NCBI RefSeq assembly: GCF_024362365.1
Contig: NZ_CP101464.1
Location: forward strand, 2,418,001 to 2,482,000
Origin: Janibacter sp. CX7
GTDB lineage: Bacteria > Actinomycetota > Actinomycetes > Actinomycetales > Dermatophilaceae
Reading direction: 5' to 3'
Length of the DNA: 64,000 nucleotides
Positions 1 to 64,000 of this stretch are shown in pieces; within the stretch, counting starts at the first letter, position 1, and every line of letters begins with the position of its first letter. The notes under the pieces were generated by a model. That model made no database searches. It was not told the origin of the DNA and was given only the letters and a program-made list of their open reading frames with translations. Position numbers and translations under genes: made by a program.

Positions 1-202
1 CACCGGTCATCGCGACGCAGATGACGCCGCTGCCCAGGCGCACGGTCGCGCCCATGACCTCGTCGGTCGCCGCGTCGGCGGCGAAGATGATGTCACCCTC
101 ATTTTCCCGGTCGGCGTCGTCGACGACGAGCACCGGCTGGCCGGCGGCGATCGCCTCGATCGCCGTCTCGATCGGGTCGAGCAGGGTCTCGTCGTGGCTC
201 AT
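1..202 (-). CDS. ribBA: RibBA N-terminus: 3,4-dihydroxy-2-butanone 4-phosphate synthase (partial)
   Basis: Only the first 67 codons lie in the window. The protein opens with [20 protein letters not shown] and continues with [12 protein letters not shown], the acidic motif that binds ribulose 5-phosphate and metal in RibB. RibB converts ribulose 5-phosphate to the four-carbon unit of riboflavin. In actinobacteria it is usually fused to GTP cyclohydrolase II, but that part is outside the window, so the fusion is inferred. Its ATG overlaps the ribE stop as ATGA, so it is the third gene of the riboflavin operon. Confidence 0.9.
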
Positions 203-810
203 GACTGCTCCTTGGTCCCCAGCGCGAGCGTGCGCTGGACGTACTTGCCGAGGATGTCCACCTCGACGTTGACCCGGTCGCCGACGCCCTTGCGGCCCAG
301 GGTCGTCAGCTCCATCGTCGTCGGGATCAGCGCGACCTCGACGTGCTCGTCGCCGACGGCGCTGAGGGTCAGGCTCACCCCGTCGAGGCAGATCGATCCC
401 TTCTCGACGACGAAGGGAGCCAGCTCGGGTGCGAGCGAGAGCCGCACCTCCTCCCAGCGGTCGCCGGGGCGGCGCTCGAGGATCGTCGCGGTGCCGTCGA
501 CGTGGCCCTGCACGAGGTGCCCGTCGAGGCGGGCACCGAGGACCATCGCCCGCTCGAGGTTGACCGCGTCGCCGACGGCGAGGTCGCCGAGGACGGTGCG
601 GCGCAGGCTCTCGGCCATGACGTCGAAGGTGACGACTCCCCCCTTCGCCTCGCGGTCGGTGACGGTGAGGCAGGCGCCGTTGACGGCGATCGACGCGCCG
701 TGGGCGGGGTCGACCGTCGTGACGGTGCCCCGGACGGTGATGCGGCTCGAGTCGGAGCCCGGCTCGATGGCGACCACCTCCCCGAGCTCCTCGATGATCC
801 CGGTGAACAT
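199..810 (-). CDS. ribE: Riboflavin synthase, alpha chain
   Basis: The 203-residue product is of normal length for the trimeric enzyme that dismutates two 6,7-dimethyl-8-ribityllumazine molecules to riboflavin in the cytoplasm. The start [12 protein letters not shown] is the family signature. Two lumazine-binding repeats follow; the first holds NGACLTV and the second [10 protein letters not shown], in positions that line the active site. The start codon overlaps the ribD stop by one base (TGATG) and the stop overlaps the ribBA start, so the genes are translationally coupled. Expression is probably set by the FMN riboswitch at 2051-2178. Confidence 0.95.
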
Positions 811-1901
811 CAGCGCTCCCTCCTCACGGTGGCGGTGACGGCGACGTCGTCGCCGAGGCGGGCGACGTCGGTGGTGGTGAGGCGCAGCGCCTCGGGCATG
901 GTGGTGATCCCCGCGTCGGCGAGGACCGGCGAGCCGGCCCCGAGCAGGGCGGGGGCGATGTGGGCGACGACCTCGTCGACGAGGTCGGCCGCGACGGCCG
1001 AGGCCGCGAGGTGGGCGCCGCCCTCGAGGAGCACGGAGTGCACCCCGCGGGCGTGCAGCGCGGCCAGCAGGACCGCGAGGTCGAGGCCCCGCTCCCCCGC
1101 CGGCACAGCGAGGACGTCGACGCCGGCGTCGGTGAGCCGGGCGGCGTCGGTGCCTTCGGCGACGACGACGAGCGTCGGGGCGACGTCGTCGAGGACCCGG
1201 GCGGTCAGCGGCACCTCGGCGCGCGGGTCGAGCACGACGCGCAGCGGCTGGGTGACGTCGTCGAGGCCACGCACGGCCAGGTGCGGGTCGTCGGCGCGCA
1301 GCGTCCCGGCGCCGACGAGCACGGCGTCGCGCTCGGCGCGCAGCCGGTGGACCGCCTCGCGCGCGGTCGGGCCGGTGATCCACCGGCTCGTGCCGTCGGC
1401 AGCCGCGGTGCGGCCGTCGAGGGTCGAGGCGAGCTTCCACGTGACCCACGGCCGGCCCGTGGTCACGGCGTGCAGCCAGGCGCGGTTGCCGTGCTCGGCG
1501 GCCTCGCGCCCGACGCCTTCGACGACGTCGACGCCCTTGCGGCGCAACAGGTCTGCTCCCCCGCCGGCCGTCTCGGTCGGGTCGGGCACGGCGACGACGA
1601 CCCGGGTGATGCCGGCCTCGAGCAGCGCGGTCGTGCACGGGCCGGTGCGGCCGGTGTGGCGGCACGGCTCGAGGGTGACGACGGCGGTGCCGCCGCGGGC
1701 CGCCTCCCCGGCGTCGGCGAGCGCGACGACCTCGGCGTGCGGGCCTCCGGCGCGGTCGTGCCAACCCTCGCCCACGACGATGCCGGCTGAGTCGAGCACG
1801 ACGCACCCGACGACGGGGTTGGGGGCGGTGCGGCCGAGGCCGCGCGCGGCGAGCTCGACGGCACGGGCCATCGCCTGCTCGGTGGTCACCTGCTGCTGCA
1901 T
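810..1901 (-). CDS. ribD: Bifunctional riboflavin deaminase/reductase
   Basis: The 363-residue protein carries out deamination and then reduction of the pyrimidine intermediate of riboflavin synthesis. The N-terminal deaminase domain shows the zinc site: HAEV near residue 50, then [11 protein letters not shown] with the paired cysteines. The C-terminal reductase domain contains [14 protein letters not shown] and a glycine-rich LLEGGAHL. I start it at the ATG that gives [10 protein letters not shown] because a good Shine-Dalgarno (GGAGAGG) lies just upstream. A longer frame runs into the riboswitch and is not credible. It is the first gene of the operon. Confidence 0.95.
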
Positions 1902-2050
1902 CTGCCTCTCCGTGGTCCGACGCGGACCACGGGGGCGAAGGGAGGCACGCCGATGGCGTGACGACGGCGAGGGCGCACCGGGGTCGCCGGTGACGACCGC
2001 AGCCGAAGGACCACCCGGGGAGGGTGACCGCACGGCACGGCCCACGCCGT

Positions 2051-2178
2051 CGCGTGCTGCCTCCCATCCGGACTTTCACCGTCGGTGCTGGAGTTCCACC
2101 AGCTCAACCCGGCCTCGAGAGGACGGGCTCGCGGACTGTCACCGCCGGCTCGGAATTACACCGACCCCGGAGCACGCG
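2051..2178 (-). promoter_or_regulatory. FMN riboswitch (RFN element)
   Basis: Read on the minus strand, the conserved RFN blocks appear in order: GGTGTAATTCCGAGCCGGCGG, a paired arm ending AGTCCGCGA, and GACGGTGAAAGTCCGGATGG. Paired ends CGCGTGCT/AGCACGCG (2051-2058 with 2171-2178) form an 8-bp P1 helix. It sits about 150 bases before ribD, as expected for an FMN-sensing leader that shuts down riboflavin synthesis. A -10-like TAGGCT lies at 2204-2209 upstream. Whether it stops transcription or translation is not clear. Confidence 0.96.
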
Positions 2179-2252
2179 TACGACTGACGTCTGTACGAGG
2201 ACGAGCCTACTCCCGCCCCACTGCACCGGCACCGTGTGTCTCACCACGCGAG

Positions 2253-2286
2253 GAGGCCCGCACCGCCGGCTGGCGGTGCGGGCCTC
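2253..2286. terminator. Perfect 15-bp hairpin after the GH25 gene
   Basis: The arms 2253-2267 and 2272-2286 are perfectly complementary around a GGCT loop. It lies 13 bases past the lysozyme stop codon and just upstream of the riboflavin promoter region. There is no strong T tract, which is common in high-GC actinobacteria. Confidence 0.75.
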
Positions 2287-2299
2287 GTGGAGGGTTGCG

Positions 2300-3133
2300 T
2301 CAGTTCTTCGCGAAGTAGCGCAGCCGGTCGAGCGAACCGTTCCAGACGTTCTGGTCGATCGGGCTGTCGCTGTACTGCCAGAAGGAGTAGGTGCCCCAGC
2401 CCGACGGCAGCGTCCCGGCGCTGCTGGAGTAGCGGGCGATCCACAGCGGCGACTTCGTCGCGAAGGTCGTGTCATGGCCGACGCACTGGTTCCACCAGTA
2501 GGTGTTGGTGTAGATCACCGGGTAGCGGCCGGTGCGCGCCTTGTACTGGTTGAGGAAGGAGTTGATCCACGTCTTCATGCTCGCCTGGGTCAGCCCGAAG
2601 CAGGTGCTGCCGTAGGGGTTCCACTCGACGTCGAGGGCGCCGGGCAGGGTCTTGCCGTCGGCCGACCAGCCGCCGCCGTGGTCGACGAAGTAGTTGGCCT
2701 GGGTGGCGCCGGAGGACTTGTTGGGCAGCGCGAAGTGGTAGCTGCCGCGGATCATCCCGACGTTGTAGGAGCCGTTGTACTGCTGGGCGAAGGAGGGGCT
2801 GGTGTAGCCGGTGCCCTCGGTCGCCTTGACGTAGGCGAAGCGCTTGCCGAGGTTCCACTGGGCGGTCCAGTCGACGCTGCCCTGCCAGTTGGACACGTCG
2901 ATGCCCTTGACGCCCGACGGCGCGGTGACCGCGGTCGTCTCGCTCGTGGCCTTCGACGGGCCGGTCGCCTTCTCCTTCCAGCCCATCTGCGCCTGCCCGG
3001 GCTCGGTGATGCCGGCCGCGCGGGCCTCGGGGGTCGGGCGGTCCTGGGTGGGTGCGGCCGAGGCGGTGGCTGCGGACGCGGCGAGGGCGGTGGCGGCGAG
3101 CACTGCCGCGGCCACGGTGGTCGTGCGGGGCAT
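2300..3133 (-). CDS. Secreted glycoside hydrolase family 25 lysozyme
   Basis: This 277-residue muramidase is predicted to be exported and to cleave the MurNAc-GlcNAc bond of peptidoglycan. It begins MPRTTTVAAAVLAATALAAS, a typical signal peptide ending near ASAA. The catalytic domain opens with GIDVSNWQGSVDW, continues with YVKATEGTGYTSP, and has the acidic pair in LDVEWNPYG that serves as the GH25 catalytic site. The start is fixed by an AGGAG six bases upstream. It is a single-gene unit between the riboflavin operon and sucCD. Remodelling or defence roles cannot be told apart from sequence. Confidence 0.93.
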   Translation of the reverse strand: MPRTTTVAAAVLAATALAASAATASAAPTQDRPTPEARAAGITEPGQAQMGWKEKATGPSKATSETTAVTAPSGVKGIDVSNWQGSVDWTAQWNLGKRFAYVKATEGTGYTSPSFAQQYNGSYNVGMIRGSYHFALPNKSSGATQANYFVDHGGGWSADGKTLPGALDVEWNPYGSTCFGLTQASMKTWINSFLNQYKARTGRYPVIYTNTYWWNQCVGHDTTFATKSPLWIARYSSSAGTLPSGWGTYSFWQYSDSPIDQNVWNGSLDRLRYFAKN

Positions 3134-3262
3134 GGGGACTCCTGGCGTCGGGGGCGGCCGGCGGGAGATCCGGCCCGCCGGGACGCTAGGCGACGCAGGT
3201 GTCCGGCAGCCCACGATCTCCCCCCGGTCCGGTCAGGCCTTCGTCAGGATCTGCCGGGACAT

Positions 3263-3306
3263 GACGAAGGGGAGGGAAGACCTCGCGGTCTCCCCTCCCC
3301 TTCATC
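3263..3306 (-). terminator. Terminator of the sucCD operon
   Basis: GAAGGGGAGGG and CCCTCCCCTTC pair over 11 bp, then a further AGACC/GGTCT after one mismatch, closing on a TCGC loop. It begins 16 bases past the sucD stop. It is one of several terminators here whose stem base is built on the CGAAGGG heptamer. Confidence 0.8.
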
Positions 3307-3321
3307 GTGGGATCGGGCTGG

Positions 3322-4212
3322 TTACTTGCCCAGGCCCTGCATGATCTCGCGCATGAGGTCGGCCGTCTCGGACGGCGTCTTGCCGACCTTGACGCCGGCG
3401 GCCTCGAGGGCCTCCTTCTTGGCGGCAGCCGTGCCCGAGGAGCCGGAGACGATGGCGCCGGCGTGGCCCATGGTCTTGCCCTCCGGGGCGGTGAAGCCCG
3501 CGACGTAGCCGACGACCGGCTTCGTGACGTGCTCCTTGATGTAGGCCGCGGCCCGCTCCTCGGCGTCGCCACCGATCTCGCCGATCATGACGATCGCGTC
3601 GGTCTCGGGGTCGGCCTCGAAGGCCTCGAGGCAGTCGATGTGCGTCGTACCGATGACCGGGTCGCCACCGATGCCGACGCCCGTGGAGAAGCCGAACTCA
3701 CGCAGCTCGTACATCATCTGGTAGGTCAGCGTGCCCGACTTGGAGACCAGGCCGATGCGACCGGCGCCGGCGATGTCCGCCGGGATGATGCCGGCATTGG
3801 ACTTGCCGGGGCTGATCAGGCCGGGGCAGTTGGGGCCGATGAGGCGCGTGGCCTTGCCGACGGAGTAGTTGTAGAACTCCGCGGAGTCCTTGACGGCGAT
3901 GCCCTCGGTGATGATGACGGCGAGGCCGATCTCGGCGTCGATGGCCTCGACGACGGCGGACTTGGCGAAGGCCGGCGGCACGAAGATGACCGACACGTCG
4001 GCGCCGGTCTCCTTGATCGCGTCGGCGACGGAGCCGAAGACGGGGACGGACTGGCCACCCGGGAAGTCGACGCTCTGGCCGGCCTTCTTGGGGTTGACGC
4101 CACCCACGACGTTGGTGCCCGAGGCGAGCATGCGCGTCGTGTGCTTCATGCCCTCCGAGCCGGTCATGCCCTGGACGATGACCTTGGAGTCAGCGGTGAG
4201 GAAGATTGCCAT
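3322..4212 (-). CDS. sucD: Succinate-CoA ligase, alpha subunit
   Basis: This 296-residue subunit works with SucC in the TCA cycle step that makes ATP or GTP from succinyl-CoA. The N-terminal CoA-binding Rossmann part reads [20 protein letters not shown]. The phosphorylated histidine lies in [10 protein letters not shown] near residue 247. The length is normal. It starts 18 bases after sucC and shares its transcript, and the operon ends at the hairpin just downstream. Confidence 0.97.
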
Positions 4213-4230
4213 GTCTGTTTCAGTCGTCCT

Positions 4231-5412
4231 TTACTTCGCGGCCAGCTCGGCGGCCTTGCGGGCGGCGCCGTCCATGGTGGCCTCGACGGTCACGAGGGGG
4301 TGGTTGAACTCGGCGAGGATGCGGCGGCCCTCGTCGACGTTGTTGCCGTCGAGACGCACGACGAGCGGCTTGGTCGCCGAGTCGCCGAGGGTCTTGAGGG
4401 CGCCGACGATGCCGTCAGCGACCGCGTCGCACGCGGTGATGCCACCGAAGACGTTGACGAAGACGGACTTGACCTGCTCGTCGCCGAGGATGACATCGAG
4501 GCCGTTGGCCATGACCTCGGCCGAGGCGCCGCCACCGATGTCGAGGAAGTTGGCCGGCTTGGCCTTGCCCCCGGTGAAGTCCTCACCGGCGTAGGCGACG
4601 ACGTCAAGGGTGCTCATGACGAGCCCGGCGCCGTTGCCGATGATGCCGACGTTGCCGTCGAGCTTGACGTAGTTGAGGCCCTTCTCCTTGGCCTTCGCCT
4701 CGAGCGGGTCGGCCGCGGCCTTGTCCTCGAGCTCGGCGTGGGCCGGCTGACGGAAGTCGGCGTTGCCGTCGAGGGTGACCTTGCCGTCGAGGGCGACGAT
4801 GTCGCCCTGCTCGGTCTTGACGAGGGGGTTGACCTCGACGAGGGTCGCGTCCTCGTCGCGGTAGACGACCCACAGCTTCTTGAGGACGTCGGCGATCTTG
4901 GCCTGGTCGGCCTCGTCGAAGCCGGCGGCCTGGACGATCTCGGTGGCCTTGGCGTCGTCGATGCCGACGTTGGGGTCGACCGCGATGCGGGCGAGGGCCT
5001 CGGGGCGCTCGACGGCGAGCTGCTCGATCTCCATGCCGCCCTCCTTGGAGCACATGGCGAGGTACGTGCGGTTGGCACGGTCGAGCAGGATCGAGAAGTA
5101 GTACTCCTCGGCAATCTGGGCGCCCTGGGCGATCATGACCTTGTGGACCGTGTGGCCCTTGATGTCCATGCCCAGGATGGCCTCGGCGTGCGCCTCGGCC
5201 TCGTCCACGGTCTTGGCGACCTTGACGCCGCCGGCCTTGCCGCGGCCACCGGTCTTGACCTGGGCCTTGACGACGGTGACACCGCCGCTCTTGGTGCCGA
5301 TGGTCTCGGCGGCTGCTCGAGCCTCCTGGGGGGTGGTGGCGACGGCGCCGGCAAGAACCGGGACGCCGTGCTTCTCGAACACGTCGCGTGCTTGGTACTC
5401 GAAGAGATCCAC
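4231..5412 (-). CDS. sucC: Succinate-CoA ligase, beta subunit (ADP-forming type)
   Basis: The 393-residue nucleotide-binding subunit pairs with SucD. It opens (as GTG) with [18 protein letters not shown], the family N-terminus, followed by an ATP-grasp fold with [10 protein letters not shown] near residue 50 and GNGAGLVM in the C-terminal CoA-ligase half. A longer frame upstream exists but lacks family similarity, so I take the GTG. A GAGG lies 14 bases upstream, rather far. TAGTCT-like -10 bases lie about 45 bases upstream. The gene leads the sucCD operon. Confidence 0.96.
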
Positions 5413-5625
5413 GAGGGTGATTCCGTCCTCTGCTGTGGTAACGGGGTGCGGGACGAGACTAGCCCCCGGACGAAGGGGGAGCACGCCCGGTCCGCGCACG
5501 GCCGGGGTCTCGACCCCGCGCGGCTCCCCCCTTCGCCCTGCCGGAGGAAGTGATTGAGCCTTTGATCACGGACTCGTCACGACGTCTCGCACGGGACACG
5601 TGACCGGGGTTACTGTGAAGTCACC
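5413..5625. other. Divergent intergenic region between sucC and the lipase-like gene
   Basis: It holds promoter-like TAGTCT (minus) near 5456-5461 for sucC and TACTGT at 5611-5616 for the plus-strand gene. A loose CGAAGGGGG/CCCCCCTTCG pairing spans roughly 5471-5534. No gene is seen. Confidence 0.4.
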
Positions 5626-6540
5626 ATGGCTTCGCAGCAGCCGTACGACGGCACCACGCAGCACGGCAGCTCGGCACCGGCGCCGACGGGCCGGGGCTTC
5701 GGCGTGGTCGACCAGGTCCGCTGCCTCGCGACGCGACAGTCGATGGTCTTCGCCGCCGTCGAGCTCGTCTGGGCGACGACGCACTTCTCGCTCTACCCCT
5801 TCGGCACCCGCGCCCCGCGGCGTGGGGGCCCGCGCCACGGGTATCGCATCGAGCACCTCAACCCCGTGCAGCGCGGCATGCTCGTCGCCGGCCTCGCCGA
5901 GAGCGGGACCCCGATCCTGCTGCTGCACGGCTTCGCCGACAACCACTCGATCTTCACCGTGCTACGCCGCGGCCTCCTGCGTCGAGGCTTCAGCCGGGTC
6001 TTCGCCATGAACTACTCCGTGCGCACCAAGGACGTGCGCACCGCGGCCGCCCAGCTGGCCGAGGAGGTCGAGGCGATCGTCGAGGAGACCGGCTACGAGC
6101 GGATCCACATCGTCGCGCACAGCCTCGGCGGCGTCGTGGCCCGCTACTACGTGACCCGCCTCGGCGGCGACGAGCGGGTGCACACGCTGGCGACGCTCGG
6201 CGCCCCGCACACGGGCACGCTCGCCGCCTACCTGCTGCCCACCTCGCTCACCCGGCAGCTGCGCCCGGGCAGCGGCCTGATGCAGGAGCTCAACCGCCCC
6301 GCCCCCGACTGCCGCACCCGGGTCATCGCCTTCTGGTCCGACACCGACGAGGTGATCGTGCCGGCGGTCAACGCATCGCTCCACCAGGAGGGCGTCGACG
6401 TGACCAACGTGCGGCTGCGCGGCATCGGTCACCTGTCGCTGCCGATCCTGCCCACGGTGGTGCACAAGATCGCGACGAGCCTCGTGCAGATCGACAGCGA
6501 GGGCAACCAGACCGCCTCGGTCACCGACCTCTCCGCATGA
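5626..6540 (+). CDS. Alpha/beta hydrolase, lipase-like
   Basis: This 304-residue protein has the alpha/beta-hydrolase layout: an LLLHGFADN oxyanion segment near residue 105 and the nucleophile elbow IVAHSLGGVVARYYV near residue 165. Acidic and histidine partners are probably in the SDTDEVIVP and GIGHLSLP segments. The triacylglycerol lipase/PGAP1-type pattern suggests ester hydrolysis of lipids. No clear signal peptide is seen at the N-terminus, which is rich in Q, G, T and S, so the location is uncertain. It is monocistronic, and the natural substrate cannot be named. Confidence 0.8.
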   Translation: MASQQPYDGTTQHGSSAPAPTGRGFGVVDQVRCLATRQSMVFAAVELVWATTHFSLYPFGTRAPRRGGPRHGYRIEHLNPVQRGMLVAGLAESGTPILLLHGFADNHSIFTVLRRGLLRRGFSRVFAMNYSVRTKDVRTAAAQLAEEVEAIVEETGYERIHIVAHSLGGVVARYYVTRLGGDERVHTLATLGAPHTGTLAAYLLPTSLTRQLRPGSGLMQELNRPAPDCRTRVIAFWSDTDEVIVPAVNASLHQEGVDVTNVRLRGIGHLSLPILPTVVHKIATSLVQIDSEGNQTASVTDLSA

Positions 6541-6599
6541 CGGCCCCCACCGGCCCGCCTCGGTGCGGGCGACGCGAGGCTGCGCGCCGTCGGCGTGTG

Positions 6600-6617
6600 A
6601 CCGGGGGCACCCCCGGT
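6600..6617. terminator. Short GC hairpin after the lipase-like gene
   Basis: ACCGGGG and CCCCGGT pair around a GCA-type loop, 60 bases past the stop codon. There is no T tract. It directly abuts the palindrome and regulatory repeats upstream of the M23 gene. Confidence 0.35.
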
Positions 6618-6649
6618 TATGCATAACGAAACGGTCACGCTAGGGTAAC
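6616..6649 (+). promoter_or_regulatory. Promoter and phased GTNAC repeats of the M23 peptidase gene
   Basis: A perfect 12-bp palindrome GTTATGCATAAC spans 6616-6627. Half-sites ATAAC (6623), GTCAC (6634) and GTAAC (6645) recur exactly every 11 bases, one helical turn, as expected for an OmpR-type response regulator. MtrA, which controls cell-wall peptidases in actinobacteria, favours GTNAC-like direct repeats; assignment to MtrA is inference. A TAGGGT -10-like hexamer at 6641-6646 overlaps the last half-site. Confidence 0.55.
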
Positions 6650-6716
6650 CACGAATTTTTGTCCGTCCCCGCTGCCAGGGGAAGAAGTCCGATCCCCTGC
6701 AAGGACGTCATCCACC

Positions 6717-7649
6717 ATGAGCGAGTACTCCGGTCGACACCGGCCGCCCACCCGCGCCGAGCGCCGCGCCCAGCAGCGCCGCACCCGCCTTCCCAAGAGC
6801 TTCGGTCCCGCCTACGCGCTGCCGACCGCCGCCGCCGTCACCCTCGTGCTGACGGCTGCTGGTGCGACCGCCGCGCAGTCCTCCCCCTTCGCCAGCCAGG
6901 CCGCCGACTCGGCCAAGGCGGCCTTCGTCACCGGCGGCTCGCCCGCTGCGAGCGCCACCTCGCTGCTGTCCGACCCCGAGGTCGTCGACACCGCCCGCAC
7001 CGAGGCCGAGACCGCCACCGACGAGGCCGACGGCCTCGACCAGCGCCGCCAAGCCGCCTCGACCACCGTCGCCGAGAGCCAGGGCCGCACCCAGGAGCGC
7101 CAGCGGGTCGCCCGCGACAAGGCGCGCAAGGAGGTCGCGGCCGACCGGGCCGCGGCGAAGAAGAAGCGCGACGCCTCGACGTCCTCGTCCGCCACGACCG
7201 GCGCGGCCGGCACGGGCGAGACGACGACCGCCGACGGCGAGTCCGCGACCGAGGTCGGCGCCCAGGGCTGGGTCACGCCGCTCGACAACGCCGTCTTCAC
7301 CTCTCCCTTCGGCATGCGGTGGGGTCGCCTGCACGCCGGCCAGGACTACGCCGCCGCCGTGGGCACCCCGCTCAAGGCGATGAGCAGCGGCGAGGTCATC
7401 GGCGCCGGGCCCATGGACGGTTATGGCATCTACATCGACATCAAGTACTGGGACGGCACCGTCTCGCGCTACGGCCACCTGAGCTCGGTGAGCGCGTCCG
7501 TCGGCCAGCAGGTCTCCCCCGGTGACGTCGTCGCCCTCTCGGGCAACACCGGCCGCTCGACCGGCCCGCACCTGCACATGGAGATCCACCCCGGTGGCGG
7601 CGGCGCCATCGACCCCTCCGGCTGGCTCGCCGAGCGCGGCCTGAGCTGA
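6717..7649 (+). CDS. Membrane-anchored M23 metallopeptidase
   Basis: This 310-residue protein has a basic cytoplasmic start, one hydrophobic segment near residues 30-55 (signal anchor or signal peptide), and an Ala/Glu/Arg-rich, probably coiled-coil stretch near residues 85-145. A C-terminal LytM domain follows. Zinc ligands are visible: H and D in RLHAGQDYA near residue 205 and HLH in GPHLHMEIH near residue 285. Such enzymes cut peptide cross-links of peptidoglycan outside the membrane. The 5' leader of about 65 bases carries no recognisable c-di-AMP riboswitch. Control probably acts at the phased repeats upstream. Confidence 0.92.
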   Translation: MSEYSGRHRPPTRAERRAQQRRTRLPKSFGPAYALPTAAAVTLVLTAAGATAAQSSPFASQAADSAKAAFVTGGSPAASATSLLSDPEVVDTARTEAETATDEADGLDQRRQAASTTVAESQGRTQERQRVARDKARKEVAADRAAAKKKRDASTSSSATTGAAGTGETTTADGESATEVGAQGWVTPLDNAVFTSPFGMRWGRLHAGQDYAAAVGTPLKAMSSGEVIGAGPMDGYGIYIDIKYWDGTVSRYGHLSSVSASVGQQVSPGDVVALSGNTGRSTGPHLHMEIHPGGGGAIDPSGWLAERGLS

Positions 7650-7668
7650 CCCTCTCCCCCACGTACCC

Positions 7669-7742
7669 AACCCTGCAAAACCCTAGGGTCCTGCAGGGTT
7701 AGCCGGGCCCAACTCTGCAAAACCCTAGGGTTTTGCAGAGTT
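7669..7742. repeat. Two tandem 32-bp palindromes
   Basis: The unit 7711-7742 is a perfect palindrome: AACTCTGCAAAACCCT followed at once by its complement. The unit 7669-7700 is the same apart from one arm change and two mismatches in the second half (AGGGTCCTGCAGGGTT). A 10-base spacer separates them. They lie between the ends of the convergent M23 and pcrA genes. They could act as terminators, but perfect palindromes with no loop and no T tract are unusual for that. Confidence 0.9.
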
Positions 7743-7769
7743 GTTGGTCAGACGGGACCTGCGTCCGCC

Positions 7770-7805
7770 CTGAGGCCGCATTGCCCAACGGCAATGCGGC
7801 CTCAG
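7770..7805 (-). terminator. Terminator of pcrA
   Basis: A perfect 16-bp stem (7770-7785 with 7790-7805) encloses a CAAC loop. It overlaps the pcrA stop codon at 7802-7804, so the coding end itself forms one arm. Confidence 0.75.
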
Positions 7806-10234
7806 AGCTTTTCGAGCGGGGCGTAGCGGAGCAGCAGGCGCTTGACGCCGTCCTCCCCACCGAAGTCGACGTGGGCCATCGCCTTGTCGCCCTCACCCTC
7901 GACCCGGATCACCGTGCCGAGCCCGAAGCTGTCGTGCGTGACCTTGTCACCGTCGGACAGCGCGATGACCGGACGGTTGCCGGGCGAGCGCACGCCGGGG
8001 CGGGCCGCGAGGCGGGCGACGGCCGGTGTGCGGGTCGAGCGGGTCGGGCCGACCGGCGGCCCCGTCCGCTCCCACCGCATGAGGTGCTCGGGGATCTCGT
8101 CGAGGAAGCGTGACGCAGGGTTGTACTGCGGCGCGCCGAAGGCGCTGCGCACCGCCGCCCGCGACAGGTGCAGCCGCTCGCGGGCGCGGGTGATGCCGAC
8201 ATAGGCCAGCCGCCGCTCCTCCTCGAGCTCGCTCTCCTTGCCCAGGCTGCGCTGGTGCGGGAAGGTGCCGTCCTCCATGCCGGTGAGGAAGACGACGGGG
8301 AACTCCAGGCCCTTGGCCGTGTGCAGGGTCATGAGGGTGACGACGCCCTGGTCGTCGGCCTCGTCGTCGGGGATCTCGTCGGCGTCGGCGACGAGGCTCA
8401 CCTGCTCGAGGAAGTCGTCGAGGCTGATGACCTCGCCGGTCGCCTCACGCGTCGCGTCGAACTCGCGGGCGACCCCGACGAGCTCCTGCAGGTTTTCGAG
8501 TCGGGTCTCGTCCTGCGGGTCACGACTGGCCTGCAGCTCGGCGACGTAGCCGGTGCGCTCGAGGACCGCGGCGAGCAGGTCGCCGATGCCGGCCCCCTCC
8601 TCCTGCAGCTCGCGCAGGCCCTCCAGGAGGGAGGTGAAGCCGCGCACGGCCGTCACGGAACGGGTCGCGATGCCGGGTGCGTCCTCGACGCGGCCGAGGG
8701 CGGCGACGAAGGGGATGCGCTCACGGTCGGCGAGCTGGGCCACGGCGGCCTGGGCCCGGTCACCGATGCCCCGCTTGGGGACGTTGATGATCCGGCGCAG
8801 GTTGACGGTGTCGGCGGGGTTGGCGACGACGTGCAGGTAGGCCAGGGCGTCCTTGACCTCCCTTCGCTCGTAGAAGCGGGTGCCACCGACGACCTTGTAG
8901 GGCAGACCGACCCGGACGAAGACCTCCTCGATGGCGCGAGACTGCGCATTGGTCCGGTAGAAGACGGCGACGTCGCCGGGCCGCACGCCGTGCTCGTCGT
9001 GGAGCTCGTCGATGGTCGTGGCGATGAAGGAGGCCTCGTCGTGCTCGTTGTCCCCGACGTAGCCGATGATCGGCTCGCCGGAGCCGGACTCGGTCCACAG
9101 GTTCTTCTTGCGGCGCGACTCGTTGCGCTCGATGACGGCATTGGCCGCGGTGAGGATCGTCTGGGTCGAGCGGTAGTTCTGCTCGAGGAGGATCGAGCGC
9201 GCGTCGGGGTAGTCCTCCTCGAACTCGATGATGTTGCGGATCGAGGCCCCGCGGAAGGCGTAGATCGACTGGTCGGCGTCGCCGACGACGACAAGCTCGC
9301 TCGGCTCGACGGCGTGCTCGCCCTGCGCCTGGCCGTCCGCCCCGCCGACGAGCTCGCGCACGAGCTGGTACTGCGCGTGGTTGGTGTCCTGGTACTCGTC
9401 GACGAGCACGTGCCGGAAGCGGCGCCGGTAGTGCTCGGCCACGTCGGGGAAGGCCTGCAGGACGTGCACCGTCGTCATGATGATGTCGTCGAAGTCGAGC
9501 GCGTTGGCCTGACGCAGCCGCCGCTGGTACTCGGTGTAGACCTGCGAGAGGGTCTGGTCCTGGTGGGTGCCGCCCGGCTGCTGCCCGTCCTCGTCGGCCG
9601 CGACCCGGCGGGCGTACTCCTCCTCGTCGACGAGCTCGTTCTTGAGGTTGCTGATCCGATGGCCCATGGCCCGCGGCGGGAAGCGCTTGGGGTCGAGGTC
9701 GAGGTCGCGCATGACGAGCGCGATGAGCCGTTGGCTGTCGGCGGCGTCGTAGATCGAGAAGCTGCTCTTCATGCCGACCTTCGTCGCCTCGCGGCGCAGG
9801 ATGCGCACGCACGCCGAGTGGAAGGTCATGACCCACATCGCCTTGGCCCGCGGCCCGACGAGGTCCTCGACCCGCTCGCGCATCTCCGCGGCGGCCTTGT
9901 TGGTGAAGGTGATCGCGAGGATCTGCCCCGGCTGCGCGCCGCGGGCGGCGAGCAGGTAGGCGATGCGGTGGGTGAGCACCCGGGTCTTGCCCGAGCCGGC
10001 GCCGGCGACGATGAGCAGCGGGCCGCCCTCGTGCAGGACGGCCTCGCGCTGGGCGGGGTTGAGCCCCGCCACGAGTTCCTCGGGGTCGCGCTCCGGGGCC
10101 CGCTTGTGTGCGCTGTGAGCGGCCCGGGTGGGCCCCTCCTCGGACATCGCCCACGCCGGCACCCCGGCATCGGTCACGTCCGCGGTCCAGTCACCGGGCA
10201 GGGCATCAGGGAGGTCGTCGAAGAGGCTGCTCAT
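7802..10234 (-). CDS. pcrA: ATP-dependent 3'-5' DNA helicase PcrA/UvrD
   Basis: This 810-residue superfamily 1A helicase unwinds DNA in repair and rolling-circle replication. It shows Walker A GAGSGKT at residues 78-84, LAITFTNKAAAEMR (motif Ia), LVDEYQDTN near 280 (Walker B), GDADQSIYAFRGA, LEQNYRSTQ, and VTLMTLHTAKGLEFP in the C-terminal RecA fold. The last 45 residues (GLGTVIRVEGEG... HVDFGG) form the Tudor-like tail of PcrA that contacts RNA polymerase. A GGAGG lies upstream of the ATG. The first 50 residues are variable. It is monocistronic. Confidence 0.96.
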   Translation of the reverse strand: MSSLFDDLPDALPGDWTADVTDAGVPAWAMSEEGPTRAAHSAHKRAPERDPEELVAGLNPAQREAVLHEGGPLLIVAGAGSGKTRVLTHRIAYLLAARGAQPGQILAITFTNKAAAEMRERVEDLVGPRAKAMWVMTFHSACVRILRREATKVGMKSSFSIYDAADSQRLIALVMRDLDLDPKRFPPRAMGHRISNLKNELVDEEEYARRVAADEDGQQPGGTHQDQTLSQVYTEYQRRLRQANALDFDDIIMTTVHVLQAFPDVAEHYRRRFRHVLVDEYQDTNHAQYQLVRELVGGADGQAQGEHAVEPSELVVVGDADQSIYAFRGASIRNIIEFEEDYPDARSILLEQNYRSTQTILTAANAVIERNESRRKKNLWTESGSGEPIIGYVGDNEHDEASFIATTIDELHDEHGVRPGDVAVFYRTNAQSRAIEEVFVRVGLPYKVVGGTRFYERREVKDALAYLHVVANPADTVNLRRIINVPKRGIGDRAQAAVAQLADRERIPFVAALGRVEDAPGIATRSVTAVRGFTSLLEGLRELQEEGAGIGDLLAAVLERTGYVAELQASRDPQDETRLENLQELVGVAREFDATREATGEVISLDDFLEQVSLVADADEIPDDEADDQGVVTLMTLHTAKGLEFPVVFLTGMEDGTFPHQRSLGKESELEEERRLAYVGITRARERLHLSRAAVRSAFGAPQYNPASRFLDEIPEHLMRWERTGPPVGPTRSTRTPAVARLAARPGVRSPGNRPVIALSDGDKVTHDSFGLGTVIRVEGEGDKAMAHVDFGGEDGVKRLLLRYAPLEKL

Positions 10235-10275
10235 CTCGCCCTCCAGCGTACGTCGCCGCGGTGACAGGCCCCGCG

Positions 10276-10400
10276 GACGGGGAGGTCGGGTGACGCGGCG
10301 TCAAGCCGAAGTCGTGGACGACGACGCCACCACAGGAGAACGAAGGACTTCGGCAGCGCGTCACCCGGCCTCCCCGGGAGCCGGGAGGTCGGGTGGCGCG
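10276..10400. repeat. Nested inverted repeat between pcrA and the MFS gene
   Basis: A 19-bp arm at 10279-10297 (begins GGGGAGGTCGGGTGACG) pairs with 10357-10375 with one mismatch. Inside, CCGAAGTC (10306-10313) pairs with GACTTCGG (10346-10353), and GTGG/CCAC can pair further in. A third, direct partial copy of the outer arm (GGGAGGTCGGGTGGCGCGG) follows at 10382-10400, close to the next promoter. It may be a structured RNA or a mobile palindromic element. Confidence 0.75.
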
Positions 10401-10415
10401 GAGTATCTTGCGCCG

Positions 10416-11696
10416 GTGAGCGGGATGCGCGAGGACCTGAGCCTGCTGCGGGAGCGGCGCTTCGCGTCGCTCTTCGAGGCACGTACTCTGTCGATGCTCG
10501 GGCTGGCCTTCGCGCCGGTGGCGCTGGCCTTCGGCATCCTGCGTCTGCCCGGGGCCGACGCCGGGACGCTCTCGCTCGTCGTCGCCTCGGAGGCGATCCC
10601 ACACGTGCTCGGCCTGCTCCTCGGCGGGGTCGTCGCCGACCGCTACCCGCGGCGGCTCGTGATGTTCACCGGCGAGTGCCTCTCGCTCGTCGCGTGGCTG
10701 GGCATCGGCACGATGCTGCTCCTCGGGTGGGCGCCGATCCCGCTCGTGTGCGCCTTCGCCGTCCTCACCGGTCTCGCCGGCGCGGTCGTGTGGCCGGTGC
10801 TGTCCGGCATCATCCCCGAGGTCGCCCCGCCCGACCGGCTGCAGTCGGCCAATGCGCTGCTCGCGGTGGGCGCCAACGTCGCTCGCGTCGGCGGGCTCGT
10901 CGCCGCGGGCGCGGTCGTCGTCCTCATCGGCCCCGGCTGGGCGCTCGTCACGGCCGCCGCCGTGTACGCCGCTGCCGCCACCTTCGCGTGGCGCATCGGC
11001 TCGACCCAACGCCCCGGACGCGAAGGGGGGACCTCCGTCCTCGCCGAGCTGCAGGAGGGGTGGGTCGAGTTCTCCTCCCGCGAGTGGCTGTGGGTGGTCG
11101 TCGCGCAGTTCGCCCTGCTCATCCTCGCCTGGCAGGGCGCCCACACGGTCCTCGGCCCGGTGGTCGCCGAGGCCGAGCTCGGCGGGGCCGGTGCGTGGTC
11201 GGCGATCCTCACCGGCGAGGCGATCGGCATGCTCGTCGGGGTGCTCGTGGCCCTGCGCCTGCGGCCCCGTCGCCCGATCCTCGTCGGCGTGCTCCTCACC
11301 TCGCTCACGGCCCTGCCCTACCTCCTCCTCGGGCTGGGCGCGCCGCTGGCACTCGTCGTGGTCGCGGGCTTCGCGATGGGGCTGGGCATGGACACCTTCA
11401 CCGTCCTGTGGCAGACGACGATGCAGCGGGAGGTCCCCGCCGAGGCCCTCTCGCGGGTGGCCTCCTACGACGCCTTCGGGTCGATGCTCTTCGGCCCCGT
11501 CGGGGTGCTGCTCGCCGGACCGGCGGCGGTCCACCTCGGCGCGCACACCGCCCTGCTCGTGTGCGCGGCGATCATCCTCGTCTCCTGCCTGCTCGCCCTG
11601 CTCTCGCGGGAGGTGCGCACCCTGCGGGCACCGGAGGTGGCCGCCCCGGTGCCCGAGGGCGCCTACCCGACACCGGTCGACCCGGCGACACCCTGA
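10416..11696 (+). CDS. MFS transporter (12-span drug-efflux type)
   Basis: This is a 426-residue polytopic membrane protein of the major facilitator superfamily, close to the enterobactin/multidrug exporter group. The loop 2-3 motif GGVVADRYPRRLVMF is present, and about 12 hydrophobic spans follow. The substrate is unknown. A TATCTT hexamer at 10404-10409 lies six bases before GTG at 10416, suggesting a leaderless mRNA, so I start there. An in-frame ATG at 10425 is the alternative. It ends seven bases before the stop of the convergent rhodanese gene. Confidence 0.88.
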   Translation: MSGMREDLSLLRERRFASLFEARTLSMLGLAFAPVALAFGILRLPGADAGTLSLVVASEAIPHVLGLLLGGVVADRYPRRLVMFTGECLSLVAWLGIGTMLLLGWAPIPLVCAFAVLTGLAGAVVWPVLSGIIPEVAPPDRLQSANALLAVGANVARVGGLVAAGAVVVLIGPGWALVTAAAVYAAAATFAWRIGSTQRPGREGGTSVLAELQEGWVEFSSREWLWVVVAQFALLILAWQGAHTVLGPVVAEAELGGAGAWSAILTGEAIGMLVGVLVALRLRPRRPILVGVLLTSLTALPYLLLGLGAPLALVVVAGFAMGLGMDTFTVLWQTTMQREVPAEALSRVASYDAFGSMLFGPVGVLLAGPAAVHLGAHTALLVCAAIILVSCLLALLSREVRTLRAPEVAAPVPEGAYPTPVDPATP

Positions 11697-11703
11697 CCGC
11701 GGG

Positions 11704-12123
11704 TCAGGCGGCGCGCAGCCGGGCGACCGGTAGCCCGAGCTCGCGCCACGCGGCGAAGCCACCGACGACATCCGTCGCCAGCTCGATCCCGATGGAGCGC
11801 AGGGAGTCCGCCGCCAGCGACGAGGTGTAGCCCTCCTGGCAGATGACGATGACGCGGTCACCGAGGGTGACGCCCGGCAGGGACGCCTCCTGCCGCGGGT
11901 CGAGCCGCCACTCGAGGACATTGCGCTCGATGACCCACGGGTCGAGGACGCTGGCGACCTCCCCTTCGACCTGCCGTTGCGCCGCCGGACGGATGTCGAC
12001 GAGGCGGGCGGTGCCGTCACGCACCTCCCGCCAGGCCTGCACCGGGGAGACCCGGGTCAGCCGGGAGCGGGCGTCGGCGAGGAGGGCGTCGATGCCGTCG
12101 TGCTGGGCCGCCATCGCGCTCAC
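11704..12123 (-). CDS. Rhodanese-like sulfurtransferase domain protein
   Basis: This 139-residue, single rhodanese domain has DIRPAAQRQVEGEV near the active-site entry and VIVICQEGYTSSLAADSL, in which the cysteine of CQEGYTS is the expected catalytic residue. Such proteins carry a persulfide. Its GTG overlaps the cysteine dioxygenase stop (GTGA), so the two are co-translated. Together they fit a cysteine/sulfur catabolism unit, in line with the Cys-containing leader peptide upstream. The physiological acceptor is unknown. Confidence 0.88.
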   Translation of the reverse strand: MSAMAAQHDGIDALLADARSRLTRVSPVQAWREVRDGTARLVDIRPAAQRQVEGEVASVLDPWVIERNVLEWRLDPRQEASLPGVTLGDRVIVICQEGYTSSLAADSLRSIGIELATDVVGGFAAWRELGLPVARLRAA

Positions 12124-12617
12124 CACGCCTGCCGCTGCTCGACGCCGGAGGGCCGCAGCACGCCGTCGACGAGGTCGTAGTGGGTCATCTGCGCCAGCGT
12201 CGGGCTGTAGGCGTGCACCGAGATGGCCACCTCGCGACCGAGGTTGGTGACGTCGTGGAGGTGGCTGCCGCCGAAGGCGCGCCCCTCCCCTTCGTGCAGC
12301 TCGGAGGCCGCGACGGACCGCTCCCGGGTGTGCTCGGTCAGGGTGCCGCGCACGACGGTGAACCCGCCTCGCGCGCCGCCGTGGTCGTGCCAGCCGGTGC
12401 CGGCGCCGACGGGCCACCGGATGAGCCAGACCTGCAGGCGCGGGCTGTCGGCGAGCAGCCGCCAGGTGCGTTCGCCGGGGCGGTCGGGGTCCGGCCCGAG
12501 CGTGTCGGGCAGGGCCGGGTCGGAGGCGAAGAGCTGGGTCAGGCGCAACAGCTGGACGGGGGTGAAGGCCTCGACGCCGGGCGTCGGGCGGACAGGGGTG
12601 GACTGGGTCGTGTACAT
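12120..12617 (-). CDS. Cysteine dioxygenase family cupin
   Basis: This 165-residue cupin resembles type I cysteine dioxygenase, which oxidises cysteine to cysteine sulfinate with non-haem iron. Cupin motif 1 reads GWHDHGGARGGFTVVRGTLTE, with the first two metal-binding histidines; motif 2 contains SHLHDVTNLG and the third. The sequence RWPVGAGTGWHDH is typical of the bacterial group. The length is near normal. It leads the CDO-rhodanese operon and sits 36 bases after the leader-peptide stop. Other thiol dioxygenase substrates (3-mercaptopropionate) remain possible. Confidence 0.88.
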   Translation of the reverse strand: MYTTQSTPVRPTPGVEAFTPVQLLRLTQLFASDPALPDTLGPDPDRPGERTWRLLADSPRLQVWLIRWPVGAGTGWHDHGGARGGFTVVRGTLTEHTRERSVAASELHEGEGRAFGGSHLHDVTNLGREVAISVHAYSPTLAQMTHYDLVDGVLRPSGVEQRQAW

Positions 12618-12653
12618 GGGTCGGCTCTCTGTGCGGTGGTCTGCGGGCTGCGG

Positions 12654-12755
12654 TCAGGCGCAGCGGCGACAGAGGGCACCGAGGTGGAGCGCGAGGTCCA
12701 GGTGCAGACGACGCACCCCGGCGAAGGGGGTCCAGGTGTGCGTCGAGAGGTCCAT
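12654..12755 (-). CDS. Cysteine-type leader peptide (33 aa) upstream of CDO-rhodanese
   Basis: A 33-codon frame starting MDLSTHTWTPFAG ends in RRLHLDLALHLGALCRRCA. The pattern R-x-H-x-D-L followed by a late Cys-Arg pair matches the putative leader peptides found before sulfur-metabolism genes in Streptomyces and other actinobacteria. Known mycobacterial relatives with clustered cysteine codons act as cysteine-responsive attenuators. Cysteines here are residues 29 and 32, three and one codons from the end. The stop is 36 bases before the cysteine dioxygenase start. The role in attenuation is inference; the frame is directly seen. Confidence 0.8.
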   Translation of the reverse strand: MDLSTHTWTPFAGVRRLHLDLALHLGALCRRCA

Positions 12756-12837
12756 GCCGAGAGCCCACCACGTGCGCACCCCTCGCGTCAAACTCCTATT
12801 CACATAGTGGGAGATTGGTCGGCCTAAGGTGTCCGTC

Positions 12838-13428
12838 ATGACCCAGATCGTGCGACCCGACGCCCGCTACCAGCGCTCCTACCTCGAAGCTCTCGACGAG
12901 TTCGACGGGGCGCACCGCGACGGCGACGGCATGCTCGAGCTGGCTGCCGACCCGACGACCGGCTTCGCCGGCCACGACTTCACCCGTGAGGGGCTCGAGG
13001 ACCCCGAGGAGTTCCGCCGTCTCGTGCAGGCCCGCCGCGCCGACGAGCTGCCGGAGACGCCGCGCCCGGCGAACTTCGTCCCGTGCACCTATCTGTGGAT
13101 CGCCGAGGGCGACACCTATCTCGGGTCGATCTCCTTCCGCCACGAGCTGACCGACTTCCTCCTCGAGCAGGGCGGGCACATCGGCTACTCGGTCCGGCCC
13201 TCGGCGCGGCGGCAGGGGCACGCGAGCACCGCCCTTCGTCAGGTCCTGGAGCTCGCCGCCGAGATGGGCCACGAGCGGGTGCTCATCACCTGCGACGAGG
13301 ACAACGTCGCCTCGCGGGCCACGATCGAGGGCGCCGGCGGGGTCTACGAGGACTCGCGGGTCGGCAAGCGGCGCTACTGGGTGCCGACGGTCGTCACCGA
13401 CCGGCCGGCGGGCGCGCTCATCGGGTAG
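12838..13428 (+). CDS. GNAT family N-acetyltransferase
   Basis: The 196-residue protein has the acetyl-CoA binding segment IGYSVRPSARRQGHASTALRQ near residues 118-138, equivalent to the GNAT motif A (R-x-x-G-x-G/A), and CDEDNVASRATIEGAGG after it. It resembles the small-molecule acetyltransferases often annotated as predicted acetyltransferases. The substrate is unknown. ATG at 12838 is preferred because TAAGGT at 12825-12830 places the transcript start at the codon. An in-frame GTG at 12829 lies inside that promoter. Confidence 0.85.
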   Translation: MTQIVRPDARYQRSYLEALDEFDGAHRDGDGMLELAADPTTGFAGHDFTREGLEDPEEFRRLVQARRADELPETPRPANFVPCTYLWIAEGDTYLGSISFRHELTDFLLEQGGHIGYSVRPSARRQGHASTALRQVLELAAEMGHERVLITCDEDNVASRATIEGAGGVYEDSRVGKRRYWVPTVVTDRPAGALIG

Positions 13429-13431
13429 GCG

Positions 13432-13472
13432 GGTCCCTTCGAGACGGTCGCTGCGCGACCTCCTCAGGGACC
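13432..13472. repeat. REP-I palindromic repeat, copy 1
   Basis: GGTCCCTTCGAGACGGTCGC continues to a matching AGGGACC end. The outer ends GGTCCCT/AGGGACC and the inner GGTCGC/GCGACC are both inverted, giving a two-stem element. It starts four bases after the acetyltransferase stop codon and ends 20 bases before the next gene. Copies 2-4 are at 16245, 32529 and 43533. Confidence 0.85.
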
Positions 13473-13492
13473 GTCGTGAGTACTGTCGGGGC

Positions 13493-14461
13493 ATGGCCCG
13501 CGGCGAGCACGGCGACGACGTCCACCTCGACGTCGGGGGGCGCGACGTGCGCATCTCCTCCCCCGACCGGGTCTACTTCCCCGAGCGCGGTGAGACCAAG
13601 CTCGACCTCGCGCACTACTACCTCGCCGTCGGCGACGGGATCCTGCGGGCGCTGCGCGAGCGGCCGACGATGCTGCACCGGTTCCCCAAGGGCGTGAGCG
13701 GCGCCAAGGTCCACCAGAAGCGGCTGCCGAAGGGCGCGCCCGACTGGGTCGAGACGGTGCGGCTGCACTTCCCGCGGTACGACCTGCACGCCGACGAGCT
13801 GTGCCCGACGGAGCTCGGCGCCATCATCTGGGCGGTGCAGATGAGCACCGTCGAGCTGCACCCGTGGAATGTCCGCCGCGCCGACGTCGACCGGCCCGAC
13901 GAGTGGCGGATCGACCTCGACCCCATGCCGGATGCTCCCTTCGACCGGGTGCGGCGGGTGGCCGGCGTCGTCCACGAGGCCCTCGACGAGCTCGGGGTCG
14001 TCGGCTTCCCCAAGACGAGCGGTGGGTCCGGGCTGCACGTCTACGTGCGGGTCGAGCCGCGGTGGGAGTTCGCCGACGTGCGAAGGGCGGCGCTCGCCTT
14101 CGCCCGTGAGGTCGAGCGGCGCGCGCCGCAGGACGTGACGACGACGTGGTGGCGCAAGGACCGCGACCCGGCGGCGGTCTTCGTCGACTACAACCAAAAT
14201 GCCCGCGACCACACGATCGCGGCCGCCTACTCGGTGCGGGGCAATGCCCGCGGGACGGTGTCGACGCCGATCTCCTGGGACGAGATCGCCGACGTCGAGC
14301 CGCAGGACTGCACGATCGCGACCGTGCCGGCGCGCTTCGCGCGGGTCGGCGACCTGCACGCGAGCATCGACGACGTCGCGCACGACCTGACGCCGCTGCT
14401 CGAGTGGGCCGAGCGTGACGAGGCCGCCGGGCACGAGGGCCCGGCCGACCCCGGCGACTGA
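13493..14461 (+). CDS. LigD-type DNA polymerase/primase domain protein (stand-alone)
   Basis: This 322-residue protein is of the archaeo-eukaryotic primase fold found as the POL domain of bacterial LigD, used in non-homologous end joining. Catalytic acids are visible in RIDLDPMP, and the conserved SGGSGLHVYVR and VFVDYNQNARD follow. No ligase or nuclease domain is attached, and no ku or ligase gene is in the window, so partners must be elsewhere. A TACTGT hexamer at 13481-13486 is six bases before the ATG, which fits a leaderless transcript. Confidence 0.93.
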   Translation: MARGEHGDDVHLDVGGRDVRISSPDRVYFPERGETKLDLAHYYLAVGDGILRALRERPTMLHRFPKGVSGAKVHQKRLPKGAPDWVETVRLHFPRYDLHADELCPTELGAIIWAVQMSTVELHPWNVRRADVDRPDEWRIDLDPMPDAPFDRVRRVAGVVHEALDELGVVGFPKTSGGSGLHVYVRVEPRWEFADVRRAALAFAREVERRAPQDVTTTWWRKDRDPAAVFVDYNQNARDHTIAAAYSVRGNARGTVSTPISWDEIADVEPQDCTIATVPARFARVGDLHASIDDVAHDLTPLLEWAERDEAAGHEGPADPGD

Positions 14462-14475
14462 TCGCGGCGGGGCGG

Positions 14476-14808
14476 CTACGCCCCGCGTCGCAGACAGGCG
14501 TCGATCCAGTGGGTCAGGCCGGCCTCGTCCGCCACGGCGTCGGGGTGCACGTCCAACCAGCTCGGGCCCATGTCCTTGCCACCCATGTCGGCGACCTGCG
14601 CATAGAGCGGGCCGGCATCGGCGAGCAGGTCCGCGCTCTCAGCAGGGTCGACGCGCGCGAGCAGCCCTCCCCCGCCGCGCACCCCGACGAGGATCGACCC
14701 GCCGACCATGAAGATCAGGGAGCCGAACATCCGCTTCTCCTGCCACTCGATGCCGCGGTCGGTGAGGTCCGACCGGACGCGGGTGGCGAGGTGCTCGTCG
14801 ATGGCCAT
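14476..14808 (-). CDS. TfoX N-terminal domain protein
   Basis: This small 110-residue protein has the TfoX-N signature: WQEKRMFGSLIFMVGG near residue 25 and a C-terminal SWLDVHPDAVADEAGLTHWI. The domain is named after a competence regulator but is mostly found, as here, as a short stand-alone protein of unknown role. It is single and convergent with the LigD-type gene. There is no cysteine or metal motif. Confidence 0.8.
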   Translation of the reverse strand: MAIDEHLATRVRSDLTDRGIEWQEKRMFGSLIFMVGGSILVGVRGGGGLLARVDPAESADLLADAGPLYAQVADMGGKDMGPSWLDVHPDAVADEAGLTHWIDACLRRGA

Positions 14809-14838
14809 GACTCCACCCTGCCAGAGCAGGTGGCGCTC

Positions 14839-14857
14839 GGTATGATTTCGTCATACC
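14839..14857 (+). promoter_or_regulatory. Promoter and probable operator of the toxin-antitoxin operon
   Basis: The inverted repeat GGTATGA-TTTCG-TCATACC spans 14839-14857 and contains TATGAT (14841-14846), a good -10 box. Overlap of a palindrome with the promoter is the usual layout for autorepression by a ribbon-helix-helix antitoxin. A strong AGGAGG follows at 14859. Confidence 0.7.
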
Positions 14858-14872
14858 CAGGAGGTGGCGTCG

Positions 14873-15124
14873 ATGATGCGCAAGGTGACCGTGACCCTGC
14901 CGGACGAGCTCTACGACGTGGTCGAGCGGGCCCGCTCGATCGAGCATCGGAGCCGATCAGAGGTCGTCCAGGAGGCACTGCGCACGCACTTCGGCGAACC
15001 CGTCTACCACCCGAGTGACGAGGAGCGCCGCCAGCTGCTGGAGGCGCTCGAGGCCCACCGCGACGACCCCGCAGCCGTTCACGACTGGGAGGCTGTCCGC
15101 GAGCAGCTGCACTCCAGTCCGTGA
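14873..15124 (+). CDS. Ribbon-helix-helix antitoxin (CopG/ParD-like)
   Basis: The 83-residue protein begins with the ribbon strand RKVTVTLPDELYDVV and the helices VERARSIEHRSRSEVVQEAL, an RHH DNA-binding fold. The C-terminal part is acidic and probably wraps the toxin. Start: AGGAGG at 14859-14864 is eight bases from the ATG at 14873; a second ATG follows directly. Its stop overlaps the toxin's GTG start (GTGA). It probably represses its own operon through the palindrome upstream. Confidence 0.88.
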   Translation: MMRKVTVTLPDELYDVVERARSIEHRSRSEVVQEALRTHFGEPVYHPSDEERRQLLEALEAHRDDPAAVHDWEAVREQLHSSP

Positions 15125-15420
15125 CGATCCACCTCACGCAACATGCCGCCGACGACCTGCTGCGTGCCCGTGACCACTACGCCGATGTCAGCGCGACCCT
15201 CCGAGACCGATTCTTGGCGGACGTCGACGTCGCGTTCGAGCGCATCCTGATGTTTCCGTCGGGAGCCCCGCCCGTCGATGGGATGCGCGGTCTTCGCCGC
15301 GCCAGGTTGCGCGCCATCCCCTTCGGTGTGTTCTACCGGGTCGAGAGCACCCGCGACATCCTCGTCGTCAGGGTCCTCCACACCCGGCAAGACCGCACCA
15401 CCGAGATCGCAGACCGATGA
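15121..15420 (+). CDS. RelE/ParE-family toxin
   Basis: The 99-residue protein has the ParE fold pattern: [20 protein letters not shown], a middle [21 protein letters not shown] and the final strand [14 protein letters not shown]. ParE toxins poison gyrase while RelE types cut mRNA; this sequence looks more ParE-like but the target is not certain. It overlaps the antitoxin upstream and, unusually, its own stop overlaps the start of a uracil-DNA glycosylase (ATGA), so the three genes are one translational unit. Confidence 0.85.
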
Positions 15421-16244
15421 CCGACGACCCGCTGCTGCCGCACCCGGTGACGGGGACTCCCTTCGCCTCGCCGGTGGAGCCCGGGGCCGGCTGGCCGGAC
15501 GACCTCGCGAGCGCGGAGACGCCCGTGGCCCGCACGGCTGCTCAGGTGCGACGACTGGCGAAGGGAGCGGCCGACCAGGAGCTCGACGCGCGGATCTCGG
15601 TCTGCCGCGCCTGCCCCCGTCTCGTCGCGTGGCGCGAGGAGGTGGCGACGAGCAAGCGCGCGGCCTTCGCCGACCAGCCCTACTGGGGGCGACCGGTGCC
15701 GGCGCTCGGCCCGCCCGACGCCCCGGTCGTGATCGTCGGGTTGGCACCGGCGGCACACGGGGCCAACCGGACGGGCCGCAACTTCACCGGTGACCGGTCG
15801 GGTGACTGGCTCTTCGCCGCGCTGCACCGGGCCGGCTACGCCAGCCAGCCCGAGTCCTGGGCGGCCGGGGACGGACTGACCCTCGACGGCGTGCGGATCA
15901 TCGCGCCGGTCCGGTGCGCTCCCCCGCAGAACAAGCCCACGACCACTGAGAAGCAGACGTGCGCACCGTGGCTCGACGCGGACCTGGCGAGGAGCGCTCC
16001 CTTCGTCCGCTCGATCATGTGCCTGGGTGCGATCGGGTGGGACGCGACCATCGCCGGGGTGCGGCATGCCGGGTGGGAGGTGCCGCGGCCGAAGCCGACG
16101 TTCGGCCACGGCGCCCGCGCGGTGCTGCGCACGCCCGAGGGACGCGAGGTGGAGCTCGTCGGCTGCTACCACGTGAGCCAGCACAACACCCAGACCGGCC
16201 GGCTCACCGAGACGATGCTCGACGAGGTCATCGGGTCGCTCTGA
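15417..16244 (+). CDS. Family 5 uracil-DNA glycosylase (UdgB type)
   Basis: This 275-residue base-excision repair enzyme has motif 1 [20 protein letters not shown] near residues 110-130, typical of family 5, and [13 protein letters not shown] near the C-terminus as motif 2. Cysteines in VCRACPRL and in RCAPP/QTCAPW can bind the 4Fe-4S cluster of families 4 and 5. It removes uracil and other deaminated bases. It is coupled by ATGA overlap to the toxin gene, so it probably rides on the toxin-antitoxin promoter. Confidence 0.92.
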
Positions 16245-16289
16245 CCCTTCGAGACGCTCGGCCGCGGGCGGCCTCGCTCCTCAGGGACC
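16245..16289. repeat. REP-I palindromic repeat, copy 2
   Basis: CCCTTCGAGACGCTCGG leads into GCCGCGGGCGGC and ends CTCCTCAGGGACC, the same ends as copy 1 but a different middle. It begins one base after the glycosylase stop codon. Confidence 0.85.
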
Positions 16290-16311
16290 GGGGCGGTCCT
16301 ACGCTGGCGTC

Positions 16312-17301
16312 ATGGCCACCATGCGCGCGCTCGTCGTCACCCGCCACGGAGGACCCGAGGTCCTCGCCCTGGAGGATCGGGAGGTGCCCGAGCCGGGGCC
16401 GGGCGAAGCGCTCGTCGAGGTGGCCGCCGGCGGCGTCAACTTCATCGACGTCTACCAGCGCGAGGGGATCTACCCGACCGAGCCGCCGTACGTCGCGGGC
16501 TTCGAGGCGGCGGGAACGGTGCGCGCGATCGGCAAGGGCGCATCGGTGGCCGTCGGCGACCGGGTCGCCTGGTCGATGACCTCGGGCCTGCACGCCGAGC
16601 TCGTCCTCGCCGACTCCACACGACTGCTCCCCGTGCCCGACGACGTCGACCTCCAGACCGCTTGTGCCGCAACCCTGCAGGGCATGACCGCGCACGCACT
16701 CGTCACCGACTGCGTGCGCGTCGAGGAGGGCACCGTCGCCGTCGTGCACGCCGCGGCCGGTGGCGTCGGGCAGCTGCTGACGCAGATGATCACGAACCGC
16801 GGCGGCACCGTCATCGCGACCGCAGGGTCGGACGCCAAGCTCGAGATCGCTCGCTCCCGGGGCGCCTCCGAGGTCATCAACTACGCCCGGAGCGAGGACC
16901 TCGCCGCCGACATCGCTGCCGCCGCACGCCGGCTCGGCGCCGACGCGGGCGTCGACGTCGTCTACGACGGGGTGGGCCAGGCGACCTTCGACGCGTCGCT
17001 GGCCTCTCTGCGCCTCCGGGGCACGCTCGTGCTCTTCGGCGCGGCGTCGGGGCAGGTGCCCCCCGTCGACCTGCAACGGCTCAACTCGGGCGGCTCGCTC
17101 TTCGTCACCCGACCGACGCTGGCCCACTACATCGTCGAGCGCGACGAGCTGCTGATGCGCGGGCGTGAGGTCTTCGCCGACATCGCCGCCGGGCGACTCG
17201 ACATCGCGATCCACCACGCCTACCCCTTCGCCGAGGCCGCCGAGGCCTACCGCGCGCTCGAGGGACGGCAGACGACGGGCAAGGTCATCCTCGTCCCCTG
17301 A
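16312..17301 (+). CDS. NADPH:quinone reductase-like MDR oxidoreductase
   Basis: This 329-residue, zinc-independent medium-chain dehydrogenase/reductase starts MRALVVTRHGGPEVL and has AGGVNFIDVYQREG, typical of quinone oxidoreductases. The NADPH Rossmann motif is VHAAAGGVGQLLTQM near residue 148. There are no structural zinc cysteines. It is expected to reduce quinones or enones in the cytoplasm. TACGCT at 16300-16305 is six bases before the ATG, suggesting a leaderless mRNA. The substrate is not known. Confidence 0.9.
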   Translation: MATMRALVVTRHGGPEVLALEDREVPEPGPGEALVEVAAGGVNFIDVYQREGIYPTEPPYVAGFEAAGTVRAIGKGASVAVGDRVAWSMTSGLHAELVLADSTRLLPVPDDVDLQTACAATLQGMTAHALVTDCVRVEEGTVAVVHAAAGGVGQLLTQMITNRGGTVIATAGSDAKLEIARSRGASEVINYARSEDLAADIAAAARRLGADAGVDVVYDGVGQATFDASLASLRLRGTLVLFGAASGQVPPVDLQRLNSGGSLFVTRPTLAHYIVERDELLMRGREVFADIAAGRLDIAIHHAYPFAEAAEAYRALEGRQTTGKVILVP

Positions 17302-17357
17302 CGTGGCCCTGTGGAAACTCCCGCGGCCACTCGGGCGGTCTGCGCCAGCCTTGGGTG

Positions 17358-18230
17358 ATGTCAGTCATCCCACTGCTCGTGGCCCAGCGCGGCGGCAGCG
17401 CCACCCGCGCCGAGATCCTCGAGGCGACCACACCCTGGGCTCTGCAGAGAGCGCTGGAGGAGGGTGTCGTCGTCCGACACCGCCGCGGCGTCTACGGGCT
17501 GCCGCTCGACGGTGACCACCACCGCGCTGCCGAGCTCGGGGTGCACCTCAGTCACCGGTCCGCTGCTCTGCACCACGGTCTGGGTGTGCTCCACGCACCG
17601 ACGAGACCGGAGATGGTCACGCGGCGGGACCGCGGCATCAGCGCGCCCGAGGACGTGGCGCTGCGCTTCAGGCCACTCACGCCCGATGATCTGGGGGTGC
17701 GCGTGACCACCCCGCTGCGTACGGTCGTCGACTGCGCCCGCGACCTCGACCTCCCAGAGGCTCTGGCTGTCGCGGACTCGGCGCTGCGGTCAAGGCTGGT
17801 CAGTCCACGCCAGCTGAAGGACGCGGACCTGCCCCGCACGGGACGCGTTGCGGCCCGCCGGGTGCTCGACCTCGCGTCGGCCAAGGCCGTCAACCCCTTC
17901 GAGTCAGGGCTGCGTGGACTGGCGGTCCAGGCCGACGACCGCGGCTGGGTCCCCCAGGTGCCGATCACCCTGCGGGACGGGAGGACCCTGCACGCCGACG
18001 TGGGCGACCCAGTGACCCGCGTCGCGCTCGAGGCCGACAGCCACGAGTTCCACAAGAAGCGTGAGGACGTGCGCAGAGACTGCTGGCGCTACGACGAGAT
18101 GATCCTCGCGGGCTGGGTCGTGCTCCGGTTTGCCTGGGAGCACGTGATGTTCAAGCCCGACTGGGTGCGCGAGGTCATCGCCTGGGTCGTGCGACAGCGC
18201 GTGTCGTCCTGCAGTTCACTCATCGCATGA
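17358..18230 (+). CDS. DUF559-like endonuclease-fold protein with AbiEi-like N-terminus
   Basis: This 290-residue protein has an N-terminal winged helix (LLVAQRGGSATRAEILEATT... HRRGVYGLP) like AbiEi-type antitoxins, and a C-terminal Vsr/DUF559-like fold with EADSHEFHKKREDVRRDCWR and a GWVVLRFAWEHV ending. The acidic and His residues resemble the nuclease core, but activity is unproven. This domain pair is common and multicopy in Actinobacteria, with unknown role. The coding 3' end (codons for the RVSSCSS tail) forms the left arm of the 20-bp inverted repeat at 18198-18284. An in-frame GTG at 17355 could also start it. Confidence 0.75.
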   Translation: MSVIPLLVAQRGGSATRAEILEATTPWALQRALEEGVVVRHRRGVYGLPLDGDHHRAAELGVHLSHRSAALHHGLGVLHAPTRPEMVTRRDRGISAPEDVALRFRPLTPDDLGVRVTTPLRTVVDCARDLDLPEALAVADSALRSRLVSPRQLKDADLPRTGRVAARRVLDLASAKAVNPFESGLRGLAVQADDRGWVPQVPITLRDGRTLHADVGDPVTRVALEADSHEFHKKREDVRRDCWRYDEMILAGWVVLRFAWEHVMFKPDWVREVIAWVVRQRVSSCSSLIA

Positions 18231-18284
18231 CGAGGACATGAGGATCCTGAGCGGTCCGGAGGCCGAACTGCAGGACGACACGCG
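18198..18284. repeat. 20-bp perfect inverted repeat overlapping the DUF559-like gene end
   Basis: The left arm at 18198-18217 (CGCGTGTCGTCCTGCAGTTC) and the right arm at 18265-18284 are perfectly complementary, with a 47-base loop that contains the gene's stop codon. It also lies downstream of the convergent membrane-protein gene and could end both transcripts. The arms are long and the loop is wide for a simple terminator. Confidence 0.9.
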
Positions 18285-18302
18285 GTCGGCCCGGCGCGGC
18301 GA

Positions 18303-18641
18303 CTACCAGAGGAAGGCGATGGCGGCGTTGACGATCGCCAGACCGGCGGCGGCCCAGGCGAGCTTGATCGCGGCGGCCTCGCCACGCTTGGCCTTGGCGT
18401 TGCCGATCTCGGCGCAGGCGAGGACGGCGATCATGATGACGAGCTTGGTGCCGATCTTCGCGTGGTTGACCGGGTCGTCGCCCGCCTCGGCGAGGCCGGT
18501 GAGACCCAGCCCGATGAGCAGCTGGAGGCGCGCACCCCACACCTGGATCAGGTGACCGCGGCCGGCGACGGCCGGGCCGACGACGATCGCCAGCATGGCG
18601 AGCATGTGGAGGATGTAGAGGATGAGGTGCAGGGCGTCCAT
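18303..18641 (-). CDS. Small multi-span membrane protein of unknown function
   Basis: The 112-residue protein has about four hydrophobic segments: LHLILYILHMLAMLAIVVGP, LQLLIGLGLTGLAEAG, TKLVIMIAVLACAEIG and AWAAAGLAIVNAAIAFLW. I do not recognise a functional family with confidence; similar short proteins are widespread in Actinobacteria. TACGCT at 18649-18654 lies seven bases before the ATG, so a leaderless transcript is likely, and the upstream longer frame is not used. Confidence 0.75.
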   Translation of the reverse strand: MDALHLILYILHMLAMLAIVVGPAVAGRGHLIQVWGARLQLLIGLGLTGLAEAGDDPVNHAKIGTKLVIMIAVLACAEIGNAKAKRGEAAAIKLAWAAAGLAIVNAAIAFLW

Positions 18642-18674
18642 GCCCGACAGCGTAGGCGACCGACCGGCCATCTC

Positions 18675-19346
18675 CTACAGCGGGTAGGAGTCGCCGCCCG
18701 GCACGTGCGGCCAGGCCAGCCGGACCATCTCGGCCAGCGGCAGTCGCCCCACCTCGCCCAGCGGGACCCATGCCGCAGCGCCCGTCGAGCCGTCGACCTC
18801 GACGACGTGCGCGGGCGTCGGTCGCGGACACGTCGCCCGGTGGATCAGTCGCACGGCGTGGAAGTCCTCGTGCCGCTCCCCCGCCGTCACGTCGCCCACC
18901 CAGTGACGCGACTGCACCTGCACGAGTTCGTCGACGACGACGTGCTGCCCGGCCTCCTCGTGCACCTCGCGCACGACGCCGTCGACCGGGGACTCGCCCG
19001 GGTCGACGCCACCGCCGGGCAGCGTCCACAGCCCGCCGGCGCCGCCCACCCAGTCGGCGAGCTGCGACATGAGCAGCCGTCCCTCGTCGACGACGAGGGC
19101 ATAGGCGGCGAGCCGCTGCAGGACCGTGGCGCCGGGGCTGCCCGTCACGACAGCCGGCGGCGTCACCGGGCCGGGCAGCGCGGCCACCCGCCAGCGCACC
19201 TCGACGTCGTCGCCCACGAGGCCGCTGCCCGTCGGCTCCCCCGCCCACTCGTGTGCGGCGAGCAGGTCGGCCGGGTCCTGCCCGTGCCCGAGCGGCCAGC
19301 GCCCGACCTCGCCGTCCGGGCCGTCGGCCACCACGACGACGCTCAT
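18675..19346 (-). CDS. Nudix hydrolase
   Basis: The 223-residue protein carries a full Nudix box, GGGVDPGESPVDGVVREVHEEAG, with the REVHEE metal-binding glutamates, near residues 119-141. An N-terminal extension of about 75 residues has no recognised motif. The substrate, a nucleoside diphosphate linked to another group, is unknown. Its ATG overlaps the glycosyltransferase stop (ATGA), so it is co-expressed; it might handle sugar nucleotides, but that is inference. Confidence 0.88.
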   Translation of the reverse strand: MSVVVVADGPDGEVGRWPLGHGQDPADLLAAHEWAGEPTGSGLVGDDVEVRWRVAALPGPVTPPAVVTGSPGATVLQRLAAYALVVDEGRLLMSQLADWVGGAGGLWTLPGGGVDPGESPVDGVVREVHEEAGQHVVVDELVQVQSRHWVGDVTAGERHEDFHAVRLIHRATCPRPTPAHVVEVDGSTGAAAWVPLGEVGRLPLAEMVRLAWPHVPGGDSYPL

Positions 19347-20506
19347 GCGCCGGCCCGTCGGTACTCGTCGACCGCGAGGGCGACGACGCGGTCCCAGGTC
19401 TGGGCGGGCGGGATGCGTCGGTTGTGCGCGGCGATCCGGGTGCGCAGGGTGTCGTCGGCGACGAGCCGCGCGAGCGCGTCGGCGAGCCCGGCGTCGTCGG
19501 GGGCGAGCAGCCCCGAGACCCCGTCGGTGACGACCTCGCGCACCCCGGAGTCGGCGCGCGCGATGACCGGCAGTCCCGCCGTGCGTGCCTCGAGCGCGGC
19601 GATCCCGAAGGCCTCCAGACGGGTCGGGGACAGGTAGCCGTCGGCGCGAGCCCAGGCGGCCGCGAGCTCCGGGCGGGTGACGCGGCCACGCAGGCGCACG
19701 ACGTCGTCGAGCCCCAGCGCACTCACCCGAGCCTCCAGCCACCGCCGCAGCGGTCCCTCGCCGTAGACGTCGAGGGTCATGGCTCCCGGGCCGATCCGGC
19801 GACGGGCGGCGGCGACGACCGACAGCAGCGCGCCGACCCGCTTGCGCGGGGCGAGGCGGGTGGCGGTGACGAGGCGGACGGGGCGGGTCTCGAGGCTCGC
19901 TGGCGCTCGCACTTCGACCAACGGGGATGGGGCCACCTCGACCAACGGTGGTGCCCACAGGCTGGGGTCGATGCCGTTGGGGAGCACGGCGACGGGCTCC
20001 CCCTTCGCCGCACGTCGCACACCCTCGGCAGCGAATCCGGACACCGCCGAGAGCACCGCGCCCCGATCCGCCCAGCGCCGGACCATCGGGCCGAGCGGCC
20101 GCGCGGCCCGGTCGAGGACGCAGTGCCAGGTCAGGGCCGTCGGCAGACCGAGGTCGGTGGTCAGGTCGGCCATGTCCCAGGCGAAGGGAGAGACGACCCC
20201 CATGTGCACGTGCGCCACGTCGAAGCCCCCTGCGGCGAGCAGCCGGCGAGCCTCCGGCAGCGCGAGCGGGTTGACCGGCAGGCCCAGCGCGAGCGGGGTG
20301 TCCAGCCGGTGCACCTGCACCCCGTCGGGTCTCGAGGCTTCGGCCGCAGGCGGCCTCGCACCCAGACCCACGGGCGTCGCCGCCGTCGCGGTGAAGACCT
20401 CGACCTCGTGCCCGGCCGCCACCAGCTGCGCCGCGAGGTCCCCGACCTGGGACTCGATGCCGCCGGTGCGCGGCGGGTAGCAGTCCGAGAGCAGGGCCAC
20501 CTTCAC
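19343..20506 (-). CDS. GT4-family glycosyltransferase with repeat-encoded insertions
   Basis: This 387-residue, two-domain GT-B glycosyltransferase starts KVALLSDCYPPRTGGIESQ, has SAVSGFAAEGV, LPNGIDPSLW and the donor-binding SPTRLEAFGIAALEARTAGLPVI, and matches the mannosyl/phosphatidylinositol-type GT4 group. Acceptor and sugar are unknown. Two stretches of the gene (near 19886-19949 and 20329-20362) look like REP-II repeats read in frame; they encode LVEVRAPASLET and EASRPDG, loops not typical of the family. It is divergent from the PIG-L deacetylase gene, a likely partner. Confidence 0.9.
   Translation of the reverse strand: MKVALLSDCYPPRTGGIESQVGDLAAQLVAAGHEVEVFTATAATPVGLGARPPAAEASRPDGVQVHRLDTPLALGLPVNPLALPEARRLLAAGGFDVAHVHMGVVSPFAWDMADLTTDLGLPTALTWHCVLDRAARPLGPMVRRWADRGAVLSAVSGFAAEGVRRAAKGEPVAVLPNGIDPSLWAPPLVEVAPSPLVEVRAPASLETRPVRLVTATRLAPRKRVGALLSVVAAARRRIGPGAMTLDVYGEGPLRRWLEARVSALGLDDVVRLRGRVTRPELAAAWARADGYLSPTRLEAFGIAALEARTAGLPVIARADSGVREVVTDGVSGLLAPDDAGLADALARLVADDTLRTRIAAHNRRIPPAQTWDRVVALAVDEYRRAGA
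19886..19949. repeat. REP-II repeat inside the glycosyltransferase coding sequence
   Basis: GGTCTCGAGGCTCGCTGGCG runs on to GCTCGCACTTCGACCAACGG, then a short duplicate ACCTCGACCAACGGTGG. It resembles the intergenic repeat at 48677-48713 (GTTTCGAGGCTCC... CACCACAACCACC). Reading frame is kept. A weaker piece (GTCTCGAGGCTTCGGCCGC) is at 20329-20362. Confidence 0.7.
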
Positions 20507-20548
20507 GGGTCCAAGGGTGCCACGGCGGGGTGTGGGAGGGTTTCACCG

Positions 20549-21394
20549 ATGGACTCCGCAGCCCGCACTCTCGTGGTCTTCCACGCGCACCCCGACGACG
20601 AGGCGCTGCTCACCGCCGGGACGATGGCGCGCGCTGCGGCCGAGGGTCATCGCGTCGTCCTCGTCGTCGCCACGGACGGCGCGCTCGGGCTCACCGACGA
20701 GAGCGCCTTCGGCACGAAGGGAGATGCCCTCGCCGCCACCCGCAGCCGGGAGCTGGCCGCGAGCGCCCGCGCGCTCGGCGTCGCCCGCACGGTCGAGCTC
20801 GGCCACGCCGACAGCGGCAGCGGCCCCGAGGTGTGGCCCGACCCGCCGGGTGGCCGACGCTTCGTCCGCGTGCCGGTGGACGAAGCAGCCACCGCCCTGG
20901 CCGACGTGCTCGTCGAGGAGCGCGCCGACGTCCTGACGACCTACGACGCCCACGGCGGCTACGGCCACCGCGACCACGTGCGCGTCCACGAGGTCGGCGC
21001 CCGGGCCGCCGAGCTGGCCCGCGAGCGCGGCCTGCCGGTGCGGGTGCTGTGGGCGACCGTCCCCCGCGACCTCATCTGCCGCGCCATCGACCTGGTCGCG
21101 AAGGTCTACCGGTTCCCGCCCGAGTTCGACCGCAGCAGCTTCGACCGGGCCTTCTCCTCGTCGGCCGAGATCACCCACCGCATCCCGGTCCGGCGATTCG
21201 CGAAGGCCAAGCGCGCGTCGATGCGCGCCCACGCGAGCCAGGCCGCAGACTCCGGCGGCGGCGATCGCACCCTCGGGATGCTGGTCCGCATCCCCCGCCC
21301 GCTCTACGACCTCGTCTTCGGGCGCGAGTGGTTCGTCGACCCCGACGCCGCGCCCGGCACGGCGGCCACCGACGTCTTCGCGGGGCTGGCATGA
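20549..21394 (+). CDS. PIG-L family N-deacetylase
   Basis: The 281-residue protein shows the zinc site of PIG-L/LmbE/MshB enzymes: FHAHPDDEALLTAG near residue 12 and HGGYGHRDHVRVH near 143. These enzymes remove acetyl from N-acetylglucosamine-type groups on glycolipids, mycothiol precursors or bacillithiol-like compounds. It lies next to a GT4 transferase and is coupled (ATGA) to a lipid flippase/LPG-synthase-like membrane protein, so a glycolipid substrate is more likely than mycothiol. The start at ATG 20549 gives MDSAARTLVVF. Confidence 0.9.
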   Translation: MDSAARTLVVFHAHPDDEALLTAGTMARAAAEGHRVVLVVATDGALGLTDESAFGTKGDALAATRSRELAASARALGVARTVELGHADSGSGPEVWPDPPGGRRFVRVPVDEAATALADVLVEERADVLTTYDAHGGYGHRDHVRVHEVGARAAELARERGLPVRVLWATVPRDLICRAIDLVAKVYRFPPEFDRSSFDRAFSSSAEITHRIPVRRFAKAKRASMRAHASQAADSGGGDRTLGMLVRIPRPLYDLVFGREWFVDPDAAPGTAATDVFAGLA

Positions 21395-22467
21395 CCGCCA
21401 CGACCGAGCCGGCCGACCACGGCCCCGCCCCGGCGACCAAGCGGACCTCCCCCTTCGTCCGGGGGTTGCAGGTGACCCTCGGCCTGGGGCTGGCCGTCGC
21501 GATGCTGTGGTGGGGGCTGCCGCACTTCGCCAAGACCTCGTGGAGCGAGGTGTGGCACGTCCTGCGCACCGTGCCGGCGTGGAAGGCCGCGCTCTTCATG
21601 GGTCTCGTCGTCGCCGGGCTGTACTGCTACACCTTCCTCATGACGGGGGCCATGCAGGGACTGAGCCACCTGCGCGCCCTCATCCTCAACGTCTGCGGGT
21701 CTTCGGTGTCCAACCTGCTGCCCGGCGGCGGTGCCGTCGGGCTCGCCGCGACCTACTCGATCGCCAAGTCCTGGGGATTTTCGGCAGCGAGCGTCACGAC
21801 CATGGCCGTCGTCACCGGGGTGTGGAATGTCCTCGCCCGCGTCGCCCTGCCGATCATCGCCGTCGTCGGACTCGCCTGGGGCGCAACCGATCTGCCGCCT
21901 GCGATGCGCGAAGCCGCCTGGGCCGCAGTGCTCTCCGGGACGGCGATCGTCGCGGCCTTCACCCTCGCGATCGCCACGGACAAGGGGGCGCGCGTCCTCG
22001 GCCGCGGCATCGACCGGTTGGTCCGGCTCGTGCGCCGTGGCCACGGCAGCACCGTCGAGGACGGCCTGTCGGGGCTGCGGGCCCGCGTGGCCGACACCGT
22101 GCGCACCGGCTGGCTCCAGATGACGCTCGGGATGGTCGGGTTCTTCGGCCTCTACTACGTGCTCTTCCTGCTGTGCACGGAGACGACCGGCATCGAGCTG
22201 CCCTTCGGCCAGCTCTTCGCGGCCTATGCGATCGGCCGGCTGCTCACCGCCGTCGGCGTGACCCCCGGCGGGCTCGGCGTCACCGAGACCGGCACCGCCG
22301 CCGCCCTCGTCGCGTGGGGCGCCGACCCCGCCGCGTCGATGGCCGGGGTCGTGCTCTTCTCGATCTTCACGCACTTCATGGAGATCCCCCTCGGCGCCCT
22401 CGGCTGGGTCGCGTGGAGCGTGATGCCCAAGGCCAGCGCTGACGAGCGCGCCGCGACCGACGCCTGA
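21391..22467 (+). CDS. Lysylphosphatidylglycerol synthase-type transmembrane protein (UPF0104)
   Basis: The 358-residue integral membrane protein has about eight spans and the family landmarks SSVSNLLPGGGAVGLAATY near residue 110 and GVTPGGLGVTETGTAAAL near 290. It corresponds to the flippase-like domain of MprF without the aminoacyl-transferase domain. Relatives move or modify lipids, often beside glycosyltransferases. It is co-translated with the PIG-L deacetylase. I infer transport of the glycolipid made by its neighbours. Confidence 0.85.
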   Translation: MTATTEPADHGPAPATKRTSPFVRGLQVTLGLGLAVAMLWWGLPHFAKTSWSEVWHVLRTVPAWKAALFMGLVVAGLYCYTFLMTGAMQGLSHLRALILNVCGSSVSNLLPGGGAVGLAATYSIAKSWGFSAASVTTMAVVTGVWNVLARVALPIIAVVGLAWGATDLPPAMREAAWAAVLSGTAIVAAFTLAIATDKGARVLGRGIDRLVRLVRRGHGSTVEDGLSGLRARVADTVRTGWLQMTLGMVGFFGLYYVLFLLCTETTGIELPFGQLFAAYAIGRLLTAVGVTPGGLGVTETGTAAALVAWGADPAASMAGVVLFSIFTHFMEIPLGALGWVAWSVMPKASADERAATDA

Positions 22468-22497
22468 GCGCAGCGCCGCGGCCGGGGCGGGCGGTGC

Positions 22498-23298
22498 TCA
22501 GCCGACGAGCCGGCGCACCTGACGGGAGTGCGCCTGCCGCGCCACCTCGTCGTCGAGCGACGCAGGCTCGAAGTCCCGTCCGGTCGCCAGCTCGGCCGCC
22601 CACCCGATGAGCGCATCGGCCAGGCGCGGGTTGGCCGGGAGGATCGGCCCGTGGAGGTAGGAGCCGATGACGTGGCCGGTGACGGCACCCTCGGTCCCGT
22701 CCGTGCCGTTGTTGCCCATGCCGTGCCGCACCCGGCCGAAGGGAGCCTGCCCCGCCCCGAGCGTGGTCGATCCCGAGTGGTTCTCGTAGCCCACGACGTC
22801 GCCGTGGTCGGTGCTCAGCACGATCGGGCCGATCATCCGCTTCTCGTTGCCCTGGGTGGTGACGTCGAGGATGCCCAGGCCGGGCAGCCGCTCCCCCTGC
22901 ACGGTGACGAAGGCCTTGCCGAAGAGCTGGTACATGCCGCAGATCATGAGCATCGGGGTGCCGTCGGCGGCGAGAGAGCGCAGCCGATCGCCGATCCGCG
23001 CGAGGTCCTCCTCGACCTTGGACTGCCCCGAGTCCTGGCCACCGCCGCCGACGACGAGGTGCGCCTGCTCGGGGAAGTCCTGCCCCGGGTGGTGCTGGTG
23101 GACGACGGGCACGTAGCCGTGCCGGCGGATGCGCGCGGCCAGGCAGCGGGTGTTGCCCAGGTCGCCGTAGATGCTCATCTCGCGCGGGTAGAGGTGGACG
23201 AGGTGGATCTCGCCCTTGCCCTCGGCACCCGGGTCGGCGGGCAGCGCGGACCCGCTCGGCTCACCGAGGATCGGGACGTCGAGGTCGGCTGCACTCAT
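22498..23298 (-). CDS. gatD: Lipid II isoglutaminyl synthase, glutaminase subunit GatD
   Basis: The 266-residue class I glutamine amidotransferase has its nucleophile in MLMICGMYQLFG near residue 118 and the catalytic histidine in SYLHGPILPANP near 216. With MurT it amidates the alpha-carboxyl of D-Glu in lipid II. The N-terminal IHLVHLYPREMSIYGDLGN is the GatD signature. It overlaps murT by ATGA and is second in the pair. Confidence 0.94.
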   Translation of the reverse strand: MSAADLDVPILGEPSGSALPADPGAEGKGEIHLVHLYPREMSIYGDLGNTRCLAARIRRHGYVPVVHQHHPGQDFPEQAHLVVGGGGQDSGQSKVEEDLARIGDRLRSLAADGTPMLMICGMYQLFGKAFVTVQGERLPGLGILDVTTQGNEKRMIGPIVLSTDHGDVVGYENHSGSTTLGAGQAPFGRVRHGMGNNGTDGTEGAVTGHVIGSYLHGPILPANPRLADALIGWAAELATGRDFEPASLDDEVARQAHSRQVRRLVG

Positions 23299-24638
23299 CG
23301 CTGGGCTCCCTGGGTCTCGTCCGCGTCGACGCCCATCTCGGGCAGGTCGTAGCGCTCGCCGAGCATGCGGCGCAGCGCGAGCATCGCGGTGTAGGTGCAG
23401 AAGATGCGCTTCGGCTCGTCACGGTGGTTGGCGAGGAAGCGCTCGAGCGCCTTGGCCAGGTCGACCTCGGTCGCCGCCACGGGCACGTCGTCGTACTGCA
23501 GCCGCAGCGCCATGTCCCAGCCGCGCACACCGCTGGTCACGGCAACCCCCTTGTCCCGCAAGGACTCGAAGCTCACGTCGTAGAGCCACGACACGTCGCG
23601 GCCGTCGGCATAGTCGTCGTTGATCGCGACCATCGTGGCCACCGGCGACGAGCCGTAGGTGCCCAGCGCCACGGTGAACCCCGCGGGGTTCTTGACGAGG
23701 ACCAGCTCGAGCGGGGTCCCGTCGGCGTCGACGACCTCACCCCGGCCGAAGGGGGGTGCCACCGTCCGCAGCGCCTGCTCGGCGGCCTCGGCGCGGAAGC
23801 CGTCGCCGAGGAGTGCCCGGGCCGTGGCTGTTGCGGCCGTGGCATTGATCATCGCGGCGAGGCCGCGCTGGCGCAGCTCGACCGGGCCGACGGTCCCCCC
23901 TTCGCCCTGCTCGCCGAAGACGACACTCAGCTGCTGCTCGTCGACCGGCCGCAGGAGGGCGTCGCGGGCGGTGAGGGCCGGCGGCTGCCACGCGTCGCCG
24001 CCGCGGGAGTCGTGCTCCTGCAGCTCTCCGAGGCGGTCGGCGATCGAGGCGTCGAGGCCGAACCACGCGATGTCCATGCCGGACCCGACGGTCGTGGCGA
24101 TGCGGTTGACGAAGGGGTCGTCGCGGTTGAGCACGACACCCTGCGTCGTCATGCCGGCGAGCTGCGTGAGCAGGCCTGCGGTGTGGTCGATCTCGGCGAA
24201 ACGGTCGAGCTGGTCGCGCGCGACGTTGAGCAGCAGCGCGTGCGTCGGCGCGACGGCCCGGGCGAAGTGGAGGGCGTGCGCCTCGTCGAGCTCGAGCACG
24301 GCGATGTCGGCCCGGAGCCGGCCGCGCTGGAGCGGCTCGGCGAGGAGCGCGGAGATGACGCCACGGGTGAAGTTGCTGCCCGTGGGGTTGGTGAAGACCG
24401 TCTGGCCGTGGGCGCGCAGGAGCGCGACGAGCATCTTGGTCGTCGTCGTCTTGCCGTTGGTCCCCGACACGACGACGATCCCGCCCGGCACGTCGCCGAG
24501 CGCGTGCGCGAGGAAGCCGGGGTCGATCTTCTCGGCGACGAGGCCCGGCAGGGCGGACCCTCCGGATCCACCGCCTCGGAGGCGGGCGGCGCGGCGGGCG
24601 GCCTTGCCGGCGAATGCGGCGACTGCGGTCTTCAGCAC
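23295..24638 (-). CDS. murT: Lipid II isoglutaminyl synthase, Mur-ligase-like subunit MurT
   Basis: The 447-residue ATP-dependent subunit has the Mur ligase P-loop VVSGTNGKTTTTKML near residue 56, the LELDEAHAL segment and a C-terminal MurT domain with LVKNPAGFTVAL and INDDYADGRDVSWLYD. The four-cysteine zinc ribbon known from Staphylococcus aureus MurT is not seen here; the matching stretch (WFGLDASIADRLGEL onward) has no cysteine. GTG start: TACGCT at 24645-24650 is six bases upstream, consistent with a leaderless mRNA. It works with GatD on the membrane-bound lipid II. Confidence 0.93.
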   Translation of the reverse strand: MLKTAVAAFAGKAARRAARLRGGGSGGSALPGLVAEKIDPGFLAHALGDVPGGIVVVSGTNGKTTTTKMLVALLRAHGQTVFTNPTGSNFTRGVISALLAEPLQRGRLRADIAVLELDEAHALHFARAVAPTHALLLNVARDQLDRFAEIDHTAGLLTQLAGMTTQGVVLNRDDPFVNRIATTVGSGMDIAWFGLDASIADRLGELQEHDSRGGDAWQPPALTARDALLRPVDEQQLSVVFGEQGEGGTVGPVELRQRGLAAMINATAATATARALLGDGFRAEAAEQALRTVAPPFGRGEVVDADGTPLELVLVKNPAGFTVALGTYGSSPVATMVAINDDYADGRDVSWLYDVSFESLRDKGVAVTSGVRGWDMALRLQYDDVPVAATEVDLAKALERFLANHRDEPKRIFCTYTAMLALRRMLGERYDLPEMGVDADETQGAQR

Positions 24639-24730
24639 CGGGTCAGCGTACCCAGCCGGGTCAGCCCGACGACGAAGCCTCCGCTGTGTCCAGCTCGAGC
24701 ATTGGCATGAGAGCTCGACCCGGCCACCGC

Positions 24731-25423
24731 TCAGGCGGATCGGTCGGCGAAGTCGGCCGAGCGCTCCTGGGGCGAGCGCTCGGCGATCGCGTCCATCACC
24801 TCGTCGGTGATCGCGCGCAGCAGCTTGCCCTTGACGTACTGCGCCTCGAGGGCGGCGACGTCGACCGGCGGGGCGAAGCGCACGGTCACCCGGTGCGGGC
24901 GGATGCCCCGGGCGTCGATCGGCTGCGCCTTGTCGGTGCCCACGAGCGCGCACGGCACGACCGGGGCCCCGGAGGCGACGGCCAGGCGCCCGACGCCGGT
25001 GCGCCCCTTGTGGAGGCGCCCGTCGCGGCTGCGCGTGCCCTCCGGGTAGATGCCGAAGGCGCCACCGCCCGCGAGGTGCTCCTCGGCGACCTCGATGGAG
25101 CGTGCGGCCGCCCGCGCGTCGTCGCGGTCGACGGGGATCATGCCGCCGAACTCGCCGAACCACAGGCGGCTCAGCCAGCCCTTGACCCCGGTGCCGGTGA
25201 CGTACTCGGCCTTGCCGAGGAAGCCGACCTTGCGCCCGGCCGCGAGCGGGATGACCATCGAGTCGACGAAGCTCAGGTGGTTGCTCGCGATGATCACCGG
25301 ACCGGTCTCGGGCACGTGCTCGGCGCCCTCGACCTCGAGCCGCAGCCATGCCTTGAGCGGTGGCCCCACGATGACCCGTCGCAGGAGCCACTCGAGGACG
25401 CGCATCGCCGGCTTGCTGCTCAC
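24731..25423 (-). CDS. plsC: 1-acyl-sn-glycerol-3-phosphate acyltransferase
   Basis: The 230-residue acyltransferase has the PlsC motifs NHLSFVD (H-x4-D) near residue 47, GMIPVDRDD, and FGIYPEGTRSRDG near 125. It transfers an acyl chain to lysophosphatidic acid or a related acceptor at the membrane. Actinobacteria usually have several paralogues, so the exact acceptor is open. The GTG start is chosen because TACGCT at 25430-25435 is six bases upstream. It is single, following murT in the same direction. Confidence 0.92.
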   Translation of the reverse strand: MSSKPAMRVLEWLLRRVIVGPPLKAWLRLEVEGAEHVPETGPVIIASNHLSFVDSMVIPLAAGRKVGFLGKAEYVTGTGVKGWLSRLWFGEFGGMIPVDRDDARAAARSIEVAEEHLAGGGAFGIYPEGTRSRDGRLHKGRTGVGRLAVASGAPVVPCALVGTDKAQPIDARGIRPHRVTVRFAPPVDVAALEAQYVKGKLLRAITDEVMDAIAERSPQERSADFADRSA

Positions 25424-25492
25424 CCGGCCAGCGTAACCAGCGCCCGTGGACCCGACTGGCGCCCGTCCGGCTCATGGGCAAGCATCGGCCCC

Positions 25493-25960
25493 ATGACGAT
25501 GCCTCCTCCCCCGCACCAGCCCCACGGCCAGCAGCCCGTCATGCCGGTCTCCGGCCCGCAGGCGAGCTTCATGCAGCCGCCGCCGGGTCACGGGGCGCTG
25601 CTGCTCACGCTGCAGGGCAACGGCTTCACCGCGGGGCTGACGCCGACGGTCCAGATCGACGGCTACGTCGTGCCGGCCACCTTCGGACCCAACTTCTTCC
25701 CCCTTCGCCCGGGGCGGCACCGCGTCGACGTGCACACCCAGTGGATGCGGCGCTACGGGCAGGCCTCGATGGAGGTCGACGTGCAGCAGGGCACGACGGT
25801 GCCGGGCTTCTACGCCGTGCCGTGGCACCAGTTCACGACCGGCTCCATCGGGCACGTGCAGCAGTCCCGCAAGGGGCTGGGCGTGATGATCGCGATCATC
25901 GTCGCCACCGTGCTGCTCATCTGCGCGTGCGGCCTCGGCGGCGCCCTCCTCGGCTCCTGA
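25493..25960 (+). CDS. Uncharacterised protein with C-terminal membrane anchor
   Basis: The 155-residue protein starts with a Pro/Gln-rich stretch (MTMPPPPHQPHGQQP), then a folded middle with LLLTLQGNGFTAGLTPTV and LRPGRHRVDVHTQWM, and ends in one hydrophobic segment (VMIAIIVATVLLICACGLGG). The layout suggests a tail-anchored protein. I recognise no named family. It is convergent with guaA, 15 bases away. Confidence 0.7.
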   Translation: MTMPPPPHQPHGQQPVMPVSGPQASFMQPPPGHGALLLTLQGNGFTAGLTPTVQIDGYVVPATFGPNFFPLRPGRHRVDVHTQWMRRYGQASMEVDVQQGTTVPGFYAVPWHQFTTGSIGHVQQSRKGLGVMIAIIVATVLLICACGLGGALLGS

Positions 25961-25975
25961 CGGACGAAGGGAGGG

Positions 25976-27553
25976 TCACTCCCACTCGATGGTGCCCGGC
26001 GGCTTGCTCGTCACGTCGAGCACGACCCGGTTGACCTCTTCGACCTCGTTGGTGATCCGCGTCGAGATCTGGGCGAGGACGTCGCCGGGGACGCGGGTCC
26101 AGTCGGCGGTCATCGCGTCCTCCGACGAGACCGGCCGCAGCACGATCGGGTGGCCGTAGGTGCGGCCGTCACCCTGGACGCCGACGGAGCGGACGTCGGC
26201 GAGCAGGACGACCGGGCACTGCCAGATCTCCTTGTCGAGGCCGGCTGCGGTGAGCTCCTCTCGGGCGATCGCGTCGGCGCGGCGCAGGATGTCGAGGTTG
26301 TGCTCGGTGACCTCGCCGATGATCCGGATGCCCAGGCCCGGCCCGGGGAAGGGCTGGCGGTCGACGATCGGGTCGGGGACGCCGAGCTCGCGCCCGACCT
26401 GCCGGACCTCGTCCTTGAAGAGCGCGCGCAGCGGCTCGATGAGCTTGAACTGCAGGTCGTCGGGCAGACCGCCGACGTTGTGGTGCGACTTGATGTTGGC
26501 CGCTCCGGTGCCGCCGCCGGACTCGACGACGTCCGGGTAGAGCGTGCCCTGGACGAGCCACTTGACGGGGTGACCGGACTCGTCGCCCTCGCCGACGACG
26601 TCGCGGGCCGCCTGCTCGAAGACGCGGATGAACTCGCGACCGATGATCTTGCGCTTCTCCTCGGGGTCGGTGACCCCGGCGAGAGCGCCGAGGAAGCGCT
26701 CCTTGGCGTCGACGACGACGAGCTTGACCCCCGTCGCCGCGACGAACTCCTCCTCGACCTGCTCGGCCTCGCCCTGCCGCAGCAGACCGTGGTCGACGAA
26801 GACGCAGGTGAGCTGCTCGCCCACGGCGCGCTGGACGAGCGCGGCCGCGACGGAGGAGTCGACACCCCCGGAGAGCGCGCAGAGCACGCGGTCCTCGCCG
26901 ACGGTCTCGCGGATGAGCTCGACCTGCTCGTCGATGACGTTGTCCGCGGTCCAGTCGGGGCTCAGCCCGGCGCCGCGGACGAGGAAGTTCTCGAGAACCG
27001 GCTGGCCGAAGGTCGAGTGCAGCACCTCGGGGTGCCACTGCACGCCGTAGAGGCGACGCTCGTCGTCCTCGAAGGCCGCGACGGGCGCGCCGGAGGTGCT
27101 CGCGGTGACCCGCATGCCCTCGGGGGCCTCGGTCACCGAGTCGCCGTGGCTCATCCACACCGACTGCTCGGCGGGCTGGCCGTTGAAGAGGGTGGACTCC
27201 CGGTCGCTCACCTGCGCGCGGGTCGAGCCGTACTCGCGCAGCCCGGTCCGCTCGACGGTGCCGCCGAGCGCCTGGACCATCGCCTGGAAGCCGTAGCACA
27301 TGCCGAAGACCGGGACCCCGGCCTCGAGCAGCGTGACGTCGAGCGAGGGGGCGTCCTCGGCGTAGACCGACGAGGGGCCACCGGAGAGGATGACGGCGGC
27401 CGGCTCCTTGGCGAGGATCTCGGCGACCGGCATCGTGTGCGGCACGACCTCGCTGTAGATCTTCGCCTCGCGCACGCGGCGGGCGATGAGCTGGGCGTAC
27501 TGGGCGCCGTAGTCGACGACAAGGACCGGGGAGGTCTTCAGGGATTCCGTCAC
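25976..27553 (-). CDS. guaA: GMP synthase (glutamine-hydrolysing)
   Basis: The 525-residue protein makes GMP from XMP. The N-terminal amidotransferase has its cysteine in [10 protein letters not shown] near residue 87 and HPEV further on; the ATP-pyrophosphatase domain opens with [13 protein letters not shown], and the dimerisation domain ends in [13 protein letters not shown]. The length is normal. GTG at 27553 is preferred since TAGCCT at 27560-27565 is six bases upstream; an in-frame GTG at 27559 would abut the promoter. guaB and guaB3 lie 9-16 kb away. Confidence 0.96.
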
Positions 27554-27596
27554 GCGCACAGGCTACCGGGGCGAGGGCACTCCCCCTTCGTCAACC

Positions 27597-27962
27597 TCAG
27601 GTGGTGAGCGGCGTGACCTCGCGGACGACCCGACGCTCCTCGACGAAGGCGACGAAGGGGATGCACGCGAGCAGCAGGGTGAGGATCATCCGGCCGACGG
27701 ACCAGCCGACCTTGAAGCCGAGGTTGGCCGTCGCGACGGCGAAGACCATGAAGATCAGGCCGTGGACCGGCGACCACCACGAGAGCGCGTCGTTGCCCAT
27801 GCCGTACTTGAGCACCATCTCGACGATGAGGACGAACATCGCCAGACCGGCGAGGATCGCCGTCACCCGGAAGACACCCAGGGCGGTCGCGATCGCCCGC
27901 GGGTCGGCGCTCGGGGCGCCCGTGCTCGGGCTCGGCGTCTGGCTCTGCGTCTCGTCGCTCAC
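27597..27962 (-). CDS. DUF3817 family membrane protein
   Basis: The 121-residue protein has a polar N-terminus (SDETQSQTPSPSTGAPSADP) and three hydrophobic spans: VTAILAGLAMFVLIVEMVLKYG, SPVHGLIFMVFAVATANLGFK and MILTLLLACIPFVAFVEER. The WSPVHGLIFM and FVEER features are typical of DUF3817, whose function is unknown. GTG overlaps the SURF1 stop (GTGA), so the two are co-translated. Synteny with SURF1 suggests a link with cytochrome oxidase assembly, which is inference. Confidence 0.85.
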   Translation of the reverse strand: MSDETQSQTPSPSTGAPSADPRAIATALGVFRVTAILAGLAMFVLIVEMVLKYGMGNDALSWWSPVHGLIFMVFAVATANLGFKVGWSVGRMILTLLLACIPFVAFVEERRVVREVTPLTT

Positions 27963-28711
27963 GTCGACTCCTCCAACTCCCTGGCGGGCTCGCCCGCCTG
28001 CTCCCGGCGTGCCTCCTGGCGCACCATCTTCACCCACATCCACACCGCGAAGACCGCGAACATCCACCACTGGAAGGCGTACATCACGTTGCGGAACTGC
28101 AGCGAGGTGTCCGGCAGCGGCGGCGGCACCCGCTCGAGGTCCTCGGCCGTCGCGCCACCGTCCTCGGTGACCGCGAAGGCGAAGCCGTTGTACATCTCGC
28201 CCGGCCACTCGTTGACCAGCTGGGCGATGTCGACGGACGTCAGCCGTCCGTCCTCGATGCCCCCGGTCTCGTCGGGGGCCTCCGGTGGCGCCAACGAGCC
28301 GACGAGGTCGATGGTTCCCCGCGGGGCCGAAGGGGGGTCCTCCCCCGTCGGCACGAAGCCCCGGACGACGGCAAGGTTGGCACCGGTGCCCTCGACGACG
28401 AAGCGGTCGAGGACCCAGTCGACGGCCTGCCCCTCGTAGCGCCGGTCGACGACGACGAGCGGCTCGCCGGCGTAGCGGCCGGTCGCCGTGACCCGCTGGC
28501 CCGACCCCTCGTCGGGGAAGGACTCGTGCGGCGCCATGACGTCCGCGAGCGGCCGCACCGGCCGCTCCTGCACCTCACGGACCGCGTCGGCCCGGGCCAC
28601 GTCGTGGGCGACGGACCACTGCCACCGACCGGCGACGATGCCCAGGACCACAAGGGCCAGCGCCACCACGAGCAGCCCCAGCCAGCGGGGTCGAAGGGCG
28701 GTCCGGAGCAC
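27959..28711 (-). CDS. SURF1 family protein
   Basis: The 250-residue protein has a first membrane span (LGLLVVALALVVLGIVAGRWQW) with the conserved GRWQW, an outside domain including VVVDRRYEGQAVDWVLDRF and AVVRGFVPTGE, and a second span MFAVFAVWMWVKMV. SURF1 helps cytochrome c oxidase assembly, probably haem a delivery. The GTG start fits TAGCCT at 28718-28723, six bases upstream. It forms an operon with the DUF3817 gene. Confidence 0.9.
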   Translation of the reverse strand: MLRTALRPRWLGLLVVALALVVLGIVAGRWQWSVAHDVARADAVREVQERPVRPLADVMAPHESFPDEGSGQRVTATGRYAGEPLVVVDRRYEGQAVDWVLDRFVVEGTGANLAVVRGFVPTGEDPPSAPRGTIDLVGSLAPPEAPDETGGIEDGRLTSVDIAQLVNEWPGEMYNGFAFAVTEDGGATAEDLERVPPPLPDTSLQFRNVMYAFQWWMFAVFAVWMWVKMVRQEARREQAGEPARELEEST

Positions 28712-28744
28712 CCGGTCAGGCTACGTGAGCGATCTGGGCGCCCC

Positions 28745-30522
28745 TCATGCCCTCCGCACGGCCGGCATGGGCAGCGACACCTTCGAGCTCGTGTGGGTGA
28801 ACTCGCGGACCGCCGGAGTGTCGGCCGGGACCGGGTCGAGCCGCCGGTAGGCATCACCCTGCGCGGGGCGCGCGTCGACGTCACCGGCGTTGGGCCACAG
28901 CGAGAAGGCGCGCTCGGCCTGCGCCGTGATCGTCAGCGAGGGGTTGACCCCGAGGTTCGCCGAGACGGCCGAGCCGTCGACGACGCTGATGCCCGGGTGG
29001 CCCCAGAGACGGTGGTAGGGGTCGATGACGCCGGTGGCCGGCGAGTCGCTGATGGGGGCCCCACCGAGGAAGTGCGCGGTGAGCGGGATGTCGAAGGCCT
29101 CGCTCCACGTGCCTCCCGGGTAGAAGGGGCGCCCGATGCGCTCGGCCAGCTTGGCGGCCAGGACTCGGATGCCCTCGTGCCCTGACGCGATGTAGGTCGG
29201 GTTCTCCTCGCCGTGGCCCTGCTTCGACGTCAAGCGGCGGCGTCCGCCCGGCCCGGTCGCCAGGTAGGTCGTCAGCGAGTTGTCGAGCGACTGCATGACC
29301 AGGCCGATGACCGTGCTGTCGGCGAAGTGGGTCCCCGGCGGGAACCACGCCTTGAGCGCCGGCAGGTTGCGCGGCAGGTCGGCGAGCAGCTTGGCCCAGC
29401 GCGGCGCGCGGCCGGTGCGCGGGGGCGCGAGCAGGGTCGTGAGCAGCCCCATCGCGTCCGAGCCGCGCCCGTAGCGCACGTTTTCGATGTGCGTGTCCGC
29501 ATCGGGGTGGAAGGAGGAGGTGATGGCCACGCCCTTCGTCAGGTCGTGCTCCCCCTCCGGCGGGCTGTCGGCGAGCGCCCCGACGAGTGCCTCGGAGTTG
29601 GTCCGCGTCAGCTGACCGAGGAAGTCGCTGATCGCCGGCAGCTCACCGTCGGCCTTCATCTCGTGGAGGAGGTTCTGCGTGCCCCAGGTGCCGGCGGCGA
29701 CGACGACCTTGCGCGCCGTGGTCACGCGAGCGCTCTTGTCCCCCAACGCATCCGTGGCCTCGTGGCGAACCCGATAGACCTCGTCGAACCCTTCGGTGCC
29801 GGGCACGACACCCACGCGGGTGACCGTGCGCATCGGCACGATCTGCACGCCGAGGCCCTCGGCGAGCGCGAGGTAGTTCTTCATCAGGGTGTTCTTGGCG
29901 CCGACCCGGCAGCCGACCATGCAGTTGCCGCACTCGGTGCACGTCGTGCGCGCCGGTCCGGCCCCGCCGAAGTAGGGGTCGGCAACGGTGCGGCCCTGCT
30001 CCTCGGCGGAGTCGTCGGCGCCGAAGAGCACGCCGACGGGCGTCTTGCGGAAGGTGTCCGCGACACCCATCTCCTGCGCCGCGTCACGCATCGCGTCCTC
30101 GACGACGCTCTCGCACGGGTTGGTGACGACGCCGAGCATCGTGCTCGCCATGTCGTAGTGCGGGAGCAGCTCGGCCTGCCAGTCGGTGATGTGCCCCCAC
30201 TGCCGGTCACGGAAGAAGACCTCCGGCGGCACGTAGAGGGTGTTGGCGTAGTTGAGCGAGCCACCGCCGACGCCCGCGCCGGCGAGGATCATCACGTCCT
30301 TGAGCATGTGGATGCGCTGGATGCCGTACATGCCCGCCTTGGGCGCCCAGAGGAAGTTCTTCAGGTCCCAGCTGGTCTCGGCGAAGTCCTCGTCGGCGAA
30401 GCGCCGGCCGGCCTCGAGGACCGTCACCCGATATCCCTTCTCCGCAAGACGAAGGGCGGCGACCGAGCCTCCGAAACCGGATCCGATGACCAGGACGTCG
30501 GTGTCGGTGGTCAGCTCTGCGT

Positions 30523-30526
<4 letters not shown>
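28745..30526 (-). CDS. GMC-type FAD oxidoreductase (cholesterol-oxidase-like)
   Basis: The 593-residue flavoprotein has the FAD-binding VLVIGSGFGGSVAALRLAEK near residue 12, GAGVGGGSLNYAN near 95 and C-terminal HFLGGAPISDSPATGVID with GISVVDGSAVSANLGVNP. Near residue 194-206 lies CTECGNCMVGC, a cysteine cluster like a ferredoxin site that occurs in this oxidoreductase subgroup. The substrate is probably an alcohol or sterol-like compound. GTG overlaps the stop of the aldehyde dehydrogenase (GTGA), so alcohol and aldehyde oxidation may be sequential steps. Confidence 0.87.
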
Positions 30527-32115
<1,589 letters not shown>

Positions 32116-32227
32116 TACCCCACGGTAACCGGGGGCCCCCCGACCCGCCAGAGGTGGCCCGTGGGCGAGACGCACGCCACCCCGGTCCCCGAGACGGAGG
32201 CCGCCCGGGCCGACGCCACGCCACGAC

Positions 32228-32473
32228 GCCGTTGCTCCGTACGACGAACCGCATCTCCCCCGCCAGCGCCCTCGGTCGGCGCCGCGCCCTACGCCGTTGC
32301 TCCGTACAACGGTCCGCAGCTCACCCCACCCAGCACACCCGGCCGGCCGGCCAGCGCTTCGCCGTTGCTCCGTGCTCTGAGCCGCCGCTCACCGTACGGA
32401 GCAACGGCGTACGCAGTCATCGCGCCCGACGTTCCGCCCATCGCCGGCATGCGGCTCAGAGTACGGAGCAACG
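32228..32473. repeat. Palindromic repeat array A (three forward, two inverted copies)
   Basis: Core GCCGTTGCTCCGTAC occurs forward at 32228, 32293 and (variant ending GTGCTCTGAGCC) 32361, then inverted at 32394-32408 and 32461-32473. Forward copies 1 and 2 are followed by GACGAACC and AACGGTCC. Copy 3 and the last inverted copy with its GGCTCAGA lead can pair over 21 bp with one mismatch. Spacers are 40-60 bases and unrelated. The same core and order recur at 53624-53866. Confidence 0.9.
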
Positions 32474-32528
32474 TCAGGGTCTCGAAGGCCGCACGACCTT
32501 AAGGAAATGCGAAACCGGTCCGCACGCG

Positions 32529-32566
32529 CCCTTCGAGACGCTTGCTGCGCAAGCTCCTCAGGGATC
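32529..32566. repeat. REP-I palindromic repeat, copy 3
   Basis: CCCTTCGAGACGCTTGCTGC is followed by GCAAGCTCCTCAGGGATC; the inner CTTGC/GCAAG pair is inverted. It lies 16 bases past the guaB3 stop codon. Confidence 0.85.
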
Positions 32567-32581
32567 GTCAGACCACCCCGG

Positions 32582-33703
32582 TCAGCTCGGCTGGTGCGGG
32601 GCGACGACGACCTCGATGCGCTGCAGCTCCTTGACCTCGGTGTAGCCCGTGGTCGCCATGGCGCGACGCAGGGCGCCGATGAGGTTGGTCGTGCCGTCGG
32701 CGACCCGGCTGGGGCCGAAGAGGACCTCGTCGAGGGAGGCGACGGAGCCGACCTCGACGCGGGCGCCACGGGGCAGCTCGGGGTGGTGGGCCTCGGCGCC
32801 CCAGTGGTAGCCGCGGCCCGGGGCCTCGGCGGCGCGGGCAAGTGCGGCACCGAGCATCACGGCGTCCGCGCCGCAGGCGATCGCCTTGACGATGTCGCCG
32901 CTCGTGCCGAGGCCGCCGTCGGCGATGACGTGGACGTAGCGGCCACCCGACTCGTCGAGGTAGTCGCGGCGGGCGGCGGCGACGTCGGCGACGGCGCTGG
33001 CCATCGGGGCGTGGATGCCCAGGGCCTGGCGGGTCGTGTGGGCCGCTCCCCCGCCGAAGCCGACGAGCACGCCCGCGGCACCGGTGCGCATGAGGTGCAG
33101 GGCCGCGGTGTAGCCGGCCGCGCCACCGACGATGACCGGCACGTCGAGCTCGTAGATGAAGCGCTTGAGGTTGAGCGGCTCGCTGCGGCTGCTCACGTGC
33201 TCGGCCGAGACGGTCGTGCCGCGGATGACGAAGAGGTCGACGCCGGCGTCGACGACGGTCTTCCAGTGCTGCTGGGTGTTCTGCGGGCTGAGCGCGCCCG
33301 CGACGGTGACGCCGGCGGCGCGCAGCTGACGCAGCCGCTCGGTGATCAGCTCGGGCTGGATCGGCGCGGAGTAGATCTCCTGCATGCGCGCGGTCGCCAT
33401 CACCGGGTCGAGCGAGGCGATCTCCGCGAGCAGCGGCTCCGGGTCGGAGTAGCGGGTCCACAGCCCCTCGAGGTCGAGCACGGGCAGTCCGCCCGCCTCG
33501 CCGAAGGCGATGGCCGTCGCCGGGGACATCACCGAGTCCATCGGGGCCGCGATGACCGGCATCTCGAAGTGGTAGGCGTCGATCTGCCAGTCGAGGGAGA
33601 CCTCCTCGGGGTCGCGCGTGCGCCGGCTCGGCAGCACCGCGATGTCGTCGAAGGAGTAGGCCCTGCGGCCGCGCTTGCCTCGGCCGATCTCGATCTCGTT
33701 CAC
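32582..33703 (-). CDS. guaB3: GuaB3 family IMP dehydrogenase-related protein
   Basis: The 373-residue TIM-barrel protein lacks CBS domains and matches the actinobacterial GuaB3 group, starting NEIEIGRGKRGRRAYSFDDI. It has VIAAPMDSVMSP, GGAAGYTAALHLMRTGAAGVLVG and a phosphate site DGGLGTSGDIVKAIACGADAV. The GSICTTR cysteine loop of true IMP dehydrogenase is not present. GuaB3 has recently been linked to GMP reductase-like activity; the function here is not settled. GTG start: TAGGCT at 33710-33715 is six bases upstream (leaderless). Confidence 0.9.
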   Translation of the reverse strand: MNEIEIGRGKRGRRAYSFDDIAVLPSRRTRDPEEVSLDWQIDAYHFEMPVIAAPMDSVMSPATAIAFGEAGGLPVLDLEGLWTRYSDPEPLLAEIASLDPVMATARMQEIYSAPIQPELITERLRQLRAAGVTVAGALSPQNTQQHWKTVVDAGVDLFVIRGTTVSAEHVSSRSEPLNLKRFIYELDVPVIVGGAAGYTAALHLMRTGAAGVLVGFGGGAAHTTRQALGIHAPMASAVADVAAARRDYLDESGGRYVHVIADGGLGTSGDIVKAIACGADAVMLGAALARAAEAPGRGYHWGAEAHHPELPRGARVEVGSVASLDEVLFGPSRVADGTTNLIGALRRAMATTGYTEVKELQRIEVVVAPHQPS

Positions 33704-33721
33704 CCGCCCAGCCTAAAGGGC

Positions 33722-33750
33722 TTGGCCCTGCGGACCAGAGGGCGCATACT
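33722..33750 (+). promoter_or_regulatory. Promoter of the DHA2 exporter gene
   Basis: TTGGCC (33722-33727) and CATACT (33745-33750) are separated by 17 bases, a plausible vegetative promoter. The -35 lies only seven bases from the divergent guaB3 -10, so the two promoters may compete. The leader to the GTG is about 85 bases. Confidence 0.5.
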
Positions 33751-33840
33751 TGCTTGGCCGACGCATGCATCTATCCGCGCGCGGCCAGGGTGGCGACGAG
33801 GCCGCCGCCTCCCCCCTTCGCACCATCCCAGGAGACTCCT

Positions 33841-35505
33841 GTGTCCGTATCCACCCATGACCCCTCGCTGCCACAGGAGTACCCCGACAAGATCGACGCC
33901 GCCGTGCTCAAGATCGCCGGTGTCGTGGTGCTCGGCTCGATCATGTCGATCCTCGACATCACGGTCGTCAACGTCGCCCTGCCGCACTTCCAGACCGACC
34001 TCGCGACCGGTCCGGAGCCGCTGCACTACTCCACCGTCGCGTGGACCGTGACCGCCTACACGCTGGCCCTGGCCACCGTCATCCCGCTCACCGGGTGGGC
34101 CGCCGACCGCTTCGGCACCAAGCGGCTCTACCTCGCCGCCATCGCCTTCTTCGTCGCCGGCTCCGTGCTGTGCGCCTTCGCCCCGTCGATCGGCATGCTC
34201 ATCGGTGCCCGCGTCGTCCAGGGCCTCGGCGGCGGCATGCTCATGCCGCTCGGCATGACGATCATGACCCGCGCGGCGGGCCCGGACCGGATCGGTCGCC
34301 TCATGGCGATCCTCGGCGTCCCGATGCTCCTGGGCCCCATCGGCGGCCCGATCCTCGGTGGCTGGCTCATCGACAACGCCCACTGGCTCGGCCGCCCGAG
34401 CTGGACCTGGATCTTCCTGATCAACCTGCCCCTGGGCATCATCGCGCTCGTCTACGCGGCCATCGCGCTGCCCAAGGACCACACCGAGCCGACCGAGTCG
34501 CTCGACGTCGTCGGCCTGCTGCTCATGTCGCCCGGCCTCGCGCTCTTCCTCTACGGCGTCTCCTCGATCCCCGAGGAGGGCACGGTCAACTCGCCCAAGG
34601 TCTACGGCACCGCCCTCGCCGGCCTCGTGCTGATCCTCGCCTTCGGCTGGTGGTCGATGCGCCCCAAGCACCCGCTGCTCGACCTGCGGCTGCTCGCCAA
34701 CCGGCAGTTCTCCATCGCGGCCCTGACGATGTTCCTCTTTGCCGCGGCCTTCTTCGGCGGCCTGCTGCTCATGCCCACCTACTTCCAGCAGGTGCGCGGT
34801 GAGAGCACGACCATGGCCGGCGTCCTGATGATCCCGCAGGGTCTGGGCGCGCTGCTGACGATGCCGATCGCCGGCATGCTCGTCGACAAGTACCCCGTCG
34901 GCCGCATCGTGCCGGTCGGCATCGCCCTGATCACCGGTGGCATGTTTGCCTTCACCCAGCTGTCCGCCGACGCGAGCTACTGGGGCTTCATCATCCCGGC
35001 GCTCTTCGTCATGGGCCTGGGCATGGGCGCGACGATGATGCCGCTGATGACGAGCTCGCTCAAGGCGCTCACCGCCCACCAGGTGGCCCGCGGCTCGACC
35101 CTGCTCAACATCACCCAGCAGGTCGCGAGCTCCTTCGGCGTCGCCATCGCCTCGGTCGTCCTCACGCGCGGCTTCGAGGACCGCCCGCTCATCGGGCAGG
35201 CGCAGGTCTTCGCCGAGGAGAGCGCCAAGGCGAGCAGCCCGGGCGCCGTCCAGCAGCTCCTCGCGAAGCTGCCCGAGGTCGCCCAGATCATGGGCCAGTA
35301 CGCCTCGGACCCGCAGGCCGGCGCGGCCGCGCTCATGCACGCCGTGCGCGTCGACATGGCCGAGGCCTTCGCCGCGACCTACTGGGTCTCCGCCTTCATG
35401 TGCCTCGCGACCCTCGTCGTCGCGGCCTTCCTCCCGCGCAAGCACGAGGAGAGCCACATGCTCGACGAGGAGCCGGGCGAGAGCGCGCCCGTCCTCATGC
35501 ACTGA
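33841..35505 (+). CDS. DHA2-family drug:proton antiporter (14 spans)
   Basis: The 554-residue exporter of the EmrB/QacA type has motif D1-like LDITVVNVALPHFQTDL in span 1, GWAADRFGTKRLYLAAI (motif A) and motif C GVPMLLGPIGGPILGGWL. About 14 hydrophobic spans are seen; the final 25 residues are acidic and cytoplasmic. The GTG start is fixed by AGGAG 7-11 bases upstream. There is no adjacent regulator gene. The substrate range is unknown. Confidence 0.92.
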   Translation: MSVSTHDPSLPQEYPDKIDAAVLKIAGVVVLGSIMSILDITVVNVALPHFQTDLATGPEPLHYSTVAWTVTAYTLALATVIPLTGWAADRFGTKRLYLAAIAFFVAGSVLCAFAPSIGMLIGARVVQGLGGGMLMPLGMTIMTRAAGPDRIGRLMAILGVPMLLGPIGGPILGGWLIDNAHWLGRPSWTWIFLINLPLGIIALVYAAIALPKDHTEPTESLDVVGLLLMSPGLALFLYGVSSIPEEGTVNSPKVYGTALAGLVLILAFGWWSMRPKHPLLDLRLLANRQFSIAALTMFLFAAAFFGGLLLMPTYFQQVRGESTTMAGVLMIPQGLGALLTMPIAGMLVDKYPVGRIVPVGIALITGGMFAFTQLSADASYWGFIIPALFVMGLGMGATMMPLMTSSLKALTAHQVARGSTLLNITQQVASSFGVAIASVVLTRGFEDRPLIGQAQVFAEESAKASSPGAVQQLLAKLPEVAQIMGQYASDPQAGAAALMHAVRVDMAEAFAATYWVSAFMCLATLVVAAFLPRKHEESHMLDEEPGESAPVLMH

Positions 35506-35524
35506 GGCTCTGCCCCACCCCAGA

Positions 35525-35564
35525 CGAAGGGGGTCGCTCCCGGTGTCGGGAGCGACCCCCTTCG
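35525..35564 (+). terminator. Terminator of the DHA2 exporter gene
   Basis: A perfect 18-bp stem, CGAAGGGGGTCGCTCCCG with its complement, closes on a GTGT loop. A run of eight T follows about 14 bases later. It lies 20 bases past the stop codon. Confidence 0.85.
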
Positions 35565-35669
35565 CCGTGCTCGGAAGTTTTTTTGCAGACCACGCAACCG
35601 GCCGCACCCGACGCACGTCTGGTGACATGACGCGGGCCACAGGGGACCGCAGCATCAGGGGACAGACAC

Positions 35670-36377
35670 ATGAAGCACGTGCGCACCACCACGACGACCG
35701 CCATCACCCTCGCGCTGCTCGCCACCGGCTTCGCCGGCAGCGCGCAGGCCGCCGACTCCGGGACCGGCGCGGCGCCCGATGCCTGCGCCGGGGTCGCCGG
35801 CTGCAAGATCGTCAGCCGCGCCGACATCGACGGTGACGGCACCGCCGACTCCGTGGGCCTGAGGACCTCGCCCGACGGGACGGGCAAGGTCACCACCCGC
35901 GTGGTCACCGCCGACGGTGAGCGCCTGCAGACCACGACCGAGACGAGCCGGAGCATGACGACGGCGAGCGAGCACTACCGCGGCGCGGCGCGCATCGACG
36001 GCGTGGACGGCTACGAGATCGTCGTGCTCACCGACCTCGGCGCCCACACCGCCTACTACCAGGTCATCACCTACCGCGACGGGCGCCTGACGACGCTCAA
36101 GGACCCGCGCAACCGGTGGCGTTGGGTCACGGACGGGTCGGTCTGGTCCGACTTCGGCTACCAGCGCACGACGACGGCATCCGGTGCGCCCAAGATGATC
36201 GCCCGTGAGGCCGTCGACAACGACCGCGACGGCGACTTCACCCAGGTCTCCTACTCCGCCGGCTGGAAGTACGGCGGCTGGTACCGGATGGGTGTGCTCA
36301 CCAAGAAGGACGTCAGCCCGAGCATCGCCCACCGCTACACCGGCTGGAACGTGCCCTACCTGCCCAAGGGCCTCTGA
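35670..36377 (+). CDS. Secreted protein of unknown function with a DxDxDG site
   Basis: The 235-residue protein has a clear signal peptide (MKHVRTTTTTAITLALLATG, cleavage near AQAA). After a Cys pair (DACAGVAGCKIV) it has ADIDGDGTADSVGL, a DxDxDG calcium-type loop like FG-GAP or VCBS units, and later NDRDGDFTQVSYSAG. It resembles small extracellular beta-propeller-like proteins seen in actinobacteria. No catalytic motif is recognised. It sits alone, downstream of the exporter terminator. Confidence 0.75.
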   Translation: MKHVRTTTTTAITLALLATGFAGSAQAADSGTGAAPDACAGVAGCKIVSRADIDGDGTADSVGLRTSPDGTGKVTTRVVTADGERLQTTTETSRSMTTASEHYRGAARIDGVDGYEIVVLTDLGAHTAYYQVITYRDGRLTTLKDPRNRWRWVTDGSVWSDFGYQRTTTASGAPKMIAREAVDNDRDGDFTQVSYSAGWKYGGWYRMGVLTKKDVSPSIAHRYTGWNVPYLPKGL

Positions 36378-36418
36378 CGGTCTGGGCCCGGCAGTCGGGT
36401 CAGGCGGCGAAGGGGGCG

Positions 36419-36456
36419 ACGACGGGGGTCCGGAATCCACACCGGGCCCCCGTCGT
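36419..36456 (+). terminator. Hairpin after the secreted DxDxDG protein gene
   Basis: The arm 36419-36433 (ACGACGGGGGTCCGG) pairs with 36442-36456 over 15 bp with one mismatch around an 8-base loop, 41 bases past the stop codon. Confidence 0.6.
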
Positions 36457-36495
36457 TGGGCAGGATGGACACCACGACGAGGGAAGGAACCCCGC

Positions 36496-36735
36496 ATGCC
36501 GAAGTTCAAGAACGTCGCCGTGATCATCACCGCCGCCGAGGCCGCCCGTCAGTGGGCGCACAACAACCCCGAGCAGGCCGCCAAGTTCATCGACACGGCC
36601 ACCGGCTTCGTCGACAGCCGCACGAAGGGGAAGTACACCTCCCAGATCGCCGGCTTCTCCTCCATGGCGAAGAAGAACCTCACCGGCAGCGAGACCGTGC
36701 GCAGCTCGACGGTCCACCCCGACGGCCGACTCTGA
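36496..36735 (+). CDS. Small protein, MT0933-antitoxin-like
   Basis: The 79-residue protein with AAKFIDTATGFVDSRTKGKY in its middle recalls the MT0933/Rv0909 antitoxin-like family (helical, Lys-rich, FVD-x-x-T-x-G-K-Y). The N-terminus KFKNVAVIITAAEAARQW is helical. No toxin gene sits beside it, so the antitoxin name may be misleading. AAGGA lies upstream of the ATG. Confidence 0.6.
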   Translation: MPKFKNVAVIITAAEAARQWAHNNPEQAAKFIDTATGFVDSRTKGKYTSQIAGFSSMAKKNLTGSETVRSSTVHPDGRL

Positions 36736-36736
36736 C

Positions 36737-37759
36737 CTAGACCTCCGTGGCCTCGAGGACCCGCATCACGTTGCCGTGCGCGAGGGCCTCGAGGTCGCTG
36801 CGGCTCCAGCCCCGCTCCCCCAGCGCGCCGAGCAGGCGCGGATAGCTAGCGACGTCCTCGAGCCCGACCGGCGTCTCGTCCACCCCGTCGTAGTCGGCGC
36901 CGATGCCGACGTGCTCGATGCCGACCACCTCGCGCAGGTGCTCGAAGTGCGCGACGACGTGCTCGATCGTCGCGACCGGGTCCGGCACGACGTCGGTGCG
37001 GCCGAGCACCTCGTCGGCGCGGGCCTGGTTGACGAACTTCGGCACGACATTGGCCATGACGACCCCGCCGTTGCCCGGGATGCGCTCGAGGACATCGTCG
37101 GGCACGTTGCGCGGGTGGTCGCACACGGCCCGGGCGCCCGAGTGGCTGAAGAGCACCGGCAACCGCGTCGCGTCGAGCGCGTCGTGCATCGTCTCGGCGC
37201 TCACGTGGGACAGGTCGACCATGACCCCGAGGTCGTTCATCCGCGCGACGATCTCGCGCCCGAGGTCGGTCAGCCCGCCGTGCACCCGCTCGTCGGTCGC
37301 CGAGTCGGCCCACGGGGTGTTGTCGTTGTGCGTGAGCGTCATGTAGCGCGCGCCGCGGTCGGCGAAGTTGGCGAGGTGCTGCAGCGAGCCGTTGATGCTG
37401 TGCCCACCCTCCATGCCGATGAGCGCCGCGTGCCTGCCCTCGGCCCACGCGGCGCGGACCTCGGCGGCCGTGCGCGCCGGCACCATCTCCTCGTAGCGTC
37501 GGCACATCGCCTCGACGAAATCGATCTGCTGGTGCGTCGCGACGACCGCGTCCTCACCCTCCATCGAGCACGGCACCCACACCGACCACAGCTGGGCGGC
37601 CAGACCCCCTTCGCGCATCCGGGGCAGGTCCGTGTGCAGGTGCGGCTGTGGCTCGGCGATGTCGCAGGCCTCGAGGTCGTAGGCCGCCACCTCGCGGTGG
37701 TGCCAGGGCAGGTCGTTGTGGCCGTCGAGGACGCGGATGGGCTCGCTGCTCGTCGTCAT
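36737..37759 (-). CDS. Membrane dipeptidase family (M19) zinc hydrolase
   Basis: The 340-residue TIM-barrel enzyme begins IRVLDGHNDLPW, giving the H-x-D zinc ligands, and has MEGGHSINGSL (bridging Glu), VMVDLSHVSAETM and LFSHSGARAVCDHPRN with the later histidines, and IGADYDGVDETP. Members hydrolyse dipeptides, including D-residues. The protein has no signal peptide, so it is probably cytoplasmic. It is convergent with the small gene at 36496, one base apart. Confidence 0.92.
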   Translation of the reverse strand: MTTSSEPIRVLDGHNDLPWHHREVAAYDLEACDIAEPQPHLHTDLPRMREGGLAAQLWSVWVPCSMEGEDAVVATHQQIDFVEAMCRRYEEMVPARTAAEVRAAWAEGRHAALIGMEGGHSINGSLQHLANFADRGARYMTLTHNDNTPWADSATDERVHGGLTDLGREIVARMNDLGVMVDLSHVSAETMHDALDATRLPVLFSHSGARAVCDHPRNVPDDVLERIPGNGGVVMANVVPKFVNQARADEVLGRTDVVPDPVATIEHVVAHFEHLREVVGIEHVGIGADYDGVDETPVGLEDVASYPRLLGALGERGWSRSDLEALAHGNVMRVLEATEV

Positions 37760-37929
37760 CGCTCCAGTCAACCATCGTGGCCCGAGCACACGTGCAGGGC
37801 CGCCAGCCGGCACCGCTGCGGTGTGGGGCACCACCACATTGCCCGAAGGGGGACGCCTCGCCACGGTGGTCCGCACCAGTGACACCGGCGTCACCGAGGC
37901 CGCCGGTGCGAGATCAAGGAGAGCGTCAC

Positions 37930-39168
37930 ATGCGTGCACTTCGGGTGGTCGTCGGTTCGGTCCTGCTGAGCGGGGCGATGGTCGCCGCGTCGGCGACGAG
38001 CTCCTCGTCCGCGCCACCCGGGGCGGCGGGGTCCGGGGCGGCCGGGTCCGGGGCAGCCGAGGCCGGGGCGACGGCGAGCGCGGCTGGGTCCCTCACCCAG
38101 GTGACCGGCTTCGGGACCAACCCCGGCAACCTCGCGATGTACGAGTACGTGCCGGCCGGACTGCCGGCCGGGGCGCCCACGGTCGTCGCGCTGCACGGGT
38201 GCACCCAGTCGGCTGCGGCCTACCACCAGGGGTCCGGGTGGTCTCAGCTCGCCGACGAGTACGGCTTCGCCGTCGTCTACCCGCAGCAGTCGTCGGGCAA
38301 CAACGCCAACTCCTGCTTCAACTTCTTCGAGGCCGGCGACACCACGCGCGGTCAGGGCGAGGCCGCCTCGATCGCGCAGATGGTCACGCACGCGCGCTCG
38401 TCGCACTCGCTCGGCAGCGACAACACCTTCGTCACCGGCCTGTCCGCCGGCGGCGGGATGACGTCGGCGATGCTCGCGACCTATCCCGATCTCTTCGCCG
38501 GCGGGTCGGTCGTCGCCGGCCTGCCCTTCCGGTGCGCGACGTCGATGGTCGACGCCTTCGGGTGCATGAGCAACCCGCCGGACAAGACGCCGCAGCAGTG
38601 GGGCGCGCTGGCGCGGGACGGATATCCGGGCCACTCCGGTCCCCGCCCGAAGGTCGCGGTCTGGCACGGCACGTCGGACACGACGGTCGTGCCGGCCAAT
38701 GCCCGCGAGCTCGTCGACCAGTTCACCGACGTCGCCGGGGTCTCGCGGACCGCGACCGAGACGACGACACTCAGCGGTGGCACGACCCGACGCGCCTACG
38801 GCGACGAGGTCGTCGAGTACTCCGTGCAGGGCATGGGCCACGGCACGCCGGTCGACCCCGGCAGCGGTGCCGACCAGTGCGGCCAGGCGGGCGCCTACTT
38901 CCTCGACACGATCTGCTCCGCGCGGCACGACGCGGCCTTCTTCGGCATCAGCGCCCCGGTCGACCCGGGCGACCCCGGTGACCCCGACCCGGAGCCCGGC
39001 GCGTGCGTCACCGCGAGCAACTACGACCACACCGTGGCCGGCCGCGCCCACCAGTCCGGCGGGATGACCTTCGCCAACGGCTCCGGCGACGCCATGGGCC
39101 TGTGGAATGTCTTCACCACGACCGAGCTCGAGGAGACCGCTCCCGGCTACTGGAAGGTCGGCTGCTGA
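37930..39168 (+). CDS. Secreted PHB-depolymerase-like esterase
   Basis: The 412-residue exported protein has a signal peptide followed by an Ala/Gly/Ser-rich linker to about residue 55, then an esterase family 1 domain with VVALHGCTQSAAAYH and the nucleophile in VTGLSAGGGMTSAML near residue 178. A conserved HG pair (YSVQGMGHGTPVDP) gives the catalytic His. After a Pro/Asp/Gly linker (DPGDPGDPDPEPG) comes a 52-residue C-terminal domain starting ACVTASNYDHTVAGRA, often seen in polyester depolymerases. AAGGAG precedes the ATG. The substrate may be PHB or another ester. Confidence 0.88.
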   Translation: MRALRVVVGSVLLSGAMVAASATSSSSAPPGAAGSGAAGSGAAEAGATASAAGSLTQVTGFGTNPGNLAMYEYVPAGLPAGAPTVVALHGCTQSAAAYHQGSGWSQLADEYGFAVVYPQQSSGNNANSCFNFFEAGDTTRGQGEAASIAQMVTHARSSHSLGSDNTFVTGLSAGGGMTSAMLATYPDLFAGGSVVAGLPFRCATSMVDAFGCMSNPPDKTPQQWGALARDGYPGHSGPRPKVAVWHGTSDTTVVPANARELVDQFTDVAGVSRTATETTTLSGGTTRRAYGDEVVEYSVQGMGHGTPVDPGSGADQCGQAGAYFLDTICSARHDAAFFGISAPVDPGDPGDPDPEPGACVTASNYDHTVAGRAHQSGGMTFANGSGDAMGLWNVFTTTELEETAPGYWKVGC

Positions 39169-39194
39169 CCCGCTCCGGGGTGCATGCTGGGGAC

Positions 39195-40226
39195 ATGCGC
39201 CCCGGAGCCCACAACGCCATCACCGACGTGCCCGGCGTCCGCGTCGGTCACGCCACCCGTGACGAACCCGGTTGGCTGACCGGCACGACGGTGGTCGTCC
39301 CACCAGTCGGCACCACGGCCGGTGTCGACGTGCGTGGTGGTGGGCCCGGCACCCGCGAGACCGACCTGCTCGACCCGCGCAACCTCGTCGACGCGGTCGA
39401 CGCGATCGTGCTCTCGGGGGGCAGCGCCTACGGCCTCTCCGCCGCCGACGGCGTCGTCGCCGCACTCGCGGACGAGGGCCGCGGCTGGCCGGTCGGCCCC
39501 GGGCCCGGCGAGGTCGTGCCGATCGTGCCCGCGGCGATCCTCTTCGACCTCGGCCGCGCCGGCGCGTGGCGCCACCACCCGGGGCCCGACGAGGGGCGGG
39601 CCGCCTACCTCGCGGCGAGCGACGGTCCGGTGGACGAAGGGGGTGTCGGCGCCGGCACCGGGGCCCGTGCCGGGGGCCTGCGCGGCGGCGTCGGGTCGGC
39701 GAGCCTCGTCCTGTCGTCGGGCGCGACGGTCGGTGCGCTCGTCGCGGTCAACGCCGTCGGCTCGCCCCTCTCCCCCGATGGTCGGCTGCTCGCCGAGCGC
39801 CTGCTCGTGCCGGGCGAGGTCGACCTCCCCGAGCCCGATCCCGTTGCGGTGCAAGCCCACTGGGAGCGCCAGGCGGCCGAGGCGCAGGCGCTGCGCGCGG
39901 GGACCGCGACGACGCTCGCGGTCGTCGCGACCGATGCCCGGCTCGACAAGGCCGGCTGCTCGAAGCTCGCTGGCGTCGCCCACGACGGCTTCGCCCGGGC
40001 ACTCTCGCCCGTGCACACGGCCTTCGACGGCGACACGGTCTTCGCGCTGTCGACCCCCGGCGAGGTGACGCCGACCCCCTTCGACGTCGTGGAGCTGCAG
40101 ACCGCGGCAGCCGACTGCGTGAGCCGGGCCATCGCCCGGGCGGTGCTCGCCGCGGCCTCGGTCGACCACACGGATGCCGGCGGGGCTGCCCTGCCGGGCT
40201 ATCGCGAGACGCTCAGTCGGAGGTGA
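39195..40226 (+). CDS. P1 family peptidase (DmpA-type aminopeptidase fold)
   Basis: The 343-residue protein belongs to the self-processing DmpA/BapA group: it starts AHNAITDVPGVRVGHA, has LSGGSAYGLSAADGVVAAL, VPAAILFDLG, GVGAGTGARAGGLRGGVGSAS and TDARLDKAGCSKLA with a C-terminal FDVVELQTAAADCVSRAI. The self-cleavage nucleophile cannot be placed with confidence. Substrates are D- or beta-amino peptides in characterised relatives. Its 3' end overlaps the convergent membrane gene by 14 bases. Confidence 0.87.
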   Translation: MRPGAHNAITDVPGVRVGHATRDEPGWLTGTTVVVPPVGTTAGVDVRGGGPGTRETDLLDPRNLVDAVDAIVLSGGSAYGLSAADGVVAALADEGRGWPVGPGPGEVVPIVPAAILFDLGRAGAWRHHPGPDEGRAAYLAASDGPVDEGGVGAGTGARAGGLRGGVGSASLVLSSGATVGALVAVNAVGSPLSPDGRLLAERLLVPGEVDLPEPDPVAVQAHWERQAAEAQALRAGTATTLAVVATDARLDKAGCSKLAGVAHDGFARALSPVHTAFDGDTVFALSTPGEVTPTPFDVVELQTAAADCVSRAIARAVLAAASVDHTDAGGAALPGYRETLSRR

Positions 40227-41202
40227 CGAAGGTCAGGTCGACGTCCGGGGTCGGACCGTCGTCGTCCGAGCCGTCGGAGATGTGGTGCCGCGCCTCGTGT
40301 CGGATGACCCAGATGCACAGGGCAGCGAGCGGGATGCTGATGAGGGTGACCCCGAGCGCTTCGTCGCGCATGACGAGACCGGTGAAGGCCAGGAGGACGA
40401 AGACCACGACGAGCACGAAGGCCGTGACGAGGTGGAGCCCGGCGAGGTCGCTGCGGCTCTCGCGGGTGCGCAGCCACCGGTGCCGGAGCAGGTGGTGCGT
40501 CCACATGAGCAGCCAGCCGAGCGGCAGCAGGACGAAGGGGAGCAGCGCCCACTCCCGGGCAACGAATCGGCCCACCAGCGGCGAGACGAGGGCACCGACG
40601 ACGATCGCCGGCAGCCAGAGGTAGAGGCAGATCGCCGCGACCAGCCGCAGCCGACGAAGGGGAACCGCCCACCGGCCCGCGCGCACCGATTCCGGCAGGC
40701 CGGGACCGACCTCGCGACGACGGGCGGCAGCGGCACGCAGCTCGTCGTCGGTCGGCTCGGGCCGGGGCCGGGGCTGCTCCGGGGACTTCGCCTGCTGGGA
40801 CTCCACGCGCTCCCGGGCCCGCTCGTCGGCCGCGACCCGTTCGGCGAAGCGCTCCCGCTCGTGCGGCGGCGACCAGCGGTCGACCGTGAGCTCGTTGCCC
40901 GCGAGGTCGACGTGGACCTCCTCGGCCTTGAGCTCGCGCCACGACCCGCGGACGAGGTGCCACAGGAGCCAGCCTCCGCACAGCACCCACCACACGAGCA
41001 GGGTCGGCAGGTGCGCGTCCGGCTCGGTCTCGCCCTCGACGAGCATGCGGGTGAGCATCATCAGGGCGACGGCGAGCACGAGCATCAGGCCCATGGCCAG
41101 GGCCAGCCCGACGACCTGCACCAGCCACCAGACGAGGCTGCCCGGGGCGGGGCCGCGGCGGGGTCCGGGAGCCCCGGACCCCGCCTGCCCGGAGGTGGTC
41201 AC
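40213..41202 (-). CDS. Uncharacterised four-to-six-span membrane protein
   Basis: The 329-residue protein has two N-terminal spans (WWLVQVVGLALAMGLMLVLA and LLVWWVLCGGWLLWHLV), a charged cytoplasmic middle of about 100 residues rich in Glu/Arg, then up to four more spans, including AICLYLWLPAIVVGALVS, LLPFVLLPLGWLLMW and VTAFVLVVVFVLLAF. No family is recognised. It begins two bases after the guaB stop and is probably co-transcribed with guaB. The unusual placement after a housekeeping gene does not reveal a role. Confidence 0.7.
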   Translation of the reverse strand: MTTSGQAGSGAPGPRRGPAPGSLVWWLVQVVGLALAMGLMLVLAVALMMLTRMLVEGETEPDAHLPTLLVWWVLCGGWLLWHLVRGSWRELKAEEVHVDLAGNELTVDRWSPPHERERFAERVAADERARERVESQQAKSPEQPRPRPEPTDDELRAAAARRREVGPGLPESVRAGRWAVPLRRLRLVAAICLYLWLPAIVVGALVSPLVGRFVAREWALLPFVLLPLGWLLMWTHHLLRHRWLRTRESRSDLAGLHLVTAFVLVVVFVLLAFTGLVMRDEALGVTLISIPLAALCIWVIRHEARHHISDGSDDDGPTPDVDLTFVTSD

Positions 41203-41204
41203 GG

Positions 41205-42927
<1,723 letters not shown>

Positions 42928-43230
42928 ATGGCGCACGCAGACAAGGTGCCGGGTCCGGTCGCGGACCACTGGGAGTGGCAGTTCGAGGGCGCGTGCCGCG
43001 AGACGGGCAGCGAGTCCTTCTACCACCCGGACGGCGAGCGCGGCGCGGCCCGCCGCCTGCGCGACGCCGCCGCGAAGGAGATCTGCGCGAGCTGCCCCGT
43101 CATGGCTGCGTGCCGCGAGCACGCCCTGGCCATCCGCGAGCCCTTCGGCGTCTGGGGTGGCATGACCGAGGACGAGCGCCAGGTCGCGCTCACCGAGCGC
43201 GACATCGCCGCCGCCGGCATCGCCGGCTGA
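42928..43230 (+). CDS. WhiB-family iron-sulfur transcription regulator (WhiB3-like)
   Basis: The 100-residue protein has four cysteines for a 4Fe-4S cluster (GACRET, then ICASCPVMAAC), the GVWGGMTEDER turn and basic C-terminal residues. The N-terminus KVPGPVADHWEWQ and the segment YHPDGERGAARR match the WhiB3 group better than WhiB1 or WhiB2, from memory. Such factors bind the major sigma factor and respond to redox state or NO. GGAGG sits upstream of the ATG. A strong leader region suggests regulation. Confidence 0.93.
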   Translation: MAHADKVPGPVADHWEWQFEGACRETGSESFYHPDGERGAARRLRDAAAKEICASCPVMAACREHALAIREPFGVWGGMTEDERQVALTERDIAAAGIAG

Positions 43231-43242
43231 ACCACGTCCCGA

Positions 43243-43269
43243 CGAAGGGGGCGGAGCGTGCCCCCTTCG
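43243..43269 (+). terminator. Terminator of the whiB gene
   Basis: CGAAGGGGGC pairs with GCCCCCTTCG around a 7-base loop, 13 bases after the stop codon. It is another CGAAGGG-based stem. It ends six bases before the -10 of the next gene. Confidence 0.7.
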
Positions 43270-43286
43270 CGTCCTAGGCTGGCGGG

Positions 43287-43532
43287 GTGACCTCCCCCGA
43301 AGCCGTCCACATCCGCGACGAGTCCATCCGCCTCGGCCAGCTGCTCAAGCTCGCCGGGCTCGTGGAGGACGGCGTCATGGCCCGTGAGGTCATCGCTGCC
43401 GGTGAGGTGAGCGTCGACGGTCAGGTCGAGACCCGTCGTGGCGCGCAGGTCCGGGCGGGCAGCGTCGTGGGCTTCGCCGGTCAGCAGGTCGAGGTCGTCA
43501 CCGGAGAGGCCGAGATCGACGTCCCCTGGTAG
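43287..43532 (+). CDS. Small S4-domain RNA-binding protein
   Basis: The 81-residue protein is essentially one S4 domain: IRLGQLLKLAGLVEDGVMAREVIAAGEVSV, then VETRRGAQVRAGSVV. It resembles YbcJ/RlbA-type small RNA-binding proteins linked to ribosome or tRNA work. GTG start: TAGGCT at 43275-43280 is six bases upstream (leaderless). A REP-I copy begins directly after the stop codon. Confidence 0.85.
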   Translation: MTSPEAVHIRDESIRLGQLLKLAGLVEDGVMAREVIAAGEVSVDGQVETRRGAQVRAGSVVGFAGQQVEVVTGEAEIDVPW

Positions 43533-43571
43533 CCCTTCGAGGCGGTTGCTGCGCAACCTTCCTCAGGGACC
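43533..43571. repeat. REP-I palindromic repeat, copy 4
   Basis: CCCTTCGAGGCGGTTGCTGC and GCAACCTTCCTCAGGGACC; the inner GGTTGC/GCAACC is inverted. It begins at the S4 gene stop and ends 12 bases before the stop of the convergent racemase-like gene. Confidence 0.85.
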
Positions 43572-43583
43572 GGGTGCGAGGCG

Positions 43584-44279
43584 TCAGCCCTCGGTGAGCA
43601 TCCAGTCGAGCGCCTGGTCGACGTGGATCGCCGTCGTGTCGTGCAGCGGCACGGGGCAGTCGTCCTCCTCGAGCAGGAGGCCGAGCTCGGTGCCGGCGAG
43701 CACGACGCACTCGGCGCCGCGGTCGGTCATCCCCTGCAGAACCGTGCGCAGCGCCCGGCGCGAGGAGTCCTTGATGACCCCGTGCACGAGCTCCTCGTAG
43801 ATGATCCGGTCGACCTCGGGCCGCTCGGCCTCCTCGGGCAGGATCACCTCGATGCCGCGCTGGGTGAAGGGCGTGGTGTAGAAGTCGCCGGACATCGTCG
43901 TCAGGGTCGCGAGCAGGCCGACCTTGCGCTGGCGGGAGGCCTCGACCCGGCGGGCCGTCGCCTCGGCGATGTGGAGGAAGGGGACGTCGACGGCATCGGC
44001 GACCTGGTCCGCCACGACGTGCATCGTGTTGGCGGCGAGGATGATGCCCTCCGCTCCCCCGGCCTGCAGGCTGCGGGCGCCCTCGACGAGCAGCCGTGCC
44101 ATCTCGTCCCAGTCACCCGCGTTCTCGGCATCGTCGACCGGCTGGAAGTCGAGGCTGTGGACGAGGACGCGGGCGCTGTGCAAGCCGCCCAGGCGCGCGT
44201 CGATCCCTTCGTTGAGACGGCGGTAGTACTCCGCCGTCGCCGACCAACCCATTCCGCCGAGGACACCGAGGAGACGCAT
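43584..44279 (-). CDS. Aspartate/glutamate racemase-family protein lacking both catalytic cysteines
   Basis: The 231-residue protein is clearly of the RacD/YgeA type: LLGVLGGMGWSATAEYYRRL, GAEGIILAANTMHVVADQV, VPFLHIAEAT and VVLAGTELGLLL. In active relatives the second and fourth segments read CTNTMH and GCTEIG, with the two catalytic cysteines. Here these positions are Ala (LAANTMH) and Gly (LAGTELG). A cysteine-based racemase mechanism is therefore not possible as read. It may use another chemistry or only bind ligand. TAGGGT at 44287-44292 suggests a leaderless start at ATG 44279. Confidence 0.85.
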   Translation of the reverse strand: MRLLGVLGGMGWSATAEYYRRLNEGIDARLGGLHSARVLVHSLDFQPVDDAENAGDWDEMARLLVEGARSLQAGGAEGIILAANTMHVVADQVADAVDVPFLHIAEATARRVEASRQRKVGLLATLTTMSGDFYTTPFTQRGIEVILPEEAERPEVDRIIYEELVHGVIKDSSRRALRTVLQGMTDRGAECVVLAGTELGLLLEEDDCPVPLHDTTAIHVDQALDWMLTEG

Positions 44280-44389
44280 GGCCCACACCCTAGCCAGCGG
44301 CCCTGTCCCCGTGGGGTCTTCGTTCCGCCCTGTGGTTCGCATCGCGGGCGCCTGCCCGGCCGCACCGGGCCCGGGCATACCCTGCACGC

Positions 44390-45592
44390 GTGAAGGTGCT
44401 GCTGCTCGAAAACATCCATGACGTCGCCCGCGACGCGCTCGTCGACGCCGGCTTCGAGGTCGAGACCCGCTCCGGGGCCCTCGACGAGGCCGAGCTGATC
44501 TCCGCCCTCGAGGGGGTCGACCTGCTCGGCATCCGCTCGAAGACCAAGGTCACCCAGGCCGTCATCGCGGCCCGCCCGGAGCTCAAGGCCGTCGGCGCCT
44601 TCTGCATCGGCACCAACCAGATCGACCTCGACGCGGCCGCACAGGCCGGCACGGTCGTCTTCAACGCCCCCTTCTCCAACACGCGCAGCGTCGTCGAGCT
44701 GGCCCTCGGCGAGATCATCTCGCTCGCCCGCCACCTGACGGACAAGAATGCCGCGCTCCACGCCGGCGTCTGGGACAAGTCGGCGAAGGGAGCCCACGAG
44801 GTCCGCGGCCGCACCCTCGGCATCGTCGGCTACGGCAACATCGGCGCCCAGCTGTCCGTCGTCGCCGAGGCCTTCGGCATGCACGTCTCCTTCTACGACC
44901 TCGAGGACAAGCTGCCGCTCGGCAACGCCAAGAAGTGCGACAGCCTCGACGAGCTGCTCGAGACCTGCGAGACGATCACGCTCCACGTCGACGGTCGCGC
45001 GGGCAATGCCGGCACCTTCGGCGCCGAGCAGTTCGCGAAGATGCGCCCGCGCAGCCTCTTCCTCAACCTCTCCCGCGGCTTCGTCGTCGACCTCGAGGCC
45101 CTGCGCGACAACCTCGTCTCCGGGCACATCGCCGGCGCGGCCGTCGACGTCTTCCCGAGCGAGCCCAAGAAGGCAGGCGACCCCTTCGAGAACTGCCTGC
45201 AGGGCATCCCCAACGTCATCCTCACCCCGCACGTCGGCGGCTCCACCGAGGAGGCGCAGTACGACATCGGTCGCTACGTCGCCGGCAAGCTGCGCGACTG
45301 GGCCGACACCGGTGCGACCTCGATGTCGGTCAACGTCCCCGCCGTCGCCGCCCCCGTCGCCGCGGGCAGCACCCGCATCCTCCACCTGCACAAGAACGTC
45401 CCCGGCGTCCTCGCCCGGGTCAACACGATCCTGTCCGAGGGCGACGTCAACATCGACAGCCAGCAGCTGAGCACCAAGGGCGAGTACGGCTACGCCGTCA
45501 CCGACCTCGCGAGCAACCTGCCCGCCGACACCGAGCAGCGCCTGCGCGACCTGCCCGAGACCGTCGAGGTCCGCGTCATCGTCACGGTCTGA
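44390..45592 (+). CDS. serA: D-3-phosphoglycerate dehydrogenase
   Basis: The 400-residue enzyme is of the Escherichia coli type, with the substrate/NAD domains (GIRSKTKVT, AFCIGTNQIDL, GRTLGIVGYGNIGAQL near residue 140, ILTPHVGGSTEEAQ with the catalytic His) and a C-terminal ACT domain (NVPGVLARVNTILSEG). It starts serine synthesis and is expected to be inhibited by L-serine through the ACT domain. GTG start: TACCCT at 44378-44383 is six bases upstream (leaderless). It lacks the long ASB domain of the mycobacterial SerA. Confidence 0.96.
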   Translation: MKVLLLENIHDVARDALVDAGFEVETRSGALDEAELISALEGVDLLGIRSKTKVTQAVIAARPELKAVGAFCIGTNQIDLDAAAQAGTVVFNAPFSNTRSVVELALGEIISLARHLTDKNAALHAGVWDKSAKGAHEVRGRTLGIVGYGNIGAQLSVVAEAFGMHVSFYDLEDKLPLGNAKKCDSLDELLETCETITLHVDGRAGNAGTFGAEQFAKMRPRSLFLNLSRGFVVDLEALRDNLVSGHIAGAAVDVFPSEPKKAGDPFENCLQGIPNVILTPHVGGSTEEAQYDIGRYVAGKLRDWADTGATSMSVNVPAVAAPVAAGSTRILHLHKNVPGVLARVNTILSEGDVNIDSQQLSTKGEYGYAVTDLASNLPADTEQRLRDLPETVEVRVIVTV

Positions 45593-45597
45593 TCCGG

Positions 45598-46221
45598 TTA
45601 GTTGCCGTCCCCCAAGTCCCCGGCTCGGGGCCCGACCCGGGGACGAGCACCCATGACCGCGTACTGCGCCAGACCTACGAGCGCCGTGCAGGCTGCGGCG
45701 ACCTTGAGTTGTTCGCCGAACCTCAGCGAGTAGAGAACGTTGGCGGAGAGCGGGACGACTCCGGGCACAGAAGAGACGGCGACCAATAACGCCGGGGCGA
45801 TCCACGCGGCGCGGGCTCCGATACTGGCCGCCGCCATCGTCGCCATCCCCGACAGGAGGAGCGAGACCAACATGATGTGCGGAACCGGGAGGTGAGCGTT
45901 GCCCGCCACCGCGGCCATCCCCAAGCAGGTCGTCGCCACGAAGACACCGGACCACATGAGGCGGTGCCACACAAGGGAGCGGCAACGAGTGAGCACCGCC
46001 GATGGGAGCGCTTCGTCCAATACCCTGGACATCACGGCCAGGGGTACCAAGGCACCCGCGATGGTCAGAGAGTCCACGTAGGTCCCCCGCGGTTCGTGGG
46101 GGAACAGCCACGAAGCTGACAGACGCGCGAGCCCCGCAGCGAGGAGTAGGGCCAAGAAGAGGTCGACTGCCAAGCGGCCGTCGAAACCTCGCACCAACCA
46201 CTGGCCGCCCGGGCTCCTCAC
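45598..46221 (-). CDS. Six-span membrane protein, last gene of the lower-GC cassette
   Basis: The 207-residue protein has six hydrophobic segments, among them VDLFLALLLAAGLARLSASW, SLTIAGALVPLAVMSRVL, IMLVSLLLSGMATMAAASIG and AWIAPALLVAVSSVPGVVPL. No motif is recognised. GTG overlaps the stop of the upstream 424-residue membrane gene (GTGA), so it belongs to the same unit. It could be the second membrane part of an ABC-2-type transporter or an immunity-type protein. It ends five bases from the serA stop. Confidence 0.75.
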   Translation of the reverse strand: MRSPGGQWLVRGFDGRLAVDLFLALLLAAGLARLSASWLFPHEPRGTYVDSLTIAGALVPLAVMSRVLDEALPSAVLTRCRSLVWHRLMWSGVFVATTCLGMAAVAGNAHLPVPHIMLVSLLLSGMATMAAASIGARAAWIAPALLVAVSSVPGVVPLSANVLYSLRFGEQLKVAAACTALVGLAQYAVMGARPRVGPRAGDLGDGN

Positions 46222-47492
46222 CCGAGGTCCTTAAGTGAGATGTCGCCGGCACGCCAAGCCGTGGCGTTGCGCGACAACCACTCACCTCTCGCCCTTGGCC
46301 CACGCTGCTGCCACTTCCGCGCCACCCTCGACACCTCCGGATCAGCGAGCATCTGATCGAGGGGTGCCGCTCCCGGGTAGAGGCTGCCGTCGCTAGGAAG
46401 CCCTAGGTCTCGCAATGCCTGACGTTCAACGACCCACTGAGCTCGCGAGTCGCCCGCGCCACCAGGACGTACCAGCGACTTGAGCCACAGACCCTCCAGA
46501 ACGCGACGATCGGGGCGGGTCTGCGCCGACAGGTCCAGTCCGGCGTCAGACAAAGAGATCCTCCGCCCTGACGCCAGGCTGCGGACCACCTCTGCGTGAT
46601 TCCTGTCGAAGACAGCGCCTTCGTCATCGACGAGGACCACCTGCTCGGGGGCTGCCAATGGCGCGACGTTAACGACTCTGCGGTAGGTCGATGCGATGTC
46701 TTCGGCCAGGTAGCTTTTCACTGAGGGCACACACACTTCAACGTGGTGTCGGGTCATGCACACCGTTCGCGCAGCTGCCCAGTCCGGCTGACGTTCGACG
46801 TCGGACAGGAGGAAGGACCCCGACAAGCTGATCGAGATGATCCCCGCAGCGATCCAACGGAAGAACCCGAGAATCCCACTGGCCAGACTGATCGGCACCA
46901 AGGCTTGGACGAGATAGATCCAGCCCGGCGTGAAAAATAGTGTCATCGAGCGAAAATCGATGGGATGCGCCGCCACGAAGGGCGGCGCCGCCGCTCGAAA
47001 AAGCACGAGGACGACAGCCGCGTAACCCAGCACGGCGGACGCGGCAGGGACCCAACGACGAGGCCAACGGCCCCCAACCACGACTCCGAGAACTGAGGAG
47101 ACGGCGATCCAACCGAGCGCGGGAATGAGCACAAGTGGCTGTGGTCGTCCGTGCGTGGCAGTTCCAGCCGTCAGTGCCCACATCGCTAGAGCCGTGGTCG
47201 TCAGTCCCAGAGTCGCGACTGCGGCAACCTCCGCCGCGAAGCGGCGCTCTGCCCTCACTCGCTCGTGCGGCGGGCCGACTGCCAACTGATCAATTCCGCT
47301 CCGAGCTCGCGACGCGGCAAGCCAACTCGCTGTCCCCAAGACCACGGGAAGGGCCACGATCAATGTCCGGCCGATCATCGCATCGGTCTCGGTCCACACA
47401 CCGTGCCAAGTTTCCCGCCGGCCCCAAGCGACCAGTCCCGAGGCGATGGCAGTGGTCAACCCGAGGACGATCGCACTTCGACGATCCAGCAT
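46218..47492 (-). CDS. ABC-associated membrane protein with C-terminal soluble domain
   Basis: The 424-residue protein has about seven spans in the first 260 residues (for example SAIVLGLTTAIASGLVAWG, TLIVALPVVLGTASWLAASR, VLGYAAVVLVLF) and a soluble tail of roughly 170 residues that opens TVCMTRHHVEVCVPSVKSYL, with two cysteines. From memory, Streptomyces ABC loci encode proteins with a similar Cys-V-C-V tail. It probably forms the membrane part for the ABC ATPase upstream. The ATG at 47492 leaves a 22-base gap to the ATPase; an earlier start at 47543 would overlap it. GC is near 58-60%, below the neighbours. Confidence 0.75.
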   Translation of the reverse strand: MLDRRSAIVLGLTTAIASGLVAWGRRETWHGVWTETDAMIGRTLIVALPVVLGTASWLAASRARSGIDQLAVGPPHERVRAERRFAAEVAAVATLGLTTTALAMWALTAGTATHGRPQPLVLIPALGWIAVSSVLGVVVGGRWPRRWVPAASAVLGYAAVVLVLFRAAAPPFVAAHPIDFRSMTLFFTPGWIYLVQALVPISLASGILGFFRWIAAGIISISLSGSFLLSDVERQPDWAAARTVCMTRHHVEVCVPSVKSYLAEDIASTYRRVVNVAPLAAPEQVVLVDDEGAVFDRNHAEVVRSLASGRRISLSDAGLDLSAQTRPDRRVLEGLWLKSLVRPGGAGDSRAQWVVERQALRDLGLPSDGSLYPGAAPLDQMLADPEVSRVARKWQQRGPRARGEWLSRNATAWRAGDISLKDLG

Positions 47493-47514
47493 GACGAGCC
47501 GAACCCATCGACGA

Positions 47515-48222
47515 TCATGCAATCGCACGCAGGTACCCTTCACGCACGTCCGCTACCTCGGGGGCTGACACACCAGTCAGGCCCGCTGGGGTGCCTTCAA
47601 ACCGGACCGCGCCATCGTGGATGATGACCAGTCGCTGCGCCACTGCCGCTACGTCCTCGAGAAGGTGCGTCGAAATCACCACCGAGGTGTCCGTAGAAAT
47701 GCCACGAATTCTACGGTGAAAATCATCGCGCTGCTCCGGGTCGAGACCCACTGTGGGCTCGTCCATGAGAATGCTGCGGGGGTTGCCCACCAGCGCACAG
47801 GCGATTCCCACCCTGCGCATCTGACCACCCGAAAGTCGTCCAAAAGGGGATCGAGCGACACCGGCGAGGCCCACGGCCGACAGAACGCGCTCCACATCGA
47901 CATCGCAGCGTTTCAGCCATGCGGCGTACTGGATAATGCTCGAAACAGTGGCCCGATCCGGCGCGCCGAATGACTGGGGCAACCACCCGAGGTCACCGCG
48001 CAAGACTCGCCAGTCGTGGGAAGAGGCTACGGGGCGGCCACCACGGAGAACGCTCCCGCTGTTGATTCTCATATCACCAAGGAGCGCCCGGAAGAGGGTC
48101 GTTTTCCCTGCACCGTTGGGGCCCATGAGGACGGTACAACCCGGCGGAAACTCGCAGGTAACGGATCGAAGCACTTCGCGGCCGCCACGGCTCACACTGA
48201 GTGCTCGGGTCCCAATACTCAC
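47515..48222 (-). CDS. ABC transporter ATP-binding protein
   Basis: The 235-residue ATPase has Walker A VLMGPNGAGKTTLFRAL near residue 32, Q-loop LGWLPQSFGAP, signature RLSGGQMRRVGIACAL near 130, Walker B SILMDEPTVGLDPEQ and the H-loop ISTHLLEDVA. It is the type that drives ABC-2 exporters. GTG at 48222 overlaps the stop of the secreted-protein gene (GTGA), which fixes the start. Base composition is lower in GC than the core genes. The partner is the membrane protein downstream. Confidence 0.92.
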   Translation of the reverse strand: MSIGTRALSVSRGGREVLRSVTCEFPPGCTVLMGPNGAGKTTLFRALLGDMRINSGSVLRGGRPVASSHDWRVLRGDLGWLPQSFGAPDRATVSSIIQYAAWLKRCDVDVERVLSAVGLAGVARSPFGRLSGGQMRRVGIACALVGNPRSILMDEPTVGLDPEQRDDFHRRIRGISTDTSVVISTHLLEDVAAVAQRLVIIHDGAVRFEGTPAGLTGVSAPEVADVREGYLRAIA

Positions 48223-48614
48223 TTTCGGATCGTTGACGACCACGAGCCGCAAGGGTCCGGCGAGTATGGGACGTCACGGCAGATCTGATCGCTCCCGCCC
48301 TCGCTCGACGTCGAGATGGCCGTGACGACACATTGATAACCCTGCCGCTTGACAGCGGTCAACGAACTTGTGGCCGGTGTATAACGGCCACACTTATAGT
48401 CGGGCTCGTTGTCGAAGACAACCTTTCCGCTGAAGTACACCGGGTCACCGTGGGTTGATTTGAGCGAGCCATTGCGCTCATACCCCTTGGTGAACCACTC
48501 CTGGACATAAAAGGTGCCCGAACCATCGTCCGACGACACCGTGACTGCATAGGCCATTGATGGGATGAGCGCCAACCCCACCCCGCCCACCACCGCAATC
48601 AACGTGCGCTTCAT
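48219..48614 (-). CDS. Exported four-cysteine protein, first gene of the cassette
   Basis: The 131-residue precursor has a signal peptide MKRTLIAVVGGVGLALIPSM with cleavage after AYA, giving a mature protein of about 108 residues. Four cysteines (YKCGR, YQCVV, QICRD, DPCGS) allow two disulfides. Aromatic and Gly/Ser-rich strands suggest a beta fold (SGTFYVQEWFTKGYERNGSL). I do not recognise the family; lactococcin-972-like bacteriocins have a similar gene context but no convincing sequence match. GGGGGAGG lies six bases before the ATG. TTGACA at 48669-48674 is a possible -35. Confidence 0.75.
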   Translation of the reverse strand: MKRTLIAVVGGVGLALIPSMAYAVTVSSDDGSGTFYVQEWFTKGYERNGSLKSTHGDPVYFSGKVVFDNEPDYKCGRYTPATSSLTAVKRQGYQCVVTAISTSSEGGSDQICRDVPYSPDPCGSWSSTIRK

Positions 48615-48676
48615 GGAACCCTCCCCCGTCTTGTGTGATGGCATGAGGCTCCACCTTCTCCCGACTCATGTCAAGG

Positions 48677-48713
48677 GGTGGTTTCGAGGCTCCTTCGTCG
48701 CACCACAACCACC
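48677..48713. repeat. REP-II palindromic repeat, intergenic copy
   Basis: GGTGGTTTCGAGGCTCCTTC ends CACCACAACCACC, with GGTGGTT/AACCACC inverted ends. It sits a few bases upstream of the TTGACA of the four-cysteine protein gene and marks the edge of the lower-GC cassette. Related sequence is in the glycosyltransferase gene. Confidence 0.75.
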
Positions 48714-48747
48714 AGAGGGCCATCACACCTCAACCACCGGCGCATGA

Positions 48748-48788
48748 CGAAGGGGGCGGCGCACCGGTTGGTGCGCCGCCCCCCTTCG
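48748..48788 (-). terminator. Terminator of groL
   Basis: CGAAGGGGGCGGCGCACC pairs with its complement (one extra C) around a GGTT loop. It starts 15 bases past the groL stop codon. Confidence 0.85.
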
Positions 48789-48802
48789 CTCAGGTCAGGA
48801 CG

Positions 48803-50419
<1,617 letters not shown>

Positions 50420-50502
50420 CTAACGAAGGGGGGAAAAGCGACGCCCCGGAGGGCCCGGGAGAGGGCCGCACCCGGGGCGTCAGCTGTGAGTCGTGCGCAG
50501 GC

Positions 50503-50799
50503 TCAGGCGAGGATCGCGAGCACGTCGCGGGCGGAGAGGATGAGGTACTCCTCGCCGCCGTGCTTGATCTCGGTGCCGCCGTACTTGGAGTAGATGACGC
50601 GGTCGCCGACGGAGATGTCCATCGGGACGCGCTCGTCACCGTCGTCGTTGAAGCGGCCGGGGCCGACGGCGACGACCTCGCCCTCCTGCGGCTTCTCCTT
50701 GGCGGTGTCCGGGATGACGAGGCCGGAGGCGGTGGTCTGCTGCGCCTCGATGCCCTTGACGACGATCCGGTCCTCGAGCGGCTTGATGGAAACCGACAC
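50503..50799 (-). CDS. groS: 10-kDa co-chaperonin GroES
   Basis: The 98-residue protein has [20 protein letters not shown] at the start, the mobile loop in [20 protein letters not shown], and [20 protein letters not shown]. It caps the GroEL ring. The GTG start is set by GGAG six bases upstream. The operon promoter and two CIRCE operators lie 90-160 bases upstream. Confidence 0.97.
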
Positions 50800-50886
50800 G
50801 GTGACTCCTTCTGTGGGGACGAATGTGTGAGTTCTGGGGCGAAGCCGGGCCGGGCGCCGTCGCGGGGGTCGTCCAACCGTGGCATC

Positions 50887-50911
50887 TGGCACTCGCCAGT
50901 GGTGAGTGCCA
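50887..50911 (-). promoter_or_regulatory. CIRCE element 1 (HrcA operator)
   Basis: TGGCACTC and GAGTGCCA flank a 9-base spacer, as in the CIRCE consensus (TTAGCACTC-N9-GAGTGCTAA). It covers the region just after the transcription start for groES-groL. The HrcA repressor gene is outside this window. Confidence 0.93.
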
Positions 50912-50917
50912 AGAGCA

Positions 50918-50947
50918 AATCTAGGCCGCCGTTTGGCACTCGGTCAA
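50918..50947 (-). promoter_or_regulatory. Vegetative promoter of groES-groL
   Basis: TTGACC (50947-50942) and TAGATT (50923-50918) with an 18-base gap form a near-consensus promoter. The -35 is inside CIRCE 2, and CIRCE 1 is just downstream, so HrcA can block both ends. Confidence 0.85.
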
Positions 50948-50959
50948 CCCGAGTGCCAG
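50933..50959 (-). promoter_or_regulatory. CIRCE element 2 (HrcA operator)
   Basis: TTGGCACTC and GAGTGCCAG flank the 9 bases GGTCAACCC. It overlaps the -35 box. Two CIRCE copies at one promoter suggest tight heat control. Confidence 0.92.
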
Positions 50960-51003
50960 CGCCCGGTCGGATAGGTCCGCCGTGCCGAGCACGATGCGTG
51001 ACA

Positions 51004-52251
51004 ATGGCGCACGTGGACCCGACGACCGTGCGCTGGCTGGCCTCCCCCGAGGGGCACGAGTCCCTGCACGGCCTGCCCGAGTACCGCGAGGCGGACGCGG
51101 TCGGTCTGGCCTCGCGGCTGCGGGCGGCGGGCCACTCCGCCGAGCGCGTCGCCGCGCTCCTGACGCAGAAGCGTCTGCAGGCTCGCGCGCAGGAGAAGTT
51201 CGGCGAGTTCGCCGAGGGCATGCTCTTCACCCCCGACGGGCTCGAGCAGGCCAGCCGCCTCGAGGTCGCCGCCACCCACGCCGGGCGCTACGCGACCGCG
51301 AGCCTGGCGACCGTCCACGACCTCGGCTGCGGCATCGGCTCCGACGCGATGGCGATGAGCGCCCTCGGCGTCACCGTCCACGGGGTCGACGCCGACCCGC
51401 TCTCTGCCGCCATCGCCGACGTCAACCTGCGCCCCTGGCCCGACAGCCGGGCCCGCACGGGGGTGGCCGAGGACTTTGAGGCACCCCTCGACCCCTTGCA
51501 CTCGCGCACCGGTGTCTGGCTCGACCCGGCGCGCCGCACGCCCGGCGTCACCGACCGGAGCGGGCGCACGCGACGGGTCTTCCGGCTCGACGAGATCTCG
51601 CCGTCGTGGGACTTCGTGCTGTCGGTGGCCCGCGACGTGCCCGCGACCGGCGCCAAGCTCTCCCCTTCGCTCCCCCACGACATCCCGCCGCTCGGCACCG
51701 AGGCCCAGTGGACCTCGTGGCAGGGCACCGTCCTGGAGTGCACCGTCTGGTGGGGCCCGCTCGTCAAGGAGGCCGGACGCAGCGCCCGCGTCCTGCGCAA
51801 GGGCGCGCCCCCGGTCGAGGTGGACCAGCGCACCTGCGAGGAGGACCCCGCCGCGGCCGCCTCGCTCGCCGAGACGGGGCGATGGCTCTACGAGGCCGAC
51901 CGAGCCGTCAACCGGGCCGGGCTCATCGGCACGGTCACCGGCGCCGTCAGCGGGATGGAGCTCGAGGCCGGGCTGGGCTACGTCACCAGCGACGAGGCGC
52001 TCGACCTCGGCCACGCCCGCCGCTACGAGGTGCTCGAGGCGATGCCCTTCTCGGTCAAGGGGCTGCGCGGCTGGCTGCGCGAGCGCGGCATCACCGGTCT
52101 GACGGTCAAGAAGCGGGGCATCCGCCTCGACGAGGACCAGCTGCGCAAGCAGCTGAAGATCGGGCGCGGCGCCGGTGACGGCGAGAGCGCGACCGTCGTG
52201 CTCACCCGCGTCGGTGGTGAGCAGGTCGTGCTCGTCGTCGAGGCGACCTGA
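51004..52251 (+). CDS. SAM-dependent methyltransferase with THUMP-like C-terminal domain
   Basis: The 415-residue protein has a class I SAM site VHDLGCGIGSDAMAMSALGV near residue 101, GVDADPLSAAIADVN, and LDPARRTPGVTDRSGRTRR, a conserved stretch in this group. A THUMP-like tail of about 70 residues (GITGLTVKKRGIRLDEDQLR) suggests RNA binding. Relatives are uncharacterised; an RNA methylation role is inference. The start is ATG 51004; GTG 51013, preceded by GACAAT, is an alternative. It is divergent from groES. Confidence 0.83.
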   Translation: MAHVDPTTVRWLASPEGHESLHGLPEYREADAVGLASRLRAAGHSAERVAALLTQKRLQARAQEKFGEFAEGMLFTPDGLEQASRLEVAATHAGRYATASLATVHDLGCGIGSDAMAMSALGVTVHGVDADPLSAAIADVNLRPWPDSRARTGVAEDFEAPLDPLHSRTGVWLDPARRTPGVTDRSGRTRRVFRLDEISPSWDFVLSVARDVPATGAKLSPSLPHDIPPLGTEAQWTSWQGTVLECTVWWGPLVKEAGRSARVLRKGAPPVEVDQRTCEEDPAAAASLAETGRWLYEADRAVNRAGLIGTVTGAVSGMELEAGLGYVTSDEALDLGHARRYEVLEAMPFSVKGLRGWLRERGITGLTVKKRGIRLDEDQLRKQLKIGRGAGDGESATVVLTRVGGEQVVLVVEAT

Positions 52252-52275
52252 GGGTCCGCGGGTAGCCTGCACCCC

Positions 52276-53562
52276 ATGCCGACCCGAGCCAGTCACCTGA
52301 CCCGCGCCGCTGCAGGCCTCGCCGTCCTCGCCCTCGCAGGGTGCGGCGCCGACTCCGGGGAGGGCAGCTCGACCTCCTCCTCGTCGACCTCGGGTGCGAA
52401 GACGTCGAGCTCGACGACCTCGACGTCGGCGACGTCCTCCCCTTCGTCCTCGTCGAAGACGTCGTCCGCGAGCTCCTCCTCGCGCACGACTTCCGCCACC
52501 GCCTCCGGCCCGGACGCGGGCGCCTGCGTCGAGCAGGTGCGCGAGGCGATGACGCCGACCCAGCAGGCCGGGCAGCTGCTCATGGCGGCGATGCAGCCGG
52601 GACCCGCGACCGGTCTCGACGGGCCGATCGGGGCCCAGGGTCTGGGCTCGATGCTCTACCTCGGCGGCTGGAAGGACAGCGGGACCGTCGCGGCCGCGAG
52701 CCAGCACCTGCAGGACGTCTCCCCGACCGTCGACGGCACGAAGGTCGGCATGCTCGTCGCCGCCGACCAGGAGGGTGGCGAGGTGCAGCAGCTCACCGGT
52801 TCCGGCTTCACGTCCATGCCCTCGGGCCTCGAGCAGGCCCAGCTGCCCGACCTGCGCTCCTCTGCCAAGGGGTGGGGCGCCGAGCTCAAGCAGGCCGGCG
52901 TCAACGTCAACCTCGCCCCGACCGCGGACACCGTGCCCGCCGAGATCGGCCGGGCCAACGAGCCCATCGGCAAGTGGGGGCGCCAGTACGGCTCGACCCC
53001 GCAGGCCGCGAGCAAGGGCGCGCTCGCCTTCGCCCAGGGGATGCAGGACGCGGGCGTCGAGCCGACGGTCAAGCACTTCCCCGGTCTGGGGCGGATCACG
53101 GGCAACACCGACCTGCGCGACACCGGCATCACCGACTCGGTGATGACCCGGGACGACTCGCACCTCACGCCCTTCGCCGATGCCATCGACGGCGGCACCC
53201 AGATCGTCATGGTCGGCTCCGCGCACTACTCGCAGATCGACGGCGAGACCCCGGCCCTGTTTTCCTCGAAGATCGTCGACGGCATGCTCCGCGACGACCT
53301 GGGCTTCGACGGGGTCGTCATCACCGACGACGTGGGCGCGGCCAAGGCTGTCTCCGCCACCCCCGTCGGCGAGCGGGCCACGAAGTTCATCGCCGCCGGC
53401 GGCGACATCGTCCTCACCGCCGACCCGAGCCAGGTCTCGACGATGGTCTCCGCCATCGAGGCCAAGGCGAAGGGGGACCCGGCCTTCGCGAAGCAGGTCA
53501 CCGCGTCGGTCACCCGGGTGCTCACGCTCAAGGAGGACATGGGTCTGCTGCGCTGCGGCTGA
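52276..53562 (+). CDS. GH3-family lipoprotein, NagZ-like beta-N-acetylhexosaminidase
   Basis: The 428-residue lipoprotein has a signal peptide and lipobox LALAGCG near residue 23, then a Ser/Thr-rich linker to residue 77. The GH3 N-terminal barrel carries AADQEGGEVQQL, VKHFPGLGRITGN with the catalytic His, and the nucleophile in FDGVVITDDVGA. These enzymes remove N-acetylglucosamine from cell-wall fragments. TAGCCT at 52263-52268 is seven bases before the ATG (leaderless). The enzyme acts outside the membrane, unlike E. coli NagZ. Confidence 0.92.
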   Translation: MPTRASHLTRAAAGLAVLALAGCGADSGEGSSTSSSSTSGAKTSSSTTSTSATSSPSSSSKTSSASSSSRTTSATASGPDAGACVEQVREAMTPTQQAGQLLMAAMQPGPATGLDGPIGAQGLGSMLYLGGWKDSGTVAAASQHLQDVSPTVDGTKVGMLVAADQEGGEVQQLTGSGFTSMPSGLEQAQLPDLRSSAKGWGAELKQAGVNVNLAPTADTVPAEIGRANEPIGKWGRQYGSTPQAASKGALAFAQGMQDAGVEPTVKHFPGLGRITGNTDLRDTGITDSVMTRDDSHLTPFADAIDGGTQIVMVGSAHYSQIDGETPALFSSKIVDGMLRDDLGFDGVVITDDVGAAKAVSATPVGERATKFIAAGGDIVLTADPSQVSTMVSAIEAKAKGDPAFAKQVTASVTRVLTLKEDMGLLRCG

Positions 53563-53623
53563 GCCGAGTGGCCGTGGCGCCGGGTCAGCGGCCGAGTGGC
53601 CGGGGCCAGGTGGATGGGCCCCC

Positions 53624-53866
53624 GCCGTCGCTCCGTACGACGAGCCACGCTCCCGCACGGCCCCGTGCCGCGCGACGCCCTACGCCGTTGCTCCGTACGA
53701 CGAGCCAGTTCCTTCGCCCACTGCCCGGGCCCACCTCGCCCCATACGCCGTTGCTCCGTACGACGAGCCGCGGTTCAGAGCACGGAGCAACGGCGTAGGC
53801 AGTCATCCGCACCCCCGTCGCCCCACCGATCCACCCCGCGTCCGGCTCAAAGTACGGAGCAACGGC
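53624..53866. repeat. Palindromic repeat array B (three forward, two inverted copies)
   Basis: The core GCCGTTGCTCCGTAC with tail GACGAGCC is forward at 53624 (one mismatch), 53684 and 53747. Inverted copies follow: 53772-53794 (lead GGTTCAGAG) and 53844-53866 (lead GGCTCAAAG). Flanks CCCTACGCC or CCATACGCC are also shared between forward copies, and GTAGGCAGTCATC follows an inverted copy, close to array A's GTACGCAGTCATC. Spacers of 37-50 bases differ. Order and polarity equal those of array A. Confidence 0.92.
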
Positions 53867-53905
53867 ATAGGCAGCGATCCGGGCCTCGACCGTGGGCTCC
53901 GGCTG

Positions 53906-53977
53906 CACCTGTGTCACCAGGGTGACGCCTGTGTGACCGCATGGAGTGACACGGGCGGGCGGATCGTCACACAGGTG
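53906..53977. repeat. Second palindrome set: CCTGTGTNAC forward and inverted
   Basis: Forward CACCTGTGTCACC (53906) and GCCTGTGTGACC (53927) are followed by inverted AGTGACACGGG (53945) and GTCACACAGGTG (53966-53977). The layout, forward copies then inverted copies, mirrors array B with another core. It may serve as a terminator for the convergent genes. Confidence 0.75.
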
Positions 53978-54036
53978 CCGCGCCACCCGCGGCCGGCGCG
54001 GCTCACGGCACTCGGTCGCGCCCTCGCCGCCCGCCC

Positions 54037-55116
54037 TCAGTGCGCGTGGTCGTGGTCGACGTGCACCGGCAGGCCGGTGCGCACGTCGGTCACCGGCAGC
54101 GAGCTGTCGGCGGGGAGCGAGAGGTCGCTCGCCGGCCGCCCCTTGAGCATCATCTGGGCCCCGAGGCTGGCGACCATCGCGCCGTTGTCGGTGCACAGCC
54201 CCGGCCGCGGGACGCGCAGCTGGATGCCGGCGTCATCGCACCGTTGCTGGGCCATCGCCCGCAGGCGCGAGTTGGCCGCGACCCCACCACCGACCTGCAG
54301 CGCGGCGACATCGTGCTCGGTGCAGGCGAGCACCGCCTTGCGCGTGAGGATGTCGACGACGGCCTCCTGGAAGGACGCGGCCACGTCGGCCACCGGCACG
54401 TCGCGCCCGGCGGCCTGCTCGGCCTGGACCCAGCGGGTCACGGCTGTCTTGAGCCCCGAGAAGGAGAAGTCGAAGCGGTGCCGCTCCATGTCCTTGCGGC
54501 TGGAGAGCCCCCGCGGGAAGTCGATGGTGATCTGCCCGTCGCTCGCCGCCCGGTCGATGTGCGGCCCACCGGGGAAGGGCAGCCCGAGCACCCGCGCCAC
54601 CTTGTCGAAGGCTTCCCCCGCGGCGTCGTCGATCGTCGACCCGAGGCTGCGGATGTCGTGCGTGACATCGGGGACGAGCAGCAGCGAGGAGTGGCCGCCG
54701 CTCACGAGCATCGCCATCGTCGGCTCCGGCAGCGGCCCGTGCTCGACGATGTCGACGGCGACGTGGCTGGCGAGGTGGTTGACGCCGTAGATCGGCAGCC
54801 CGAGGGCGACGGCCAGCGCCTTGGCCGAGGCGACGCCGACCATGAGCGGGCCGGCGAGGCCCGGGCCGGAGGTCACGGCGATGCCGTCGAGGTCGGTCAG
54901 CGCGACGCCGGCGTCACGGCAGGCCCGCTCGATCGTCGGCACCATCGCCTCGAGGTGGGCACGGGAGGCGACCTCGGGCACCACCCCGCCAAATCGGGCG
55001 TGCTCGTCGACGCTCGAGGCGATGGCATCGACCAGCAGCTCGGTGCCGTGGACGATGCCGACACCGGTCTCGTCGCACGAGGTCTCGATGCCAAGAACGA
55101 GGGGTGCATCCGTCAT
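54037..55116 (-). CDS. tsaD: tRNA N6-adenosine threonylcarbamoyltransferase
   Basis: The 359-residue enzyme moves the threonylcarbamoyl group to A37 of ANN-decoding tRNAs with TsaB and TsaE. It has [14 protein letters not shown] at the start, the metal site histidines in SRAHLEAM and [17 protein letters not shown], and the C-terminal GVAANSRLR with CTDNGAM. The tail ends with a His-rich HVDHDHAH. It is the last gene of the alr-tsaE-tsaB-rimI-tsaD operon and overlaps rimI by 4 bases. Confidence 0.96.
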
Positions 55117-55592
55117 GCCTGCGCCTCCTGCGTCAGGTCGAGAGCGAGGACGAGCGCGTCGACCCCACCCGGGTAGTAGCCGCGCCGGGTCTGCAGCAGC
55201 CCGAAGCCGGCCGAGTCGTAGAGCCCCCGCGCCGCGGTGTTGTCGGCGCGCACCTCGAGCAGCAGCCGCTCGGCGCCCGCGGCCCGCGAGCGCGCGACGA
55301 GCTCCTCGAGCAGCCGCCGACCCAGGCCGGTGCCCCGCACCCGCGGCAGGGTCGCGATGGTCATGACGTCACTCGTGTCGCCCGCGTGGTCGAGGCCCGC
55401 ATATCCGGCGACGCCCTCGGAGTCCTCCGCGAGCAGGTACTCCCGCCGCGGCCGCCCCGCGAGCTCGCCCCACCAGGACGCGAGGCTCCACGCCTCGGTC
55501 CCGAAGAGCTCCTGCTCCAGGTCCGCCAGCACCTCGAGGTCCTGCCAGCGCACCTCCCTCATGACGAAGGGGGTCACCGTCGCCGTGGTCAC
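55113..55592 (-). CDS. rimI: Ribosomal-protein-alanine N-acetyltransferase-like GNAT protein
   Basis: The 159-residue GNAT has [20 protein letters not shown] (acetyl-CoA motif A) near residue 75 and [21 protein letters not shown] with the C-terminal [15 protein letters not shown], the RimI pattern. RimI acetylates the N-terminal alanine of ribosomal protein S18, and in actinobacteria also other N-termini. GTG overlaps the tsaB stop (GTGA), and its own stop overlaps tsaD (ATGA). Confidence 0.92.
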
Positions 55593-56365
55593 TGGCTCGC
55601 CTCGGCGTCCCGGCCGGCCTGCTCGGCCCGGACGGCCTGCTCGGCCCGCCGCAGGTCGCGCTGCTGCTGACGGGGTGAGGGCTTGAGCGCAGACTTCGGC
55701 GCCGTGGACGCGGGCGCGACCGCGTCGGGCCGGCGCAGGTAGAGCGGCTCGATCGGCATGTCGGCCCCGGCGGCGATGCGCCGGGCGGCCAGGCCGGCGA
55801 GGACACCGGCGTCGACGTCGAGCAGCCCGTCAGCGTCACCACCGGCGAGCGAGGTCAGCAGGTCCGGGTAGAGCAGCGGCCCGCGGCCGACGGCCGGCAG
55901 GGCGCGTACCTCCTCGGGCAGTTCAGAGGGCCGGGTCACCTCGGGCTCGTCGAGCGCGGTGATCTCGCCTGCGGCGCAGCGATAGCGGGCCCAGTAGACC
56001 TCCTTGCGCCGGGCGTCACTCGCGACGAGCAGCTCGCCCTCGTACCCATTGGCAGCAGCCGCGGCGGCGAGCGCGTCGAGCGAGCACACCCCGTGCACGG
56101 TCACACCGCGCGCGTGGGCGAAGGTCTGGGCGGTGACGAGACCGACCCGCAGCCCGGTGAAGGGGCCCGGGCCGGTGCCGACGGCCACGTGGGTCACCTC
56201 GTCGACGCCGGTGCCCGCCGCCGCGAGGGTCTCGACGACCAGCGGCGCGAGCAGCTCGGTGTGCCGGCGGGCGTCGACGACGGAGCGGCTGGCGAGCACC
56301 CGCTCGCCGTCGTGGACGGCGACCGAGATCGCCGACGTGGCGGTGTCCAGCGCGAGCAGCCTCAC
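55589..56365 (-). CDS. tsaB: tRNA threonylcarbamoyladenosine complex scaffold TsaB
   Basis: The 258-residue protein starts RLLALDTATSAISVAV, with HTELLAPLV and VGTGPGPFTGLRVGLVTAQ, the TsaB signatures. TsaB is an inactive ASKHA fold that supports TsaD. The C-terminal 40 residues (SALKPSPRQQQRDLRRAE and beyond) are an Arg/Ala/Glu-rich extension not usual in short TsaB proteins. GTG overlaps the tsaE stop. Confidence 0.94.
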   Translation of the reverse strand: MRLLALDTATSAISVAVHDGERVLASRSVVDARRHTELLAPLVVETLAAAGTGVDEVTHVAVGTGPGPFTGLRVGLVTAQTFAHARGVTVHGVCSLDALAAAAAANGYEGELLVASDARRKEVYWARYRCAAGEITALDEPEVTRPSELPEEVRALPAVGRGPLLYPDLLTSLAGGDADGLLDVDAGVLAGLAARRIAAGADMPIEPLYLRRPDAVAPASTAPKSALKPSPRQQQRDLRRAEQAVRAEQAGRDAEASQ

Positions 56366-56877
56366 GGCACTCCCCCTTCGTCGTCGGTCGCATCGGGCCC
56401 CGCGTCGGGTGCCTCCTGCAGGTGGGACTCGACGTCGACGTCGGCCCAGCGGGCTCCGACGCCGGTGGCGGTGAGCGTCCGCGACTCCGTCTCCGGGTCG
56501 GCGACGAGGGTGATCTCGAGTCGCTCGTCGGCCAGCCCCTCGGCGAGGCCGGCGCCCCACTCGACGACCGTGACGGCCTCGTCGAGCTCGGAGTCGAGGT
56601 CGAGGTCGTCGAGCTCGGCGGCGCCCCCGAGGCGGTAGGCATCGACGTGGACGAGCTCGGGGCCCCCCACGAGCGAGGGGTGGACCCGCGCGATGACGAA
56701 GGTCGGGGAGGTCACGGCACCCCGCACGCCGAGCCCCTCGCCCAGCCCGCGGGTGAAGGTCGTCTTGCCGGCCCCGAGCCCACCCGTCAGCACGACGAGG
56801 TCACCGGCACGCAGCAGGTCGGCCAGGCGCCGACCGGCCGCGACGGTCGTGTCGGCATCGGTGAGGAGCACGCTCAC
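56362..56877 (-). CDS. tsaE: tRNA threonylcarbamoyladenosine ATPase TsaE
   Basis: The 171-residue P-loop ATPase has VLTGGLGAGKTTFTRGLGEG (Walker A) near residue 31, SPTFVIARVH and VHVDAYRL and a VVEWGAGLAEGL segment, all typical of TsaE. It drives t6A synthesis turnover with TsaB-TsaD. An acidic tail of about 25 residues (HLQEAPDAGPDATDDEGG) is extra. GTG overlaps the hydrolase stop (GTGA). Confidence 0.94.
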   Translation of the reverse strand: MSVLLTDADTTVAAGRRLADLLRAGDLVVLTGGLGAGKTTFTRGLGEGLGVRGAVTSPTFVIARVHPSLVGGPELVHVDAYRLGGAAELDDLDLDSELDEAVTVVEWGAGLAEGLADERLEITLVADPETESRTLTATGVGARWADVDVESHLQEAPDAGPDATDDEGGVP

Positions 56878-58052
56878 GCGCTGCGCCCCGTCACGCGCTC
56901 CCCGACGCCGTCGCCGACGGCCGCACCGGCGCGCTCGGCGTCGCGCTGCGCGTCGTCGCCGCGGGTGCGCTCGAGCAGCCCGAGGACGCCGTCGGTGACC
57001 GGACCGGGTCGCTCGAGCTGGAGCAGGTGGCCCACGCCGGGCACGACGACGTGCTCCGCCGCGGGCAGGGCGTCGGCGAGCGCCTGGCTGTGCGCGGGCG
57101 GGGTCAGCACGTCCTTGGACCCGGCGACGATGATGACCGGGGTGTCGACGAGGCCCGGCAGACTCTCGCGCACGTCGAGCTCGTCGAGCTCGGGGATGAA
57201 GGCACCGATCGCGTCGAGCGGCGTGCCGAAGATCATCTTCGCCACCTTGCGCAGCATCTCCTTGGGCATGGGGGTGCCGAAGGCGTAGCGCTGGATGGCG
57301 GAGTTCTCGACGGCACGGCCGGCGGCGCGCAGGCCGCCCCACATGCCGTCGCGGCGGCCGAGCCCGGTGAGGAAGCTCGGGCCGAACCGGGTGATGAGCC
57401 CGTCGAGAGCACGCCCGAGTCCGATGTGCACGAGGCTGTCGCCGCCCGCGCTCGTCGCGATGAGCGCGGCGCCGGCGACCCGGTCGCGCGTCACCTCGGG
57501 GTAGCGCCCGGCGAAGCTCATGATCGTCATGCCGCCCATCGAGTGGCCGACGAGGACGAGCTCACCCTCAGGGGTCGTCGCGTCCACGACGGCGCGCAGG
57601 TCCTTGCCGAGCTGGTCGATGGTGCAGTGCTCGAGGTCGCCGGCCTGCGAGGTGCCGTGGTTGCGCTGGTCGTAGCTGACGACGCGGTAGCCGGCGTCGA
57701 CGAGCGCGCGCCGCTGGAAGACCCACGAGCTGAGGTTGAGCACGAAGCCGTGGACGAGGACGACGGTCGGCCCGCTCTGCGGGGTCCAGCCCTCCGGTTC
57801 GTCGACCTCGACGTGCAGGACGACCCCGTCGCTGGCCGGCACGGCCATGATCTTGTCCGTGGCGAAGGGGAAGACGTGCGCCTCGTCCTGGTGGGTCACC
57901 GCGTAGGCGCGCGACCGGCGCAGCGCGGAGCGGCCGGCGTAGCCGGCGCCCGCGATGGCGACGCCACCGACGGCCGCGGCGGCCAGGCCCAGCCCCGTTG
58001 CGGCACCCCGGCTCATGGAGTTCGCCCGGGCTATCTTCTGCTGCTCGTCCAT
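56874..58052 (-). CDS. Membrane-anchored alpha/beta hydrolase
   Basis: The 392-residue hydrolase has an N-terminal hydrophobic segment (GLGLAAAAVGGVAIAGAGYA) that probably anchors it. The catalytic features are VVLVHGFVLNLSSWV, nucleophile elbow VLVGHSMGGMTIMSF near residue 170, an Asp in AGSKDVLTPP and His in VPGVGHLLQLE. The position between alr and tsaE is conserved in many actinobacteria, from memory. The substrate is unknown. It overlaps alr (TGATG) and tsaE (GTGA). Confidence 0.87.
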   Translation of the reverse strand: MDEQQKIARANSMSRGAATGLGLAAAAVGGVAIAGAGYAGRSALRRSRAYAVTHQDEAHVFPFATDKIMAVPASDGVVLHVEVDEPEGWTPQSGPTVVLVHGFVLNLSSWVFQRRALVDAGYRVVSYDQRNHGTSQAGDLEHCTIDQLGKDLRAVVDATTPEGELVLVGHSMGGMTIMSFAGRYPEVTRDRVAGAALIATSAGGDSLVHIGLGRALDGLITRFGPSFLTGLGRRDGMWGGLRAAGRAVENSAIQRYAFGTPMPKEMLRKVAKMIFGTPLDAIGAFIPELDELDVRESLPGLVDTPVIIVAGSKDVLTPPAHSQALADALPAAEHVVVPGVGHLLQLERPGPVTDGVLGLLERTRGDDAQRDAERAGAAVGDGVGERVTGRSA

Positions 58053-59260
58053 CACTGGCCTCCGAGGTAGCGGCGCGGGACGCGGGGCCCGAGCCGGGTG
58101 ACGATCTCGTAGTTGATCGTGTCGATCGCGGCCGCCCAGTCCTGTGCGGTCGGCTCTCCGTCGGCCTCGCGGCCGATGAGGACGACCTCGTCGCCGGACC
58201 GGGCGGGGCTGTCGGCGCCCAGGTCGAGCACCATCTGGTCCATGCACACACGACCCGCGACGGTGTAGCGGCGACCGTGGACCTGCATCGGCCCGACGCC
58301 CGAGGCGTGGCGGGGGATGCCGTCGGCATAGCCGAGCGGCACGAGGCCGAGGCGAGTGTCCCCCTTCGTCGTGTACCGGTGGCCGTAGGAGATGCCCTGG
58401 CCGGCCGGGCAGTCCTTGACGTTGATGAGGCGGGCGACGACGCGCATCGCCTCGCGCAGGCCGAAGTGGGTGGGACCCCCGATGTCGGGCACCGGCGACA
58501 GGCCGTAGATCGAGACCCCCGGGCGCACCATGTCGAAGCGCGCGGACGGGTTGGTCAGGGTCGCCGCGGAGTTGGCCAGGTGGCGGATGCGCGGCCGCAG
58601 ACCGGCGCGCTCGGCGTCGGCGAGGATCGCGCCGAAGGTCTCCTGCTGGGCCCGCACCGTCGGGTGGTCGGGGGCGTCGGCGTAGGCGAAGTGACTGAAG
58701 ACGCCTTCGACGTCGAGGACGCCCTCGGCCTGCAGCCGGGCGGCGTCGACGAGCATGCCCGCGAGATCTTCGCGCCACGCGCCACCGCGCCCGAGGCCGG
58801 TGTCGACCTTGAGGTGGATGCGTGCGGTCTGGCCGGTGGCCCGGGCCGCCGCCGCGATCTCGGCGAGCGCCCACGGGGCACCGGCCGACAGGGTCAGGTC
58901 GGCGCGCACCGCGGCGGCCAGGTCGGCGCCGGGCGGGAAGAGCCACGTGAGGATCGGCGCGGTGACGCCCGCCGCCCGGGCCGCCATCGCCTCGCCGAGC
59001 TGGGCGATGGCCAGGTAGGTGGCGCCGCCGGCGAGGGCTGCCCCGGCGACCGGCACGAGACCGTGGCCGTAGGCATCGCCCTTGATGACCGCCATGACGT
59101 CGGCGTCGCCGGCGAGCTCGCCGAGGCGGGCGACGTTGTCGCGGATCGCGTCGAGGTCGATGTCCGCCCACGCGGACAGGCCGTCGGTCGGCGCATCGCT
59201 CGGCAGGACCGAGGGGGTCGCGACGGACGGCATTGCTGGGTGCGGGGTCGAGATGTCCAT
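58052..59260 (-). CDS. alr: Alanine racemase
   Basis: The 402-residue, PLP-dependent enzyme provides D-alanine for the cell wall. The PLP lysine is in MAVIKGDAYGHGLVP near residue 59 (usual form KADAYGHG, so Ala is Gly here), the catalytic Tyr in QGISYGHRYT, and RVCMDQMVLDLG is conserved. The N-terminal 30 residues (TPHPAMPSVATPSVLPS) are Pro/Ser-rich and dispensable-looking. It is the first gene of the six-gene operon to tsaD. Confidence 0.95.
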   Translation of the reverse strand: MDISTPHPAMPSVATPSVLPSDAPTDGLSAWADIDLDAIRDNVARLGELAGDADVMAVIKGDAYGHGLVPVAGAALAGGATYLAIAQLGEAMAARAAGVTAPILTWLFPPGADLAAAVRADLTLSAGAPWALAEIAAAARATGQTARIHLKVDTGLGRGGAWREDLAGMLVDAARLQAEGVLDVEGVFSHFAYADAPDHPTVRAQQETFGAILADAERAGLRPRIRHLANSAATLTNPSARFDMVRPGVSIYGLSPVPDIGGPTHFGLREAMRVVARLINVKDCPAGQGISYGHRYTTKGDTRLGLVPLGYADGIPRHASGVGPMQVHGRRYTVAGRVCMDQMVLDLGADSPARSGDEVVLIGREADGEPTAQDWAAAIDTINYEIVTRLGPRVPRRYLGGQ

Positions 59261-59307
59261 GGGTACCGACCGAGTCTAGATCGGCGAAGGGGGGCAGACT
59301 GGCAGGC

Positions 59308-60351
59308 ATGACCTACCGCACCGACGACTACCAGGCCGACCGCACCCGCTACGACGCCACGGACTACCGCCGGTGCGGCCGCTCGGGGCTGGCGCTGCCC
59401 CCGATCTCGCTCGGCCTGTGGCACAACTTCGGCGACGCGGAGCCCCTCGAGACGCAGCGGGCGGTGCTGCGGCGCGCCTTCGACCGGGGCGTGACGCACA
59501 TGGACCTCGCCAACAACTACGGCCCGCCCTACGGCGCCGCAGAGCGCAACTTCGGGTCGATCTTCGCGCAGGACTTCCGCCCCTACCGCGACGAGCTGAT
59601 CATCTCGACCAAGGCCGGCTGGGACATGTGGCCCGGCCCCTACGGGCAGGGCGGCGGCTCGCGCAAGTACCTGCTCGCCTCGCTCGACCAGTCGCTGGAG
59701 CGGATGGGGCTGGACTACGTCGACATCTTCTACAGCCACCGCTTCGACCCCGACACGCCGCTCGAGGAGACGATGGGCGCGCTCGACGCGGCCGTGCGCG
59801 CCGGCAAGGCGCTCTACGTCGGCATCTCCTCCTACGGCTCGGAGCGCACCCGCGAGGCGCACGCGATCCTGCGCGAGATGGGCACTCCCCTGCTCATCCA
59901 CCAGCCCTCCTACTCGATGATCAACCGCTGGATCGAGGACGAGCTGCTCGACACCGTCGACGAGCTCGGGGTCGGCACGATCGCCTTCACCCCGCTCGCC
60001 CAGGGCCTGCTGACCAACAAGTACCTCGGCGGCATCCCCGAGGACTCGCGCGCCGCGCGCGAGGGCACCGGCATCGCCGACCAGCTGACCGACGACAACA
60101 TCGCCCGCATCCGCGCGCTCGACGCCATCGCGCAGGAGCGCGGTCAGAGCCTCGCGCAGATGGCGCTGGCCTGGGCGCTGCGCGACGAGCGGGTCACCTC
60201 GCTGCTCGTCGGCGCCCGCACCGTCGAGCAGCTCGACAACAGCCTCGACGCGCTGGGCAACACCGACTTCAGCGACGAGGAGCTCGCGCGCATCGACGAG
60301 CACGCGGTCGACGGCGGGGTCAACTGGTGGGCGGAGTCGGCCCGGGGCTAG
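59308..60351 (+). CDS. Aldo/keto reductase (YghZ/GAP-reductase type)
   Basis: The 347-residue AKR has GLWHNFGDAEPLETQRAVL, the active-site DLANNYGPPYGAAE (Asp/Tyr), ISTKAGWDMWPGPYG with the Lys, and YSHRFDPDTPLEE with the His region. The sequence is close to YghZ, L-glyceraldehyde 3-phosphate reductase; it reduces aldehydes with NADPH. Its TAG stop overlaps the convergent nnr stop by three bases. The alr gene diverges 47 bases upstream. Confidence 0.9.
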   Translation: MTYRTDDYQADRTRYDATDYRRCGRSGLALPPISLGLWHNFGDAEPLETQRAVLRRAFDRGVTHMDLANNYGPPYGAAERNFGSIFAQDFRPYRDELIISTKAGWDMWPGPYGQGGGSRKYLLASLDQSLERMGLDYVDIFYSHRFDPDTPLEETMGALDAAVRAGKALYVGISSYGSERTREAHAILREMGTPLLIHQPSYSMINRWIEDELLDTVDELGVGTIAFTPLAQGLLTNKYLGGIPEDSRAAREGTGIADQLTDDNIARIRALDAIAQERGQSLAQMALAWALRDERVTSLLVGARTVEQLDNSLDALGNTDFSDEELARIDEHAVDGGVNWWAESARG

Positions 60352-61817
60352 GAACGCAGCAGCGCGGCCACCGTCGGGGCGAGCGCGTGCGCCACGGCGA
60401 GCGCACGCACCGGGCCGCCGGGGTTGGCGTCGTGGGCGGCGCGGCCGTGCACGAGCGCGGCGAGCGAGCCCGCCTCGGCCGGCTCCAGCCCTCCCGCGAG
60501 CAGGGCTCCGGCGAGCCCCGCGAGGACGTCGCCCGACCCGGCGGTCGCCAGCCATGCCGGGGCGTCGTCCTGCACATGGACCGGCCCGTCGGCGTCGACG
60601 ACGAGCGTCGTGGCGCCCTTGAGCAGCACGGTCGCGCCGGTGAGCCCGGCGAGCATCCGGGCGTGCTCGAGCGGTGAGCCCTCGACCTCCTCGCGGGTCA
60701 GCTCGGTCGAGCGCTGGCGCAGCCGGGTGATCATCCGCGCGCACTCCCCCGCGTGCGGGGTGAGCAGGGTGGGTGCCTCGCGTCGGCCGGTGATGAGCTC
60801 GAGCCCACCCGCGTCGACGAGCACGGGCAGGTCGGAGTCGAGGGCAGCCCGGGCGGCAGCCAGCTGGGCGTCGGCGCCGGGACTCGTCGAGGTCGTGTCG
60901 AGGCCGGGCCCGACGACCCAGGCCTGGACCCTCCCTTCGCCGTGGACGGCCTCGGGGACCGCCGCCCGCACGAGCGCGGTCGGCGTCTGCGTCCCGACGT
61001 AGCGGACCATGCCCACCCCGGCGGTGACGGCGGCGGTCGTCGTGAGCACCGCTGCGCCCGTGTACTGCTCGCCACCGGCGACGATGCCGAGGACACCACG
61101 CGAGTACTTGTCCTCGTCGTGCCCGGGCACCGGCCACAGCAGCGGCACGTCGTCGGGGGTGATCCGCACGACGGCGGGCGTCGCCTCGGTGAGGTCGAGC
61201 CCGATGTCGATGACGGTGAGCACCCCGCAGGCGGCCTCCGTCGGCGGCAGCAGGTGCACCGGCTTGGGCGCGCCGAAGGTCACCGTCTCGTCGGCGAAGA
61301 CCGCGTCGGCGAGCGCGTCGCCGCCCTCGACCGGCTGCCCGCTCGGGGTGTCGACGGAGATGACCCAGGCCCGGTCACGGATCGCGTCGACCCACGGCCG
61401 GGCGAAGGGAGGCAGCCCCGGCCTCCCCCCGATGCCGGTGATGCCGTCGAGGACCACCTCGGCGCGCGAGATCGCGGTGAGCGCTTCGCGGCTGTCGGCG
61501 GCGAGCACCGTGGCGCCCCGCTGCCGGGCGAGCTCCGCGGCATCGGTCTGCACCTGCGAGGCCGTGGTGTCGATGCACACCGCCGTCGCCTCGAAGCCCC
61601 GCTTGGCCAGCCGGGCGATGGCGTAGAGGGCGTCGGCGCCGTTGTTGCCCGGGCCGACGAGGGCCGTGACGGTGCGGGCACCGCGCTCGCGCATCCGCCC
61701 GGCGGTCACGCGTGCGATGCCCCGGGCCGCCCGCTGCATCAGCTCACCGCTCTCGAGAAGCTCGGGCAGGGCCGCCTCGGCGGCGCGGATGGTCGGGGCG
61801 GAGTAGCCGGTGATCAC
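60348..61817 (-). CDS. nnr: Bifunctional NAD(P)H-hydrate epimerase / ADP-dependent dehydratase
   Basis: The 489-residue repair enzyme has an N-terminal epimerase domain (ELMQRAARGIARV, LVGPGNNGADALYAI near residue 50, VISVDTPSG) fused to a ribokinase-like dehydratase (GGEQYTGAAVLTTTAA, LLTPHAGECARM, ATAGSGDVLAGLAGALLAGG near 440). It restores hydrated NADH and NADPH. GTG start: TAGCGT at 61825-61830 is seven bases upstream (leaderless). The gene lies between acpS and the reductase. Confidence 0.95.
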   Translation of the reverse strand: MITGYSAPTIRAAEAALPELLESGELMQRAARGIARVTAGRMRERGARTVTALVGPGNNGADALYAIARLAKRGFEATAVCIDTTASQVQTDAAELARQRGATVLAADSREALTAISRAEVVLDGITGIGGRPGLPPFARPWVDAIRDRAWVISVDTPSGQPVEGGDALADAVFADETVTFGAPKPVHLLPPTEAACGVLTVIDIGLDLTEATPAVVRITPDDVPLLWPVPGHDEDKYSRGVLGIVAGGEQYTGAAVLTTTAAVTAGVGMVRYVGTQTPTALVRAAVPEAVHGEGRVQAWVVGPGLDTTSTSPGADAQLAAARAALDSDLPVLVDAGGLELITGRREAPTLLTPHAGECARMITRLRQRSTELTREEVEGSPLEHARMLAGLTGATVLLKGATTLVVDADGPVHVQDDAPAWLATAGSGDVLAGLAGALLAGGLEPAEAGSLAALVHGRAAHDANPGGPVRALAVAHALAPTVAALLRS

Positions 61818-61859
61818 GCCGACGACGCTACCGCTCCTCCCTTCGCCGCCCCACCACCC

Positions 61860-61947
61860 CACAAACTGTGGCTGGCTACACCTTCGCGCGTGGGCCACAG
61901 CACGTGCTGCGGCTGACGATCCAAGATGTAGCCAGCCACAGTTTGTG
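61860..61947. repeat. 21-bp perfect inverted repeat with nested palindrome
   Basis: Arms 61860-61880 and 61927-61947 (core ACAAACTGTGGCTGGC) are perfectly complementary. The 46-base loop contains a separate perfect 12-bp palindrome CAGCACGTGCTG at 61898-61909. It lies between the acpS stop and the nnr promoter and could end acpS transcription. Layout resembles the inverted repeat at 18198-18284, with unrelated sequence. Confidence 0.92.
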
Positions 61948-61972
61948 CGATGGGGTGGGTGGACGAAGGGGG

Positions 61973-62326
61973 TCAGGCGGTCTCGGCGACGACGATCGCC
62001 GTCGCGATGCCGCCGTCGTGGCTCAGGGAGATGTGCAGGCGGTCGGCGCCGAGCTCCTCGGCGCGCTCGGCGACGCGGCCGCTGATCGCGAGCACCGGTT
62101 CGCCGTGCCGACCCTTGGTGACCTCGACGCCCTGCCAGGGCAGGTCGCCGGGGGTCATCAGGGCCTTGCCGACGGCTTCCTTGGCGGCGAAGCGCGCGGC
62201 GAGCGACTGCAGCGGCAGGTCGCGCTCGGCCGCGGTGAAGACGCGGTCGAGCAGCGCGGGGGTGCGCTCGAGCCGCTCGCCGAGGCGGGCGATGTCGACG
62301 ACGTCGATGCCGACCCCGACGATCAC
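61973..62326 (-). CDS. acpS: Holo-[acyl-carrier-protein] synthase
   Basis: The 117-residue AcpS moves the 4'-phosphopantetheine arm from CoA to acyl carrier protein. It has GVGIDVVDIARLGE (metal Asp) at the start, RFAAKEAVGKAL near residue 45, and LHISLSHDGGIATAIVV at the end. GTG start; the gene begins five bases after the glmS stop, so the two are probably co-transcribed. Confidence 0.95.
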   Translation of the reverse strand: MIVGVGIDVVDIARLGERLERTPALLDRVFTAAERDLPLQSLAARFAAKEAVGKALMTPGDLPWQGVEVTKGRHGEPVLAISGRVAERAEELGADRLHISLSHDGGIATAIVVAETA

Positions 62327-62330
62327 GAGG

Positions 62331-64000
62331 TCACTCGACCGTGACGGACTTGGCGAGGTTGCGCGGCTGGTCGACGTCCAGCCCCTTGGCCGTCGACAGG
62401 TGCAGGGCGAAGACCTGCAGCGGCACGACGGTGAGCAGCGGCTGGAGCAGCGGCGAGGTGTGCGGCACCCGGATCACCTCGTCGGCGAAGGGCAGCACCT
62501 CGTCGTCACCCTCCTGGGCGATGACGAGCGTGCGGGCACCGCGGGCGCGGATCTCCTGGATGTTGGAGACGACCTTCTTGTGCAGCTCGTTGGGGGTGTC
62601 CGGGCCGGGGACGACGATGAAGACCGGCTGACCGGGCTCGATGAGCGCGATCGGGCCGTGCTTGAGCTCGCCCGCGGCGAAGCCCTCGGCGTGGATGTAG
62701 GCGAGCTCCTTGAGCTTGAGCGCGCCCTCCATGGCGATCGGGTAGCCGACGTTGCGGCCGAGGAAGAGCACCGAGCGGGTGTCGGCCATGAAGCGGGCGA
62801 TCTCCTCGACCCGGCCCATCGTGCCGAGCAGGGCCTCGATCTTGGCCGGGACCTCGTGCAGCTCGGCCATGACGGCCTTGGCGTCGTCGGCGTAGGTCTC
62901 GCCGCGCAGCTGCGCGAGGTAGAGACCGAGGACGTAGCAGGCGGTGATCTGGGCGAGGAAGGCCTTCGTCGAGGCGACGGCGATCTCCGGGCCGGCGTGC
63001 GTGTAGAGCACGGCGTCGGACTCGCGCGGGATCGTCGCACCGTGCGTGTTGCACACCGAGACGGTGAGCGCGCCGAGCGAGCGGGCGTGGCGCACGGCCA
63101 TCGCGGTGTCGGCGGTCTCGCCGGACTGGCTGATCGAGACGACGAGGGTGCGCTCGGAGACGATCGGGTCGCAGTAGCGGAACTCGTGCGCGAGGGAGAC
63201 CTCGACCGGGATGCGGGTCCAGTGCTCGATGGCGTACTTCGCGACCATGCCGGCGTAGGCGGCGGTGCCGCAGGCGACGATGGTGATCCGGTCGACCTGC
63301 TTGAGCTGGTCCTCGTCGATGCGCAGCTCGTCGAGGACGAGACGGCCGTCGGCGTCGGTGCGCCCGAGGAGGGTGTCGCCGACCGCGTGCGGCTGGTCGT
63401 TGATCTCCTTCTCCATGAAGGTGTCGTAGCCGCCCTTCTCGGCAGCGGCGGCATCCCAGGTCACCTCGTAGGGCTTGCCCTCGGCGGGCGAGCCGTCGAA
63501 GTTCATCACCGTGTGCGAGGTCGGGGTGATCGTGACGATCTGGTCCTGGTCGAGCTCGACGGCCTGCTTGGTGTAGCCGATGAAGGCGGCGACGTCGGAG
63601 CCGAGGAAGTTCTCGCCCTCGCCCAGACCCACGACGAGCGGGCTGTTGCGACGGGCGGCGACGACGGTGTCCGGGGCGTCGGCGTGGACGGCGAGGAGGG
63701 TGAAGGCGCCCTCGAGGCGGTTGACGACCGAGCGCATCGCCTCGGTGAGGTCGCCCGACTCGGCGAAGGCCGCGGCGAGCAGCTGCGCGGCGACCTCGGT
63801 GTCGGTCTCGGAGGTGAACTCGATGCCCTGCGCGAGCAGCTCCTGCTTGAGGGCGTGGAAGTTCTCGACGATGCCGTTGTGGACGACGGCGAGCTTGCCG
63901 TCCCGGCCACCGCGGTGGGGGTGGGCATTTTCGTCCGTCGGGCCGCCGTGGGTGGCCCAGCGGGTGTGACCGATGGCCGTCGCGGCCGCGGGCACGGTCT
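62331..64000 (-). CDS. glmS: Glucosamine-fructose-6-phosphate aminotransferase (isomerising), 5' end outside window
   Basis: The visible 556 codons cover most of GlmS; the first part, with the catalytic Cys1, is beyond base 64000. The glutaminase domain shows GHTRWATHGGPTDENAHPH and HNGIVENF; two SIS sugar-isomerase domains follow (VACGTAAYAGMVAKY, SISQSGETADTAMAV, FLGRNVGYPIAMEGALKLKE), ending PRNLAKSVTVE. It makes glucosamine-6-phosphate, the entry to peptidoglycan sugar. A ribozyme leader, if any, lies outside the window. Confidence 0.96.
   Translation of the reverse strand, partial: TVPAAATAIGHTRWATHGGPTDENAHPHRGGRDGKLAVVHNGIVENFHALKQELLAQGIEFTSETDTEVAAQLLAAAFAESGDLTEAMRSVVNRLEGAFTLLAVHADAPDTVVAARRNSPLVVGLGEGENFLGSDVAAFIGYTKQAVELDQDQIVTITPTSHTVMNFDGSPAEGKPYEVTWDAAAAEKGGYDTFMEKEINDQPHAVGDTLLGRTDADGRLVLDELRIDEDQLKQVDRITIVACGTAAYAGMVAKYAIEHWTRIPVEVSLAHEFRYCDPIVSERTLVVSISQSGETADTAMAVRHARSLGALTVSVCNTHGATIPRESDAVLYTHAGPEIAVASTKAFLAQITACYVLGLYLAQLRGETYADDAKAVMAELHEVPAKIEALLGTMGRVEEIARFMADTRSVLFLGRNVGYPIAMEGALKLKELAYIHAEGFAAGELKHGPIALIEPGQPVFIVVPGPDTPNELHKKVVSNIQEIRARGARTLVIAQEGDDEVLPFADEVIRVPHTSPLLQPLLTVVPLQVFALHLSTAKGLDVDQPRNLAKSVTVE

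Follow-up and report, generated by a model that had tools for sequence, protein, structure and literature searches.

Array B between a GH3-like gene and tsaD

The window, which is the whole stretch of 64,000 nucleotides that was analyzed (C1:2418001-2482000), belongs to the 3.23 Mb, one-contig genome of Janibacter sp. CX7. Between two genes reading towards each other, presumably a GH3-like gene and tsaD as recognized from the sequence and the original prediction rather than by a family search, it contains five copies of one 27-base unit at 53620-53870, three forward and then two inverted (array B; Table 1). Forward cores had been predicted at 53624, 53684, and 53747, and the three forward and two inverted copies were confirmed in these places; the inverted coordinates 53772-53794 and 53844-53866 were also right and included the 3' tail beyond the cores 53780-53794 and 53852-53866. 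The proposed core with a short tail was real, whereas the conserved unit was longer and spanned 27 bases (core positions -4 to +22) compared to the 15-base core. Nine of the first ten matches listed for the GH3-like gene come from Janibacter, with J. indicus scoring best at 86%. A separate inverted repeat, CACCTGTGTCACC...GTCACACAGGTG, lies at 53908-53987 between array B and tsaD.

Table 1. Positions in the window of the array B units, the genes on either side, and the sister array A.
Feature	Position	Strand	Details
Left flanking gene, GH3-like	52276..53562	+	Reads towards array B
Unit 1, forward	53620..53646	+	Core 53624-53638 = GCCGTCGCTCCGTAC, one mismatch to consensus; CGCTCC for TGCTCC
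Unit 2, forward	53680..53706	+	Core 53684-53698
Unit 3, forward	53743..53769	+	Core 53747-53761; left arm of central hairpin pair
Unit 4, inverted	53772..53798	-	Core 53780-53794, one mismatch; right arm of central pair
Unit 5, inverted	53844..53870	-	Core 53852-53866
Right flanking gene, tsaD	54037..55116	-	Reads towards array B
Sister array A, FFFRR as array B	32224..32479		Cores 32228, 32293, 32361 forward; 32394, 32461 inverted

That array B was neither a CRISPR, a plain tandem array, nor a single hairpin was borne out, and a CRISPR was rejected on the inverted copies, the spacers duplicated within several arrays, and the 13 loci. The original prediction also matched it to no named class, and a scan of the window and the array B region with Rfam gave no match above the gathering score at array B, only a sub-threshold microRNA match; elsewhere in the window an FMN riboswitch was identified at 2050-2179 on the minus strand (95 bits). 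A phage or plasmid origin was rejected, with no match of the 301-base array B region in phages or plasmids and no viral contig carrying either of two exact patterns. The exact-tail pattern had no match in a wider genome-contig collection that may omit this genome and its near relatives, making this a weak result.

The genome-wide family and the architecture of its arrays

In the 64,000-nt window, the core search with up to three mismatches gave 11 matches compared to 3.3 expected, with one of 100 shuffles as high, which taken alone was weak evidence for core enrichment. The repeat was settled as real by the whole-genome counts, in which CCGTTGCTCCGT occurred exactly 34 times compared to zero for the reversed pattern, and GCCGYTGCTCCGTAC at no more than one mismatch occurred 47 times compared to two for the reversed control, all 47 lying within 13 clusters. 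These 13 arrays contain 52 units (24 forward and 28 inverted) that, when stacked, defined the sharply bounded 27-base unit cTACGCCGTTGCTCCGTACgacGaGCC, which begins four bases ahead of the core, ends eight bases past it, and has an information content below 0.4 bits outside. Within it, TGCTCC was intact in 50 of the 52 units, unit 1 of array B being one of the two exceptions. Array A, flanked by genes for an aldehyde dehydrogenase and an IMPDH-family protein, both on the minus strand, has the same order as array B. The count of 13 arrays is a lower bound, given that two looser forward units, GCCGTTGCTCCAGAG, were identified next to another palindrome at a fourteenth locus (L326, near 1290 kb). 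Among relatives outside the array-bearing genomes no core excess was detected, with mostly zero to one matches compared to control counts of zero to four.

Other dispersed elements were observed in these genomes. The element CCCTGAGGAG...GCGCAGC...GTCTCGAAGGG has two copies in the window (13435-13473 and 32531-32573), the second just past array A, and a copy at locus L045 matched places in at least 14 of 16 Janibacter genomes. A second palindrome family differs in its letters by genome: CAAAACCCTAGGGTTTTG in the window (7676-7693 and 7718-7735), CATTTCCCTAGGGAAAT at 152 places in G004, GCATTGCCCTACGGCAATGC in G006, GCATTGCCCTATGGCAATGC in G010, and a CACGACCTTAAGG-type in G012; the gap between tsaD and the GH3 gene contains it in G004, and G002 has a variant of it there. 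At L326, the looser units directly adjoin the CCCTAGGG palindrome family and follow a CGAAGGG...CCCTTCG hairpin, and the orthologous locus of G006 shows a comparable arrangement in the letters of that genome.

Array architecture was highly regular. All forward units preceded all inverted units in 12 of the 13 arrays, the exception (L061) having one extra inverted unit on the left; the joint probability of this order in the 12 arrays was 7e-7 under random orientations, a figure that includes one trivially compliant single-unit array and a pattern noticed before it was tested. Neighboring units of the same orientation were spaced 60-77 bases apart in 25 of 26 cases (the remaining distance was 27), the innermost forward-inverted step was 30-47 bases in 10 of 12, and the numbers of forward and inverted units were often unequal. 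Comparison of upstream spacers gave 10 of 1326 pairs above the shuffled maximum, nine of them within one array and eight of these from adjacent units, while the sole inter-array pair exceeded it barely (28 compared to 27). A further 101 downstream spacer pairs above the maximum were left uncounted as they mostly reflected the facing unit, the exception being the flank of arrays A, B, and L065. The within-array duplicates point to local duplication of a unit plus its spacer as the mode of growth. The spacers had originally been described as unrelated, which is not always the case, neighboring spacers being tandem duplicates in several sister arrays.

The sharp unit, the diverged spacers, and the regular pitch are also what would be seen if a nucleoid or gyrase-like DNA-binding protein used the arrays as platforms and set the roughly 67-base pitch and the converging polarity, and between neighbors with unrelated spacers the units were still 0.79 identical compared to 0.65 for the spacers (between-array spacer baseline 0.70), such that unit identity outlasts spacer identity. 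Against such a platform, units in fresh duplicates were hardly better kept than spacers (0.90 compared to 0.85), and the candidate pattern of cores much better preserved than spacers in such duplicates did not hold; the pitch of 60-77 bases is not helically locked; the ten other congeners matched by the hairpin model described below have one to five hairpin loci each; and the tail letters change, with both arms tending to change together, which a reader of the double-stranded tail would not require. A binding platform is considered quite unlikely.

Arrays A, B, and L065 have letters in common beyond the units of their central pairs, and the central pair and right flank of array B matched the L065 central pair (G000 near 893.6 kb) at 87% identity over 87 bp. 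This likeness beyond the units suggests that the central pair was copied from one site to another.

Hairpins of related genomes, their pairing, and their gene context

Most occurrences of the element in other Janibacter species are single forward-inverted pairs, each making a long hairpin. Of 186 genomes from the bacterial family, four contained the exact-pair pattern, and each of these is a Janibacter. The covariance model search proposed in the original prediction gave hairpin matches in 11 of the 16 Janibacter genomes (E 0.01 or better), of which six gave seed sequences and five (G002, G005, G007, G008, and G013) did not. With stricter filters (E 0.001), ten of 184 family genomes were matched, comprising eight Janibacter and two others. 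The outsider G116 carries CTCTGCGTTGCTCC...GGAGCAACGCAGAG, taken to be of the same type as the Janibacter hairpin, and the second outsider, G094, had a model match without TGCTCC; TGCTCC was invariant in the model seed and model matches therefore lean towards it. Besides the paired loci, G006 has further single units and G009 has two forward units followed by one inverted (FFR) at one locus.

Orthologous sites gave a view of how the element changes between species. The pheA gene was present in 15 genomes, with an array in CX7, a single core pair in G009, G010, and G015, a variant pair in G006 whose arms both differ in their inner letters from this core pair, and a perfect palindrome containing TGCTCC in G012 that was found by its locus and not by the covariance model. 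The G006 pair has its inverted arm first and hence the opposite polarity, although the forward-before-inverted order, which the original prediction expected to be kept, holds in the other aligned pairs of relatives. In the remaining nine genomes no such core was detected, the view covering about 400 bases in the three where the left gene was not found, and other inverted repeats were seen by eye in G011 and G014. Between G010 and G015, the pheA region was 91% identical and two stem pairs differed on both arms (TT/AA to GG/CC); G010 has two loci with identical 27-base arms while the tail at the G015 ortholog of the pheA site is different, a pattern that points to within-genome copying or conversion. 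At the site of array L067, a pair was identified in G008 and G015 and an FFR arrangement in G009, with one flank only as the G009 contig ends there.

At the tsaD site, the gene was found in 15 of 16 genomes and the adjoining GH3 gene was recovered in nine of those. The gap between them contains the array in CX7 and two decayed cores in G006, its nearest relative, beside an extra stretch of approximately 1 kb that is gene-like in look; in the other seven, the gaps were 9-114 bases without a core. This distribution indicates that array B is young in its own lineage, unless it was lost many times. Array B was also not the stand-alone structure of the tsaD site that it had appeared to be, as it belongs to a dispersed family and seven of nine genomes lack an array there.

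Tail-to-tail inverted 27-mers around a short middle resemble a classic MITE, with the unit as the terminal inverted repeat belonging to a DDE-type insertion sequence and nested insertions giving rise to the FF..RR arrays; the G006 ortholog of one CX7 array, with the inner pair only, would fit this as well. Yet no full-length element with such ends occurred among the own-genome matches, where no core matches bracketed a transposase-sized stretch (the transposase search covered Y1_Tnp). In addition, unequal numbers of forward and inverted units are common, growth occurred by tandem duplication of unit plus spacer, and no target-site duplication was found, an empty tsaD site with a target duplication being unreadable because the flanks of the relatives are short and divergent. 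A MITE is considered very improbable.

Pairing of the arms was evaluated in 17 aligned hairpins with 27 pairs, from which one loose pair (L067) was left out, to which one from L062 was added, and where any pair whose gap exceeded 37 bases was omitted. Standard pairs made up 87.9% of cells compared to 28-48% when the arms were slid, and two-sided changes occurred in 39 cells compared to a shuffled mean of 20.5, with none of 500 shuffles as high, in rows that include within-genome copies and cells that are not independent. The numbers of pairs (11) and of pair types (27) with two-sided change were reached by 98 and 150 of the 500 shuffles, respectively, such that two of five covariation measures did not exceed them. 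Ten stem pairs were invariant, among them the six of TGCTCC, while the arm tails varied in letters with both arms tending to change together; perfect arms run to about 16-30 bases. The two-sided changes support pairing of the arms and selection for it without proving selection, as related rows inflate the other covariation measures and two measures lie within the shuffles, and repair templated by the opposite arm could also yield them.

The alternative pairings that had been proposed for an array B transcript were supported by prediction. RNA folds of array B were stronger than those of shuffles (z -5.8 on the plus strand and -3.9 on the minus strand), and in the minimum-energy folds unit 5 was predicted to pair with unit 2 on the plus strand, enclosing the central hairpin, and with unit 3 on the minus strand, each structure representing less than 1% of its ensemble. 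Folded singly, five units gave -1.4 to -8.7 kcal/mol compared to shuffled means of -2.7 to -5.9, three being better than the shuffles by 1.4 to 2.8 and two worse. Among 141 hairpins with arms of at least 14 bases in four 400-kb samples, partly picked to include known loci, eight hold TGCTCC and all of these are this repeat family or the G012 hairpin.

The 13 arrays are in eight convergent, one divergent, and four same-direction or unclear contexts, based on orientations from a simple GC3 gene caller, supplemented by Pfam for some of the flanks and by the reading of ORF lists. The convergent share is a mild excess over the background of 32-34% (P 0.03-0.04), and it includes L071 although the gene on its left stops some 760 bases short of it. 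Six of the seven convergent arrays measured (L071 excluded) have at least one stop codon no more than about 60 bases away, and transcripts may well therefore carry the hairpins. The array between divergent genes is upstream of a gene read by eye as a sigma-factor gene.

This placement, the strong predicted folds on both strands of array B, and the two-sided changes in the stem would be consistent with the arrays acting as bidirectional 3'-end structures of convergent genes (terminators or RNA-stabilizing hairpins) that are kept for their function, with repeats adding strength; each transcript would first encounter the sense-oriented units and afterwards fold with the inverted ones. The arrays could plausibly act at transcript ends, but as an account of the arrays this 3'-end reading is unlikely. 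No intrinsic-terminator site (a hairpin then a T run) was found in 53400-54200, the one array B interval searched. The usual Janibacter terminators are perhaps other hairpins with CGAAGG or CCTTCG in or beside the arm, which made up 43 of the 141 strong hairpins in the 400-kb samples (L240-L319) and one of which precedes the unit at the fourteenth locus. Furthermore, a terminator needs no common 27-base sequence at 13 loci, one array is upstream of the putative sigma-factor gene between divergent genes, and seven of nine genomes manage without an array at tsaD.

Relation to known repeat classes and a model of array growth

REP-type repeats are usually explained by RAYT transposases. The RAYT-type Y1_Tnp domain (PF01797) was not found in the CX7 genome (0/1) or in the 16 Janibacter genomes (0/16), some assemblies of which are incomplete (lowest 79%), while the control search was positive in five of 14 named genomes; a RAYT-driven REP was accordingly rejected. 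In a limited literature search, no paper was found naming such a repeat family in Janibacter or its bacterial family.

REPINs are described as REP doublets that form hairpins (Bertels and Rainey, 2011; PMC3116915). The Janibacter repeat is similar to that account in being a short extragenic repeat dispersed in one genome, with hairpin-forming inverted pairs and sometimes clusters of tandem copies that include flanking sequence. It differs in that no RAYT gene was found in any of the 16 Janibacter genomes searched, in having tens of units compared to hundreds in the example given there, in a unit without a consistent palindrome of its own, and in arrays built as FFF..RR blocks. As with the BIMEs and RAYT-associated REPs described by Nunvar (2010; PMC2817692), there are several regularly spaced repeats and repeated modules, and segments between repeats without mutual homology. 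BIMEs alternate in orientation whereas the Janibacter arrays switch once, in mid-array, and no RAYT was found with the Janibacter repeat, in contrast to the REPs of that report. At 52 units, the copy number is low by the measure of the same report (usually >100 per genome) and within range by that of the GTAG/CGTC-tagged palindromic repeats, many families of which have 20-100 units or fewer (PMC3733652).

The tagged repeats offer further parallels as presented in PMC3733652, the main text of which contains neither "actinobact" nor "Streptomyces". The inverted units of CX7 often end in GTAG, the tagged repeats favor unidirectional and convergent intergenes, and the CGTC repeats also have no dedicated transposase. 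In contrast, the GTAG end is not kept in the congeners (AGAG, GAAG, and others), and the perfect arms of about 16-30 bases exceed the stems of 5-13 in that report. The repeat is described as working like the REPIN/BIME class with an unusual array layout and, based on the comparison, would not be filed as a member because no RAYT was found (16/16) and the orientation does not alternate.

The dispersal pattern, unit, polarity, pitch, duplicated modules, and pairing with two-sided changes were observed, and array B probably belongs, in expanded form, to a Janibacter family of hairpin repeats that is REPIN/BIME-like but RAYT-less and in which a pair dispersed and was then locally duplicated. Its basic element would be one forward-inverted pair of the 27-base unit, tail to tail, able to fold into a long hairpin either as RNA or as single-stranded DNA. 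This pair would have been copied to new intergenic sites in its own lineage and would have grown outwards on each side by tandem duplication of the unit plus about 40 bases of neighboring DNA, giving the FFF..RR blocks; old spacers would then have diverged while the units stayed recognizable. Such a non-coding hairpin repeat would spread or be homogenized within the genome, with mobility or conversion as the putative cause of dispersal, and near the 3' ends of convergent genes, where it is often situated, its folded transcript may block 3'-to-5' decay or read-through. Speaking against the hairpin-family reading are the absence of Y1_Tnp matches in 16 genomes, the absence of CX7 core matches bracketing a transposase-sized stretch, the lack of a readable empty tsaD site with a target duplication, units hardly better kept than spacers in fresh duplicates, the two pairing measures within the shuffles, the opposite polarity at pheA in G006, and the mild convergent excess. 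The original interpretation was therefore partly supported: a REP family copy, or an order and polarity not kept in relatives, had been named as speaking against it, and the array is REP-like, is not conserved at tsaD, and has a counterpart of opposite polarity at pheA in G006.

Most likely, an unrecognized enzyme or host repair spread and homogenized the hairpin pair, and local duplication produced the arrays. A more specific and rather doubtful proposal is a hairpin with a nearly fixed mid-stem TGCTCC and species-specific other stem letters that is read and copied by an unrecognized non-RAYT factor in Janibacter and neighboring genera, driving concerted within-genome change and outward array growth at a roughly constant 67-base step; if true, this factor would be a new kind of repeat-propagating system. 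A REP-like family in a genus where no Y1_Tnp was found makes the RAYT explanation testable, the alternatives being another enzyme or host repair alone, and the single pairs and large arrays among close relatives are a natural series for array growth.
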